64,000 bases of DNA from the NCBI GenBank assembly GCA_029945375.1, contig CM057066.1, forward strand, positions 124,001-188,000. The letters are read 5' to 3'. The notes beneath the pieces are model-generated. The model ran no database searches, was not told where the DNA came from, and saw only the letters and a program-made list of their open reading frames with translations. The position numbers were made by a program, and so were the translations under genes. This document shows, piece after piece, positions 1 to 64,000 of the stretch; positions within the stretch are counted from its first letter, which is position 1, and each line of letters opens with the position of its first letter. Source of the DNA: Agaricus subrufescens (Eukaryota > Basidiomycota > Agaricomycetes > Agaricales > Agaricaceae).

Positions 1-796
<796 letters not shown>

Positions 797-1688
797 GGGT
801 TTGGAGCCTGACCAAAAAACCGGCAATTTACTTGGTAATATAGTCCATACTACGATAAAAATATCATATTTTCCGTTCACACCCTTACTCCTCTATATCA
901 TCACATGCCCTCGAATGACCGTCTATCTATGCTTCATGGGTGGATTACGGGTTCATCGCTAGGCCGAATGGACTTTCAAAAGGATAGTGACTCACACGAC
1001 CCCCACTACATTTGTCGGGTGCAGAAGAAGAGTAAGAAGAAGAACGCTGTTTAAGTGCCGGCCGAAGACCTGATGCTGATCGGTCAAGATACGAGGGAAA
1101 GAGAGAGAGAGGTGGTGTGAAGGTAGGAAGCATTTGTACACGATTATAAGTTCCAGTCATGATAAATCAATGCCGACTTTCGACAAATAGGCTTTGCTTT
1201 GCCTGAACATTCCTTGGAATCACACCCTGGCTTTGTTCTGGCTTTCTTCAGACAACGTTTAACGATAAAGAATACAGACTCCCAATGACCAACAAACCAC
1301 AAAAACCGCGAACGAACCAACAATTTCCATGTCAAGAGAGTAACTCTAACACGCCAAGTAATCAAACAATTTTATCTACTCAGATTCCAACGAAAATAAA
1401 GAAGAACAGAATATCAAAGACTGAAAAAAACAGCCACTAGCAAGTACATCATTCACAATGTCAGATCCATCTAGTACCTCGCGACAATCGAAAATAAGAA
1501 AAAATATGGGTTAAAAGCAAGAGGGATACAAAAAATCTGTACACAGTGGTGTATACATACACGGATAACATACACTTCACTTCCATATACAAGAAGGGGG
1601 AAGACATAAAATCACCGTCCTTCGCAATCCAGAATCGTTTCACGAAATAAAGCACAATCATAAAAAAAAAAGCACACACCACCACCAC
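797..1688. other. Intergenic: upstream of GMC gene, downstream of Pil1 gene
   Basis: No ORF here shows family motifs or splice-supported extension. It should hold the promoter of the leftward GMC gene and the 3' end of the Pil1 transcript. Several A/T runs are present, otherwise nothing distinctive. Confidence 0.5.
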
Positions 1689-4351
1689 TCACTTACTCTC
1701 AAACTTACCCTGTCCCTGCCCACTCCCCCCAACACCATTATAATAATACGTCCCCACTCCCGCACCAACATCACTCTCACCCTCATGCACATAACCACCA
1801 GCATAATCATACTGACCCCCACCCTCCCCCTCCCCCTGCTGCTGCGGCCTTTTCACACCAACTCTCAAAGGCTGCACACCAGCCTCCATCATCGACACAC
1901 TAGGAGTAATCGCAGGACTCGCAAACGGCGACCCGCTATTCGACCCAATCCTAGGCGAAGGCCGCTTAAACGCCGCCGCAGAAATCTTTCCCCCGCTATT
2001 CAAACTCGAAGTCGAACTGACTTTTGTCATCATATACGGCGCATTCGGCGGTCGTTCATACATCGGTGACCTCGATTTACTCCCACCACCACCAGGCTCC
2101 TCAGCACCTATCGACACCGATGGAGATGGTTGTACTGGTGGCAAGGCATACCCTCTGTCTTGAGTCGAGAAATTCAAAGACAATTGCGGCGGAGACGATA
2201 TCGAAGGTCTTCCTGCATTTCCAGCGTCTTGGGGTTCATTATAAGGATTATAAGATTCCCGTCTTCTCTCATCAGGGTATCCATCCTGCGCAGCCCCTCC
2301 CTGTTGTTGGTACGACTGCCCTGCCGGGGGTGGTTGTGGGGAATCATGATAACCATAAGAATACGATTGTTGATGCGGCGGTGAAGAAGAAGACCCGGGG
2401 TATCCTTGATACTGCTGTTGTTGCGCAACAGGGGGCGTAGAGGGCGCGGCAGGAGGCGGTGAAATCCCATATTGATTATGATACGACGTAGGCTTCTCTG
2501 TGTACGTAGGAGCTCTCTCCAGCTGTGTCGCTCTCACCGGAGATGACGGCGCCGATCCTGGGGGAGACGTATAGGTCTGACTATCAGTAATATTGCTCGG
2601 GGTATTCAATTCCAGGGCGACTTCGCGAGCAGCCGCAGCGTCCAGCGATTGCTCATATGAAACATCTATTATGTCCATTGTCAACACCTTTTCAGATCAC
2701 TAAGAACCAACATACCTTCATCCTCATTCTGCAATAAGCGCGCCAACCTCGCTTGCGGCCCTTGTCCAACCGGCTCAGCCGCTTCAGGTGGTGGTGGTGG
2801 TTGAGGTGTCGCATCAACACGAACCTCTTCTACAACCTGCTCGGATTGTTGCAAACTCGGGCTGTTACCATTACTGGGAGGAGAGGACTTGACTACAGAG
2901 GCCTCGTACGAGGGCGCAGGGCCATCTTTGCTGAATCTCCCGGGTGCAGGCAGCGGGGCCGGTTCAGGCTCGTGTGACGTAGTGGCAGCGAGTGCCTGAG
3001 CCACTGAAGACGAGAACGAATCGGGTTGTCCATGATCGGGGGGAGGGGTCGCTATGAGAGAAAATTGGCCAGGTTCTACGCCAGAAGAGGCAGATCGGGC
3101 TTTGACGGGAAAGGTAGCGAAGCGAGCACCAGTGTTATCTATCGGTCCACCAAACTCATCGACACGCCTACCGGACAGGGACGAGGGCAGCCCGGCGTTT
3201 GATAGAGAGCCGGTATGGTGGTGCTGGGGTGGATGATCGATGGGGGAAGCAGGTTGTTCCCAGGTTCGCCGAGATGGATCGTCATTGTATGGCTCCGCAA
3301 AACGAGGCTGGGGCTGCTGGTATGGGGACGGCGAAAAGGCGCCCTGGGTCATAAAGGGCGAGTCCGAGACATGGGGGACCTGGGGAAGTTGCTGCTGGAG
3401 GGGCTGGGAAGCGGTGGCAGGGACGGTGGACAGCCGGACTTCGTTGACGCAGCGGTGGGCTTCGGCCACGAGGTCCCCGATGCGTGAATGGGCAAGGTAG
3501 GGATTGCGGGGGAGACCCGGCTGGGTCTGATCGAGAGGGATTTCCTGCGGGATGGAGATGAGCAGAGCCAGGGGGGACAGGGGAGACGCACAGATACGAT
3601 GAGCTTGCCGTACTCGCCGGCGATCTGCAGGGCTGTTGAGTGGGGGTGATAGGGAAAAGGGAAGAGGGGACGCACGACGCCCTTTTCGCAGCACTCGATC
3701 AGGCCACCAAACTTTAGACCGACCCAGGTGCGCGTGGCCGATCGCTTGAAATCGCCGAGGGAGGCCTCGTCCTTCATGATATCAACGTCGAGGCCCCTGA
3801 TGTCATCGCGCAGCTTGTTCAAGAGCTCTGTTTGGGGCACAAAGTTCTTGTGCTCGGTGTTCATGCGGTGGAGCTTTTTCTCGGCAGCGTCAGCCTTGGA
3901 GGCGAGGCTGCGGCGGCGGCGCTTGAGCTCGTCGAGGGACTCTTCGCGGGTGCGGACGGCCTTGAGCTGTTCGCGCATGTAGTGGCCGTGGGAGGCATAC
4001 TGGGAGAGGGCCGAGGTGAAGTGGGTGAGGATGGTGGTGGAGGCGGTGAGGACGTCCTGGGGGGCGTGTGAGGGGGGAGGAAGACACAGGAGGGGAGACT
4101 CACGCCGAGGTCGTCGCCCTCGCCGAGGCCCCAGGCCTTGAGGGCTTCGGATGCTTTTGAGAGATCGGTGGCGAGGCGCTGGAGGCTATGTGACGTGGGT
4201 GGGTGCACGCCAGTGATCAGAACGACACTCACGAAATAATAACCGTCTTCTCTGCGGTGATGAGGTCCTGCAGCGACCGGAGATCCTGGTTGATCGCGAG
4301 GGCCGGGAGCGTCGAGTTGTGCGCAATCTTCGTCGCCGCGGACTTGAACAT
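1689..4351 (-). CDS. PIL1: Eisosome core protein Pil1/Lsp1 family with long disordered tail
   Basis: Membrane-binding BAR-domain protein that assembles eisosomes beneath the plasma membrane. Exons (minus): 4351-4233, 4185-4104, 4056-3676, 3624-3598 (27 nt), 3544-2716, 2665-1689; 804 residues. The N-terminus MFKSAATKIAHNSTLPALAI and the blocks LQRLATDLSKASEALKAWG, ELLNKLRDDIRGL, FGGLIECCEKG and IAGEYGKLI are the conserved Pil1 BAR core (about residues 1-245). The rest, some 560 residues, is rich in Pro, Ser, Gln and Gly and looks disordered; yeast Pil1 and Lsp1 are only about 340 residues. The last intron (2715-2666, GTATGT...ATAATAG) was chosen because it alone keeps frame between the two big exons. 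The start is supported by the family N-terminus. It is divergent from the 4393 gene, with 41 bp between ATGs. Confidence 0.9.
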
Positions 4352-4392
4352 GGCCGTCCCGGGCAGAGTCACGCGCTATTAATACGCCGGCC
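4352..4392. promoter_or_regulatory. 41-bp gap between divergent start codons (shared promoter zone)
   Basis: The Pil1 ATG (4351, minus) and the ATG of the conserved-unknown gene (4393, plus) point away from each other with 41 bp between. Core promoters and 5' UTRs must therefore overlap the opposing genes or their first introns. No TATA box is evident. That the two genes share regulatory sequence is an inference from spacing. Confidence 0.45.
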
Positions 4393-5237
4393 ATGTTCTC
4401 GCCCCCCATGCCCTCTCCCGCAGACGTCCTCGCCGTCAAGCGCGCCCTCCTCACCCGCATCCCCTACGAGCTCGTCGACGCCGTCCTCGCCCTCGCCGCC
4501 TACTGGGCCTCCGACGCCACCCGCCGCGACGTCCCCCTCACCGTCCACGCCTCCAACGAGCCCCTCTACAACGCCAAATGGATCTACATGCTCTCCGACC
4601 CCGTCCCCCCCGTCCCCGCCTGCTGCCTCAAGTCCGTCCACTTCTCCATCCGCAGCTGTGACCAGGGCTGGGGCGGCTTTTCCGAGTACAAAAGTGCGCC
4701 CGCCACTCGTCTCTGCGCCCCCACACTGACCCGCATCAGACAGATACCGCAACTCGTACACCTGGTTCGAGGCCTCCATCCTCCGCTCCTCGTCCCCGCC
4801 CGCCTCGCCCCAGCAGCAGCCGCCCTGGCTCTTCGACGCCCTCCACAAGCCCATCAGCCTCTACGCCAGCTCCCTCGCCCCTGCCCCCTCGACTCGCTGC
4901 TCCATCACCGAACTCCACAGCCCGTACAAAAATAGAAACAAGCGCTGGCTGGTCCAGATGAACGTCCAGGCCTCTCGCCATGTCCGCCGCCACGACATCA
5001 CCTGGCACGCCAACTCTCCCCCGCACACCGGCGAGTACGACGAAAAAACAGGCAGCGGTCGGGGGCTCGGCTTCGTCGACTCTCTCAGAGCCGGCGACCG
5101 AATAGCCTTGGTCGCGCGAGCTCTGGCAAGTCCCTCTCTCTCTTTCCCCCCTCTCACGCCACTCATTTCAGCCGCAGTATCCTGGTTGGGAGAACAATGT
5201 CCAGAGTGCGGAGATTGAGATTACCTATCAGATCTAA
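4393..5237 (+). CDS. Conserved fungal protein of unknown function
   Basis: Three exons: 4393-4693, 4740-5125, 5178-5237; 248 residues. The protein begins MFSPPMPSPADVLAVKR and ends in a block of the form GFVDSLRAGDRIALVARALY plus PGWENNVQSAEIEITYQI, a C-terminal pattern I associate with fungal proteins of unknown function that may form a beta-sandwich. No signal peptide or membrane segment. The second intron uses a GC donor (GCAAGT at 5126) with a normal CAG acceptor; this is the only splice that continues into the conserved C-terminus. GC content is very high in exon 1. Head-to-head with Pil1. Coding status is well supported; function is not known. Confidence 0.75.
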
Positions 5238-5401
5238 CCGTCCTTTGCATCCTGATACCCTCATGTACCATGTACTTTTACACCCATCCTTACGACATGC
5301 AGCCCGGATCACCATGAGATAATAATACAATCCATATCCCATGTGATAATTCTACAACCTACGTGGGAGCGCATACTCGAAAGCAATCGCTACTTGCCAC
5401 C

Positions 5402-7743
5402 ATGTCTGCAGTCTTCAGCAAGCTATGGGCAGCCTTCTCTATCCTCAAATCCAAACACATCGCTCTCGCGATTGCCGGTACATTCACCCCCACCATTCAA
5501 GCACACACCTAACCTTTCGCTCTCCAGTATACACCCTCTACCTCGTCTTCCGCCGACTCATCCTCTGGCCCTACATCCTCTCTCCCCTCCGCCACCTCCC
5601 AGGGCCCCCCACCGGAAACCTCCTCCTCGGTCAATCTCGTCTCATCCTCAAAAGCGAACCAGGCATACCCCAACGCGAATGGGTGAAGGAATACGGGCCC
5701 CTCGTTCGTCTAGTCGGACCCATAGGCATCGAACGATTAATCATCACCGATCCTGAAGTATTGCAACAAGTCTTGGTCAAAGATTGGTTACAATATCCTC
5801 GGGTGAGTTATCAACTTTATTCTACACTAAATTCTAATCACATTCACCAGCCCGGCTTCCTTCGTCATATACTGGGATTGGTGGCCGGCTATGGACTGCT
5901 TACCGTGACAGGTGATGAGCACCGACAAATGAGAAGAGCCATGAATCCGGCTTTCTCGATACCCAACCTCATGTCACGTACGTCTCCTCGTTTATAATTA
6001 TTTCTGATACTCAAAGCCATTACCAGAAACTCACATGTATTGGGACTCTATCGACGGGTACCCCCCTCTCATCCATCCACCCCACACCCCAATCTCATAA
6101 ACCCCCTCAGACTCATCAATCTCTTAAAACAAGAAACAAACCCAACACCCTCAGGGAAATCCATCCAAGTATACGACTGGAGTACGTCCTTCCCCACTCC
6201 CTCCCCATCATATTCTCAAAACCCCCCACTCCAGTGAGCAAAGTAACCCTCGACATCATCTGCGAAACCGCCTTTGGCTACAAATCCGATTCACTCCATA
6301 ACCCCCACAACGAACTCTCCGTAGCCTACGAAAAACTCATCGCTCTCCAATCCGGTATTCCATCCACCCTCTCTCCACCTTCCAATCTCCTCATTCTCCC
6401 CAACAGGTCCCAACATCGCCCGCCTCATTCTATTAATGGTCATACCCGGCTGCCCCAAATTCCTCGCCTCCAAATGGGCCTACCGCCACCGCTCACTCTT
6501 CGACTACCTCCCCAGCTTCTTCTGTACGTTCCCACAAAAATCTACACACACACACACACAACCACATCTCTCACCTGCCATTCCATTCAGACGGAATCAG
6601 CACCCTAGTAGAATCCATGTACAAAATCCGCAGAATCTCCCAACAACTCTTACAAGACAAACTACAAGAGGCAGCACACGTCTCAGATATCGACGCAAAG
6701 AGGGATATAATGAGTATCCTCGTGCGCGCTCAAAAGGCCGAAAAGGAGGGAGGCGAGGGGTATAAAATGAATGATCACGCCATGATGGATCAAGTGGTAC
6801 GTTCTCTACACACATACACATAATTCTATGATACAAAGTTTTTTTTTTAGTTGACGTTTCTGGGTGCGGGTCATGAAACGACAGCTTCCGGTTTAACCTG
6901 GGTGACTTCTGCCATATAACTGTATTTTTTTTATAAATACTGATTTCCCTATGTAAGACTCTATGGCTTTTAGCAAACGATAAAAAAAGCCAAAGAAGAC
7001 TACGCGAAGAACTAACACCCGTGATGGCAGACAACCCTCACCCAGACTATCGAACACTCAAAGACCTCAAATGGCTCGACTGTGTCGTGTAAGTAATAAA
7101 TAAAATAAAAAACACCACCCACCACTCATTCAACCTATCCCACATAGAATGGAAAGTCTAAGAGTAATGCCTCCAGTACCACTCACAGTCCGCATCGCCA
7201 AACAAACAAGCATCATCAACGGCACCACCATCCCCAAAGGCACCATGTTCTACATCCCCGTAACTACTCTCCCACATAACTTTCAAACCACTCACAAAAA
7301 AAAACAACAACACAGATCCGTGTAGTAAACACCTGGAAAGTCATCTGGGGCGAAGACGCAGAAGAATACCACCCCGAACGATGGCTCCACCTCCCAAAAA
7401 CCTACAACTCAATGTTCTCCCTCCTCTCATTCATCGCAGGACCCCACGCCTGTATCGGTAAAACCATGGCCATCAACGAAATGAAAGCCGTTTTAGCGTA
7501 CGTCTCTTTCCGTATCTCATACCTTTTTTTTTTTATTACTAATTTTTTTTTTTTTTCGAAAAGAGGTTTGATTGTAAACTTCGAATTTGACCCAGGGCAC
7601 AAAGGACAAAAAGCCAAACCGGCCGCTGCCATCACCATGAGTACGTGTTTCTACTCAAGCGTGAAACGAATCGGTTTTTTTTTAGTTAATGAAATTTCTT
7701 AGAACCGACTGATGGAATGCCGTTACGCGTGAGGGGACTGTAA
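5402..7743 (+). CDS. Cytochrome P450 monooxygenase, 14 exons
   Basis: Haem-thiolate monooxygenase, ER-anchored by an N-terminal hydrophobic segment (HIALAIAVYTLYLVF). Exons: 5402-5477, 5528-5802, 5851-5977, 6027-6057, 6111-6181, 6235-6354, 6407-6523, 6591-6796, 6851-6901, 6958-7088, 7148-7259, 7316-7497, 7564-7640, 7703-7743; 538 residues. Diagnostic motifs all appear after splicing: the Pro-rich hinge LPGPPTGN, the I-helix oxygen-binding motif GAGHETT (346-352), the K-helix ExxR as ESLR (404-407), PERW (459-462), and the haem loop FIAGPHACIG with Cys485. All introns are GT-AG and short. The architecture resembles the multi-exon CYP63/CYP5150-like P450s of Agaricomycetes, but I would not assign a clan. 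Substrate unknown. It converges on the peptide transporter with a 273-bp gap. Confidence 0.9.
6547..6561. repeat. CA microsatellite inside a P450 intron
   Basis: A short CACACA run in the intron between P450 exons 7 and 8 (6524-6590). Likely length-variable, with no effect on the frame. Confidence 0.6.
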
Positions 7744-8016
7744 TAAATAAAGAAAGAAAAAGGCTTCGTGAACCCCTAAAGTAGGAATGTCAAATGTACT
7801 ATAAGTGTTGACCGGATTGAAAAAAAATGATTTCTTTCTCCTTCATGGATGCATTACCTACAGGTGAACCACTCGCGTTTTCGTGGCGGGAATGAACAGA
7901 CACCTAAATTTTACCTATAAAAAAAATCAACCTCCACAATACACCGCAACCCAAGCAATCATAAATCCATTTAAACGTACTAAAATCCACAAAATCCACA
8001 AAAAAAAAAAAGCTGC

Positions 8017-10413
8017 TCAATTCTCTTTAGTCGGGTCTACCATATGACCCACATCAAGCTGGTTCAACTCATCCTCCTGTCTATCCAACCCAGCCACAGA
8101 AATCCACACAACAATACCAGTCACAAACGCCAAAACACCCATAACACCATAATTCCAGATCAAAAGTGGATCTCGCGCCAGTGCTACTCAGTATCCCATC
8201 AAATTCTTATCTATCAAGAGAATCAAATAGGATACACGTACCGACGAAGGCTTCGTTCAAAGCAGAGGCAAGAGCAGACGTAAATAAGAAAATACCCATG
8301 ACTAGAGATTTCATATTCTTAGGAGCCTTTGTATACGCATATTCTAACCCAGTAATCGATGCTGCAATTTCACTGAAAGCAATCAAAACGTATCTTTATA
8401 CAGTCACAAAATAATTAGTATATCCCACTGAACGGATAAACTCATCACTCACGATCCAGCTTGTATCCAAACATTAAGCGGCGATACTTGTGTATCACAT
8501 TCACTAGCAAACTCCCCACACGGACTCGTCTTGTAAACGTAAAATTGAGTCACCGCGGCCCAAATCATGGCAGCGGCGCCAAAGAAGAAACCAAGAGTGA
8601 TCTTCTTGAGCGCGGTAAATTTTAACCCTGTTCGACGAATAGCCGGGTAGAGCTTTCAAAAAAAATTATTATTATTATAAATTTTAACCCAATCTGATTG
8701 AAGACGACTCACCAGGAGATCACAGATGGGAATAAAGACAACTAGAGCGATAGGATCCAAATTTGACAATATTTCATTTGGCAGTCCATGAGTCGACATG
8801 GTCGCAGCTTGTGAGACCAAATTATTGTTCAATTGGTTGTATGTCAGCCCTTTGTTAACACTTACGTCAACCAGTCTTTAACTCAGACGGAATAGTTATT
8901 GACGCACAGTATATCGGGAACCAACAGAAGACAGCACACGCTTTGAACCCACGTCTAACCTCATCAACCCACTTATCGTCAAATGTCATCCATCTCGGTT
9001 TACTGCCCTTGATATTACTTGGCTTTGCGCTCTCCCAAAAATCGGGCGACGTCAAGTTCTTCCAAGTTTTATATGGATTGAAGCTCCAGCGTCCCTTGGA
9101 AGCATAGAACCAGATACGAATTGCGGTAGATAGGACGGAACCTGTGGGTGGTGAGGTGATGTAGCGATTACGGCCGTACCAGAGGACGAAAGGACAGAGG
9201 AGATATACAACCGTAGGGAGGGTGTATGCGAGCCAGAATCCTACATACTAAAGAGTAAAGTTAAAACAAGGGTGAACAAAGGTAAGAGGAAGTTTTACCT
9301 TCTCCGAGAACGACATTCCGACCTGGCCGACAAGCGCTCCGATGTTGATAAACATATAGAAATACTAATCCAGTCACTGTAAAAGCTCCATAAAAGAGAT
9401 ACCGTATCTAGTAACTTACCATGTAAATGCGAGAAATAGTCAATATAGGGTCTACAATCACTCGTTCGCCATGTTTATTCGTGACAACAAAAGGTTTTTT
9501 CCGCTGATACTGTTCTGCAACCAGAGGCGAAACGTTGGCCGTGAATAGTCCAGACCCTTTAGGGTATCACCTTCAACCACTGAGAAAATCCAAAAACATG
9601 GAACCCACCGAATCCGATGATTATAAGTGCAACACAGAAGGCGCCTAACGCACTCTTTCGTTCGATAACCCCAGGGATAGCAGCAATTATCAGGATAATG
9701 TGACCAACAAGAGTAAAAACGACAGCCCAGCAAATTGTCTTATAACGGCCCCAGTATGTATCAGCAATATAAGCCCCCGCGAGGGGAGTTAAAAAGACCC
9801 TTTGGGTGAAGGTGAAGTTCAGAAGGAGTTTGGGTGAGATTGACACACACCAGAACTGGTTGAAAGTTGTGAGACCGGTTGATGCCTGTTGTCCCATCCC
9901 TAAGGCACCCGACTGACCATTCGCTCCTCCCGCACCGGTAAGCGATCCGTCAGGAAGTGGCCATTGAATAAAATTCGTCTTATTAGGAAGTTGAGAAGAA
10001 AGGCAGGAAATACTAGGAATATCTTAGACCCACATAAACAACGGTGCAACCGTAGTACTAGAAAACTCGACTTCATTAGCCGGTAAAATAAGGGGGGTCG
10101 GAAAAGTTTAACTCACGGAAAATCGCTCTGCTAGCTCCACAAATGCAATCACTATATTGTGTTTTTTTTTTCAGATAGTCGTGAGAAGGTTAACGTTCCC
10201 CTCACGGTAAGCATTCCACGGGATGGCATCGGACACGCGCTTGAGCGTGAGCATCTCCTCTTCAGTGGGAAATGTCAGTCCATCATGAATCCCATCCAGC
10301 TCAGGTTCAGAATCGGAAAGACTCTTCGAATCTGGTGCATGCTTCTCGCTATCTAGTTGTTCCGCCTGCTTTATCGCAGCGTTCGCGTTATCGTCGTGAT
10401 GTATCGCGGCCAT
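8017..10413 (-). CDS. PTR2: PTR2/POT family proton-coupled di/tripeptide transporter
   Basis: Plasma-membrane importer of small peptides driven by the proton gradient. Exons (minus): 10413-10206, 10151-10117, 10057-10034, 9978-9851, 9799-9609, 9556-9420, 9364-9299, 9247-8908, 8849-8713, 8652-8453, 8393-8242, 8183-8017; 594 residues, the usual size for fungal PTR2. The acidic cytosolic N-terminus leads to IAFVELAERFSYYG (PTR2 signature region 1), GAYIADTYWGRYKTI, NVSPLVAEQY, and PIYWLTYNQLNNNLVSQA (signature 2), followed by ITLGFFFGA, EYAYTKAPKNMKSLVMG and FLFTSALASAL. About 12 hydrophobic helices are evident. The start at 10413 lies in a good GCCATGG context. Two exons are very small (35 and 24 nt) but both are needed for the conserved YYG motif. 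Confidence 0.92.
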
Positions 10414-11106
10414 GGCCTCAATCCAGTCCACAGCGGAAACGGGAGTGGGAAGGGGGCTTAAAAGTGGTGAACTGTTATCGCGTAGGTTCACGAGACTTAA
10501 AAGTACTCCCGCGCCTGGGACAATAATCCATAATGGTGAACAGAATCTGCAATATTTTCTCATCTGATCTGATTGAGGCAATTTAGGCTCTTATCAGCCG
10601 CGTCTGAGCCAGCTTGACCACACGATACTTCCCTTTTCAGCTCGCCATTTTGATGATGGCTCTCGTCCACCAATAGAACGAGGCTTTGAGGGGTTGTAGC
10701 CTTGCCGAGCAGAATTCCCGTGGTTCCCTTGATCTCGTATTCCTTTATATTTCTGTTTACCTTGGACCTTGGTATTAATATTAACTTTTTGCCACCAAGC
10801 ACCACCGGAATGAATCACTTACTCAGTTTTTGCCGCTGCATAAACTAGCGGTGATTGCGCAGATTGTATCATAGATCTAGTTTCTACATTATCTTGGATA
10901 ACCCTGAAAACGGTCCACGCAAATACAAGAGCGAGCCGAAATTCACGGAAGATGTGAGAGACTACAACATTTTTCTGGTCGCCTTTGCTCTTCCTGTACA
11001 GCGAGGGGATAGAGACTCAAAAGAAAGCAGAGGGAAAAACGTCTTGTTTGAGCGGCTCAGATACTATGGGTTCGGATAGATGAGATTCCGAATGACCTTA
11101 AAGGAG
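10414..11106. other. Intergenic upstream of PTR2-like gene
   Basis: Upstream region of the peptide transporter. Short ORFs on both strands show no recognisable motif or splice-supported extension. It ends where the ~1 kb duplicated block begins. Confidence 0.5.
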
Positions 11107-12144
11107 TTGGCACATTTAACATGGGATAGAAGATGGGAATCTGGTCATCGGATGCTGACCCAGACATAGACGAATGACAATTCGGCCTTCATGGTGTCAC
11201 GAGGGTTTGAGGAGAAGGAAGGGTCGGCGCGAGATGAGCTCCCGATGGCGATTCGACACTCACGTGTCCAACACGCAGATGGGCCCGTTAGCGTCTTGAG
11301 AAAACTGTCGAGCTGACGAGGGTAGGAGATGGAACTTCCATTTTGGAAGCAAAGATCGGATAAACCGAGAATGAGCGAGCGAAGCTGTACGCGATGAGAA
11401 AGAAGCGTTCCCTTGATAGCCTGGACACTAGGGGTTGAGATTGATAAATGACCAGTGAGTGATCAAGGAGCCGAGACGACTGCCTTTCTGACCGATCTTG
11501 GACCGCCCGAGTTTTGTTGGACCTTCGCAGTCAAATTTTTATTTTTGTTATTAACGAGCGAAGCGATTCATAGATTCATAACGAGAACTTACCCTTGCCT
11601 TCGCTCCATCACAACCACGCCAACTTTACTTACTCGTTGTCCCCGGCGGTTTCTACAATATTTTTCTCCAAAGGATTATCATGTTTTCTGCAGCGTCATC
11701 AAACGAGAGTTATTATCCGGGAAATTCGTCGTCTGCCTGAGTTGTCGGATGTGTGCCAGTGAAGCACGTGGCGTTGCGGATATTGTGCTGATGCGACCTT
11801 TACCGTATTCGGCTTATGTGATCCAATTTGCATGCTCTACTCAGGCCTGCAGACCGCCATCCCCTGCTGCCGCCTCTTCCGCCGCTGCCAGAAATTGCGC
11901 CATTGAGAATGCGACGACTATTTTGTATCTGTGCTCGACATCGTTTTTGCAACTTTATCTTGCCTAGCTTCGGCTGCTGGATTTCCTTACATTTCCTTCG
12001 ACCCCCCGACCCCCAACGGCACTCCCAGATCCGAGTTGAAAATACAGATACCACGTTCAAGTTCACATGCAGAATCAAATAGTGACGGAGGCCAGATTAT
12101 CTCTTCACAGACCCCTTCACCTCGTCCCGAGAGTGCTCCGGTCT
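11107..12144 (+). pseudogene. Left copy of ~1 kb duplication: broken 5' end of PX-domain gene
   Basis: This block matches 14139-15170 over its whole length by eye, in the same orientation, with scattered substitutions and small indels. Shared landmarks include CCAGACATAGACGAATGAC, GGTTGAGAT followed by GATAAATGACCAG, and the coding stretch PPTPNGTPRSELKIQIPRS. In the right copy this is the promoter and first two exons of the PX gene. Here the start codon is missing (GCAGACCGCC where the live copy has GCAGAATGCCGCC), and similarity stops abruptly at about 12144, just after PRPESAPV, so no PX domain follows. It is a non-functional relic, though the duplicated promoter could still be transcribed. 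Confidence 0.75.
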
Positions 12145-12481
12145 TTGACTCCGATCAAGGGGCGTGTAAACATAACATGAGGGGAGTCAGAGTGTATGCA
12201 TGAGAGCGGGTGCTCATCCACTGCACTGGCGCCGCTGATGTCTCTAGCAGCTCTAAATGGTCATCAAGTCCTAATTTAAACTGCTAACCTTAACACTGGC
12301 ACAGGGCCGCACTTGTCATCTCATTGCTTCGCAATATCTGGCAGGTTTGTTGTTACTCTCGTGCTGTAAGAACGCCACACTACCCTTGGTTCAACAGCTT
12401 AAACTTCGGTCCTGGTTCAGGTACATTAACGTTACGACCCATAGCATGTATCGATGGCGACTAGGGACTATTCACAGATTC
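12145..12481. other. Intergenic between relic and HNH gene
   Basis: Sequence between the duplication breakpoint and the 3' end of the HNH gene. Nothing recognisable on either strand. Confidence 0.4.
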
Positions 12482-13916
12482 TCATCTACCACGAATCGAT
12501 TGTAATGCCTCAGCCACAGACTCTCTGAGTAACTCAGTCTCCATCAACGCTTCCATGTCTGACCAACGATCAACTGCGGGAACATCACTCCAAGAACCCT
12601 GATATTTGTCCAATAGTTCATCGAAAAAAATTCCCGCACCGCTCATATTCATGATTCCAGCTATGGCAGCATGAATTTCGAGATACATCGGGTCGGGCAG
12701 GCTGATGGGGCGATTCCTTTTGCCGTTAGGGAGAGGGAAACATTCGTCGCTATGGTCCACAAAGATGACACGATTATTTTCGGGTTTGCGAAGCAGTCCA
12801 CCTTCGTAAATTTTGAGGTTGTACACGTGCTCGTTCTGGTTGGGTTAAAAATTAGGAAAAGCTCACAAGGAAAAGTTGAACCTGACCTCTGTTTTCTTCA
12901 AGCAGAATTGAAAGCCAACGAAGGCGTTGTGTGTATCTGCTTGAAGCGTTATACCATTTGACGGATCATCCAGCTGTTCATCCAACTCCTCGAGTGTCTT
13001 AAAGGGAAGACTCGTGAAATTCATCAAGATGTCAAACGTTGTCAAGGCAGATTTGTACTGCGACACATTTGGTCAGCGAGATATCGTACTCGAAGGCAAT
13101 ACGTATTTCTCACAGATTCGAGATTGACATCAAATTTTCCGATTGCCTTAGGAAGTATGTGGCTACCTTGCAACTTGAGAAGAGGCTGGATACGTTTCAT
13201 ATGATCAGGGCGACTCTTATCTTGGTATCCTGTTATCATACACATAAAGCCATCTCGTATCTTGACCTAAATGAGGAGGTAAATGAGGGTCACTTTCTTG
13301 ACAGCGAGTGTACGTACATCGTGGAATGACTCCTTTCTGTTACTTGTTCCTTGTATAAGGTGTGAGGCCGTTTGGTTGTAAATTGGGGTGGCATTACCAG
13401 AGGGCGTCTGATTTGCATGGGCTCTCGAGCACTTGACTGCGGTAAAAATAGTTAGATTTCAGACTAGCTTCTTACGGAGCAATGTCACTGACAGATAAAT
13501 AACAGATGGGTGACCCATGTGGTGCCGAGCGCTTCAAGTGCCTCGATCTCGTTTGCTTGTTCGGAACATGCCAGAATTGCAGTTGCCACGTAACGTTTCC
13601 CCTTTTCGCGGCCACACTCTTCTGCATGAGCAAGCATGGCAAGCATGACTTGACTGAGTGATACGGATCCCGAGTTATTGTTAGCTGTATGCCGTAAGGT
13701 ACTTCGAGCGTCGGGCGCAAACTTGTCATTGACAATCTTCTCTGCCGCATGGACCAATTCCTCGAGGGAGAGCTTGCTGTTATTGATAGCGTCAATACTG
13801 GGCTTGATTTGTCTATTATAAACTTCGACAGAAGCTTGGGAAGAGGCTGACAACGTCAGCGATGCGGACAATGTGGACAACGTAGAATCTACGGAATCGC
13901 TCTTGGTGTGAGCCAT
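12482..13916 (-). CDS. HNH-nuclease-domain protein (fungal family)
   Basis: Exons (minus): 13916-13493, 13436-13318, 13266-13114, 13057-12887, 12835-12482; 406 residues. The N-terminal third (MAHTKSDSVDSTLSTLSASL onward) is helical and family-typical, including EKIVNDKFAPDARSTLRH. The HNH region starts at KIRDGFMCMITGYQDKS and continues through LQGSHILPKAIGKF, PSNGITLQADTHNAF and VGFQFCLKKTE. The fungal HNH pattern has Cys/Thr-Gly, then a His-containing AHI-like strand (here SHILP), then NG-x-x-L-x-x-D-x-H-x-x-F, all present. The C-terminal part carries PDPMYLEIHAAIAGIMNMSG. Possible DNA-cleaving activity is inferred from the family; many members are uncharacterised. It lies between the two copies of the ~1 kb duplication, on the opposite strand to the PX gene. 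Confidence 0.82.
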
Positions 13917-14138
13917 GGACGAGTGCTTCGAGTGGGGTTCGCGTGAATGAAGTATAACCAGAGTTTGAAATAAATGCTATTTTGAATTTTGTTTGCCTTT
14001 GCTTGTCCACCGCTTCCGCCACACTTGAATGCCTCACACCTGCAGTAGTTTTCGGAAGCAGTGCTTTAAGAATGCTTGTGCATGGCGACTATAGGATACA
14101 CCCACGTACATAAAAAGCGACCAACAAGAGTAAAAACG

Positions 14139-15170
14139 AGTTGGTATATTCAAGATGGGATACAAGATGAGAAACTGGTCATCGGATGCTGGCCCAGACA
14201 TAGACGAATGACAATTCGGCCTTCATGGTGTGGAGGGTTTGAGGAGAAGCGAGGGTCGGCGTGTGATGAGCCCCCGATGGCAATTCAACTTTCACGTTTC
14301 CAACATGCAGATGGGCCTGCTAGCGTCTTGAGAAAATTGTCAGGCTGACGAGGGAGGATAGAACATAGAACTTCGATTTTAGAAGCAAATCAGGCCGGGT
14401 AACCCGAGAAAGTACGAGCAAAGTTGTACGCGATGAGGCGCTCTCTTGATATCTTGAACACTAGGGGTTGAGATCGATAAATGACCAGCGAATGATAGAG
14501 GAGCCGAGACGGCTGCCTTTCTGACTGATGTTGGACTGCCCGCAGTCAAATATTATTTTTGCTATTAGCGAACGAAATGATTTACTGATTACCATAACAA
14601 AAACCCGCCTTTGTCTTCGCTCCATCGCAACCACACCAACTTTACTCGTTGTCCCCGGCAGTTCCCCAGCAGTTTCTATAATGTTCTTCACGAAGTAAGA
14701 TTATTGATGTCCTCTGCAGGATCATCAAACGAGAGTTGTTATCTGCGAAATTCGTCGTCTGCCTGAGTTGTCGGATGTATGCCAGTGAAGCACGTGGCGT
14801 TGCGGATATCGACGATCGTGCTGATGCGACCCTTACCGGATTCGGCTTATGTGATCCAATTTGCATGTTCTACTCAGGCCTGCAGAATGCCGCCATCCCC
14901 TGCTGCCAGCCAGGCTAGAAATGCGCCCTTGCGAATACGACGACTATCTGGTATCTCTGTCCGACATCATCTTTGCAATTCTATCTCACAAATTGCCTAG
15001 CTTCGGCTGCCGGATTTCCTACCCGTTCCCTCGACCCGCCGACCCCCAACGGCACTCCCAGATCCGAATTGAAAATACAGATACCACGTTCACATTCAGG
15101 ATCGGATAGCGACGGAGACCAGACAATCTCTTCACAGACTCCTTCACCTCGTCCCGAGAGCGCTCCGGTC
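14139..15170 (+). repeat. Right copy of ~1 kb duplication (promoter and 5' exons of PX gene)
   Basis: Matches 11107-12144 in direct orientation, roughly 85-90 per cent identical by eye. It contains the upstream region, start codon (14887) and first coding exons of the PX-domain gene. The similarity ends at about 15170 within the coding sequence, giving a sharp breakpoint. Confidence 0.75.
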
Positions 15171-16003
15171 CATCCATTTGCACACTCGACCGCAAAGCTA
15201 GAAATCCTACCGTCAACCACCGGATTTGGTGGTATAGACATAGAAGAAGAGGCTCGGTTATATGACGAGCTACGTCGAACGTCCAAACAGCAGTTACCAC
15301 CTGTAAGTTAATGAATAACTCTTCTCTAGATCATCTAAACGCCCAGTTGACAGATCCCACAATTTCGCCGTTCCTCCCCACCACCACCATCCGTAGTCTC
15401 AAGTGATATCTTTCTTGCCGACAACACTGGCGAGTCCCCAAGATCGTTCACACAAGACGTCCGTATTACTGGATGGACGAGCGTTGGAGATGCACCTCCC
15501 AGTAGTGGTGTCAAGAAGAGCCTCAAAGCCGTCGCTGACGGTAACGGTAGTGCTTATATCGGTGAGACACTTTCTGTGCATATCGTACTACCAATTCTTA
15601 CTCTAGGCTCTCCAGTATACGATTGTGTAATAACAACTAAAGAGGCAAAACATCTCTACCCCAAGTGAATCGTCACCTGCCTAACCTCACATGTCAATTC
15701 CCCAGGGTACAACCATACATATTCTAAAGCGATACACTTCCTTCGTCGAACTGGACATAGCGCTCCGAAGAACATTGCCCGTACGTAACTCTACCCTCTT
15801 CCCCTTTTGCTATTCTCATTGCGTTCTTCCAGCGGCACCTATTACCATCTATACCACTTCTCCCACCCAAAAATCCATTAGCACGATTCCGACCCGCATT
15901 TCTCGACCATCGCCGCAGACTCTTACAATATTGGCTTGCAAATATCCTCCTCCATCCAGAAATTGGTGGTTCAGAAGTGGTAAAGAGATGGGTAACCCGA
16001 TGA
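14887..16003 (+). CDS. PX-domain protein, Ypt35-like
   Basis: Phosphoinositide-binding PX protein, likely at endosome or vacuole membranes. Exons: 14887-14950, 15001-15302, 15354-15561, 15616-15644, 15706-15780, 15833-16003; 282 residues. The first half is Ser/Pro-rich. The PX domain (about residues 165-282) begins VRITGWTSVGD and carries YDCVITTKEGTTIHILKRY, the basic lipid-binding motif KRYTSFVELD, and LPPKNPLARFRPAFLDHRR, then LLQYWLANILLHPEIGG near the end. The start at 14887 was chosen because only that ATG splices in frame (phase 1 across intron 14951-15000). The intron after 15644 uses a GC donor (GCAAAA). The PX domain sits at the extreme C-terminus, as in yeast Ypt35. The 5' third is duplicated upstream as a relic. 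Confidence 0.82.
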
Positions 16004-16675
16004 ATCGCCGAAATATTAGCCTGTTCAATGGAGGTGGAAGTCAAATTGATGCCAAATGTCTCACAATTAGGGAAGACGGCCTCTCAACCCAATAACTTTT
16101 GACAACGATGGCGCGCCGGGGGGGCTGCGGGGAGAGCTTTTGTTAGTGAGACGCATGGATAAAGCATATATATATGTATATTATTACCCATCATTCACGA
16201 ATTGCTTCCTAATTGAGGAGCTTGAATCTACCAGTCACTATCAGTAAACCGCTGCACTGTTCAACCTCATCACGTCTGAGAAGATTGCTACGTGCGTTTG
16301 TCGAATGAAACACACACGTCCTTAGAGTGTCTGTAATATTGGCAAAATCCCCACTGCTTATCTAGGAATACAGTCCGCGCGGTGTACCAAGTACATAAAA
16401 TCTCTAGCCTTGTCTCTAAGAAGTAAATAAACAGATAACAAAATCGGATATTAATGACAATGTCCTCCTGTAATACGAGTATATGCTCTAGGGTTTGGTC
16501 GAAAAAAAAAATCTAAGAAAGGATATACGAATAAATAACGAATGATAATCTAATCCAAAGTGCTGAAAAACAAGACAATGGGTTCTCGACTTATCGATTG
16601 GTGGTATATTTGTGAAAGGATCAGCCTTGAAGTCCAGGAACTGACGATTAAATCGCAAGGTAAGCTAGACAGTTA
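16004..16675. other. Intergenic between convergent PX and KRE6-like genes
   Basis: A 3'-3' spacer, AT-rich, with a short TA-rich tract near 16170 and an A run at about 16503. No gene seen. Confidence 0.5.
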
Positions 16676-18784
16676 TCATACACGGACCGAATCATGACAC
16701 TCACTATTCAACAAATTCAACGTAGTTTGCTTCTTCACTGATTTCTTCACATCACAAGCATCAGGTACTTCCTTGGGAGTATCCACTCTCCTATCGTAAT
16801 ATCGCACAAAATCAATCGCCACAGACGATGGCAATTTATCCCTTGGAGTACCGGTTGGTATTGTATTGGCTAGAGTCATTGAATTATGTATGCATTAGAA
16901 CACGTTCCAGTAAGTCCTATGAGTCCACTGACCAAGAATTCCGAAACTCAAACTTAGAGTTATATCTTCATTGGAGATTGACCCAACCGGAACGAAATTA
17001 TCTGGGGCAGTATCGGTATGATACCAGGAATCACCAGCCCACTAACATTTCATTAGCTTGGAAAAAGTGGGAGACCAACATGTATGACGACGTACGAAGA
17101 GTTTTCCCTCATTCCCATCAGACATCAGCATTCCTATCATCACGAAACCACGCCCAAGACAAAACGGTATTTGGCTATCAAGGACGCCACTGATAAACTG
17201 ACCAGGGGTAGTACTTGCATCGATTTGAAATACCACCGTGCCATTACTAGTCGTGATTTCTTGAGCAAAAGATTGGTCGTCATTGCGTGCCATAAAAGAT
17301 GGATCATCAGTTGAGACTGTGCCTGCAAACATTGTGAGCGCATACATGAGTATGTGATTATAGCATACCTGGCGCCCCTCCAAATGTTGTTCCGGGCGAG
17401 TTGAACTCGTCTGAAAAGACTAGGTCGTATGTATGATTGTCCGTGCCCACAAACGAAAGTGCGCTCGGAGGTGAGGCAGAGTCGACAAAGTTTGACCTGC
17501 AAAGATAGGAAAGTTTATTAGAAAGAAATGCATATAATGACTCTCTTACATATTAGGAGCCTGCCCCGGGAGTGCAAATGTAACCTGACCTGACGAGTTG
17601 ACCATGTTGTTATCGGCAATCAAAGTATTTCGTGTGTTATCATGGTGATGCACCAATATAGGGTATATCACAAAAATAGTAAGCATTGCCAACGTCATCA
17701 CGATCAGCGTGAGGATATTGAAGAACCCTATGACGGATATGGTCCCGGGATCCTTCTGATCACTGGAATCTTGCATCAGCTCATCTGCGCCCGGTGATTC
17801 TGGCCCATTTAGAGTTTCATAAGCTATATGATTGTGCGCATAATTAACTAGTTCCTGTTCCGAATAGACTGAATTTAGGGGGTATTTTGAGTCCGACGAT
17901 ATCGAGATAACGGAATCCCTCGAAAAGTTGGATGCAACAGACCCACTAGGCCTTCGGGGGCGGGGATTTGACGGAAGAATCTCAGCGTGACCTAAAGAAG
18001 GAGTAGAGCCTGCTTGATGATATAGCCTCAATGAGCTATGAGCGGAAAGACGCATAGGATGTGATATTGATAGACCGTGACTCCCTTCTGAAGCCCTGCG
18101 TTGGAAGGCCGGGGCAGATTTCAACCTTCCGCGAACGAAAAGAGGGTCGGAAGGATTGGTGTGTTTGTGAGGAGACGGCAAACTGCGACGGATAGTGCGG
18201 CGCAAGTGTGGAGGCCTTGCCGGACGTACGGCGACTGCGGGGGCATCGGGAACTACTGGCCAACCTCTGCGAAAAGATGACGCTGATGTCGCTCTCGGTC
18301 GCCGAGAGCTTGTGGGGGCAGCTGGAACAGAAAATTCTGAATTCTCTGCAGACACTCGACGGTTAGTGTCAGAAAGAGAAGGAACACTGAATTCTTGTTG
18401 TTCGTAGGGATTGAACCAAGAGTTATTCGACCCACTAGGCTCCACGAGCTTGTAAGGATCGAACTCGGAAGAAGGGTGTGAATCATGAGTATCGTAGGAG
18501 CTGATCACCCTGTGGTTGATCAAAGAAACGCGAGACTCGTTTGGCTCTTCGAAACTACTCCACGACCTTCTGCGTTCTTCTACAGAAATGCGCGAACTCT
18601 GTGAGTTGTAAGGGTTCACAAAACTGCCCGTCTGATCAACGAGGGAAACGCAAGATTCTTGCGGCCCATAAGAACCAAGCCTCCTGTGATGGGAGGGAAG
18701 AGAACCTAGGGAATCGGAAGAGGCCCTGCTGTGGTGTTCTCGCGTGGCCGATAGATTGCGTCGCGCGTTCCTCGGGTTGGCCAT
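16676..18784 (-). CDS. KRE6/SKN1-like type II membrane protein with shortened GH16 domain
   Basis: Exons (minus): 18784-17550, 17496-17369, 17322-17096, 17041-16933, 16869-16676; 630 residues. The layout is that of KRE6/SKN1 beta-1,6-glucan synthesis proteins: a Ser/Arg/Pro-rich cytosolic N-terminus (1-346), one membrane helix (about 350-376), then a lumenal region that opens with HTYDLVFSDEFNSPGTTF, the usual GH16 entry strand. Later strands correspond to NGTVVFQIDA, FISGVLDSQIPFCLG and, near the end, SSVAIDFVRYYDRR. The central part is missing: there is no DEIDxFE catalytic loop and the lumenal domain is roughly 210 residues instead of the usual 350 or more. It is probably a pseudo-enzyme or a paralogue on the way to loss; every intron is intact and no stop interrupts it. 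Confidence 0.72.
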
Positions 18785-19931
18785 GGTGGTGGTAAGGGCG
18801 GGACGGGCGATGCGCGGTCAGCGTGCTTTACTGGGTCGATGTAGGGACGCGGGTGCGGGTCCCAGCAAGCATTTAAGTTGTTGGCCATACGTCATGACCA
18901 TGATAACGCGGATTTGGTTGTGTCAGACATTTCAAGTCGACCACCCCTAGCACAGCTTCTGGAACTGCTCCCTCCGTGACCCCTCACTGCGCTCCTCTGA
19001 TGCGCCTCTGCCTGTCGACTCTCCTACCTCGCAGGAACTCGAGGCACGTCGTACCAGCCAGTAATACGTCTGCACAAGACAGATCCTCTGGCTATTCTTC
19101 AAATCATAAACGTGGTTTGGTCGTTTTTGCACGATGACAAGGTGTGCGATCGAGACGCCAAGCCATGCCGACGGCTAAAGGGATCAGCGAGTTTGAAAGG
19201 TTATCAAGGATGTATATAGCATATACCTTTTGAATTGAAGATACATCAGAGGTGGCGCTGCCTCGAAATGACGCGTGTGACCGATTTCAATGCCCATCAC
19301 CCCTGTTCTCCGGACAGAACTTAGGGCGGAATACCTGTACAAGGCAGGAGCTACAACGCAAGGTGATGGACCGAGGCCTTGTCGGTGAAAGCTGAGATTT
19401 GCCAACGCGACAGTATTCAACTCTAGTTAGGGATTTCAATATGGTTATAATTAGGACCCACAAATCAATGTATTATATAATACTTTCTACATTTACCCAT
19501 AACACTCTTTCTATTCGAAAATCCTCGAGATTCGGAGACTAGCCTCAGACTAATCATACTACGTATGATTTGAACGTGGCTAAGCGATAAGATCATAATT
19601 AAGCCCCTTACATCCCATAGCATTACAGCTTCAACTTGGGTCCAGCTATATCGATCCCCGGGAATTCGAGAATCAACACTTTTGTTGCACGCCATGCCAT
19701 CGCTGGCCACTATTCCATCCACGAGGTGGCCGATTGACTTTCCCTAATAGCTATCACTGACTGTATCCGCCATCACTCTGGCTTGATACGACTGTTGTCG
19801 CTTGCTTTCTTCGCGGTACATGCTTCCTACACGAGGCGATGGTTCAGCACATTAAATCCCCTTGACCCTAGTAACATAGAGTATAAACGTCCTATCACCA
19901 GCCGACTCGACATCAAAGCGCCGCCGCGACT
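18785..19931. other. Intergenic between divergent KRE6-like and tandem-G-domain genes
   Basis: Shared upstream region of two genes read outward. Short ORFs are present but none has motifs. Nothing else identified. Confidence 0.5.
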
Positions 19932-21793
19932 ATGGAAATCGTAGATTGTCCGATTATTCTGTCTGTCATCTATCTCGCATCATTTCTCAAAAAGCCCCTA
20001 ATAGAATCCTTTCTCATCAGTGTCCTTGGACTCACCGGCGCAGGAAAGAGTTCAGTAGGTTCTATCCTCCAGACTTTACTTTCGACTTTTTCTGCCACTT
20101 TACCTAGTTCATAAGAAGCCTCGTCCAAGATTCCGATAAAGAGAAAGTCTCTGTCGGACACAGTCTCGCGCCTCATACACTTTCAATCGCTGAATATCAG
20201 ATCAGGATTGGAAACCAAGCAGCTACTCTAGTTGATACCCCAGGTTTAGACAACCCGGGGCTCGTCTTCGAAGACATAGACGAATGGATGTCGCAGAGGG
20301 AAATACCGTAACGTCATTTTTATTGTTAATCAATATCATCATTCTAAATTCTAACGACAATAGGATCAAGTCCGTAGATGGAATTATTGTCCTACACCCT
20401 ATCAACCGTAATCGTATGAACGAACAGTCTGTTTCCGTGGCTCCTTTACGAGAAACCTTCAGTAAACTTCTCGACACCAAACTGGAATCCCGGTACCCTT
20501 TCTTTCGGGTGGCACTGGTGACTACACTATGGACCACTGAGACGACCGCAACCATTGAAGAAGATTATGCAAGTCAGCTGACGCGTGAACGTGAGCTTCA
20601 AAATGATTGGTGGAGACTCCTGGAGGTGCAGGGAGCTATGTTTAGGCGACACAACAATACCATGGAATCCGCGAAAGAAATCGTATCAACAGTCATAAAG
20701 GTGAGGCTCAAAGACTCCCGTAGATTAACCAAACTGACTCCGACTGACAAGGCCAAACTTTCTGAGCCGAAGACAATATACGTACGAGACCAACTAATCA
20801 TTGGGTAAATATTCTACAAAGTATTCCATTTCCATTTTTTTTCTCATGAATTCACAGTATAATCGGGTCAACTCAGGCCGGCAAAAGCTCGGTATGTGTG
20901 ATATTACCAGCGAGACATCACTAGAGTCATTGAAGCATTTCGATTCACTTAGTTCATAGAAGCCTTGACAGGAACGTCCCCATCCAATAAAACAAATGGA
21001 ATTCGAATGGAATCAGTCGAACCGTACGAAATAGAAATAAACAACGAGAAAGTAATATTATTGGATACCCCCGGTCTGGACGCAACAGAAAATCCCACAG
21101 ACGTTTTTCAAATGATAGCTGAATTGCTAAAGGCTCAGGCGAGGTGAGTATTAGCCCAGGGTCGTTTCATGTATCTGAGACTAACTGACCACGTAACCTG
21201 AGGCAAACGGGCAGAACTCATCTTTACTTGGACGGAATAGTAGTCGTCCATCCGATCCTCTCAGACGAAGACTTTGGCGAGCTCATACAACAATCGATGC
21301 TAATTGGTCAGGCCAACAAATTACTCGGCAACCTGAAACGAGTGTACGACTCTAAAGACCCTAAAGCTTACCGTCGCATAATCCTCGCAACATCCAAGTG
21401 GGATATAGTCCAAGAAGCCGACCTCAAAATTGCAACAGAAAAGGAGAGAAGTATCAAACGAAACAATTGGAACATTATGAATGTCGCGGGTTCACCTATC
21501 ATGCGCTTTGACAATACTACTGGGGCCGCTCAGCGTATCATCAAGGTGATTGTAGAAGAAAAGAAGTCAAACGATACGACCTATCAGTATCGGAACATCA
21601 AGGCAGCTTTGAATGACATCGTGAGTCGATTGTACTGTGCCTCGCTCCAGCATCTCGCCGTGCTGATAATTACCATCAGACTTCTGGATTGGGTCTTATG
21701 CAAGGAGGTTTTGATGAGTTAAAGAAGTCACAAAATGTATCTTCTGAACAGATGGCTGCGTTTTTACGCACGCAGATTGGTTCAAGCCAATGA
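19932..21793 (+). CDS. Tandem G-domain (AIG1/septin-like P-loop GTPase) protein
   Basis: Exons: 19932-20054, 20108-20307, 20364-20804, 20858-20891, 20953-21143, 21215-21620, 21680-21793; 502 residues. Two P-loop GTPase domains lie in series. Domain 1 has G1 GLTGAGKS (33-40) and G3 DTPGL (84-88). Domain 2 has G1 GSTQAGKS (258-265), G3 DTPGLD (304-309) and a good G4 TSKWD (389-393). In domain 1 the G4 position reads TTLWTT (about 161-166), lacking the Asp that reads guanine, so guanine specificity may be lost there. Both G1 motifs are cut by an intron just after the Ser-Ser, at the same place and phase, which supports an internal duplication. Similar single-domain AIG1-like proteins are common in Agaricomycetes; their function is unknown. 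Confidence 0.82.
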
Positions 21794-22659
21794 AGGTAGC
21801 TTGCATGGTGACCGGTGATATATCGAGGTTTGAATTAATGCATTAGCGTTTTTATCATGAAAGCGCGATTCTTGGATTCTCATTCTATGCTTGTTTCATG
21901 TTGGCCAAGGCTACCGTCCAAATTACCGGGGGATAACACATCCACTTCTGTACACGACATAAACTTCAGTAACGACGTCACGGGTGCACTCGCAATATCG
22001 GTTGCGATCGACAGGACGCTCAGATCCAAACCTACATTGTAAGCTTGACTGTGAGCGGTTTTGATGTCCTTCATGAGTCAGGGGAGAACACGAGCTTGAC
22101 ACACAAAGCACTAAGCGGCGGAATGACGTTTATCTCGGCGATTTCGGTGTCCTTCATAAATCAAGGGAGAGCTTAACCCTCGGGCACTCTACAGTGCGGC
22201 GGCGTTTATCTCCCAACGCGAATGTTGTTAACGAATATGTTGTCCAGGGACAGAAATCGACCTCATGGTCGTTCTTATGGTTTGTTGCGGTGTCAAGTTC
22301 CCTCGAATCCCCTCGATAATTTTAAAAGCAGCTATGTCTCCGATTAAAAGAAGCGTGTAATAAATCAAGGAAAAGCAAAGGCCATAAACATGAGGGTACC
22401 GAATTATTTGGGGTAAATATCAGAGGACATTTCGACGGTAGCTAGAAGGATCTAAGAGCTTGAAGGGAACGTCCAGACCTAAATCTGTGGAACCTGGGTC
22501 GAGGTAAAGCAACAAAGAGCGACATTATCTGAAATGGATACGCACAAGAAACCAGACCAGTGTTGCTTATATACAGAACCAAGAGTGTGAAGCATCAAGA
22601 ATGGGGGTCGTGGCAAGAGCTCCGAAAATAATATCGACCGTTATGTAGCGATAGCGGCT
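21794..22659. other. Intergenic with imperfect tandem repeat
   Basis: No gene recognised. About 22051-22217 holds two imperfect copies of an ~85-bp unit: GATGTCCTTCATGAGTCAGG / GTGTCCTTCATAAATCAAGG, each followed by GGGAGA-like sequence, then GCGGCGG and CGTTTATCTC. Confidence 0.45.
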
Positions 22660-25086
22660 TCACAAAGGCAAAGGCACACTCATAGGCATATAAACCACTC
22701 TCCGTTGATCAACGGCATCTCCATACCATACGGGGGTAGGATACACAGGTGAAGGAGCGTACCCAGGCGCAAACACTGGACCGCCGCCACCACTTCGACC
22801 TTGGTGTCCGTGGTTTGTATTATATCTTGGCCCCTTCGGCCCTGTCTGTTCTTGCTGTTGAGAAGTTTCATCTTTACTTGTCCCTTCTTCTCCATCACCC
22901 TTACGTACAGGCGTTCCCTGATTAGGTGCAATATTTGTATCCTGGGCAGGTCCAGATGGTGGAGGATAGGCGAAATAAGGGAAAGGAGGCGATACGAATG
23001 GAAATGGGTACGTCGCGGGTATCATCGGGCTTATATTCCTTTGATGGTGGTATTCCTCGAACGTGATCGTCGATGTTGATCTTCGTATATATCTTCTTCC
23101 TCTAACACGCCGACTGTCGTTCACACCACCATGTCTTTGTCTATGCCCGTGCTCGTGCCCGTGTCCGCGTCCATGACCAGGTCGGGTTTCTTGCCGTCTG
23201 ATATAATGACCATGTCGTCCGCCACCTCCCACACGATCGACTGCATTTCTCTTCCTGCCTCTCCTCCTCCATCCACCCAAAGGGCTAATCACGGATCCCC
23301 TATCCTCTCCGTCCCTGTCACCTTCGCCCGAAGATAACAAATCTAACGAGAGGCTCCTACTAAGTCCCGCAGTATCTCCTTTCCTCTTATACCACGATTG
23401 ACCTGCTTTCTTCCCAATTCCGCCCCTCCCGCCACTTTTTTGTCCAAATCCAGTCAAAGGACTATAATCGACCGTACTCCTTTCGGAGAACCAAGGTAGA
23501 TGGTAAAAACCTGCAAAAAATCGAAAAACGGGGTTGAGATCCGATGTGAATGACGGATCTGTGGAAAATGACGTGTATTCCGTTACTTGAGTGCCGGCGG
23601 TCCGAGGCGAAGCCGTCATTTTCATGTAATCATTCGCTGGTTGAGGATGAGCGGTTTCTGGTGATTGGTTTGCCGGAGGTGATACAGTTGTATCAATTAC
23701 GGGTGTTGGGATTGGAGATCCAGCTCTGACACTTGATCCTCGTCGACTTGGAGCCGATTCAGACCTGCCGATAGGTGGGGCACTAGACTCTTCTTCATTC
23801 TCATGATACATCATCACTGTAGTTCGCTCCCGTTCGATACTCGGTGCGGGATACTCGACAGCGGGTGGAGGAGGCTGGCTAATGTGGACATCGTGAGTGT
23901 CTGAATGGTCAAAGAACTCTTGATCTTCGGGATTCAATCCCTGTCGCAGTGTCTCCCCTGAAGGTCTAGTCAATTTCAGACTAGGATTCCTGAATCGTTG
24001 CTGTGGTGGTGACACTGGCATTTCACCAGGCATTCGATTTTCAGGCTCTGCGGTGATGGGAGAGTTTATATTCTCCGCTAGCCTTGTGGGAGTTGCAGGA
24101 TGCGAAGCGTATCCTGGGAGCATATCCTCGAAATTCCTGAGATTCCCAAACTCCTCATCACCTTCATCCATCATCAGCGGTTTCTTTCTTCCATATCTCA
24201 GAACTTTCTTCGGTAGCCTTTTCAACCCAGCAAAGAGGCTCCCGGCCAAAGAAGGAGAATGAGACAAGGCTTCTTTCTTTTTCTTCCATTTGAGACTATC
24301 AATTCTCCCTAACGGTTGTGAAGCGCCGGGGACAGGTAAAGGCCTATGGTGGTATTGACCGCGAGGAGCGACTCGTTCCATCGGAACACCTTTTCCGCCC
24401 TTCATTCCGATTGGCATTGAATATCCATTATTCGGGACGCTGTTATAACCATTTGGAAGGCGAATATTATGTTGTTGTTGGTGAGGATGTGGACGAGTAG
24501 GAGGATGAACATCGACGTAACCACCTTCTTCGCCGCCTTCACCTTCCAGTTCCTCTTCCTCTTCTTCTGTAACGTTTGTGATGAAGAACCCTCCACTTGT
24601 TGGTCTTCCTTGTTGTTGACCGTACCCTGACCCTCGCCCTGTATATCCCCCGTAATCGCCTTGATGTCCAGGTTGTGAACCAATATAGCGCGGAGCTGAA
24701 TACAGCTGGGGATCAGGTAGTGGCCTAGAAGTCCTGGTGGCGGGTGTAGATGTCTCCATCATAATGGATGGGTTAATCCAACTAGGTGTGTTATCGGCGT
24801 AACTGAGGTAGGAATTCCGAGTACCGGAACGTTGAAGGGTAGAACCAGGGCCTCCCGCTACACCTGGCATGCCAATAGTCATGCCAGTGGCGAGAGATGG
24901 AGTATATGCATGGTGGGAGGGGGTCCCAGCCATAGTAGCTAGGTTCGTCTGCGGACTGTAGCTAAGATTACTTGCGCTCGCCTTCGGTGTCCCTCGGTTC
25001 TGACTGAATGAACGAGATGAAGAGTGATGGTAGTTTGGATCGTTAGGAGTGGGATAGGATGTGTACGTGACGTTGTTAGGATTCAT
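22660..25086 (-). CDS. Large low-complexity protein, function unknown
   Basis: A single uninterrupted frame of 808 residues from the ATG at 25086 (MNPNNVTYTSYPTPN). Composition is dominated by Ser, Pro, Gly, Tyr and Arg and looks mostly disordered. More structured islands are a basic segment (KKKKEALSHSPSLAGSLFAG then LKRLPKKVLRYGRKKP), an aromatic patch (NPVFRFFAGFYHLPWFSERS) and a serine-rich basic stretch. A Gly-His-Arg tract (GHGRGHGHEHGHRQRHGG) lies at about 23130-23185. Near the C-terminus is a Pro/Phe/Tyr cluster (YPFPFVSPPFPYFAYPPP). No catalytic motif or signal peptide is visible. The unbroken length in a genome where stops are frequent argues strongly that it is real. I do not recognise the family. 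Confidence 0.7.
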   Translation of the reverse strand: MNPNNVTYTSYPTPNDPNYHHSSSRSFSQNRGTPKASASNLSYSPQTNLATMAGTPSHHAYTPSLATGMTIGMPGVAGGPGSTLQRSGTRNSYLSYADNTPSWINPSIMMETSTPATRTSRPLPDPQLYSAPRYIGSQPGHQGDYGGYTGRGSGYGQQQGRPTSGGFFITNVTEEEEEELEGEGGEEGGYVDVHPPTRPHPHQQQHNIRLPNGYNSVPNNGYSMPIGMKGGKGVPMERVAPRGQYHHRPLPVPGASQPLGRIDSLKWKKKKEALSHSPSLAGSLFAGLKRLPKKVLRYGRKKPLMMDEGDEEFGNLRNFEDMLPGYASHPATPTRLAENINSPITAEPENRMPGEMPVSPPQQRFRNPSLKLTRPSGETLRQGLNPEDQEFFDHSDTHDVHISQPPPPAVEYPAPSIERERTTVMMYHENEEESSAPPIGRSESAPSRRGSSVRAGSPIPTPVIDTTVSPPANQSPETAHPQPANDYMKMTASPRTAGTQVTEYTSFSTDPSFTSDLNPVFRFFAGFYHLPWFSERSTVDYSPLTGFGQKSGGRGGIGKKAGQSWYKRKGDTAGLSRSLSLDLLSSGEGDRDGEDRGSVISPLGGWRRRGRKRNAVDRVGGGGRHGHYIRRQETRPGHGRGHGHEHGHRQRHGGVNDSRRVRGRRYIRRSTSTITFEEYHHQRNISPMIPATYPFPFVSPPFPYFAYPPPSGPAQDTNIAPNQGTPVRKGDGEEGTSKDETSQQQEQTGPKGPRYNTNHGHQGRSGGGGPVFAPGYAPSPVYPTPVWYGDAVDQRRVVYMPMSVPLPL

Positions 25087-26422
25087 TTTTGTGCCCGATT
25101 TCGTATGATGCACCGAGGTCTAGGCCTAAGTTGAAGAGCGCGGAACGAGGAGAGTAAGAGATGGCAAAAGAGAGTTGCCTCGATTTTGTTCAAAGTGGAG
25201 GTTCGAATTCAGCATGTCCTCATGTTGTGGAAGGGTCGAAAGAACAAAGCACGAGCAGAAGGCATGGAAGTAGGCTCTCCGAGCTCGAGGAATAAGGCTT
25301 GCCAGGGTGAAGAAAGCTTGATACATCAAACATCACCCGCAAACACGTTGCCGGTCTCGCCACTCTCTATCCACTCTGCGTCCGACCTCGCACCAAACAG
25401 CAGGGTTTTGAACTCGAGAGATTATATGAATGCAGGCTTATGAATTCCGTGCGAAGGGCGACAAGTACTCCTTCGGCGTTGGTTGCGGCCTGCGTGACAT
25501 AAAGATGAATGAAATCGTTTGGTGAGATTCCATCACTTTGTTACCACAGCCTCGGGATCAAAGGACAACTGATGCTCACGAGTTGTTAAGAGGATCTGTA
25601 ACCAGTACATCCTACAAGATGGCAATGATGTAAGTCAAGGTAGGAAGAGGACTCAGTCACCCTGCGCAACTGAAGGCTACCGCCCATCTGACAGCCAAGG
25701 ATCTGGGTGAACAAAATGACACACAGCACGTGAATTAAAGCGGCAAGTCTGCAGCCAGAAGAAGAAGGAAAGTGAAGATTCTTACAGGACACACTGTCAA
25801 CATATCACCAACTCAAATATTTCACACGCGCGCAACAACCAAATCACAGAATTCCGAAATCAACAACTTCTCGTTGACCCTCGGCCTAGCTCGGTCTTGG
25901 TCGAGCTGCAAGTGGACCCATGCGACTATTTCTGTTAGATAATTCACAGGCTTGTCTTTCACTCCAAGAGGCCGTTGCTTAACATCTCAACATGGTTATT
26001 CATTTCAGCCTGAAGCTTGAACCTTAATATCAAAAGCAGTCTTACAGGGTGATGTTCCAGCGAGAAGGACGGCAGGTGATAACGCGATGTGTTAATGTTA
26101 GTACTGCCATAATGTTGACTGTCAGCCCCTTGTGTGCCGATGATAGTAAAAATGGTATACAGAAACACGGGATGACTGACGAAGGAATAAATGAACCAAT
26201 TCAACGAAAAGGGTACTACGATGATCAAGGGTCGCTCACATCCATGTAACTCAGCGGTGATACCAGCTCTCCCTGAAGTGAAAAAGATTCACAACCTGAC
26301 TTAGTAAGGGGAAGCTTGGGTAAAGGCCTTGATCGAAAGGCCTCATGACGATGGCGGGATTCACGGGGATTCTTTTCGTCCTATTTAAGACCATGGTCAC
26401 GAAGGATTCAGTCTTTTTTTAG
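25087..26422. other. Intergenic, no gene recognised
   Basis: Upstream region of the 808-residue gene and downstream of a small possible gene. ORFs are all under 90 codons and without motifs. Confidence 0.45.
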
Positions 26423-26938
26423 CTATGTAGAATAGGGGCTTACCAGGGTAAAAAAACAGGCTTTCGGGGTGGGTAAGGATGCTGTACAACTCGTAGCGAG
26501 AGTAGTTATAGTAAAACCACTTAAGGCTGCCGGATAATTACAGAGAGATACGGCCGAGGAAGAGGGCGACCCTTTTGTCAGCCTGATTTCCATGACATCA
26601 TTTGGGCCACTGATTCCTGTATCCTGACGAGTGTTTGTAGGATGGTTATCATCGCTTTGAGACCAGGACCGTCGTATGTTAATATATGGTTCGCATATGA
26701 GGGATCCAAGGGACTGGCTGGCTTGGGGTTGATCAGAAGTCAAATCCAAAAGACGTCGTCCCTTGTATAGGGCTCTAGTCTTCTTTAATACTCTGAACCT
26801 TCGTAGCGGTTTTACCGAGTCACGTCTCCTGCTTTCTCTGGCCCTTCGTTGTGTAAAAAGTGTATAGAGAGCTAGTGATAGCAAACACATAAAGGATCCA
26901 GCGCCGAGGGAAGTGATCGCAATAATGAGTGCGTCCAT
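26423..26938 (-). CDS. Possible small single-pass membrane protein
   Basis: An ATG-initiated frame of 171 residues. It starts with a hydrophobic helix (LIIAITSLGAGSFMCLLSLA), followed by a strongly basic stretch (QRRARESRRRDSVKPLRRFR), consistent with a type III or signal-anchored topology by the positive-inside rule. The remainder is Ser/Thr-rich with no motif. No neighbour supports it and no homologue is recognised, so it may be a chance ORF; the hydrophobic-then-basic order is the only positive evidence. Confidence 0.35.
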   Translation of the reverse strand: MDALIIAITSLGAGSFMCLLSLALYTLFTQRRARESRRRDSVKPLRRFRVLKKTRALYKGRRLLDLTSDQPQASQSLGSLICEPYINIRRSWSQSDDNHPTNTRQDTGISGPNDVMEIRLTKGSPSSSAVSLCNYPAALSGFTITTLATSCTASLPTPKACFFTLVSPYST

Positions 26939-27419
26939 TAATGGTTCACTGTGAACCTTTAGTTTTTATTGGCTTTTCAACGGTTGAACAACTTTTACTT
27001 ACGCAATGAATTATAAAGTATAACCTTCAATGGAACGTGATTCGTATATTGGGGGGGGGCGACGAAAAGAAAAGCTCACCAAGTAAGCGGCCTCGTGAAC
27101 ATTATATATACTCTAAGGATTTGCTGTTTCGATTTCCCAAACGACGCGGATCTCAACATCCATGAACAGCTCATTTGAGTTGCGCTATCGTATTTGGGGG
27201 GAGACTTATTGCTAACATGTCATAGGGACTGTATCAGCAGCATAGGCGTATTCGTTACGCTAAGCCTGTCATACAACAGCAATACTTGACACAATGTCAA
27301 TTAAATCTCGGCAAATAGTATCAGTGTGAATATCATAAAAGTATCATGAAATATGGTCGCTACAAACATTACAGCATTTTTGAGACATGAGAAAAAGACA
27401 TTAAGAGTATGGAAGTGAA
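26939..27419. other. Intergenic
   Basis: Spacer between the small possible gene and the 3' end of the sugar transporter. A run of nine G at about 27050. Nothing else seen. Confidence 0.4.
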
Positions 27420-29772
27420 TTAAGCAGGTACTTTCTCCTCTTCCAATGAATCGGACCTCTTGCCCTATGAAAAAAGTTAATAAATCGTGAGCCCTAAAAA
27501 TGCTAATCTTGAGCTTACCGATTTGTGGTGTCCAACGACTTCTTCCACAGTCTTCTTTCCGACGTCCCTGCCGATCTTCCAGGCGGTGAATACGTGTCCC
27601 TGTTGGAAGATTTCTTCCACTTCTTCGAGAGAACGGCCGACGGTTTCGGGGAACATGAAGAGGATATGAATGAAAGCCGCGAAGTTGAACGTTCCGAAAA
27701 TGAAGTAGGTCTTCCATGCGATAGTGCTCAGGCCAGGAGGTACAGCGTAAGCAAGACAGAAGTTAAAGAGCCAGTTGGTGGCCTGCAGTCAGTCGTCAGC
27801 GTGTTGTCGAGTCTGATCCAGTCTGGACGCTTACAGTAGAGATTGATACAGCCTTGCTGCGGACTTTCAAGGGGAACTGTTTTCAGGTGGTTCAAGTTTA
27901 TTCAAATTATAATTGCGGCTACAACTCACGAGCTCGGCAGGGTACGTCCAAGAGACAGGTCCCATGGTAATCGCGAAACTGTAATAGGAAAATGATCAGA
28001 AGCTAGTTGGGTACAGATAGTTATGAGTTCCTACACACCTGCAAACGAAGAGGTAACTTGAAACGATGATACCCTTGGTAATGGAATCATGACCCGACAC
28101 AACCCAAATTCCTAGGGAAACAAAGTAAACAGTCTGTAGATTCGGGGCCTATTGCGCAACATACGAGCACCGTCAACCTCTCCCCATTGACCAAAGGATC
28201 CTTGTAAACCTCCGACAAGGAATAGCCAGAAACCCATGAACAGCGTTCCAGCGAGAAGCATTGGCCTACGTCCCCACTTGTCAATGAAGATGATCGCCGG
28301 AACTGGAATAGGTGAAGATTGAGATCAACTGAATGGCCTTGAAATGATTTCATACTCACTAGTCATGACCACGTTAAGAACATATTGGACCGACTGAGGA
28401 TGATTAACTCAATAAGGCTTATACCCTTGAACCAAATCGAACAAACTTACGGAAGCAATAAGGTTTCCACGAGTCCCAGTCAAACCAGCACCTTGGAAGA
28501 CGTAAACGATGTAGTACATCATGACATTCATTCCACTGAGCTGAGACCACATCTGGAGGGACATTCCGAGGAAAACGCGACGGGGATTGCCATTCCTGAT
28601 AAGATCGAGGTAAGATTTAGCACCTTGGGTACGCTCGTATTCCACCTGTTAAAATTGTCGCGTCAGCTGAAAATCTTTGAAAGCTGCGGCGTGCATCTTT
28701 ACCTGTTCCCTAATTTCCTGGAACTCAAATTGGACCATATCATTGTTTTTATCTCCTCCACCGTGAAGGTCGGCCAAAACCTGGAGAGCATCATCCTCAC
28801 TACAAATGCATTAGTAGAGAAACTTTGCGGTCGCGATCGTACTTACCGCCCGTGGTCATACAGCCAACGAGGACTCTCGGGGAAATACATCATTCCAAGA
28901 CTCAATATGATTGCAGGAATCATCTGCAAGCCCCAAGGAATCCGGAAAGAAGCCACGCCATTGATATAAGAGCAACCGAATTGAATGAAGTATTGGACCA
29001 AGATACCCCACGTGATAGACCTACGACAGAATCAGTTGGAGTGAACAACACGGGCCTAGCGCTATAATCATACCATTGCTGTAGAGATACGATTCGACCA
29101 CGAATTGATGGATGCGTGATTTCGGACTGGTAGATCGGCACGATAGCACTTGACAGTCCTACGGAGAGACCAGAAATGATACGACCAGCGACAAGCATGC
29201 CACGATTCTGTTGTATTCAAAGTGTTAGATTTATGGCAGGAAAGCGAGTATATTACATACCACTGAGGCACATTGCAAGATAGACCCGATGACCCAGATA
29301 ATACCAGCAAGAATAACGGTAGGTTTGCGACCAATGCGATCACCTAAATATGTGACAGCGAGAGCTCCGACAAACGAGCCAGCTGGCATGGAGGCGGTGA
29401 TAGCACCCTGAGGCCCATCCCTAGGCTAGTCTAGATTTAGTAGTGTCCCAAATGCCCAACGGATAGCCCCTACATGGTTGAATTGTTTCAAGTAGTATTG
29501 GTTCTAGTCACGATCTCAGAAGTCTGATCTCAGGAAGACTGTCGAGATTACTTACGGCCAACACTCCAGACATTGAGGAGATGTCGAGACCAAACAGGCC
29601 ACCTCCGATGCAGGCAAAAGAGCCCACCACATACTACCATGAAAATGAGAACAGAGCGGTCTGTAGCATCGAAGAGCAACATACGGGATTTGAAGCAATC
29701 CTTGCGCTGTACTTCATCGGACTACTCAATACAGGATCATTGTCATGTTTGACGGAGATAGCTTACCTTCAT
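27420..29772 (-). CDS. MFS sugar transporter (hexose-transporter family)
   Basis: Plasma-membrane sugar importer of the major facilitator superfamily, about 12 helices. Exons (minus): 29772-29767, 29633-29556, 29503-29474, 29407-29261, 29207-29074, 29020-28847, 28799-28703, 28645-28451, 28393-28360, 28302-28165, 28111-28039, 27978-27930, 27876-27835, 27782-27519, 27464-27420; 501 residues. Motifs in order: GGGLFGLDISSMSGVLA, GAITASMPAGSF, GDRIGRKP, YFPESPRWLYDHGR, GNLIAS, DKWGRRP, WTYPAELFPLKVRSKA and FPETVGRSLEEVEEIF, all classic sugar-porter signatures. The start gives a coding exon of only two codons (MK), which is uncertain. The splice around 29473-29408 is also uncertain: the chosen acceptor keeps frame but skips a few residues expected before GAITASMP. 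A decayed partial copy lies at about 32780-33240. Confidence 0.88.
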
Positions 29773-31284
29773 GGTTGAGGGCTTCCTTGCAAGTAACAGA
29801 GAAAGTCGGAAGAACCCCGCGCGCAATCATGTGCTGGGATTTATAGTGTCCGAATGAAGTGATCAGGAAGCAACCCACCCAAGTTAACAACTTTAAGATC
29901 GTAAAGAATCAGTACCTACATCTATCCCCACCGGTGATAGGGGGATCACGAGGAGGTGGAGAAGCACGGTGAAGGCATACCATGGGAAACGCACCACAAG
30001 GTCGCCCCAACGCTTCTTTAGCCCTTCTGTCGTCACCTGGTGTTTCCCCATTTTACCCACGTCGGTATTCAGAGATACAGTCCTAGAAGCCCCAAACTAG
30101 TCAGGCCATCACCCCGGTGGATTCTCCTGGGGCCATCGAGTGTGGCCGAAGAGGAGGCCCCGCCCAGTAACGGTGGAGGATTTAAGAACCGATCATTGAT
30201 CTATACGTTGACCCGACCGGACCGACCGGTTGGGGATCAGTGGAGGATGGTTGTCAGTGTGTTACCACCCCGGCCACCCAGCAAGTTTAGCAAACCGGAG
30301 ACTGTCCTCGGCGGGTTTCTAGCCGGCAAGTGGGAACAAATCTGTCGGGTTTCATTAGAAATCTAATAATATGCCAAACTGATGCTCCACTCAACCTCAG
30401 TTGCATCATTACACTTGACAAACCAAACCTTATGTCGCCCAACCACATGATGCTTGACAGCTACATATCACTCTGCCTCTATATATGTGATTAATTCTAC
30501 AACCCTGCATTCCAAACATCATCTGAATACCACTCGCGTTGTATAAATTTATCCCCACAAGTTACAGCAGCCTCTAAGCCACAATGCAACCTTTACAAGT
30601 ACTATGAGCCGTACAAGTCCTATTACTGTGATGGCTGGGTCTGGATTGCTGGCTATTTTTACTCGCGTGGGCCAATCGTTCCTGTCTGGATCATCTGGTC
30701 TCGTCATAACCTAACTGAAGGCACATACATGAAACTGAAGACCTGGGAAGCCCCGCAATGTTACCCCACACGGCCTTCAGCATCCCAAGTTACTTATAAT
30801 AAGAAGAGAGCATTGCTGCCATAGTTGCCTTCGAGTTCCCCTCTCAAGACCCTCGTATTAATCATTACTGAGATATGATATGTCAATTATTTTGGTATTT
30901 CTATTTCCTTGCTCGTATGTCTTCTTCCGTAGGAGAATGTAAAACCAACTGCGGCCTAAGTTTAGCTGTGATCCAGTGTGACCGGACTGTTCAAATTTGA
31001 CTTTTATTACACAGCGTAGGCTATATGGAGAGCATCAGCTCCAGCACGCTGCAAGCTCCGATATTCTTTACCTCCACGGTGAGCGCTCGTTTTGATGTAA
31101 GTGGTAGACAAAAGTACTAGTTAATCATGCAAGTGGTGGACAGAGGCATAATTTAATTAGAATGGACCATTACCTATTCAAAGTTCTGGTTGAGTAGTCT
31201 CGGCTGAGGAAGAATCCTGAGCCTTAGTTTCATCAAGCTGAATTAAAAAAATATCCCGGATCCCTTGTTGATCGAGCTTTTGAA
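29773..31284. other. Intergenic upstream of sugar transporter
   Basis: Probable promoter of the leftward transporter, followed by about 1 kb with no convincing coding signal. An ORF at 30040-30366 (108 codons) has no motif. Confidence 0.45.
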
Positions 31285-32779
31285 ATGGGTGCTGACTCGC
31301 TCAAAAGCCTTCCTCTTACTTCTGCCACTTACCGTATCTGGCAACCTCCGATGATGATGATGTACGCAGTGGAAATGCAAGGCTTCCAGAACCAGGAACA
31401 AATTATGTATTGCTTATTCTCCATCATTTCAGGGTCAACTCTATTCAACGTTACGAGCCATGCATATCCACAAATTAGGACTTTCAAGAACTTTAGCCGA
31501 GTAAGGGCCGATACCAGTGGCATGTGTGTTGGACTTGGGTATGACGGGAGTATAATGGGGAATATAACCAAGTGCTCCTAAAAAGGTATAAAGCGTCGGG
31601 AGTGGCATCAAGATGTCCGGAATCGGAAGGGTCCTAGATCAAATTCATCCTCGGGTGTCACGGGGAGCTGCAGCACCTCGCTACGTAGTACGTAGTACGG
31701 GTGCCGCTGGGATATAATCACAAGCGATTAGATGACCATCGGGCCACAAAGCATGAGAAGCGATTGAGTGCCCGAGGCAGGTTTGAGCTGAATGATCCGA
31801 TCTCTTCCTGACAGACGGAGAACTTTTGAGAATCTTTGGCGCACAATCTGACTTAGTGGTCTTGAGCAGAATTCCTATGCTACAACTCAGACTATTTGAG
31901 AGTTGCATTTACAGTCAGTTTCCGGGCCAGATCCTCAAGTGCGTCATCCGGAGACTCTCTAATCATCGATTGCATGGCCCAGAGAGATTGAACGCAACGA
32001 CCGTTGATTCCACCCAGCAGGACCACGTCAAATTTTCCGGAATCAGGAATGTTCAGTAAAAACTTTGGGGAACGCATGACTGGGTAGAATATTTCAATCA
32101 GGCACCGACTATTTCCAATAGATATGGTCCATTGGTCAATGACTGGTCACGGGTCAACACTCGTTATAGTTGACCGTTTGAAATTCTATGTATATTGAAA
32201 TGTGGGGCTCCGCATTCCAACGGCGGGGAAGTGCAATAGGATATTCAATTCAGCCTCCGCATTATCTTCCAAAAATACCTACCATATACAGTAGCAATTG
32301 ATACAATGCTAACTACTGGTTTCAAATAGTACTCCTTTGGGATGGATCCAGCGGGCAAGACAAGTCTCATTGTGGTCAGTTGTTGCATGTGAAGCAATCT
32401 TTGGAGGTCACAGAAGACGACAGCAAAATGGAGGCCATCCATCGCTTTCTGCGATGAAAGACTGGCAGACTAATCCAAACAACACGGTTCAATGACTCAT
32501 GCTACGATCACCGTCGACGAGCTAAATCTGCGGGTAATCCTCCAACATGCGGAATGGATAGAACTGCATCAACGATGTTCCTGCGATAATCATGATTGTA
32601 CGTCACCGTTTCGCAATACGAAAAGGGCTATAGTCATCATGAACATTAATTCAGTTGCGCTAAACTGACACCGGAAGGCTGTCAAAGCATATCAATAAAC
32701 GCGATGTTAGAGGAGGCATTGAATAGTCCAAGATTATCTATGATCCACCTTTCATCCGACTGTAACATGATGAAAAGCC
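31285..32779. other. Sparse region, possible decayed coding fragments
   Basis: Short frames on both strands. On the minus strand, 32077-31892 (FDVVLLGGINGRCVQSLWAM) and 32442-32245 look somewhat protein-like but cannot be joined into a convincing gene and match no family I know. On the plus strand, 31285-31581 is an open frame of 98 codons without motifs. I do not call a gene here. Confidence 0.3.
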
Positions 32780-33240
32780 CGCATGTGCGATAAGGTTTCC
32801 ACGATGACTGCCAGTCAATTATCCACTGTGGCGGATTGACTCGAGGCAACATTCAAAGGGACATTCCGGGGGGGAATACGACGGATATCACCACCAATGG
32901 TGAGCTGAACCTACAATTTGGTGCCTTAAGTTCGTTCAATTTCCACCCGGAAGGACACGATTAAACAGCAAATGTTGGTAGTCTGATAGAACACGTCTTG
33001 TGTCGCAAGCAATTGCTGAATTACCTCACTCTCGAATCGGACCGTCTTGTCCGCCTTGTCTCCGTGACCGTGAACGTCGGCTGAAACTTGCCGGATATCA
33101 CCCTTGAATTGACTGACAGGTGTGGAGGACTTATGGGCACGACTGGCCGGCCTCATACAAGGAGGCAAAAAACTTTCCATACCTAAGGATAATAATAGGA
33201 CTCAACCGCAAGCTGCCAAGGGGTTCTAATTGATGCGTTA
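32780..33240 (-). pseudogene. Decayed fragment of an MFS sugar transporter
   Basis: Collinear with 28445-28930 of the intact transporter, same orientation. On the plus strand GCGATAAGGTTTCCACGA (32797) matches GCAATAAGGTTTCCACGA (28455), and AGGGACATTCCGGGGGGGAA matches AGGGACATTCCGAGGAAAA. On the minus strand the translation keeps DVHGHGDKADKTVRFESEVI where the live gene has DLHGGGDKNNDMVQFEFQEI. Downstream, CCATACCTAAGGATAATAATAGG parallels the PESPRWL-adjacent exon. The frame is broken several times and both gene ends are missing. The residue pattern differs enough that the source was probably a paralogue rather than the neighbour itself. Confidence 0.65.
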
Positions 33241-35470
33241 GCATCAATGACCGGGAACAACCAGCCAAGTGAACGGATGACTTCGTGCATAATGCTATAC
33301 AGCAATTTATTGGTGCACAATTTATGTTCCGTACTCACCACCGTTTCACGATGCTAAACCATCACAGATAAAACATTGCGTCGTGTCGGCGTGACAGGTG
33401 AACATGATATGGTTTCTGAATACAGCCGTCAGTTGCGACACCTCAATTCTACAGAGTAAAAATTTGGGTGATCGACTACGAGGAATAGAAGAGGAATCGG
33501 AACGCCTCAAAGCGGCTCAAATCCCCAAACAACTAGCGAAAGCTAGTAGTAGTTCTTTCACTGAGAGACTGGCAAGACAATTCAGGTTCAACTTAATGCC
33601 GACCAGAGTCAGAAGGGGCCCACTTGTACCAAAACTCGTATATCCCCCCGTTATCCTAGTCTAAGTTCGAATGGAGTTATCGAGAGAACAAACATTACAT
33701 GATGTACTTGCTTCTGGCCTCTTTAGTTTAATACTACTGATGCTCAAATAATGGGAGCGCAAGTGGACTGACTGGCGGTACATGCTCCAGAGATAGAAGC
33801 AATATATCCCAAGTATGTATCATCCGATAAACGTGAGAGTGACCGCTTTGTATCACATAATGACGCTTGATCAACATCAGCCAAATACAGAGGACGGCCA
33901 AATTCGAGGTTGTGAAATGCACTATACAGAAATAAATGTAAGAATATTTCAAGACAAAGATGTCAAGATATCGTTATGCCGCAACTTATCTTCATAACCA
34001 TATCGAACTCTGATAAAGTAGCTCTGAGTCAGTATCAAACACGTCATATTGCGGATGACGCACATAATGACGTTCAGATCCAGCACATCCGGGCTCACAA
34101 GGCTTCGGATGGAATTTGGTACTAACCAAGTTTATTGCAACGACGGAGGATAGGGACAATATCGGAAGTATACAATGAAACAAAGAGAACTGAGCTAACA
34201 CAAAGCCAAACGAAGTAAACTTTGCTTCAGTTCAAGGGACTGTGAACTAATGTGTATGAGTACAAGGCCAGTCAAGAGCGGTAGCAATTCATACTTACAA
34301 GGGAACCCCAAAGCCAAGATAACGAGATATCCACATAATTAATAACTTGCGTCATCCAAAAGGCCCAGAGCCAGCATCTAGGGGCATACATTCATATAGT
34401 CAAGCAAAAGCAGGGAAGAATATTCGGGTCCAGGACCGACCGAGTCGCGAGTCGCAACTCCCCCAACAGCGGCGGCCCGCCTCGGTTATAATAAGGATTC
34501 CCGGCATCAAACGGATCATAACCGCCCCGCCCCTTTAAAAGCAACCTGTCTCCCAAAAGAGAAAAAGATTCTCATGTCACCGCATTCACTCCGCGGGCCA
34601 GGGGCTAATTCTCTTCCGCTTATCAATGCCGTAAAAGCTTGGGCTTGGCAACCCGAGCAATACAAGAAGAATAATTCATATAACGTTCATCATAACATAC
34701 TAGCAGTGAGAGGGTCCCAGTCTAAGATGTCAAGCCCCGTGCCAGAACTACCAATTCTATCTAGCCTTAACATCAACACAAAACATATCGACACTTCCTG
34801 TCAAAAAAAGAATTCCAGGAACGTACATTGTCTCCCGCATCAAACACATACGTCATTTCACAATCTCCATTCACGATGACCCAAAACAGTTCTGTGCTGA
34901 ACCCCAAGAAAAAACAAAAAAAGGTAGATTATGAGTCCCCATTAGAAAAAGGGGACTACAATGTCCAAACGGTGCTCTTCTAATTATAATTCTTACATTA
35001 CACACACCGAAAACCAAAAAACCAAAACAAAAAAAACCAAAAACACAAAAACCACAAGTAAAAATGAAAAAAATAAGTCTATATACATGGGCTAATAATA
35101 CCTCGATATTGTATTATATTATATATACATGTATACCACACACACAACAAAACGAAAATTATCGAAAACAGACAAGTGACAATGCAACAACAAGAGCTAA
35201 GATAGTACAACGAGAGGTAGTGCAGGGGGGAGTGCGTGTCTGTACAGCCGAAAGAAGAGATAATCACAAGATATAACGAGTGTGTCGGAGGAGATAAAAA
35301 AAAATAGAACAGAGGAGGATGAAACCAAGCGAAACGGTCGTCAGATGTTGGAGGTGTTAGTAAACGTTCCAGTGTCGTAAGCATGAATCAGAATTTCATC
35401 AAAGAATGTTTCTAGAGCTGGAGGTGTGCCGATCAGCGCAGCACTGAGAACAACATGTTGAGAGCGCACC
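33241..35470. other. Intergenic, AT-rich, no gene recognised
   Basis: Only short frames (88 codons at 33398, 101 codons at 34574) without motifs. 35010-35170 is strongly A-rich on the plus strand with a TA-rich tract near 35113-35130, probably the 3' flank of the F-box gene on the minus strand. Confidence 0.45.
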
Positions 35471-37473
35471 TCATTTTAGCCAATTAACACTGTTCACTTT
35501 CTTGACCCTGCCCTTCCATCCCTCAAATGTCTTAATATCAACTTTGTATCGTTTCGTGAACGGCTTTCCAACCATCGGTATCCCTCTCTCCAAGACTAAT
35601 AACGAAATGGGATTTCCATCACTATCCGCTGTCACGTCATATGACCCTTCCTGTTTGAGGTGATTGGGACACCGTTCTTTCGCCCACCTGACGTTAATTT
35701 GCCGTAGTTTTGGATAATATCGGAGTATGAGTAACGCAGTCTCAACCATGCTTTCATCGCGGTACGTGTGACCCTTGGTGAGAGAGAATCGCCGGAGGTC
35801 GGGTAGGAGGTAAAGTTGTCCGATCAGCTGTTTGAGTTGTTTCTGAGGTTTCGACGTGAGCATGAAACAGATCAACAGTTGTAATTTCTCACTTACGGCG
35901 GGGAACCCGGTTGTACACATGAAGTGGAAATCAGTCAGTTTTGGTACAGATTCAATGAGAGTCCGATAGACGTTGGTATTATCTCTCGAGGGATGAGCGA
36001 CGTGGGTCCAAATATCCAGAGATGTCAATGATGTCAACCTAGCCAGTACCGGACACACCGCATTCAGCCTGCTCTGATACATCGGCTCGCAAGTGAGATC
36101 CAGCGTTTCCACGGATTCTGGGTGCGGCAGTTCGGCGAGTTGTTGATATACTCCAATATATGTGTCCAAGGCCGGAAGGGCAGACTTGCCCAAATGCATT
36201 TGTATCATTTCCGGTGACATCCATCGTTTAAAGTTCCAGAGGAAGCGAATGTACTTGATAGAGGTGTGGGATGTGAGAAAGTCGCCGAGCGCATGGGGGT
36301 CGACAGGCCCCAGTAAGAAATCGCTTTGGTATCCAAACGAACCGAGCGTGAGGGTGTGGAGGTTAGGCCAATTGCCATCGAGAGCAGGTTCAAAATCGAA
36401 GACGCGAGAGGAGGAAGAGAAGCTGCAAATGGCGAGCTCTTCGAGGTTGGGACAGTGTTTAATGATCATCTCCCAGAAGCGTGGCGGGAGTTCTTCGAGT
36501 GGCGGAAATAGGTCTGAAGCGCGCGTCCGAGGATCAGCACCGAGTGCCGCGTACAAGGCCAGGACAGGAGAGATACTCACCTGAGCCACCTAGGCCATGC
36601 CGAACAATGAGCGAAAAGCTAGTGAGGTCCTTGAAATCGAACAACTACGTCGGGTCAGCGCCACTCCGTAGCTGGAGCGTTAGGTAGCTCACCCGGCTAT
36701 TGCCATCCAAGGGCCTGCTGCCAACATTAGTAAACACGCTTTTCAATTTTGGGCATCTGCACGATATGTCAACATGCTAGCCTCGGCGATAGAGACAGAA
36801 GGGGCGCACTTGAGGCGTAAGGTCTCCCACAGTGTATCCTCGGGCAACTCGAGTCCGTCCCAATCGAAAGTGTGCATGTTCTCGAGGTCTGCAGCAATGT
36901 CCTCGAGCTTCTGGACGACCCACTGTTCGTGCAGAAACTCGTCCGGGCGTGGCCAGGATAGATAGTAGTTGGGTCGTACGGCGAGTTTCTTGACGAACTT
37001 GCAGAGATCTCTCCGGCGTCCGAGCATCTCCAGAGCGATGCGGCACTTGCGGCTAGATTTGAGAACGACGGTTTCATAAAGGAAAGGCATAAAGATGCGG
37101 CGAAGCCATGAGGACTGGAGGGACATTAATAGAGATCAGCAAATAAATGAGGAATACATACCGTAAGGCTGAAACTGAGGATGTCGGCGATGGAGAGCAG
37201 AGGGGCGATTTCGCGGATGATGTCTTCAGGAATGCTGCCGGCGATGCCTGAGTCTGGGAGGGAGGTGACGGGCGGTTTGTGGGGTTCGTCGAGGTCGAGC
37301 GGGTCTGCGTCGAGGTCCACGAGGCCGAACTTGCCTGGGGCGGCCTGGACGGAGCCGCGGCGGACAGGGACGGACGAGTTGGAGAAGAAATGCATGAAGC
37401 TGCGTCTGGAGAGCTTGTCGCGGGCCATGAGCGTTGGAGAGGAGATGGACATGCTGCAGGAGCTGGGTAACAT
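35471..37473 (-). CDS. F-box protein with leucine-rich-like C-terminus
   Basis: Probable substrate adaptor of an SCF ubiquitin ligase. Exons (minus): 37473-37162, 37114-36810, 36756-36693, 36644-36581, 36513-35471; about 595 residues. The F-box lies at the first exon junction: SIPEDIIREIAPLLSIADIL then SFSLT joined to SSWLRRIFMPFLYETVVLKS. The C-terminal two thirds carries irregular repeats such as CPNLEELAI, WPNLHTLTL, LTSLTSLDI and YPKLRQINV, as in fungal F-box/LRR proteins. Each join restores a repeat (LRLK|CPKLKSVF; GS|DLFPPLEELP). Candidate starts are 37473, 37452 and 37428; the last has the best G at +4. Its substrate cannot be inferred. Confidence 0.8.
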
Positions 37474-38764
37474 GCGCGACAAGACTGTCTGAAGCCCAAA
37501 CTAGGGCCGCACAGCCACCGCCCAGAATAGCTCCCGCGTGCCATCCCGCCCATCTCGCCATCTCCACATCTCCCGTGCCCGCTTGTCGAGAACGCCAGGC
37601 CGCCCGCACCCGCCCCCCGCTGCAGCCAGCCCCGCCGCTGCGCTGCTCGACGCCCCCCAGCTGTACCCTGCGTATTAGCAGTGTCCCGGTCTTTGATGGC
37701 CAATCGCGTGTCAACTCAATTGACACTTCCGAGTCCTTTTCCTTCGGTCCGTAAAGGGACCTGATCGCTTCGTGGGAGGCACCGCACTCCTTGTCGACCT
37801 ATTTCAATCACAGACTCTTACAGCTCCCTGATTGATTGTTCCAGAGCGCATCAACATCATGGGAACGTCGACACCAGAACAACCGGCGAAAGCCGAGGCC
37901 CGGCCCCGACCTTCAGCCTTGTCGCATCTCCCCATGATCAGAGGCCCGCCATCCCGGGGGGAACCGGCTAGCGTGTGTACGTGCACAGTAGAACCCCTCT
38001 CGACCTATATCTGTCCGTGTACATCCAGGGTATGAGCTGTCAGGGGCCATGAATTTCCAGGGGATGGAGTAGAATATGAGCCTTCGCACTACTGACCGGC
38101 TAAAAACCTACAGGTTCACATCAATAATTCCTTTTAAAGCCAGCTCTCGAGGAAAGGCTCCTTATTGTACATCTGCATGCAAACGCGGTGTTCTGGGCCA
38201 TCGGTGTACCGATTAACCGTAACATCACTATGCGTTCGTCGGGCCCGGATCTAGGTATATTGTCGACACTGCCACCACCTCACCCAACTTGTATCTCACA
38301 AACCACATTATTCGGCTGGCATAATGGCCCATTTCTTCAACAAATCGGTCGCGGTATCACTCAGATAAAATCAGGGGACGTGCGCCATATTAGCTAACAG
38401 GCGTAGGGGTCTGCTGGGTAAGGGTTTGGGGCCATAGCGGACCTGTGACTCCTCGCCGGGCAACGCCAAGTTCTATGCGAATCGAGCCCCAGCCGCAGCT
38501 AGGCCCGGCAATTTCCTTGATATCAACGTTCCGAAGCTAGCTACCGTGTTGGTAAACGAAAATATCTTCTAGTACCCCTCTTGATCATGCACTGAAAGAT
38601 GAAGATAGGAACACGATCTGTATTGAAAAGAGCCATGCTCATATCTCGATTCAGCTATTGTCCACGCTCAACGGATTTGGGTTTCCGTTTCGAACAATAT
38701 ATAATCAGCTGTTCTCCTATACCTCCCTCAGATTTTTCACAGACGTAACCGCACCAGCCCTCTC
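37474..38764. other. Intergenic between two divergent F-box genes
   Basis: About 1.3 kb separating outward-facing F-box genes. A short frame at 37859-38035 (MGTSTPEQPAKAEARPRPSA) has protein-like composition but only about 58 codons and no motif. Confidence 0.45.
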
Positions 38765-40126
38765 ATGTCTTCACTCAACTTTGCATACTGCCCAAGAGAC
38801 GTCTTGCTTACCATCTTTTCCTTGACCTTGCCCCCCTCCGAGTTACTCAAGCAGAAGCATCTCGCACTCGCCAACCTACGTCTCGTTTGTTTCCACTGGA
38901 ATGCCGTCATCGTGTCCAACCCTATTTTCTGGTCGGCCATCGACATCCAAATTCCCTCCCAATATATACCCCACCCCGTTCTGACGTTATGGTTGGAACG
39001 CTCTGCGGATGCAGCCCTCGATATCTCTTTGAAGGATACCCCTCCCACATCTTGGACACTCTCGGAGATCACCCGTCGTACAGAATTGCTCTCAGCAATT
39101 CAACCCCACACACCTCACTGCAGGTCGCTGCAGTTGGACGTTTCCGCTGGTTTTTTACCTGCTTTCAGAAACTTTCTATTTTCCGATGCGCGTCGTCTCG
39201 AATATTTTTGCATCAATATGAAGGGCAACGCTGGCAATGATGTTCATCAAAATATGATTCACCAACTATCATCCCTTCCCCAGCTCCAGCACCTATCTTG
39301 CACCACTAATTATAGCCTATTCACGACATCTTTGTTTCTATACGCATCATTGCCCTGGTTCTCACGTCTCATGAATGTGGAGGTATCATGCCCGATATCT
39401 TCAGATGAGATGATCGAACTCCTGGCTCGATGCACCTCCGCCCATTCAATCACGTTGAACTATGTTCGATCATCATCTTCTCCCTCCACCACCCCGTCAC
39501 CATTGGAATCAAACCCTCCCATCGATCTTCCCAGCCTCCGGATCCTCAACATCACTCTCCACCCAGACGTCTATCAAACCCTATACCACAACTTCTCCTT
39601 TCCCAATCTCCAGATCCTAAAAATCCAAGGCCCCAACATATCAGATCTCTCATTCACACTAAATCACCTCTCCCCATCTCTCCAAATTCTAAAATTCCAT
39701 ATCCAACTTCACCACCGCATGCACACTCAACTATCCGAATTCTTGAAACACGAAAATATCCACAGTCTACCTATATTCGAGATCGAGTGTAGGGAGAATC
39801 AAATCTGGGAAGATTATGACGGATGGGAGGATTCGAATGGTATCGATGATCCAGGAGCATCAAGTAAAGCGTTTTGCAAATTGATTGATGAGTTAAATCG
39901 GCAGTTGAGGCTAGAAGGTAGTGGGATGCCTATTGACGGTAATTATTCTCGCGGTGATAAATTCATCAAGTACGAACATTTGGATCTGTGTCAGGGGTGT
40001 TTTATTGGTTGGGTTGATGAAAATTTGTATGTGAAATATTGGGAGGAATTTGGATGTTCGAAGGATAGGAATGTTTTTATGATTCAACCTTGTTTGTTTT
40101 CATCGCGCGACGGTATACCAGTATAA
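38765..40126 (+). CDS. F-box protein (Agaricomycete type), single exon
   Basis: An intronless frame of 453 residues starting MSSLNFAYCPRDVLLTIFSL. The N-terminus matches the basidiomycete F-box pattern: LP/CPRDVLLTIF, then LANLRLVCFHWNAVIVSNPI and FWSAIDIQIPSQY with SADAALDISL. After it come LRR-like segments (LPSLRILNITL, FPNLQILKIQG, SLQILKFHI). It likely works as an SCF adaptor. Base composition shifts from GC-moderate at the 5' end to AT-rich over the last ~250 bp, with no stop. It faces away from the F-box gene at 35471-37473; the two proteins are only distantly alike. Confidence 0.82.
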   Translation: MSSLNFAYCPRDVLLTIFSLTLPPSELLKQKHLALANLRLVCFHWNAVIVSNPIFWSAIDIQIPSQYIPHPVLTLWLERSADAALDISLKDTPPTSWTLSEITRRTELLSAIQPHTPHCRSLQLDVSAGFLPAFRNFLFSDARRLEYFCINMKGNAGNDVHQNMIHQLSSLPQLQHLSCTTNYSLFTTSLFLYASLPWFSRLMNVEVSCPISSDEMIELLARCTSAHSITLNYVRSSSSPSTTPSPLESNPPIDLPSLRILNITLHPDVYQTLYHNFSFPNLQILKIQGPNISDLSFTLNHLSPSLQILKFHIQLHHRMHTQLSEFLKHENIHSLPIFEIECRENQIWEDYDGWEDSNGIDDPGASSKAFCKLIDELNRQLRLEGSGMPIDGNYSRGDKFIKYEHLDLCQGCFIGWVDENLYVKYWEEFGCSKDRNVFMIQPCLFSSRDGIPV

Positions 40127-43100
40127 TATGTGTTTTTTCGGGGATTTTTGTTAGGAGATTTCTAGGTTACTTGGTAATGTGTCGGCTGACTCCAAGTGAG
40201 AGTCAACAACCATGTATATCGAATCTGAATTTGTAAATTATGACACGGCTGGTTGGTACCATCACCTTGATCTCGACTGACAAAATATGTTGTGTGCGGC
40301 CGAAGTGATGATGTCATTTGATCGAATATATGTGATCATGAATCGGCCTCTTTTGGGCTTTCGTTCCGGTAATTTCGGTACAGTTCGCGTTCTATCCAGC
40401 ATGAATTCACAAAGCCCATACCTTGTATCCCAGTGAACGTTCCAAGAATGATAGTGAGCATCTGCTTAGACTACGTACAAAGTAACATCCATTCTGACCA
40501 AGCCACATAGAAGGGCCAAAATTACGTTGATATAAATAACTCGGGATTCTTCAAACATCATTCCCTGAAAGGTTCTTCTTCTTCATCAAAGTAGATAGCT
40601 TTCGGTTCATCCTAACCATATTGCGCCGATGTAAGAACAGCATCACCACTTCTGGCACTTGACTGATTTCTGACTCTTACTCCCATCTCTGGGCGGTGAA
40701 ATCGAAGAAAGTGTGGGATAAGAACTCATCGAATGAATAGAATGTTCATATGATTCTTTTGATTATTGGAGTTCATGATGTTCGGATGCGATGCAATCTT
40801 TTTTGTTCTACATGTAGACGTATCAGCGCGTGCGATAATTGCTCGCGAGATGTTTTACATCAATGGTTTGGGATCTATCAGCGCGGAAATGAATTGAGTA
40901 ACGACAATGCTCATTCTGCACATCAGCACATGTTTATAAGACTGAAGTCTACAATGATATGAATGCTTTTCTAACCCATAGATGGAACAATGGAGAGGAT
41001 TCAACCCATAATGAGTACAGAGCATTACTATTTGCCGCGCTTGTAGCCTAATGAATCTAGCTGTGTCATCCTTAGTCTAGAATTAGTATGTCTGGATCAC
41101 CTACCAATTTCACTAGAACACTAATAGCTTCCGTCTCTGATTTGAAGAATTTCGTATATGATTGTGATTCATCGTGATTGATCTCCGAGATATTAGTCGT
41201 CGAAGAAGTTACGTTGCTCCATAACAAGGCTTACCATCAATGGGAACTTCCTTGAACGACTTTGCGTCCCCATCGTGTGACACTCTCTTTAGCAGGAGCC
41301 TGCAAATTCCCCATGAATATTTAATCGCGGCATTTTCCCCAATAATCTCAATACACAATAATCGGGCTTTAATGATTCGGGTTTAACGGCACTCAGGGAT
41401 CTAAAAGCACCGATCAAAGATCACGGAGATCAAAATTTTTGTATTGCCAGGATTTCGTCCCTTATATTAGTATTCAATTCAACAACTTTGTTCCTCATGT
41501 CATACATTGTTTCCAAATGACACTCTCCAATGCGCGCCCTCCGACGTCTACGGTGCCTTGTATCCTGACTTTGATGACTCAGGGGTGTGCCTCTACGATT
41601 TCTGATCGTCCTTGTGCTTATCCACTTTTCGTATCTACCCTGGTTAAGATCAAAGACGGTCGTTGGTTGGACATCTGGCTCACGGCGCTGTCGCGACGGG
41701 GAAAGGTGCCAGGAACTTGAACGTCTACGACAACAACGGAGAAATAGTGTGGTAGGATCAGTTGCGCTAAAATCTGTAACAGTTTGCTTGACTTTTCTGG
41801 CGACGTGCCGGCGCGACGAATAAGAGTGGAATATCGATATGTTGCCGCACCGGGAGGGGACGGGTTATGACACAGTCCTGCCACCCAATGCTACGCCTCA
41901 CCCCTCTAAACTGCCATCCACCCTTAATGTCATTTATTCTTCCCCAGACCCTTTCCTAGGTGACCCTACCAACCTCTTCTAGCGTGATCGTCCCAATGTT
42001 CCCCGCTGCTAGAGTCGTGTACCTTTTTGCAACGGGTTTTATGATACCAACCTACACAAAATATGCAAGTCCGAAATGATCGAAATGGATCATGCAGCAA
42101 TGAGCCTCTCTTCGACTTACAACACCCTTTGAACTTCAGGGTGCGATGGACTTCGATCGCACCCTAGAAAATGGATCCTATAAAACTCCAAACCACTGCA
42201 TACATCCTATCATTTGGACACCACAAACAATCAGAACTAAAAGCCTCATGGACTCTACCTATCGTGTCAATTCTTCAAACGCGTCATATGGTATGTATTA
42301 GTTTTAGTTATTAGAGGGCTAGAAAAAGTCGGTGTTGCCATCGTCACCATTTGGACATGGGCGGGTAATGGGACGGCTTCTGTCGAGTCACTTTGATCGT
42401 TAATTTCAAACCTGATATGGACGCAAAAGGACCAGGAAGGTTTGGACACTGCTTCTCCATAAAATTTAACTAGTTTTGGTTTTCTCTTGATTTATCAAAA
42501 TGATCGCAACCAACAAACTTCACTAATTCGATTGAGAGTCTCCTAACTTGATATGCATACCGCTGTTCATTAGAACGGCTCTACTGCCGGGCCTTTAAGT
42601 CGCAAGAATATCCATCATCCAAGCATCAGACAATGGGAGGAAATTTAGGCCAAAATTAAGGTATCCTGCAGCGATTAGATCAATATCGCTTATCCCTTTA
42701 GTTTCCATCATTGATATAGTCATGACAGAAAAATGTGTGATGTCACAGGTGACGGACTCTCGGATGACAGACTTTGCAGGGAATATACTTTGGCCCTCCT
42801 CCAATCCTGCCCAGTTTCGCTCGCTCCTTGCTTTCCTCATGCATCTGATCAGGAACCGTTTTGCTCAGCCTTTGCACCTTAACTAGCTACCTCAAGCTCA
42901 AGGTCAGGGCTTCTGCAATTCGAACTGCGTATATTTCTAGCGGATACTACGCACATCCTACACCATACACAACGCGACTCGGGAATGCCTTTTGGATCAT
43001 ACATCGTCCATGAACACTTGCACTTTCTCGGCTCTTGTTTTGACACGCAAATCATGATTTGTATCCGCCCATCCCACAGGTCGTCGCGTCCATCGCAGCT

Positions 43101-43379
43101 TCAAAACAAGAGTTTCGTGACCTCTCCCACATACTGTACGCACAACGAGAATCAGGCTTTACCTTCACGTTTCTCTCAGTGGACGAGCACCGGTTAACTC
43201 TATCATCTATACCCCGCTTCTGAAGACCACTTTCAATCGCCCTTCTACAATGACCGAACGTATCTCGAAGCAACCCTCCTGCTTTATTCTCCCCACGCTA
43301 AGCATCTTTCCTGGCTTTCCGTTTGCACAATCATCGGGATCAAAGATAGTCTTACCTACATTCCGGCTCATGTTCGCGT
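40127..43379. other. Gene-poor AT-rich region
   Basis: About 3.2 kb with short frames only (longest under 95 codons), none with motifs. No transposase, RT or RNA gene recognised. Confidence 0.45.
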
Positions 43380-44390
43380 CTGGGGTGCTTCGAGGCCAGC
43401 AAAATTGGCGTGACGATGAACCGGGACACTCGCGGTTACGACGACACCGAGATGATGGCATAGTACTGCCTACAACACAATCTACAACGTCCTACTCAGC
43501 TTCTCCGTTCAAGTCCGGCGAGGAAGACCTGCAAAATGTCGAAGAAAATCAGAATGTTTCCACTACAAGGGGAAAGTGTGACAACTTTGTGACATGCTCC
43601 GGTGGTCCTGCTATTCGACCTTGTGCCTCATTCTCTCAGCTTAGGGAACCCCACAATCTGCTCTTATCTTGTTGCAGACGAATAATTTATCTTATATTCC
43701 CCTTCAGTGCGATTTTCTTTCCGAACTAGTTGATGGCCCATCGAATTATGAACCTGTTTTACCTGTTTTACGCGATTCCTTGTCTTGTTCTCATGGTGCG
43801 CTCAGATTGAGACGAAGATTCTTGTGTGCAATGTGGTCAACTTTACTCAACTCCCTTTTGGCGAGCATATGGAACTGGCAACGGCTCGGTAGTGACGAGT
43901 GACCATGAACCGGAACACTTACAGTCACGACAATAGATAAGGGAGGGCCACGATTGGCCGTACCGGCTTCTGTTACTCTATGTTCGACTTTTCCGTCCAA
44001 GTCCGGTGATGAAGGCCTACGGAATCGGGGAGAATATCAATGTATTGTTTCTCCGTCAAGAACATGTGACAACCTTGTGACGCGGTCCAGCCATAGTGAG
44101 TCCCGCCATTTGGCTTTGTTCAGTCAACACCTTCAATGTTAACCAGAGCTCCCCATTTGCTCTTGTGCTAGCGTATGTCAGGCATCATCCCTTCAGCAAC
44201 GTTTTCCTTCAAAAAACGCTACTGTACGACGCGGTCTGACCAACATTTACCCTTAATGTCAGCCGGGGCGCATCGTTTGTTCCTGTACAAACTTATGTCC
44301 AAGCCTCTCATCCGATATGGTCTTCTCTCGAAACCAGCCGGCGCAATGCGACTACCTTACTGAAGCTACAGTTCTCATTCTCTTGTAGAG
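43380..44390 (+). repeat. Two degenerate copies of a repeat found near the NACHT genes
   Basis: Two direct, imperfect copies, at about 43390-43640 and 43850-44110. Shared core: TTCCGTCCAAGTCCGGTGAT (TCTCCGTTCAAGTCCGGCGA in the first), followed by GAAGGCCTnCnnAAT, an A-rich stretch with ATCAAT/ATCAGAATGT, and then GTGTGACAACTTTGTGAC. Related copies occur at about 53500-53710 and 60955-61190. They seem to be relics of a once-coding unit that travels with the NACHT cluster. Confidence 0.5.
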
Positions 44391-45032
44391 CTCGACAATC
44401 TTGAGGCTTGTGTCTGTGCGTTCTATGGTCACTCCTGGCGATGTCATTGTATGTAGCGTTCGAACCTTTGTCGCCTAAACATTCTACTTTACGTCAGGTG
44501 GACTTATTTTGAATTCCATATGCCTATGTTTGTCCTCTGCTTCTTTGACCTCAGTTCATCTGCCATCTTCTGAATCAGGTAAAGGAAATAGGACTTTGAT
44601 CCGAGTGGACTAACGTCCTGTCGTATGAGAGAAGAAATGCCTCTTCAGGATGGGTAACCTCGATCAGAATGGATGATCATGTCAACTATGGCACTGCACT
44701 AGATGTTGCTGAAGGCTGTTCGCCATCATGCAGGAACCAGTTTGATAGACTGTAGCGAGATATCGATGCGTGTGCTTTTGTCCAGAAGTATTGGTGCAAT
44801 CACTCTATTTACAAATCATATATCGCGCCTGATATTTTTCAGATATGCGTTGTCTTCAATTTGCGGAAAAGGAATCCAAAATTACGAATTTAAATTTTCT
44901 TATCAGTATCACGTTGGTGGGCAATTAAGTGTGTTTGGTTCCAACTTGGTACCAATCCGTTAACGTACATACTGTAGTGTGAGACCTTACCCCCGCTCTC
45001 CTACCGTCTGACACAAATTATCACGCCCCGAT
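44391..45032. promoter_or_regulatory. Upstream region of first NACHT gene, shared with paralogue
   Basis: The part at about 44800-45032 is alignable by eye with 54300-54612 upstream of the second NACHT gene (for example ATTTACAAA followed by ATATCGCGCCTGATATTTTT here, ATTTACAAA and CTATCGCGCATGATATTTTT there), and weakly with 61860-62071. So promoter and gene were duplicated together. No core promoter element is assigned. Confidence 0.45.
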
Positions 45033-48000
45033 ATGGCCTCGGGGTCGAAACGTGAAAAATTCAAATCATTCATTCGCAAGCCTTTCTCCAGCAGCAAGAA
45101 GAAGGGTAAAGCTGGGTCTAATGGTCAGCATGCCTACTATTTGATTTTCTTTAGTTATAACCCGCTCATGTATCACTTAGATGTTAAGGACGATTTGCCG
45201 ACCACTTCACTACATACTAGTTCCTCTGATGCTGTCAAGATTGAATCGCCACTTAGCGCTACCGTACCCAAGATCGTTGTATCCGAGTCCTCACTTCAAG
45301 GTTACCAGAACTCTAATCGAACATTGGCGTAGCAAACTAACGTAGTATTCAGTTACCGGGGTTTCTCCCAGCCCAGGCAGCGGCTTTTTCACCAATGCAA
45401 GCCATTTCTCCGTGAACAATCCCGTGATGATGGACAATACTACGGTACATATTCACGGAGTAGCTGATAGAAGAAAAGGTACCGAAGTTGTTTGAAAATG
45501 TGGCATATATGACTGACCCGCCGCTGCAGCCATGGAACGACTCTCGGAGCACATCATACCTGGCATAGCTCATGATTCGTCCGCCCGTGATCCTCCCCCC
45601 AGATGTCACCCCGGTACCCGTGTCAAAATTAATGAATATGTCATTAATTGGTTCTATGATGAAAAAAAGGAAGAATTGCTGATCTGGGTATATGGTCCTG
45701 CTGGAGTTGGTAAATCCGCGATCATGCAGACTCTGGCGGAGAAGCTTGCCGAGTCTAAGCACCTTGGAGCTTCCGCATTTATCTCCCGACCAAACGGACG
45801 CAATAGCTCCCGGCAATTATTCACCACGATTGCTTACCAGCTTGCTGTGCACATCGAGGATTATTGTACCTTTATCATCGAGAAACTTGGTCGAGATCCT
45901 GAGCTTGTCAATAAAGGCATGGAGGAGCAATTCAAGAATTTCATTGTCGAACCTTTTGTTGAGAAGAAGATTGGAGTTGGCGGACACCCGTGGGGTATCA
46001 TACTGGATGGGCTTGACGAGCTCGACGAGCACCGATCACAAAGGGTGATCATTCGCCTCATCGCCAACTTTGTTCTCCAACATCCTGGCGTTCCCCTTCT
46101 TTGGGCCATAGCGAGCCGCCCAGAACCACATATTTGCGACACATTCGACGAGGAAAAAGTAGCGCGTGCACATTGGAAGAAGCACGTACCAGCAAATTCC
46201 AAGGAATCACGCTGGGACGTCGAGCACTTCCTGAGGGCCAGCCTGGAGAGAATTCAGAGAGAATTTCCACGAAGTGTACCGAAGAAATGGCCTAGCGAAA
46301 AGCAACTATCTACATTAGCTGCCGCCGCGTCTGGTTTGTTTGTGCTCGCTGACACAGCAATCCGGTTCATTGAGGATCCGCGATACGCCAACCCTACGAA
46401 GCGCCTCGACCAAGTTCTGTCCGCTCTTGATGGTGTCTCGGTCGCTGTTTCTCATAGTCGGCCGTTCGCCTCATTGGATGCTCTATATACGAGTATCCTG
46501 AATTTGATCCCATCTGACGTGTGGACCACTACAAAGCGCGTGCTTGGTACCCTACTGTACGCACAAGGAGAGGGGGAACGTCAAGTACTGAGGCGACTGG
46601 GGGCTACCTCAGTGGTGCTCGGTATTGATCTCGAGACCATTTATGCCTCAGTCGCTAGCTGCTACTCGTTGCTCGATATGTCTGATCCGAAAGATACCGC
46701 CTGGAAACCCACAACATTTTACCATGCTTCGTTTAGTGACTATCTGTTGGACGCTACTCGATCTGAAAGCTTTCATATCTGCATCCGAGATATCGAAGAT
46801 GAATTGCTCCGGTCGTCTCTCTACATTTGGCGGGACTTTCGAACAAGATGCCCTCCGGTGCCAGGTAGGTCCGATAATCCAAAGCAAAGTTTAGTGATGC
46901 TGACTCTTCAGGTTTGACATATGAAAGCAGGTGGAATCAATTCTTTTCAGCGTTAGTATCTTTTGATCAGTGAGTAGGAGAGTTTAGTTTCTAATTGGTA
47001 CTATACTAATACAGATCTGTTGGACAGAAATGCCTCCGCTCTCCGATATGAGCTAATGTGGTATATTCATGAAGCTTTATTCACTTTTCTGGTTGAAAAG
47101 CATGATCCGAAGAAAGAAGAACTATTCTTATCCGAAGGAGATAATGATCAGTGCCTTAGTTTACTGTGCCAGCTCGAGGATGCTACTGTTTGTGTGGGCT
47201 TCCCGGTGATTAAGAAACTCTCAGCGTTTCTACTTTGGTTATTTGATATATGGGAGGTGATTAATTTTCCGCCTATTGCAGCTCTCTTTGCTTTGGCTAA
47301 ACTATTTACAGGTTCATCGCCAGGAACTCGTATCAAGAGGTATTGTACAGGAGGGGTTGGGACATGTTCAATTCTCTCAGCTCGGAACATGTCCGGCCAG
47401 GCTACAAATCATACAAGACAAGTTAGTGTTGAAAGAACAGACGTATAAAGTGGTCAGTGATATTTTCTCGACTCGTCACTTTTCTAATTGCTGAGCTCTA
47501 GGATGACTTTGGAAAAATTCTGAGTTTCATATCTCAGCTAGAATCACGCTTTCCTCGACTTCCTATTTTAGCTTGTGGCAGTCCGGGAAAAGGCTGTCTG
47601 ATTTTCAGACACCAAGCTCAAGCACTAGACCTGGAGTACCATGATCTCGGTCCTTCCGTTCTTCAAATCAATGTCCCTGCCTGGATATATTTTGTTATCC
47701 CCTTTCCTCACTCCAACTTTTATCATAACGCTGAGGACTTCCTCAGAGCCAGCTTTGAGGCGATTCAAGCCAACTGTTCCTTGGCTATACCGCAAATTTG
47801 GCCCAGCAAAGAACAGTTTTCGAAACTTGCCGGTGCTGTCTCTCATCGGTCTGTATTTGCTACCATAGCCATACAGTTCATCGAGGATCTTCATTACGGA
47901 AGTCCTGTGGAATGCCTTGACCAACTTATCAGTCTCATAGATGAAGTTGATTTTTCTCATCATCGGCCACACATTTATGTTGACACTCTCTACGCCCATA

Positions 48001-49209
48001 TTCTTACTCATCATTCTTCTCATATGTGGCCAACCGCATACCAGGTGTTGGGTATGCTCCTCTATGGCATGAAATTGCCAGATAACTCCACTTTGAGGTC
48101 TCCCAAAGGTGTATCTGTGGTGTTTGGCATTGAGTTACCTACAATTTATGCCGCTCTCAGTGGCTTTTCTTTAATGGTCCAGATGCCTCCTGAAAATTTC
48201 TCATTAGGGCCAATGACTTTTCATCATACTTCATTCTGTGAATATTTGATAGACTCTTCTCGATCAGGCAAATTTTATGTTTCTCTGGAGGATGTGAATA
48301 GCCGCATACACAAGCAATTTATCAAAATCTGGGAAATATTTCAGGGATTTTCTTCTGGAATACCCGGCAAGTTCATTAAATGATATAAATTTATGACTTA
48401 TTATTGATGCTAGATTTGTAGAATGGGAATATTATCCCACCTGGAGCAAATTTTGTTCACAATATCATCACGGCACAAATTTATCAGATAATTCGCTGAT
48501 AGATGACTTCAATTTGAAGTTATTTCATGATACCCATAATGCGCTATTCTTATTCATTTCCCAGCATGATCTTGCCACTCTTGAATTCGAGCAGAATCAA
48601 GATCATGTTTTTCGCGTTCTTGGTCAACTCAATTTCATCAGTGTATGCTTGGGATTTTCGTGGTACCATCGCAGCGGGTTCATCATCTGGTTATTTGAAA
48701 TTTGGGATGTGAGTAAACATATTTGGAGTCGTGACTGCTTATCTACTTAGTCGCTAATTACAATTGCAGGCGTATAGAGAGGAACTCATGAATCACGGTG
48801 TTCTTCGTGAAATCCAGTTTCAAGACCTCCAATTTCACCACCTTGAGTGGTATAGGATATACTCTCATGTGTTACATTGTGCTGTAGGACCGAGAACACA
48901 AAAGTTCCTGGTGAATGTGGTAAGGAGCCATCTTTTGCGGATTATTTTAATTCCTGACGTTCAATTGTGCAGCCGAAATCAGCGGAAGAATTAGATGAAT
49001 ATATCTCAGGCCTTCAATTGTTCCAGAAACACCATCCACAACTTCAAGTCTTAATAGGCGGATGCCCGGGGGGATTGTTCGCAGTTTTTAGATATGAATA
49101 TACTGAGGACGATTTGAAAGAGCGGGTGCACCAGCCGGAGACTCGGAAGCAGAACGCCGGAGATCTAGGATATTATGTCCTTCCATATCCCGATACAGTG
49201 AACGACTAA
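45033..49209 (+). CDS. NACHT (STAND) NTPase with duplicated C-terminal half, copy 1
   Basis: Exons: 45033-45123, 45181-45300, 45353-45478, 45530-46864, 46912-46969, 47028-47256, 47312-47452, 47502-48370, 48414-48708, 48770-48919, 48973-49209; 1216 residues. Order: basic N-terminus (MASGSKREKFKSFIRKPFSS), variable Ser/Thr linker, conserved GFFTNASHFSVNNPVMMDN, then NACHT with Walker A GPAGVGKS (168-175), Walker B IILDGLDEL (about 269-277) and sensor ASRPEPH. The NACHT C-lobe (HFLRASLERIQ, WPSEKQLSTLAAAASG, FIEDPRYANP, FYHASFSDYL) ends near 557. After a helical linker the C-lobe repeats without a P-loop (701-989: DFLRASFEAIQ, WPSKEQFSKLAGAVSH, FIEDLHYGSP, FHHTSFCEYL). No WD40, ankyrin or TPR array is seen. 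NACHT proteins act as ATP-driven receptor switches, often in fungal self/non-self reactions; that role is inferred here. Confidence 0.85.
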
Positions 49210-50900
49210 TTTCTATTCAGCTGTTCTACCGTATGTATCACCCATTACATTGACGAATTTTTGATTATTGCTTTCGCTACCTCAGAACATAGGATTGCTA
49301 TATGCGCGTAACACTCAACTAAACTGAAGTGGTGGATGAGGGGGCGTGCCTTCAAAAATATCCAGCACGAATAGGGTTGGCCAGATGAGACACTGATTAT
49401 TAGAACGTATCACCGCGGGACCTTCATGATTGGCATTCTTTTTGTCTGTGTGTCGTATGTGTATGACCACGCCCTGTCCGTCGGTGCTCTGGGACCTAAC
49501 CTTCGAGATTGTGATTACAGATGCTCAGAAAAAGAAGGGATGACAAAGACTGTCACTTACCCTTTGGTTAGAGCTTTCGTCCGACTGTGCGAGTCAACTT
49601 CAAGGTAGCCTCGGTTAATACAACTTTAATTCCAACATTGGGTGCTACAATAGTTATAGAGAGTGAATCAGTTAGGGCCATAATTTAAGAGCCTTTAAAG
49701 AGCCGACGTACACAAGATATATAGATTCACAACAATGGACACCGGTTCGTGACGAATCACTTCCGTTTGAGTCCTGAAGCACTTGAGCTTCAAGGCCCGG
49801 TCCAACAATAGTAGCATCCGCTTTATTCTGATTGGTGAAAATGTCATTTGGAGCTCTCATCAATCTCGAGATGGCTCGCTGTGTGGCTGCGCATTTATTG
49901 ATATCGGGGATGATTGATATAAAGGATGACATTGATGATGGTATTACTGTTGTAGTTGTGATGATGCACAAGCGGCACTGATTGAGCGGATTGAGGAGCG
50001 GCTCGCGTCAAAGCAGTCATTCTATTGATTTTAATATTGAAAATATCATTTTCAGGCACAAGCACATGATGAGAATGATTAAACGTGAACGTAGTAACGG
50101 AAAATACATACAGTACTCTCTGCCCAGATACTTAATACGCCAGCCAAAGATGCTCTTCGACTGAATGAACCACCGCAGCAAGAGCTTGACCATTGGTAAG
50201 GTGATGTCCGTACAAAGCACAAATCGTGCATCTACAGCCAAATGCTGTCCGCTATCACTCTGCCGAGTTCATCGTCCAATCACTGGGCTGCTTCTAAGAG
50301 AATGGCTAGTCAAAATCAAGAAAAAAAGGGTGGGGAGAAGGTATTGACCTACCTTGTCGTTCCTGTCTGACGCTGGGAGAAGGGCCGCTCCGATCCATAT
50401 ACGACCTGGGCCAAGGCGGTGGTCTGGATGCGCCCGAAACTATGAGGGTTGATGACGGGCAGTCCTGTTCTTCCGCGAGGTGGTAGAAAACCGTGCGATC
50501 ACGCCGAGCGAAACCAGGGGACAGACGTTCCACTGGGGCGAAGGGAGGAAGCGTTTTTGTCAAAAGTGGACACGAGTTTGAGGAGGAGCAGAGGAGCGAG
50601 TCAACGCGGTTGACATGAGAGAGGCACAGAAACCCAATGTCGGGACAACTAGAAGCAGAACGCGGAACAGGATCTCGACAAAACACGCGCCGTTGATCAA
50701 TTGATCTGCCGAGTCCGGGTTTACTCACGCTCTGCATCTTCCATCTACCTTCGTCGGCTTTGTGAAGCCCCTTCATTGACGTGAGTAGTATCGAATTCAA
50801 GGTGGTGAACGATCACGACGGTCAGTTCTTGATGCGCGTTCGAAGTCTGCTCACTTATAGCCAAGTGCCAATCTAGCTCCGCTTGTGGTTCAATTCTACC
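49210..50900. other. Intergenic downstream of first NACHT gene
   Basis: No recognisable gene. A minus-strand frame at 50306-50800 (164 codons) is Ser/Pro/Arg-rich without motifs, and one at 49672-49971 (99 codons) likewise. Confidence 0.4.
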
Positions 50901-53900
50901 CCAGCCAGAAACAGTACTGCCTCGGCCATCTCTCTCAAGTCAGCCTTCGCCTTTCACTCAATGTCGAGCCCGCGGATGTTGATCTGTGGAACGTCGTCTC
51001 GAAGATTGTCCCGAATTTGCTTGCGTCCACCTAACTGTAGTCTCATCAACCCCAAGAGGCAAAGCTGGTATGTGCGACACAGTCTGCAATGTAGTTTGTT
51101 GTTAACTCGTCTAAGCAGGTAGTTCTACCTGTCTTCAGTCGAAGGCTACCGCTTGTATGCTAGAGCCTCGTCGCCTATACCCACTAAGCTCTATGCTTGT
51201 GCTGAATTACGCCTTATCTGTCTGGGTATGGAGTTGTGGAAGATCTGAACTCGTGACAACGTCCCTCAGCTTCACATGAAGAGAGATCTACGTGATTCTC
51301 CTCCGCCCCGGCGCAATGTTAGCAGCGGCAGGCAAAATCGTACATGACCCATGCTATATGCCTATGTTGGGTGACAATGATTCGAAATGAGGACGCACTA
51401 GGATAACCCGGCTTTGTTGCTGCATATGAATAGCCAGCCGTTTGGGTTGAAGAAGTTATGAGAGATTGGGATAAGTTGAAGTGACTATGGGTACGCCTGC
51501 TATTCTTCAATATCGTTGGATGCACAGAAAGGATAATCAAGTCAATTATTCTGTTTTAGAGAAACTTAGAGCGGCACTACGATCGAAACAACATCTTTGC
51601 ATCGCCGTTACCTATCAATATATGTATCACTGGAGGGCAATGAAGCTTGCACAAATATCTGGCTTGAACACAATTCATGGTTTCAAGTTCTCTGATCCCC
51701 GTCACCGCACTCCCGTGGTTGGCCCTTCCAGGAACCCGGCTATATCACGCATTTTCTTGGTTCTCAAGGCAGCGACTGCGCCAAACAAGCGCCCGTGGCC
51801 AGGCTGTATCACTTCGGAACCGAAACTGCGCTTTCGCTGGTATGTTGTAACCTTCACACTAATCTTCCTTGCTCACCATTGTTCTTGACACAGAATCGGA
51901 ACTATGAAGCTCAGTCACCTCGTCTCACCAGGCAACTAGGGCTGCGTAGTGAATCGTGGATCCCTAGGGAATCGGTGATCAATCTTGACTTTCTCAGTAC
52001 TTTAAATCACTACTGGAGTTTATTCTTTATATTCCGACTTCCCCTTGCACCACCCCTACATCCCAGACCGCTGTTTAACATGCAAACGAGCAACATATCT
52101 CTATGGCCTTCTATTCCCTCCGCGTTCACGTCAGTATCCGATTACACCTTTCCATCTCAGCGCACATGGTTCTCAACTCATACACCACGGCTACCCTCGT
52201 TTGACCTGCCCCCAAGTCTACCGTGTAGTCCATTTCCTCAGTATGTTATCGTCTTGTCATAGAGCTCGTATACTCACTGCCTTGCCATCTAGCGGGACCG
52301 GATACCCTTCCGCTGTGCAAGTCTGCAACGAATTAGCTATTGTCGTGATTCTGGCAACCCAACCCACCTGCTGAGCGTCCCTCTTCCCTGGTCCTTGACA
52401 ATCTGCAACCGCTATGTCACTCTGAACTGACTCAGGGCCTTCGGGTGTTTTGACTTTCCTCCATCGAAGTGTCCTAGCTCATCACGAGCGTTTTACTGAA
52501 AATACAATTCACATTCGATATGAGTCAAGCATCCTCTACATCTTGGTATGTGCGATCCAGTGTGAAGGATTGTTAGTTGCTAACTTGTCAGAACAGGTTT
52601 TTTCTTCTTCTAATTTTCGGTCCGACCCAACCACTACATGTAACATCTGCGTTATCTGTTGCCTACATTCCTCGCTCTACCCTTATGCCAAGCTGGAACT
52701 CGCATTTGGTTCTCTTCAAGGTGTGAGGTCATGGGAGACCCGGGACCAACGATAAAGATTTCTAACTCGATAGAAAGAGACGTTTGCTCGGGGGTTATCT
52801 TCAACGCGAACCACTGCCCGTGGTTCTCGAGGCAATCATGACATGACGTGACGCCATGCCGAGTTCTTAGTTTTGTTACTTCTGCTGGAAACCCGGTTCT
52901 CATCGGTAAGTTGTGATCTTCATCTTCATTTTTCTTGCTCAGCACTTTCTTCACTTCTAGAATTGAGCAGTCAATCCAGCAACTACTCCTGCTAGTCAAT
53001 GGAGGCCATATAGCCTATCCTCAGCGCCCGAAGTAGACGTTGGCATTGGAAAACACCACTTGGTTATGTTCCTTCGGCCCAAGCCTGCTCTGGCTCCCTC
53101 ACATTTCCGATTATGATTTCAACATGCAAACGGGCTCTCCATACCTCCATACACACGGTTCATCATTTCCCCCCGTCTGAATACTGATGTCTTGTCACTT
53201 ATCTCAATTGCCGACCAAATCAATCTCCTCGCATCAAGCATTCACTATTCTTGCCCATCACTCCCCCTCATATTCTCTCCTTTCGGCGATTGTCTACGTC
53301 TCTCATCTCTCCTCTCACAAATTCATAACCACTTCCTCGACTCCCTGAGCTCGCGTATGATAGCTTTATCCTGCTCTTGGCTGGGAGACCCGTGCCTCGA
53401 CGACTTCTTAACCCATTTTCGACAATCATACTGTCTTGCACTTGCCATATACGCCAATGGAGATCAAGATCTTTCCCTACAACTTGGTTGCTCATGCCAG
53501 TGCAGTTTTATCCGATGCATCTGTGAAGCGGAACGCCCGCGATCATGACAGCGGGGAAGTGGTGCGATACGGTTGGTGGCACTACCATCTACTGCACTGT
53601 GGGCAACTTTTCCGTCCAAGTCCGGTGATACAGGCCTGTAGAATGAGGAAGAAAATTGATATGTTCCTACAACGAGAATGCGTGACAGCTTTGTGACACT
53701 TCGACCCCGCCGTAACGGACCCACCTTCGACATTGCTCGGTCAACCTCTGCCCGCGTTGTTAGCTCAGGTTCGCTCGTACAAACGTATCTTAAGGCCTCT
53801 ATTTTTCCAGTGTGGTCCTTTTTTGGAGCGCGTGGTTGTACAACACGATTCATTACTCGAGATGGTAGCAGTCTTTAACCCTACGCCCGAGCACTGCAGC

Positions 53901-54612
53901 TAATGCTAAGAATGAATAGTGACGCCCACAACAAATACTCAATCAGACATTTCTCCCTGGAAGACCCTTTTCCTTTTGGTGATACCGAGTCTTGGCCCGG
54001 CACTAAACTTATTCCGAACTTCCCATGCGCTGCATCCTTACCCCTAATCCGTTCCCATTCCACCTCTTCTGCCATCCCTTGGATCAATAAGAATTGGTCG
54101 GACCCTAATCCTACATGTACATATGATCCTATCGCGTCTCAAAAGGCAGTCTTCTTTGAAGATGAGTGGCGCCGATCAGGCTAACTGGCAAGAACAGCCA
54201 TGGAAGCCCAATCAACGTGTTCAAATGTTGTTCGGCTAAAATACGACGGAACAAAGTTGTGATGTCGGGCAACCGAGTTAGCGTGTGCCTTTCCCATGAA
54301 GTATTCATCGAATCATGTAGTCACTTTATTTACAAACTAGACTATCGCGCATGATATTTTTAGGTATTCATCGTCTCCGATTAATGGAAAGGGAATGTTT
54401 GCGCAAAAGTTTTTGGAATTGCGAATGTGTCGCCAGTCACAGCACCTCCGGAGTTAGGTACGTGGGATCTATCACATATCATAGGCGCCGATCCGTCAAC
54501 GTGTCAGTGCACAGCCCGTAACACTACAGTACCTCTATACACTTCCCTCGTTCCATCGCTCCTACCAGACTTGTAAAGCACATTTTTTTGAATAATATCG
54601 CCGCGCATTTCT
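50901..54612. repeat. Mosaic of degenerate repeats upstream of second NACHT gene
   Basis: Several pieces repeat within the block or match others in the cluster. TGGTATGTGCGA followed ~40-50 bp later by an AG-ending stretch occurs at about 51070, 52545 and again at 60493, resembling an old intron. CCGTGGTT plus flanks occurs at 51713 and 52817. GTAnGTTGT followed by CTTCA..CTTGCTCA occurs at 51842 and 52908. A copy of the TTTTCCGTCCAAGTCCGG repeat lies at about 53500-53710. The best reading is overlapping decayed duplications of one or more former genes; I cannot name the ancestor. Confidence 0.4.
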
Positions 54613-57600
54613 ATGGCCCCGGGGTCGAAACGTGAAAAATTTAGGGCATTCATCCGGAGGCCTTTTTCCAGTGGCAAGAAGGGCAAGGCTGTGTCCAACG
54701 GTCAGTACAATGCCTTATTGCTTTTCTTTTCGGCTACGGCCCGTTCATTACTATCCAGACGTTCGCAATGATACACCGACAGGTCCTTCGGCTCCCTGTT
54801 CCTCCGATGTTGTTATGGATGAATCATCACCCGGGACCGATGCACTTAAGATCGTCATGCCCGGATCTCAAGCTCAAGGTCAAGAAGGCAGCAGTTAAAC
54901 ATTAGTGTTGCATACTTATCCACTGTTTAGGTACTGGAGTTCTATCAAGCCCAAGCGGCGGTTTTTTCGCCAATGCCAACCATTTCTCCGTGAATAATTC
55001 AGTAATGATGGACAACACTACAGTGAATATTCACGAAGCGAGTGATAGAAAGTGCAAAGGTACGGGAATTGTTACTTGATCATATTAACACTTTGATTAA
55101 TAGACCAATACAGCCATGGAACGACTCTCTGAGCACATGATTCACGGGGCGGCTCACGATTCTTCCGCTCGCAATCCTCCCCCGCGATGTCATCCGGGGA
55201 CTCGCATCAAAATCAACGAACATATTATTACTTGGTTCTACGACGACGAAAAGCAGGAACTGTTCATCTGGATATATGGTCCTGCTGGAGTCGGCAAATC
55301 GGCCATCATGCAAACTTTTGCAGAGAAGCTGGCCAAAGCTAAACAACTTGGGGCTTCCGTATTTATGTCCCGACCGAATGGACGCAATAAGTCTCAACAC
55401 CTCTTTATTACAATTGCGTATCAGCTTGCAGTACACATCGAGGACTACTGTACCTTCATCACCGAGAAGCTCAGTCAAGACCCTGAGCTAGTTGACAAGG
55501 GGATAGAGGAGCAGTTCAAGATCCTTATTGTTGAACCTTTTGTCGAGAGGGGGATTGGAGCTGGTGGACACCGATGGGGTATCATATTGGATGGACTCGA
55601 CGAACTCGACGAACACAGATCACACCGACTAATCATCCGTCTTATCGCCGACTTTGTCCTCCAGCACCCCGACGCTCCTCTCCTTTGGGCTATTGCGAGC
55701 CGCCCCGAGCCACACATTTGTGATACTTTTGACAACCAGAAAGTGGTTCCAGCATATTGGAAAGAGCTCGTGCCGGCAAATTCCAAGGAATCATGCCGCG
55801 ACGTTGAACATTTCTTGAAGGCTAGCCTAGAAAGAATTCAGGAAGATTTTCCACGAACTGTACCCAAGAAATGGCCTAGTGAAGAGCAATTCTCTGTCCT
55901 AGCCGCTGCTGCATCTGGCTTGTTCGTGCTCGCAGACACAGCGATCCGGTTCATCGAGGATCCTCGTTATGCCAACCCTGCCCAGCGCCTCAACCAAGTG
56001 TTGGCCGCTCTCAATGGCTCACCTGTCACTGCTTCCTGCGCTCAACCTTTCACTTCCTTGGATACCTTGTATACGAGTATCCTGGATTCAATCCCGCCTG
56101 ATGTATGGCCAACTACAAAACGGGTACTGGGCGTTCTGTTGTACGCTCAAGGGGAAGGCTGGAGATACATTCTGAAGCAGTTGGGAGCCATTTCTGTGAT
56201 CCTAAAGCTGGATCTGGGCACGATTTATGCCTCAATCAATGGTTGTTATTCACTGGTTAGCACGTCGGATCCCGAAGACGCGTACTGGAAGCCGGCGACC
56301 TTTTACCATGCTTCATTCAGTGATTACTTACTGGACGCAGCTCGATCCAAACACTTTTCTATCTCTATGCAAGATGTCGAAGACGACTTACTCCGGTCAT
56401 CTCTCGGCATTTGGCAGGATTTTCGGACAACCTGCCCTCAAACGCCAGGTAGGCTGGGATAATCTAGGTCATGCTTCGGTGATGCTGACGTTCCAGGCCT
56501 GACATATATAAACAAATGGGTGAAATACCTTTCGCCATTGATGTCGCCAGAAACGTGAGTAAGAGAGGTTGATTCGTTCACAATACTGACCTATCTGGTA
56601 GCACCATCCATGTCCACCAATTCGACCTAATGTGGTATATCCATGAAGCATTATTTACTATTCTAGTCGAAAAACATGGTTCGACGAACACAGAGCCCTT
56701 CTCATCTAAGGAAGATAAGGACCAACGTCTTGATTTATTGTGTCAGCTGGAGGACGCTACCATATGTGTAGGTTTCGATCGAATTGGGAGGTTGTCAGGG
56801 TTTTTGCTCTGGTTGTTCGAAATATGGGAGGTAGGTTATATTTGGGTTCTTCTACCTTACCTCACTAAGCTTCGGTACAGATTTACCATGAGGAACTTCT
56901 ATCAAGGGGGGTCATCCAAGACGTAGGATTGAAACAAGTTCAATTCGCTCAACTTGGAACCTGCCCAGCTCAAGTCAAGATTATCCAGGGCAAATCGATT
57001 TTAAAGGAATGGAGTTATACCACAGTGAGGACCAGTTTTTCTCTCGTATCGAGCCTGCTAATAAAGATTTCTAGAATGATTTTAGCAAAATTTTCCTTGT
57101 CATATCTCGGCTTGAATCATGCTTTCCACAACTCCCAGTCTTGGCTTGTGGAAGTCCGGGGAGCGGTTGTCTGGTTTTCAAATATCAACCTAACTCGTCG
57201 GATCTCGAATTCTATGATCTAGATGCCTCCTCCCTCCAAACCGAAGTTCCTATTTGGATATATTTTGCTATCCCATTCCCCCACTCCCACTTCTACCATG
57301 ATTCGGAACATTTTCTCAGGGCTAGCCTTCAGGCTATCCTGGTCAATTACCCACAGACTATCCCGATGCCTTGGCCTAGTCGAGAGCATTTTCAGAAGCT
57401 TGTGGGGGCTGTGTCTCGAAACTCCGTTTTTGCTGTTACGGCCATTCAATTTATCAAGGATTCTCACTATGGCAATCCCGCGGCCTGTCTTAACCAGCTT
57501 TTAACTCTCATTGATGATGTTGATTCTAGCGACGATCAACCATTCATCTATGTAGATGCTCTATACACCCACATTCTAAACTCTGTTTCTTCCGACCTAT

Positions 57601-58762
57601 GGCCTACTACACAACAGGTCTTGGGCCTTTTGCTCTATGGTATATCGACAAAAAGCTCAGCTCTGCAATCTCCCAAAGGCGTCTCTGTGGTTTTGGGCAT
57701 TGAGCTAAGTGTAGTTTATACTGCACTCAAAGGCTGTTCTATGGTCCAGATGCCTTCGGAGAATGCCTGTCTGGAAACAGTAACGTTTCATCATCATACC
57801 GCGTTTTATGAATATTTGGTGGACCCCACCCGATCGAAAAAGTTCCATACTTCCTTGCAGGATACGGATGAACACAGATTGAAACTGCTGATTAATATCT
57901 GGCTCGATTTCAAAGAGTTTGCTCGTAGAGCATCTAGTGCGTTCATATAATGATACGCTATATATTATACTCACCTGTTATAATTATATTTTCAGATGGG
58001 CAGTATGTCTCTATGTGGCACAGATATTGTTCGCAACATCACTCTGATGCCAATCGATCAGATGATCCACTCATAACTGATTTTAACTCAGATCTACGGT
58101 ACAATGCTCATGATGCCTCATTTCTTTTAATTTGGAAACATGACTCTGCTAGGCTCGAATCAAGACAGAATCGAGATTACGTTTTTCATATACTGCACCA
58201 ACTTGATTTTAATACTATATGTCTGGGCTTCTCGTGGTTTTATCGACATCAGTTCGTTATCTGGTTATATGAGATCTGGAGTGTGAGTGAATGATTTCGG
58301 CATTACTATTTTTCTAATCTAGATTATAGACATACGAAGAAGAGCTTACTAGTAGAGCTCTTCTTAACAAGGTCCCGCTTCGAGATCTTCAATTTGATTA
58401 CCTTGAGCTACATAGAGTATGCTCTCATGTAATGCTCTGTGGCGTAGGCTCCCAAAAGCAACTATTTATGGGATATCCTGTGAGATTTAATTGTTTTTGG
58501 GATATTTCGAATACCTGACATTGTATTTTAGCTAAGTTTACATGAGGAATTAGAAGAATATATATCAGGCCTTCAAGCTTTCCAGCAACGAAGACCACAA
58601 CTTCAGGTCTCGATAGGTGGACAGGGGGAGGGAAGGTTTGCACTTTTCGAATATGAATATACTGAAGACGATTTGAAGGAGAAACTACATCAGCCCAGAG
58701 AGAGGAGGCAGAGCGTAGGAGATAAAGGATATTATATCTTCGCATATCCCGACCGAGTGTAG
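54613..58762 (+). CDS. NACHT (STAND) NTPase with duplicated C-terminal half, copy 2
   Basis: Exons: 54613-54700, 54759-54878, 54931-55059, 55114-56448, 56497-56554, 56602-56830, 56881-57024, 57075-57936, 57996-58282, 58330-58479, 58532-58762; 1210 residues. Same order as copy 1: MAPGSKREKFRAFIRRPFSS, GFFANANHFSVNNSVMMDN, Walker A GPAGVGKS (168-175), Walker B IILDGLDEL, ASRPEPH, then the C-lobe, linker, and second C-lobe without a P-loop (EHFLRASLQAIL, WPSREHFQKLVGAVSR, FIKDSHYGNP). Exons 2, 4, 5, 6 and 10 are identical in length to copy 1 (120, 1335, 58, 229, 150 nt), showing duplication with introns. It ends with a motif (RPQLQVSIGGQGEGRFALFE) matching the strand that opens the second lobe (FPQLPVLACGSPGSGCLVFK). 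All frames are intact, so it is probably functional. Confidence 0.85.
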
Positions 58763-59860
58763 TCACGATCTCTCTTTTACCGTTATGCATTCGTAATACT
58801 TTAGTCTCTTTCCGGTACCCAATGTTCAATAAGTAAAAGCGGATAATAAGGCGAAAAGACAGTGATGTAGATAAGTATGTATCTCCCTCGTAATACTGAA
58901 CTTTTTGCAATGTGGAAGGCTACTATAGAGTTTCAATCCGAGTACGGGGAGGTAACAAATTTAGTGTCCGATGTAAATTTATGCCATTCTGGAGACGAAG
59001 GGTCTGCGAGCCGAGAGGTCGCTAGGCTACGAAATCATACATTCTAACGAGGCCAAAACAATAACAGTGCAGCGTCATACGCACACTCAGTAGTACGCGA
59101 ACACCAAACCACGGGGGCAAATAGTAATAACTTACTTCCATGGGTATCAGTAAGGCTGACAACATACTCCACAGTCGGGGACTTCGTTAGATCAAGTCGG
59201 GGTCGACTTGCGCTGATCAACCTCGCAAAACTGAGCGGGAACTCTGAAAGGGATGCTGGCGCCAATTGATCGCCTGTCAGTTCGTCGTTTCTCAAGTTAA
59301 GTGAGAATAATTGGCATACACGCCTGGCATACGCGACATAAACACAGGGATAAACCTTTGGCTGACCCTTGAACTTTCTTGTGCTTCTGGATCTCGTTCA
59401 ACTGTAGTAGTATCTATTGTATACCAGCCGATACTATTTCCGCACTTACTTAGATATATTCCGTAATAGGACTGTTGCAACTATTAGAGAACCCAATGCT
59501 ATCAGGTTTTGAAAAAGGTGATCTTGTTAATCAGTAACAGTAGAGTCCTGCTGACTGAAGCCAGGGCCGGCGGGGCTCCTTCGTAGTAGTGGGGAAGGAG
59601 GCTACAAACACAGAACACGATACCGGCGTTGATTGCTAAGTGCAGGGCGGACGATGAATGTGTTTATCAAATCAATTTGATCGGCCAAAACTGGCGTGCT
59701 GCTTACTTTGCTTCTCCCCACCTTCTCCAATTGTGTTACGTATCTTCTTTCCACCCACCGCTGCCAGTCTCGGAGTGATGTATAGATAGGACAACGGTGA
59801 ATGACAGTGTGCGTTTCGAAAACGGTTCTCTGATACAGAGTGACCAGATGACAGTCAATC
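58763..59860. other. Intergenic downstream of second NACHT gene
   Basis: Minus-strand frames at 59044-59295 (PTVEYVVSLTDTHGS) and 59292-59480 (MQQSYYGIYLSKCGNSIGWY) look somewhat protein-like and could be exons of a small gene or relic, but I found no convincing junction. No family recognised. Confidence 0.3.
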
Positions 59861-61735
59861 TTCGCTCTTGATGCTCGCTCTTTTTGTCTGGGACGAACCT
59901 ATGTCTCAACTTCCCTGACTTTCAACGTTGCCTTGCCCAGAGTCATGTTGTTGCACAACGCGACTCCAATACTGAGTTTCTTTGGCCTTGTATTCGCAAT
60001 CCTGTGGCTGCCGTTGAACCAAGACCACGCTATGTATCTCCCCCAGAGTTTATTCAGCTTTGTCGTGTGTTACTTCTTTATCCGCTGTCGTTAATTTCGA
60101 AAATATGCTTACATAGAAAGAAGGTGAGTAGTCAGTGCACATTTCAATAAGGGTATCTTATGCAGAGTCACAAAGTATTGTAACCGGCCTACTATATCTT
60201 CAACAATAAAATTTGTTATCCAGACCCCCGTCACTATGTTCACCAGACCAGAAGTAATTGACGGTCGCCTCCTTGTGACCCATTTTCCGCCCGCTGGAAA
60301 TAGCGCTGCCCCGGCCCAAGGATCTTCCCTCGGCTCAGCCTCCGGTTCATACTGTTGAGCCGATGAATGAGGATATGTGGAATACTGTCCCTGAGATTCT
60401 TCTATGGCCTACGGCAATTTAAGCGTCACACCGGCAGCGTAGATTCTTTCGCAATAATTCAAATCTCGATGATTTGGCAGTCAAGTTTCTTGGTATGTGC
60501 GACCCACTTCAAACCATTTCCGAGTTTTCATTAACTTATTGCTTTCTGTCCTCAGCAAATTCTAACTTTACTCGTTGGTCAGAAGCCCATGCTTTCCATG
60601 ACGCAACACAGTCATCACCTATAACCCGCATCTTTGCTATACCGGACGTCTGGCGTTACGCCTTAAATCCCTGTCCGTGCAGCCGAGATCACATGGAAGA
60701 GGATGTACGAGTGATGGATAGTAACTAGACTACGAAGAGTAGGCCATGTGCCAAGACTCCACGTCGCCGTCAGTGCAATGTCAATGGTGGTCAGTAAAAC
60801 GGTTATATTCATGATGTATCTCTTATCACTGTAATTGACCTACCAGCTTCTAGTCGCCGCCTTGGATCCCAGTACGCTACCTCCCCACCGCCTCTTGATT
60901 TTGGCGTATGTGCAGACCGAAACGAGGATTCTTGTGCACAAACTAATTGCCCTTGCCCAATTCAGCCACTTGACCAAGAGAAGGTGCGATGGGTGACGAC
61001 GAACTGGAACGCTCTCAGTCACGACGACTGGGAAGCGATGAAACCGAATTGGCGATACAGTTATCTACAGTACCCTGGTCAGTTTTCCATGCGAATATGA
61101 CAATGGATCCTAGGGGACGAGGAAGAGTATCAATTTGTTGCGGATATGAAAGAGGGATATGCCGTCCTTGTGACGGCTTCCCTCGTGATTCCGCTACCCA
61201 ATCTGCTCTATCAGCGTCTGTCTCAACGCCACCCAGGGCTCAAGTATTCACTACTTTTGAAGGAACATATACGCAGGCACCCATTGATACAGCATTATCG
61301 TCATTCGGAGTGAGTCACTATGCGAAACGATTTTGTTACTAACAGGACTGCAGTGAAAAGCCTTATCACGCCCTATCCTTAGGGCGTGGCGATTATCAGA
61401 CTCGTGTTCTATGGATATCGTTGGCGATCACACACAGTACGCGGCTATGATGACAAGCCCTCTGCCAGCCAGCTATTCTCGAAGGCTTTTTTCTTCCTGC
61501 CAATGTCAAGTTCACGTCTCGCATAGACGTTGTTTTGGTATCTGTGCGCATACGACCGTCTAGTGTCATCTACAAATCGAGTAGAGGAGGGAGAACCGCA
61601 TTCCGAGTGGGTAGAACGTTTCGCGACATCCTTAGCAAGATTTTTTCCACAGGGATAGGTCGCTCCATCCAAATCAAGGAGACTAGGTGGAAAGGACAAC
61701 CGTTGCAATGAGAAATATATACCCGAAGGCCAATT
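59861..61735 (+). pseudogene. Decayed plus-strand gene of unknown family, relic
   Basis: Several plus-strand segments read like protein but are separated by stops and frame changes: RNPVAAVEPRPRYVSPPEFI (about 60000-60060), RPEVIDGRLLVTHFPPAGNS (about 60247), ANSNFTRWSEAHAFHDATQ and RIFAIPDVWRYALNPCPCSR (about 60556-60690), NWNALSHDDWEAMKPNWRYS (about 61000-61060), DEEEYQFVADMKEGYAVLVT (about 61115-61175), and an open stretch with KFTSRIDVVLVSVRIRPSSV (about 61500-61560). At least one in-frame TGA interrupts it. Degenerate matches occur upstream of the other NACHT genes, so this is the best-preserved copy of the repeat family. The ancestor is not identified; a lost neighbour gene or a mobile element are both possible. 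Confidence 0.45.
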
Positions 61736-62071
61736 AGTTGCATTGTGGCATGCCCAGGGCTAAATTATCGAGCAACAAAGAGTTTTGGATTGTCGATGAG
61801 TGTGTCTATCACGAAGCTTTCATGCCGTCATTTGACCACCCAGTAATGTCGCGCCGCTACATTTATAGACTTTATTGTTTTCAGGTGACAGGGGATTCGA
61901 GGATTTGGAAGTCTTTGTTAGGTACGTGGGATCTCTGGTTGTGTTTAGAACTTACCGGCGCCAATCAGTCAAAGTACAGCCTAGCAACACCTTTGTCCGC
62001 TCCTCCTCCTTCCTTCCTCCCCCCTCCTCTCTTACCTGACATTACAAACACAGTTGTCTGACTGAATTAAC
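61736..62071. promoter_or_regulatory. Upstream region of third NACHT gene
   Basis: Holds GTTAGGTACGTGGGATCT (about 61917), also present upstream of the second NACHT gene (about 54453), so the flank is shared. A C/T-rich tract at about 62000-62035 precedes the start codon, as is common in fungal promoters. Confidence 0.45.
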
Positions 62072-64000
62072 ATGGCCCCGGGGTCAAAACGCAAGGCATC
62101 TATTTGCAAGTCTTTTTCTAGCAGGAAGAAGGGCAAGACAGCATCTCGGGGTCTGTGCTCAATCGTTTACCTTCGCGTCATGTTCCGCTCATGTCCAATT
62201 CAGATATTCACGACGATTCGCCAGCTACTCTTCCGGCTACTGGTTCTTCTGATGCTGTCGTGGACGCCGGATCAGCTAGTGCTAGTGAAATTAGGACTGT
62301 CGTGCACGAAACTTCACTTCAAGGTTACAAGAACTTTCAATGAGTATTGGAATCATATTACTGACAAAGAGCTTAGCTCCTGGAATTCAATCGAGCTCGG
62401 GTGGTGGATTTTTCACCAATGCCAGCCACTTCTCTGTGAACAATCCTGTAATGATGGACAATCCGACAGTCCATATTAACGAAGTGAGCGATAGAAAAAG
62501 CAAAGGTACGAGAATCATTACTGGGGTATACCGTGTTTGAAATTGATGGAGTACCGCAGCTATGGAATTACTTTTCGCGCACAGTATTCAGGGTGCAGCG
62601 CACGATTCTTCCGCTCGCGACCCTCCCCCCAGATGTCATCCGGATACTCGCCTCAAAATCAACGAACATATTATAACCTGGTTCTACGACGAAGAGAAGA
62701 AGGAGTTGCTCATCTGGGTCTACGGCCCCGCTGGTGTAGGTAAATCTGCAATTATGCAGACCCTTGCAGACAAGCTCGCCGATTCAAAACACCTTGGGGC
62801 CTCCACATTTGTGTCCCGGCCTAACGGACGCAATAACTCCCGACAGCTCTTCGTCACCATCGCCTACCAGCTTGCGGTGCACATCGAGGACTACTGCACA
62901 TTTGTCACTGAGAAACTTTCCCGAGATCCTGCGCTCGTCACTAAAGGGATGGAAGAGCAGTTCAAGACCTTCATTGTAGAACCTTTTGTGGAGAAGAAGA
63001 TTGGAGCTGGCGGACACCCGTGGGCTATCATATTGGATGGACTCGATGAGCTCAACGAACATCGATCACAGCGGATGATCCTCCGCCTCATCACTGACTT
63101 TGTTGTCCAACATCCTGATGTTCCTCTCCTTTGGCTCATCGCGAGTCGCCCAGAGCCACATATAGTCGACACGTTCGACGAAGAGAATGTAGTGCCTGCA
63201 CATTTGAAAAAGTATGTTCCGGCAAACTCGAAGGAATCCTGTCAAGACGTCGAGCGCTTTTTGAGGGCCAGCTTACAGAGAATTCAGAGAGACTTTCCAC
63301 GGACTGTACCGAAGAAATGGCCCGACGAGGAGCAAGTTTCGCAGCTAGCTGCCGCTGCATCTGGCTTGTTTGTACTTGCTGATACGGCAATTCGGTTTAT
63401 CGAGGATCCACGATATGCCAACCCTGCCAATCGCCTCAGCCGGGTATTGTCTGCTCTCAATGGCCTTTCCGTCCCTGACTCCAATACTCAGCCATTAACG
63501 CATTTGGATGCCCTGTATACCAGCATTTTGAGTTCGATTCCATCTGACGTATGGCCAACTACGAAACGGGTGCTTGGCGCTCTGTTGTACACCCAAAGAG
63601 AGGGGATGAAACATGTTCTCAAGCAATTGAGAGCTATGTCTCTGTTGCTTCATCTGGACCTAACCACTGTTTATGCCTCAGTCAACGACTGCTACTCGTT
63701 ACTTAACCTCCCTGACCCCAAAAACGCCCACTGGAGGCCCGCAGCTTTCTATCATGCTTCATTTGGTGACTACCTGCTCGACTCAACTCGATCCGGACAC
63801 TATTTTATCTCGCTCCAGGATGTTGAAGATGACTTGTTTCAGTCGTCCCTAAATATCTGGCAGGACTTTCAGGTAAAATACCCTCCAACATCAGGTAGGC
63901 TAGAATTGTCAATGTCATAATTCAAAGGTAATGACTATTCAGGCCTGTCATATGACAACAGATGGATTCGATACCTTTCATCATCAATGTCATTCGAGCT
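62072..64000 (+). CDS. NACHT (STAND) NTPase, copy 3, cut by the window end
   Basis: Exons seen: 62072-62150, 62204-62323, 62377-62505, 62560-63894, 63943 to the window end. N-terminus MAPGSKRKASICKSFSSRKK, then DIHDDSPATLPATGSSDAVV, GFFTNASHFSVNNPVMMDN, Walker A GPAGVGKS, Walker B IILDGLDEL (with NEHRSQR after it), ASRPEPH, and the full first C-lobe. Exons 2, 3 and 4 (120, 129, 1335 nt) equal those of copy 2. The last visible exon begins GLSYDNRWIRYLSSSM, matching GLTYINKWVKYLSPLM of copy 2, so the second half is expected beyond 64000. No disabling change is visible in the available part. Confidence 0.85.

What the first reader, a model, noticed from the sequence alone, without database searches (positions are those of the whole stretch)
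45033..58762. NACHT NTPases whose C-terminal half is duplicated in tandem and replaces the usual repeat array
In both complete genes the segment from the sensor strand through the NACHT C-lobe recurs after a linker, about 390 residues later, but without Walker A or B. Pairs in copy 1: HFLRASLERIQ / DFLRASFEAIQ; WPSEKQLSTLAAAASG / WPSKEQFSKLAGAVSH; FIEDPRYANP / FIEDLHYGSP; FYHASFSDYLLDATRS / FHHTSFCEYLIDSSRS. Fungal NLR-like proteins normally end in WD40, ankyrin or TPR repeats that sense ligands. A pseudo-NTPase half in that place would be a different design: it might act as an internal dimer partner, a lid, or a sensor. That mechanism is inference; the repeat itself is read directly.
Basis: partly seen in the sequence, partly recalled or inferred. 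Interest (0 to 1): 0.88.

Follow-up and report, generated by a model that had tools for sequence, protein, structure and literature searches.

The report
Fungal receptors with doubled sensor half
A mushroom-family fungus carries about 28 immune-type receptor genes whose whole back half (a control arm plus a fast-changing probable sensing part) has been copied once in tandem inside the gene, giving one motor with two arm-and-sensor units.

Summary
Both genes have 11 exons (1212 and 1210 aa). The repeated unit is the whole C-terminal half (~430 aa): a STAND "arm" (A; helical domain 1 + winged helix), then a helical domain (B) and an alpha/beta tail (T). The "linker" is copy 1 of B+T. The sensor strand is not repeated: what looks like it is tail T1, fused in one open exon to A2 where single-unit genes stop. 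The second half has no NTPase core; its arm keeps the fold residues but lost an HD1 glycine in 25 of 25 models. The architecture occurs at 28 loci of this genome (25 intact models) and arose once, before the family radiated. Single-unit paralogs and Agaricus bisporus relatives carry one arm and one tail, and no WD40/ANK/TPR was found in them, so no repeat array was replaced. B evolves fastest in both copies. I read it as a one-motor, two-sensor NLR-like receptor. Architecture and history are shown; the two-sensor function is inferred. No duplicated relative turned up in the protein database searched. New variant of a known kind.

The parts
45033..45478 (+). Gene A exons 1-3 (with introns): ~112-aa leader ending in GFFTNASHFSVNNPVMMDN motif
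   Evidence: gene model; motif exon matches upstream of family members
45532..46194 (+). Gene A NACHT nucleotide-binding core (aa 114-334), Walker A GPAGVGKS, Walker B IILDGLDE
   Evidence: Pfam NPHP3_N/NACHT; motifs
46195..46863 (+). Gene A arm copy 1, A1 (aa 335-557)
46864..47452 (+). Gene A B1 (exons 5-7, aa 558-700), fast-evolving domain copy 1
47502..47714 (+). Gene A tail copy 1, T1 (aa 701-771), no stop codon, fused to A2 in exon 8
47715..48365 (+). Gene A arm copy 2, A2 (aa 772-988), no nucleotide-binding lobe
48366..48919 (+). Gene A B2 (exons 9-10)
48973..49209 (+). Gene A tail copy 2, T2 (exon 11) and stop
54613..55059 (+). Gene B exons 1-3, leader with motif
55116..55778 (+). Gene B NACHT core (aa 114-334)
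55779..56447 (+). Gene B arm A1
56448..57024 (+). Gene B B1 (exons 5-7)
57075..57287 (+). Gene B T1
57288..57935 (+). Gene B arm A2
57936..58479 (+). Gene B B2 (exons 9-10)
58532..58762 (+). Gene B T2 and stop
62072..64000 (+). Third member of the family, cut by the window edge (complete in L046)

Best explanation
These are NLR-like STAND NTPases of an Agaricaceae NACHT family whose ordinary form is leader - NACHT - arm (HD1+winged helix, A) - C-terminal domain (helical B, then alpha/beta tail T). One internal tandem duplication, from just before the arm to just before the stop codon, gave NACHT-A1-B1-T1-A2-B2-T2 in the ancestor of a family that then spread to about 28 loci. Proposed working: A1 remains the arm that closes on the nucleotide pocket; B1-T1 and B2-T2 are two independently diversifying recognition heads; A2 no longer meets a nucleotide and serves as the scaffold that carries the second head. 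Binding at either head, or at both, would release A1 and let the NACHT cores oligomerise and cluster the N-terminal leader motifs. Shown: architecture, single origin, absence of the core and loss of the HD1 glycine in copy 2, fast evolution of B in both copies. Inferred: that B-T is the ligand-binding part, the two-head logic, and the leader as signal.
Confidence: 0.6

Rival explanations
1. One reading: the second half is an internal partner of the NTPase (a built-in dimer mate, lid or clamp), and sensing happens elsewhere.
For: A2 keeps the arm fold and the winged-helix His in 21 of 25, so it could still dock on a NACHT core, its own or a neighbour's.
Against: The HD1 glycine that A1 (24/25) and the single-unit arms (19/19) keep is lost in 25 of 25 A2. 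dN/dS of A2 exceeds that of A1 in 9 of 9 pairs (dN in 7 of 9), and half of the added stretch is the fast-evolving B-T, not expected of a docking partner.
Confidence: 0.15
2. The extra half is a passenger: an accident kept in a fast-multiplying gene family without a role.
For: A2, B and T have higher dN/dS than the NACHT core and A1; 6 of 31 loci are broken, cut or incomplete, 3 of them second halves with no NACHT exon near.
Against: 25 of 31 loci keep an open frame over both halves; several A2 core residues are 25/25; median dN/dS of A2 is 0.46 and of B2 0.61; both halves persisted through the split of the C1 and C10 types.
Confidence: 0.12
3. The added half is an integrated decoy or bait: a copied receptor part that a foreign factor attacks, its disturbance being the signal.
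For: Fusion of duplicated target domains to NLRs as baits is described for plants (PMC12258605, passage); A2 has lost an HD1 residue but kept its fold residues.
Against: The end that stays close to single-unit relatives is T2 and the diverged part is the middle, T1-A2 (T2 closer than T1 in 25 of 25 genes), whereas a bait should resemble its target. No attacker is known.
Confidence: 0.1
4. Two genes, or a gene-model artefact, divided near exon 7/8.
For: No transcripts were available.
Against: Exon 8 is one open frame across T1 and A2 in 24 of 24 rows with no stop where single-unit genes L062-L064 stop; a copy-2 exon follows a NACHT exon at 28 loci.
Confidence: 0.03

Closest known systems
Single-unit NACHT proteins of Agaricus bisporus, e.g. 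P0001 (AGABI2DRAFT_119611, 845 aa)
   Same: Leader, NACHT, arm A, B and tail T with the same C-terminal sequence style (VLI.G...F..F.YEYTEDD ... YY..PYPD), no repeat family in Pfam
   Different: One A-B-T unit instead of two
Fungal NACHT NLRs with WD40/ANK/TPR (HET-E, NWD2 type; recalled)
   Same: NACHT core, arm with F-x-H-x-S-F in the winged-helix (HETHS) motif, short N-terminal leader, clustered and expanded genes
   Different: No repeat array found; the C-terminal region is an arm plus a domain without a Pfam match, and is doubled
Apaf-1, CED-4, ZAR1, NRC, Avs3 (STAND NTPases with solved structures)
   Same: NBD-HD1-WHD fold in the P0001 model (Orc/Cdc6 AAA+ proteins rank first there); A2 model matches Apaf-1 244-474
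   Different: None of these, as recalled, carries a second HD1-WHD without an NBD
Two-NACHT gene models of Leucocoprinus and relatives (P0005, P0007, P0010 and others)
   Same: More than one arm per annotated protein
   Different: Two arms come with two NACHT cores; they look like whole-gene tandem copies or fused neighbours, not a copied half

Membership tests
NACHT/STAND NTPase | Walker A and Walker B of the NACHT core | tested here: met
   Walker A G-x4-GK[ST] in 23 of 25 models (GVSKS in L035, L036), Walker B in 25 of 25; Pfam NACHT above cut-off in gene A
NACHT/STAND NTPase | HD1 and winged-helix arm after the core | tested here: met
Tripartite fungal NLR with superstructure-forming repeats | C-terminal WD40, ANK, TPR, HEAT or LRR repeats | tested here: not met
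   No Pfam repeat family in gene A at E<=1 or in six relatives at E<=0.01. It is therefore filed as NLR-like STAND NTPase, not as a repeat-bearing NLR
Fungal NLR | N-terminal effector domain or amyloid signalling motif | tested here: inconclusive
   No Pfam domain in the leader of gene A; a conserved ~20-residue motif lies there but was not scored against the NLR05/22 motif models of PMC9815663
NAIP-like (N-NACHT) subtype | FhHxxhQE[YF]hxA in the winged helix (definition seen in PMC12258605) | tested here: not met
   A1 of gene A reads FYHASFSDYLLDA: the QE pair is absent
Single-unit A-B-T family of Agaricaceae | One arm and one B-T after the NACHT core | tested here: not met
   Two of each; it is related to that family as a duplicated form
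Immune or incompatibility receptor | Ligand-triggered oligomerisation and cell-death output | not testable with these tools
   No functional data

The most novel reading that the evidence does not exclude
A previously undescribed receptor plan: one NTPase motor governed by two arm-and-sensor modules in series, the second arm being nucleotide-blind, so that a single chain can read two ligands (or two faces of one) as an AND/OR gate, diversified over ~28 paralogs in one genome.
Probability: 0.3. Interest if true: 0.75.

Novelty: new variant of a known kind. Interest (0 to 1): 0.52.

Why it matters
NLR-like receptors are usually described as varying by swapping or extending a repeat array. Here diversity was gained by copying the whole regulatory-plus-recognition half once and then letting the two copies part: the arm next to the motor stayed closer to single-unit relatives, the second arm lost an HD1 residue, and the B domains kept changing in both. 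Because 25 intact paralogs, single-unit paralogs and single-unit relatives in Agaricus exist side by side, the question of what a second sensor module does to a STAND switch becomes directly testable by removing halves in laboratory fungi.

Tried and rejected
Two-gene reading: rejected on the open exon 8. Repeat begins at the sensor strand: rejected by profiles. Duplicated relatives elsewhere: a database search with full protein A scored the 7998 candidates sharing most words and gave 243 hits, of which 120 are listed; none of the 120 has one NACHT and two A-B-T. Second-half queries from A (4773 candidates) and from L052 (7992 candidates) gave none at E<=1e-3. These searches need shared exact words, and single-unit relatives were not found by them either, so distant duplicated forms could be missed; the fungal coverage is unknown. 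Proteins with two arms also carry two NACHT cores (P0005, P0007 and others) except P0073 (arm, NACHT, arm), whose first arm looks like the cut end of a neighbour. Fold of B-T: no clear sequence match among solved structures (best E 0.46; A2 profile best 0.025, humpback-2); B-T was not folded alone, so absence of a known fold is not shown. Partner protein with the leader motif: 37 matches, mainly at family loci, the rest weak; no clear partner. A strict regular expression for the motif found 10 of 25 leaders; it was too narrow and is not used as a count. Foldseek itself gave no match at E<=0.001 for the exon-8 model; the Apaf-1 match rests on the VIA re-alignment.

Rows dropped: 6 of 31 duplicated loci were left out of trees and rates: L038 and L039 with stops; L045, cut inside A2, where the missing end matches ~7 kb further on (C8:964267-964548); L050, L057, L058 without a NACHT exon near. 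L044 was left out of the exon-8 alignment (extra intron), giving 24 rows. The pair L031/L032 was left out of the pooled windows.

Literature: searches (search listings) showed no title or abstract start describing this architecture; only passages were read, of PMC4986451, PMC9815663 and PMC12258605.
Full report
What is there. Gene A (45033-49209) and gene B (54613-58762) each have 11 exons with the same phase order and give 1212 and 1210 aa; given only protein A, a spliced aligner written here rebuilt protein B letter for letter. They are identical at 770 of 1207 aligned residues. In A, Pfam sees NPHP3_N/NACHT and related P-loop families between 147 and 321 and nothing behind them at E<=1. A self-alignment puts A 342-745 on 776-1183 (137/396 identical; score 547, best of 200 shuffles 69) and B 316-745 on 751-1182 (156/419; 584 against 55). 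So the repeat is real, but its period is about 434 residues and it runs to the end of the protein.

What the unit is. Three parts repeat in the same order. A is the arm behind the NACHT core, B a helical domain, T a short alpha/beta tail. Profile against profile over 25 paralogs: A1/A2 E 1.5e-69, B1/B2 9.7e-18, T1/T2 6.5e-8, whole halves 3.5e-101 over 422 columns; the sensor region against T1 and the NACHT core against the second half both give probability 0.06%. Introns agree between copies: exon 4|5 and 8|9 (phase 1) and exon 6|7 and 9|10 (phase 0) fall on the same columns of the alignment, exon 7|8 and 10|11 (phase 0) beside and inside one gap. Only copy 1 has the phase-2 intron between exons 5 and 6; the best-scoring models of the single-unit genes L062-L064 lack it too. 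Exon 8 runs from T1 straight into A2 with no stop in 24 of 24 rows; L062-L064 stop right after T. The event thus joined the last codons of the tail to the start of the arm.

How widespread. The window lies in a 44.65-Mb genome. Copy-2 exons (exon-8 query, 43-100% identity) occur at 31 places, 28 of them within 2.5 kb of a NACHT exon; conversely 28 of 31 NACHT exons at 60% identity or more to gene A have one. 25 give intact full models, 22 with exactly the same ten intron phases. They form two groups: one on C10, C4, C5 and C8, one on C1. Trees put all A1 on one branch (100/99), all A2 on another (100/100) and 19 single-unit arms on a third side (99/90); B-T gives the same picture with 8 singles. 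One duplication before the groups split is the simplest account.

Relatives elsewhere. The protein search gave 243 hits; the 120 listed are mostly from Agaricus, Leucocoprinus, Leucoagaricus and Macrolepiota, so the host is probably an Agaricaceae fungus (inference). The best, P0001 of Agaricus bisporus, is a single-unit NACHT-A-B-T protein; among the 120 none has one NACHT and two A-B-T. In many of the 120 the B and T profiles score weakly or not at all, so the C-terminus varies across the wider family. Second-half queries found nothing. None of the 149 scored WD40 matches of this genome lies within -6 to +8 kb of 149 NACHT places; of 25 ankyrin matches, two lie 7.5-7.8 kb behind one NACHT place and one 1.2 kb in front of another (lists are lower bounds). 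Two arm-only matches not in that list, C1:5953681 and C25:1099, have WD40 matches 3-5 kb to their 5' side.

What happened to the copies. Arms: A1 is on average 40% identical to single-unit arms, A2 34%. Tails: T2 is 37% identical to single-unit tails, T1 23%; T2 is nearer in 25 of 25 genes, while B shows no clear preference (copy 2 nearer in 14 of 25). The two outer ends stayed nearer to the single-unit form and the joint T1-A2 diverged. Among columns nearly fixed in A1 and singles, A2 keeps a fold core (W-P, F392, D429, W444, F514, L518, W546, all 25/25) but has lost the glycine of the SGLF motif in 25 of 25 (A1 24/25, singles 19/19); the winged-helix histidine is 21/25 in A2 and 25/25 in A1. 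That these two positions lie in HD1 and the winged helix and face the nucleotide in STAND proteins is recalled, not tested.

Rates. In nine disjoint pairs the median dN/dS is NACHT 0.17, A1 0.22, T2 0.45, A2 0.46, T1 0.55, B1 0.59, B2 0.61 (B from eight pairs, dS being saturated in L031/L032); dN of B exceeds that of its own arm in 9 of 9 pairs in both copies. Pooled over eight pairs, the two 30-codon windows above 1 (683-712: 1.06; 1103-1132: 1.26) lie around the border of B and T in the two copies and overlap by about half after shifting. This fits recognition surfaces in both; positive selection is reported for C-terminal repeat domains of other fungal NLRs (Dyrka 2014, passage), but relaxed constraint is not excluded here.

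How it most likely works. NACHT and A1 form the switch, B1-T1 and B2-T2 the two heads, A2 a scaffold. The leader carries a short motif (GFFTNASHFSVNNPVMMDN in A) and no Pfam domain; by its place and style it may be one of the amyloid-like motifs reported for Agaricomycetes (PMC9815663, passages), which was not tested. The claim about heads and scaffold is inference; the architecture and its history are shown.

Noticed in passing
window 62072-64000: A third, edge-cut member of the same family; complete in L046.
   Followed up: yes
L035 (C4:35808-41065) and L036 (C10:285289-290546): Nearly identical genes on two contigs with Walker A GVSKS instead of GVGKS, possibly NTP-binding-dead.
   Followed up: partly
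L067 (C7:2133400-2135400); also C2:3946940-3948122 and C14:62069-63251: Three places with identical match scores hold an L046-like broken gene: leader motif and NACHT start, residues ~216-290 missing, later stops (only C7 was read).
   Followed up: partly
C8:964267-964548 and L045 (C8:969719-974715): One member of the family is cut inside A2; the rest of the exon matches about 7 kb further on, same strand, as if by an insertion.
   Followed up: no
C1:1400151-1412746 and C2:828115-840046; C1:5948507-5954334 and C25:1099-6926: NACHT and WD40 matches with identical scores in mirror order on two contigs, suggesting duplicated segments or assembly duplicates.
   Followed up: no
L050, L057, L058: Second halves without a NACHT exon within 2.5 kb: remnants of the duplicated form.
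   Followed up: partly
L066 (C6:3065338-3068400): A single-unit paralog with a second tail-like match ~650 bases further on, perhaps a separate, smaller tail duplication.
   Followed up: no
window 38705-40126 +: F-box-like protein with a leucine-rich-repeat match below its cut-off.
   Followed up: no
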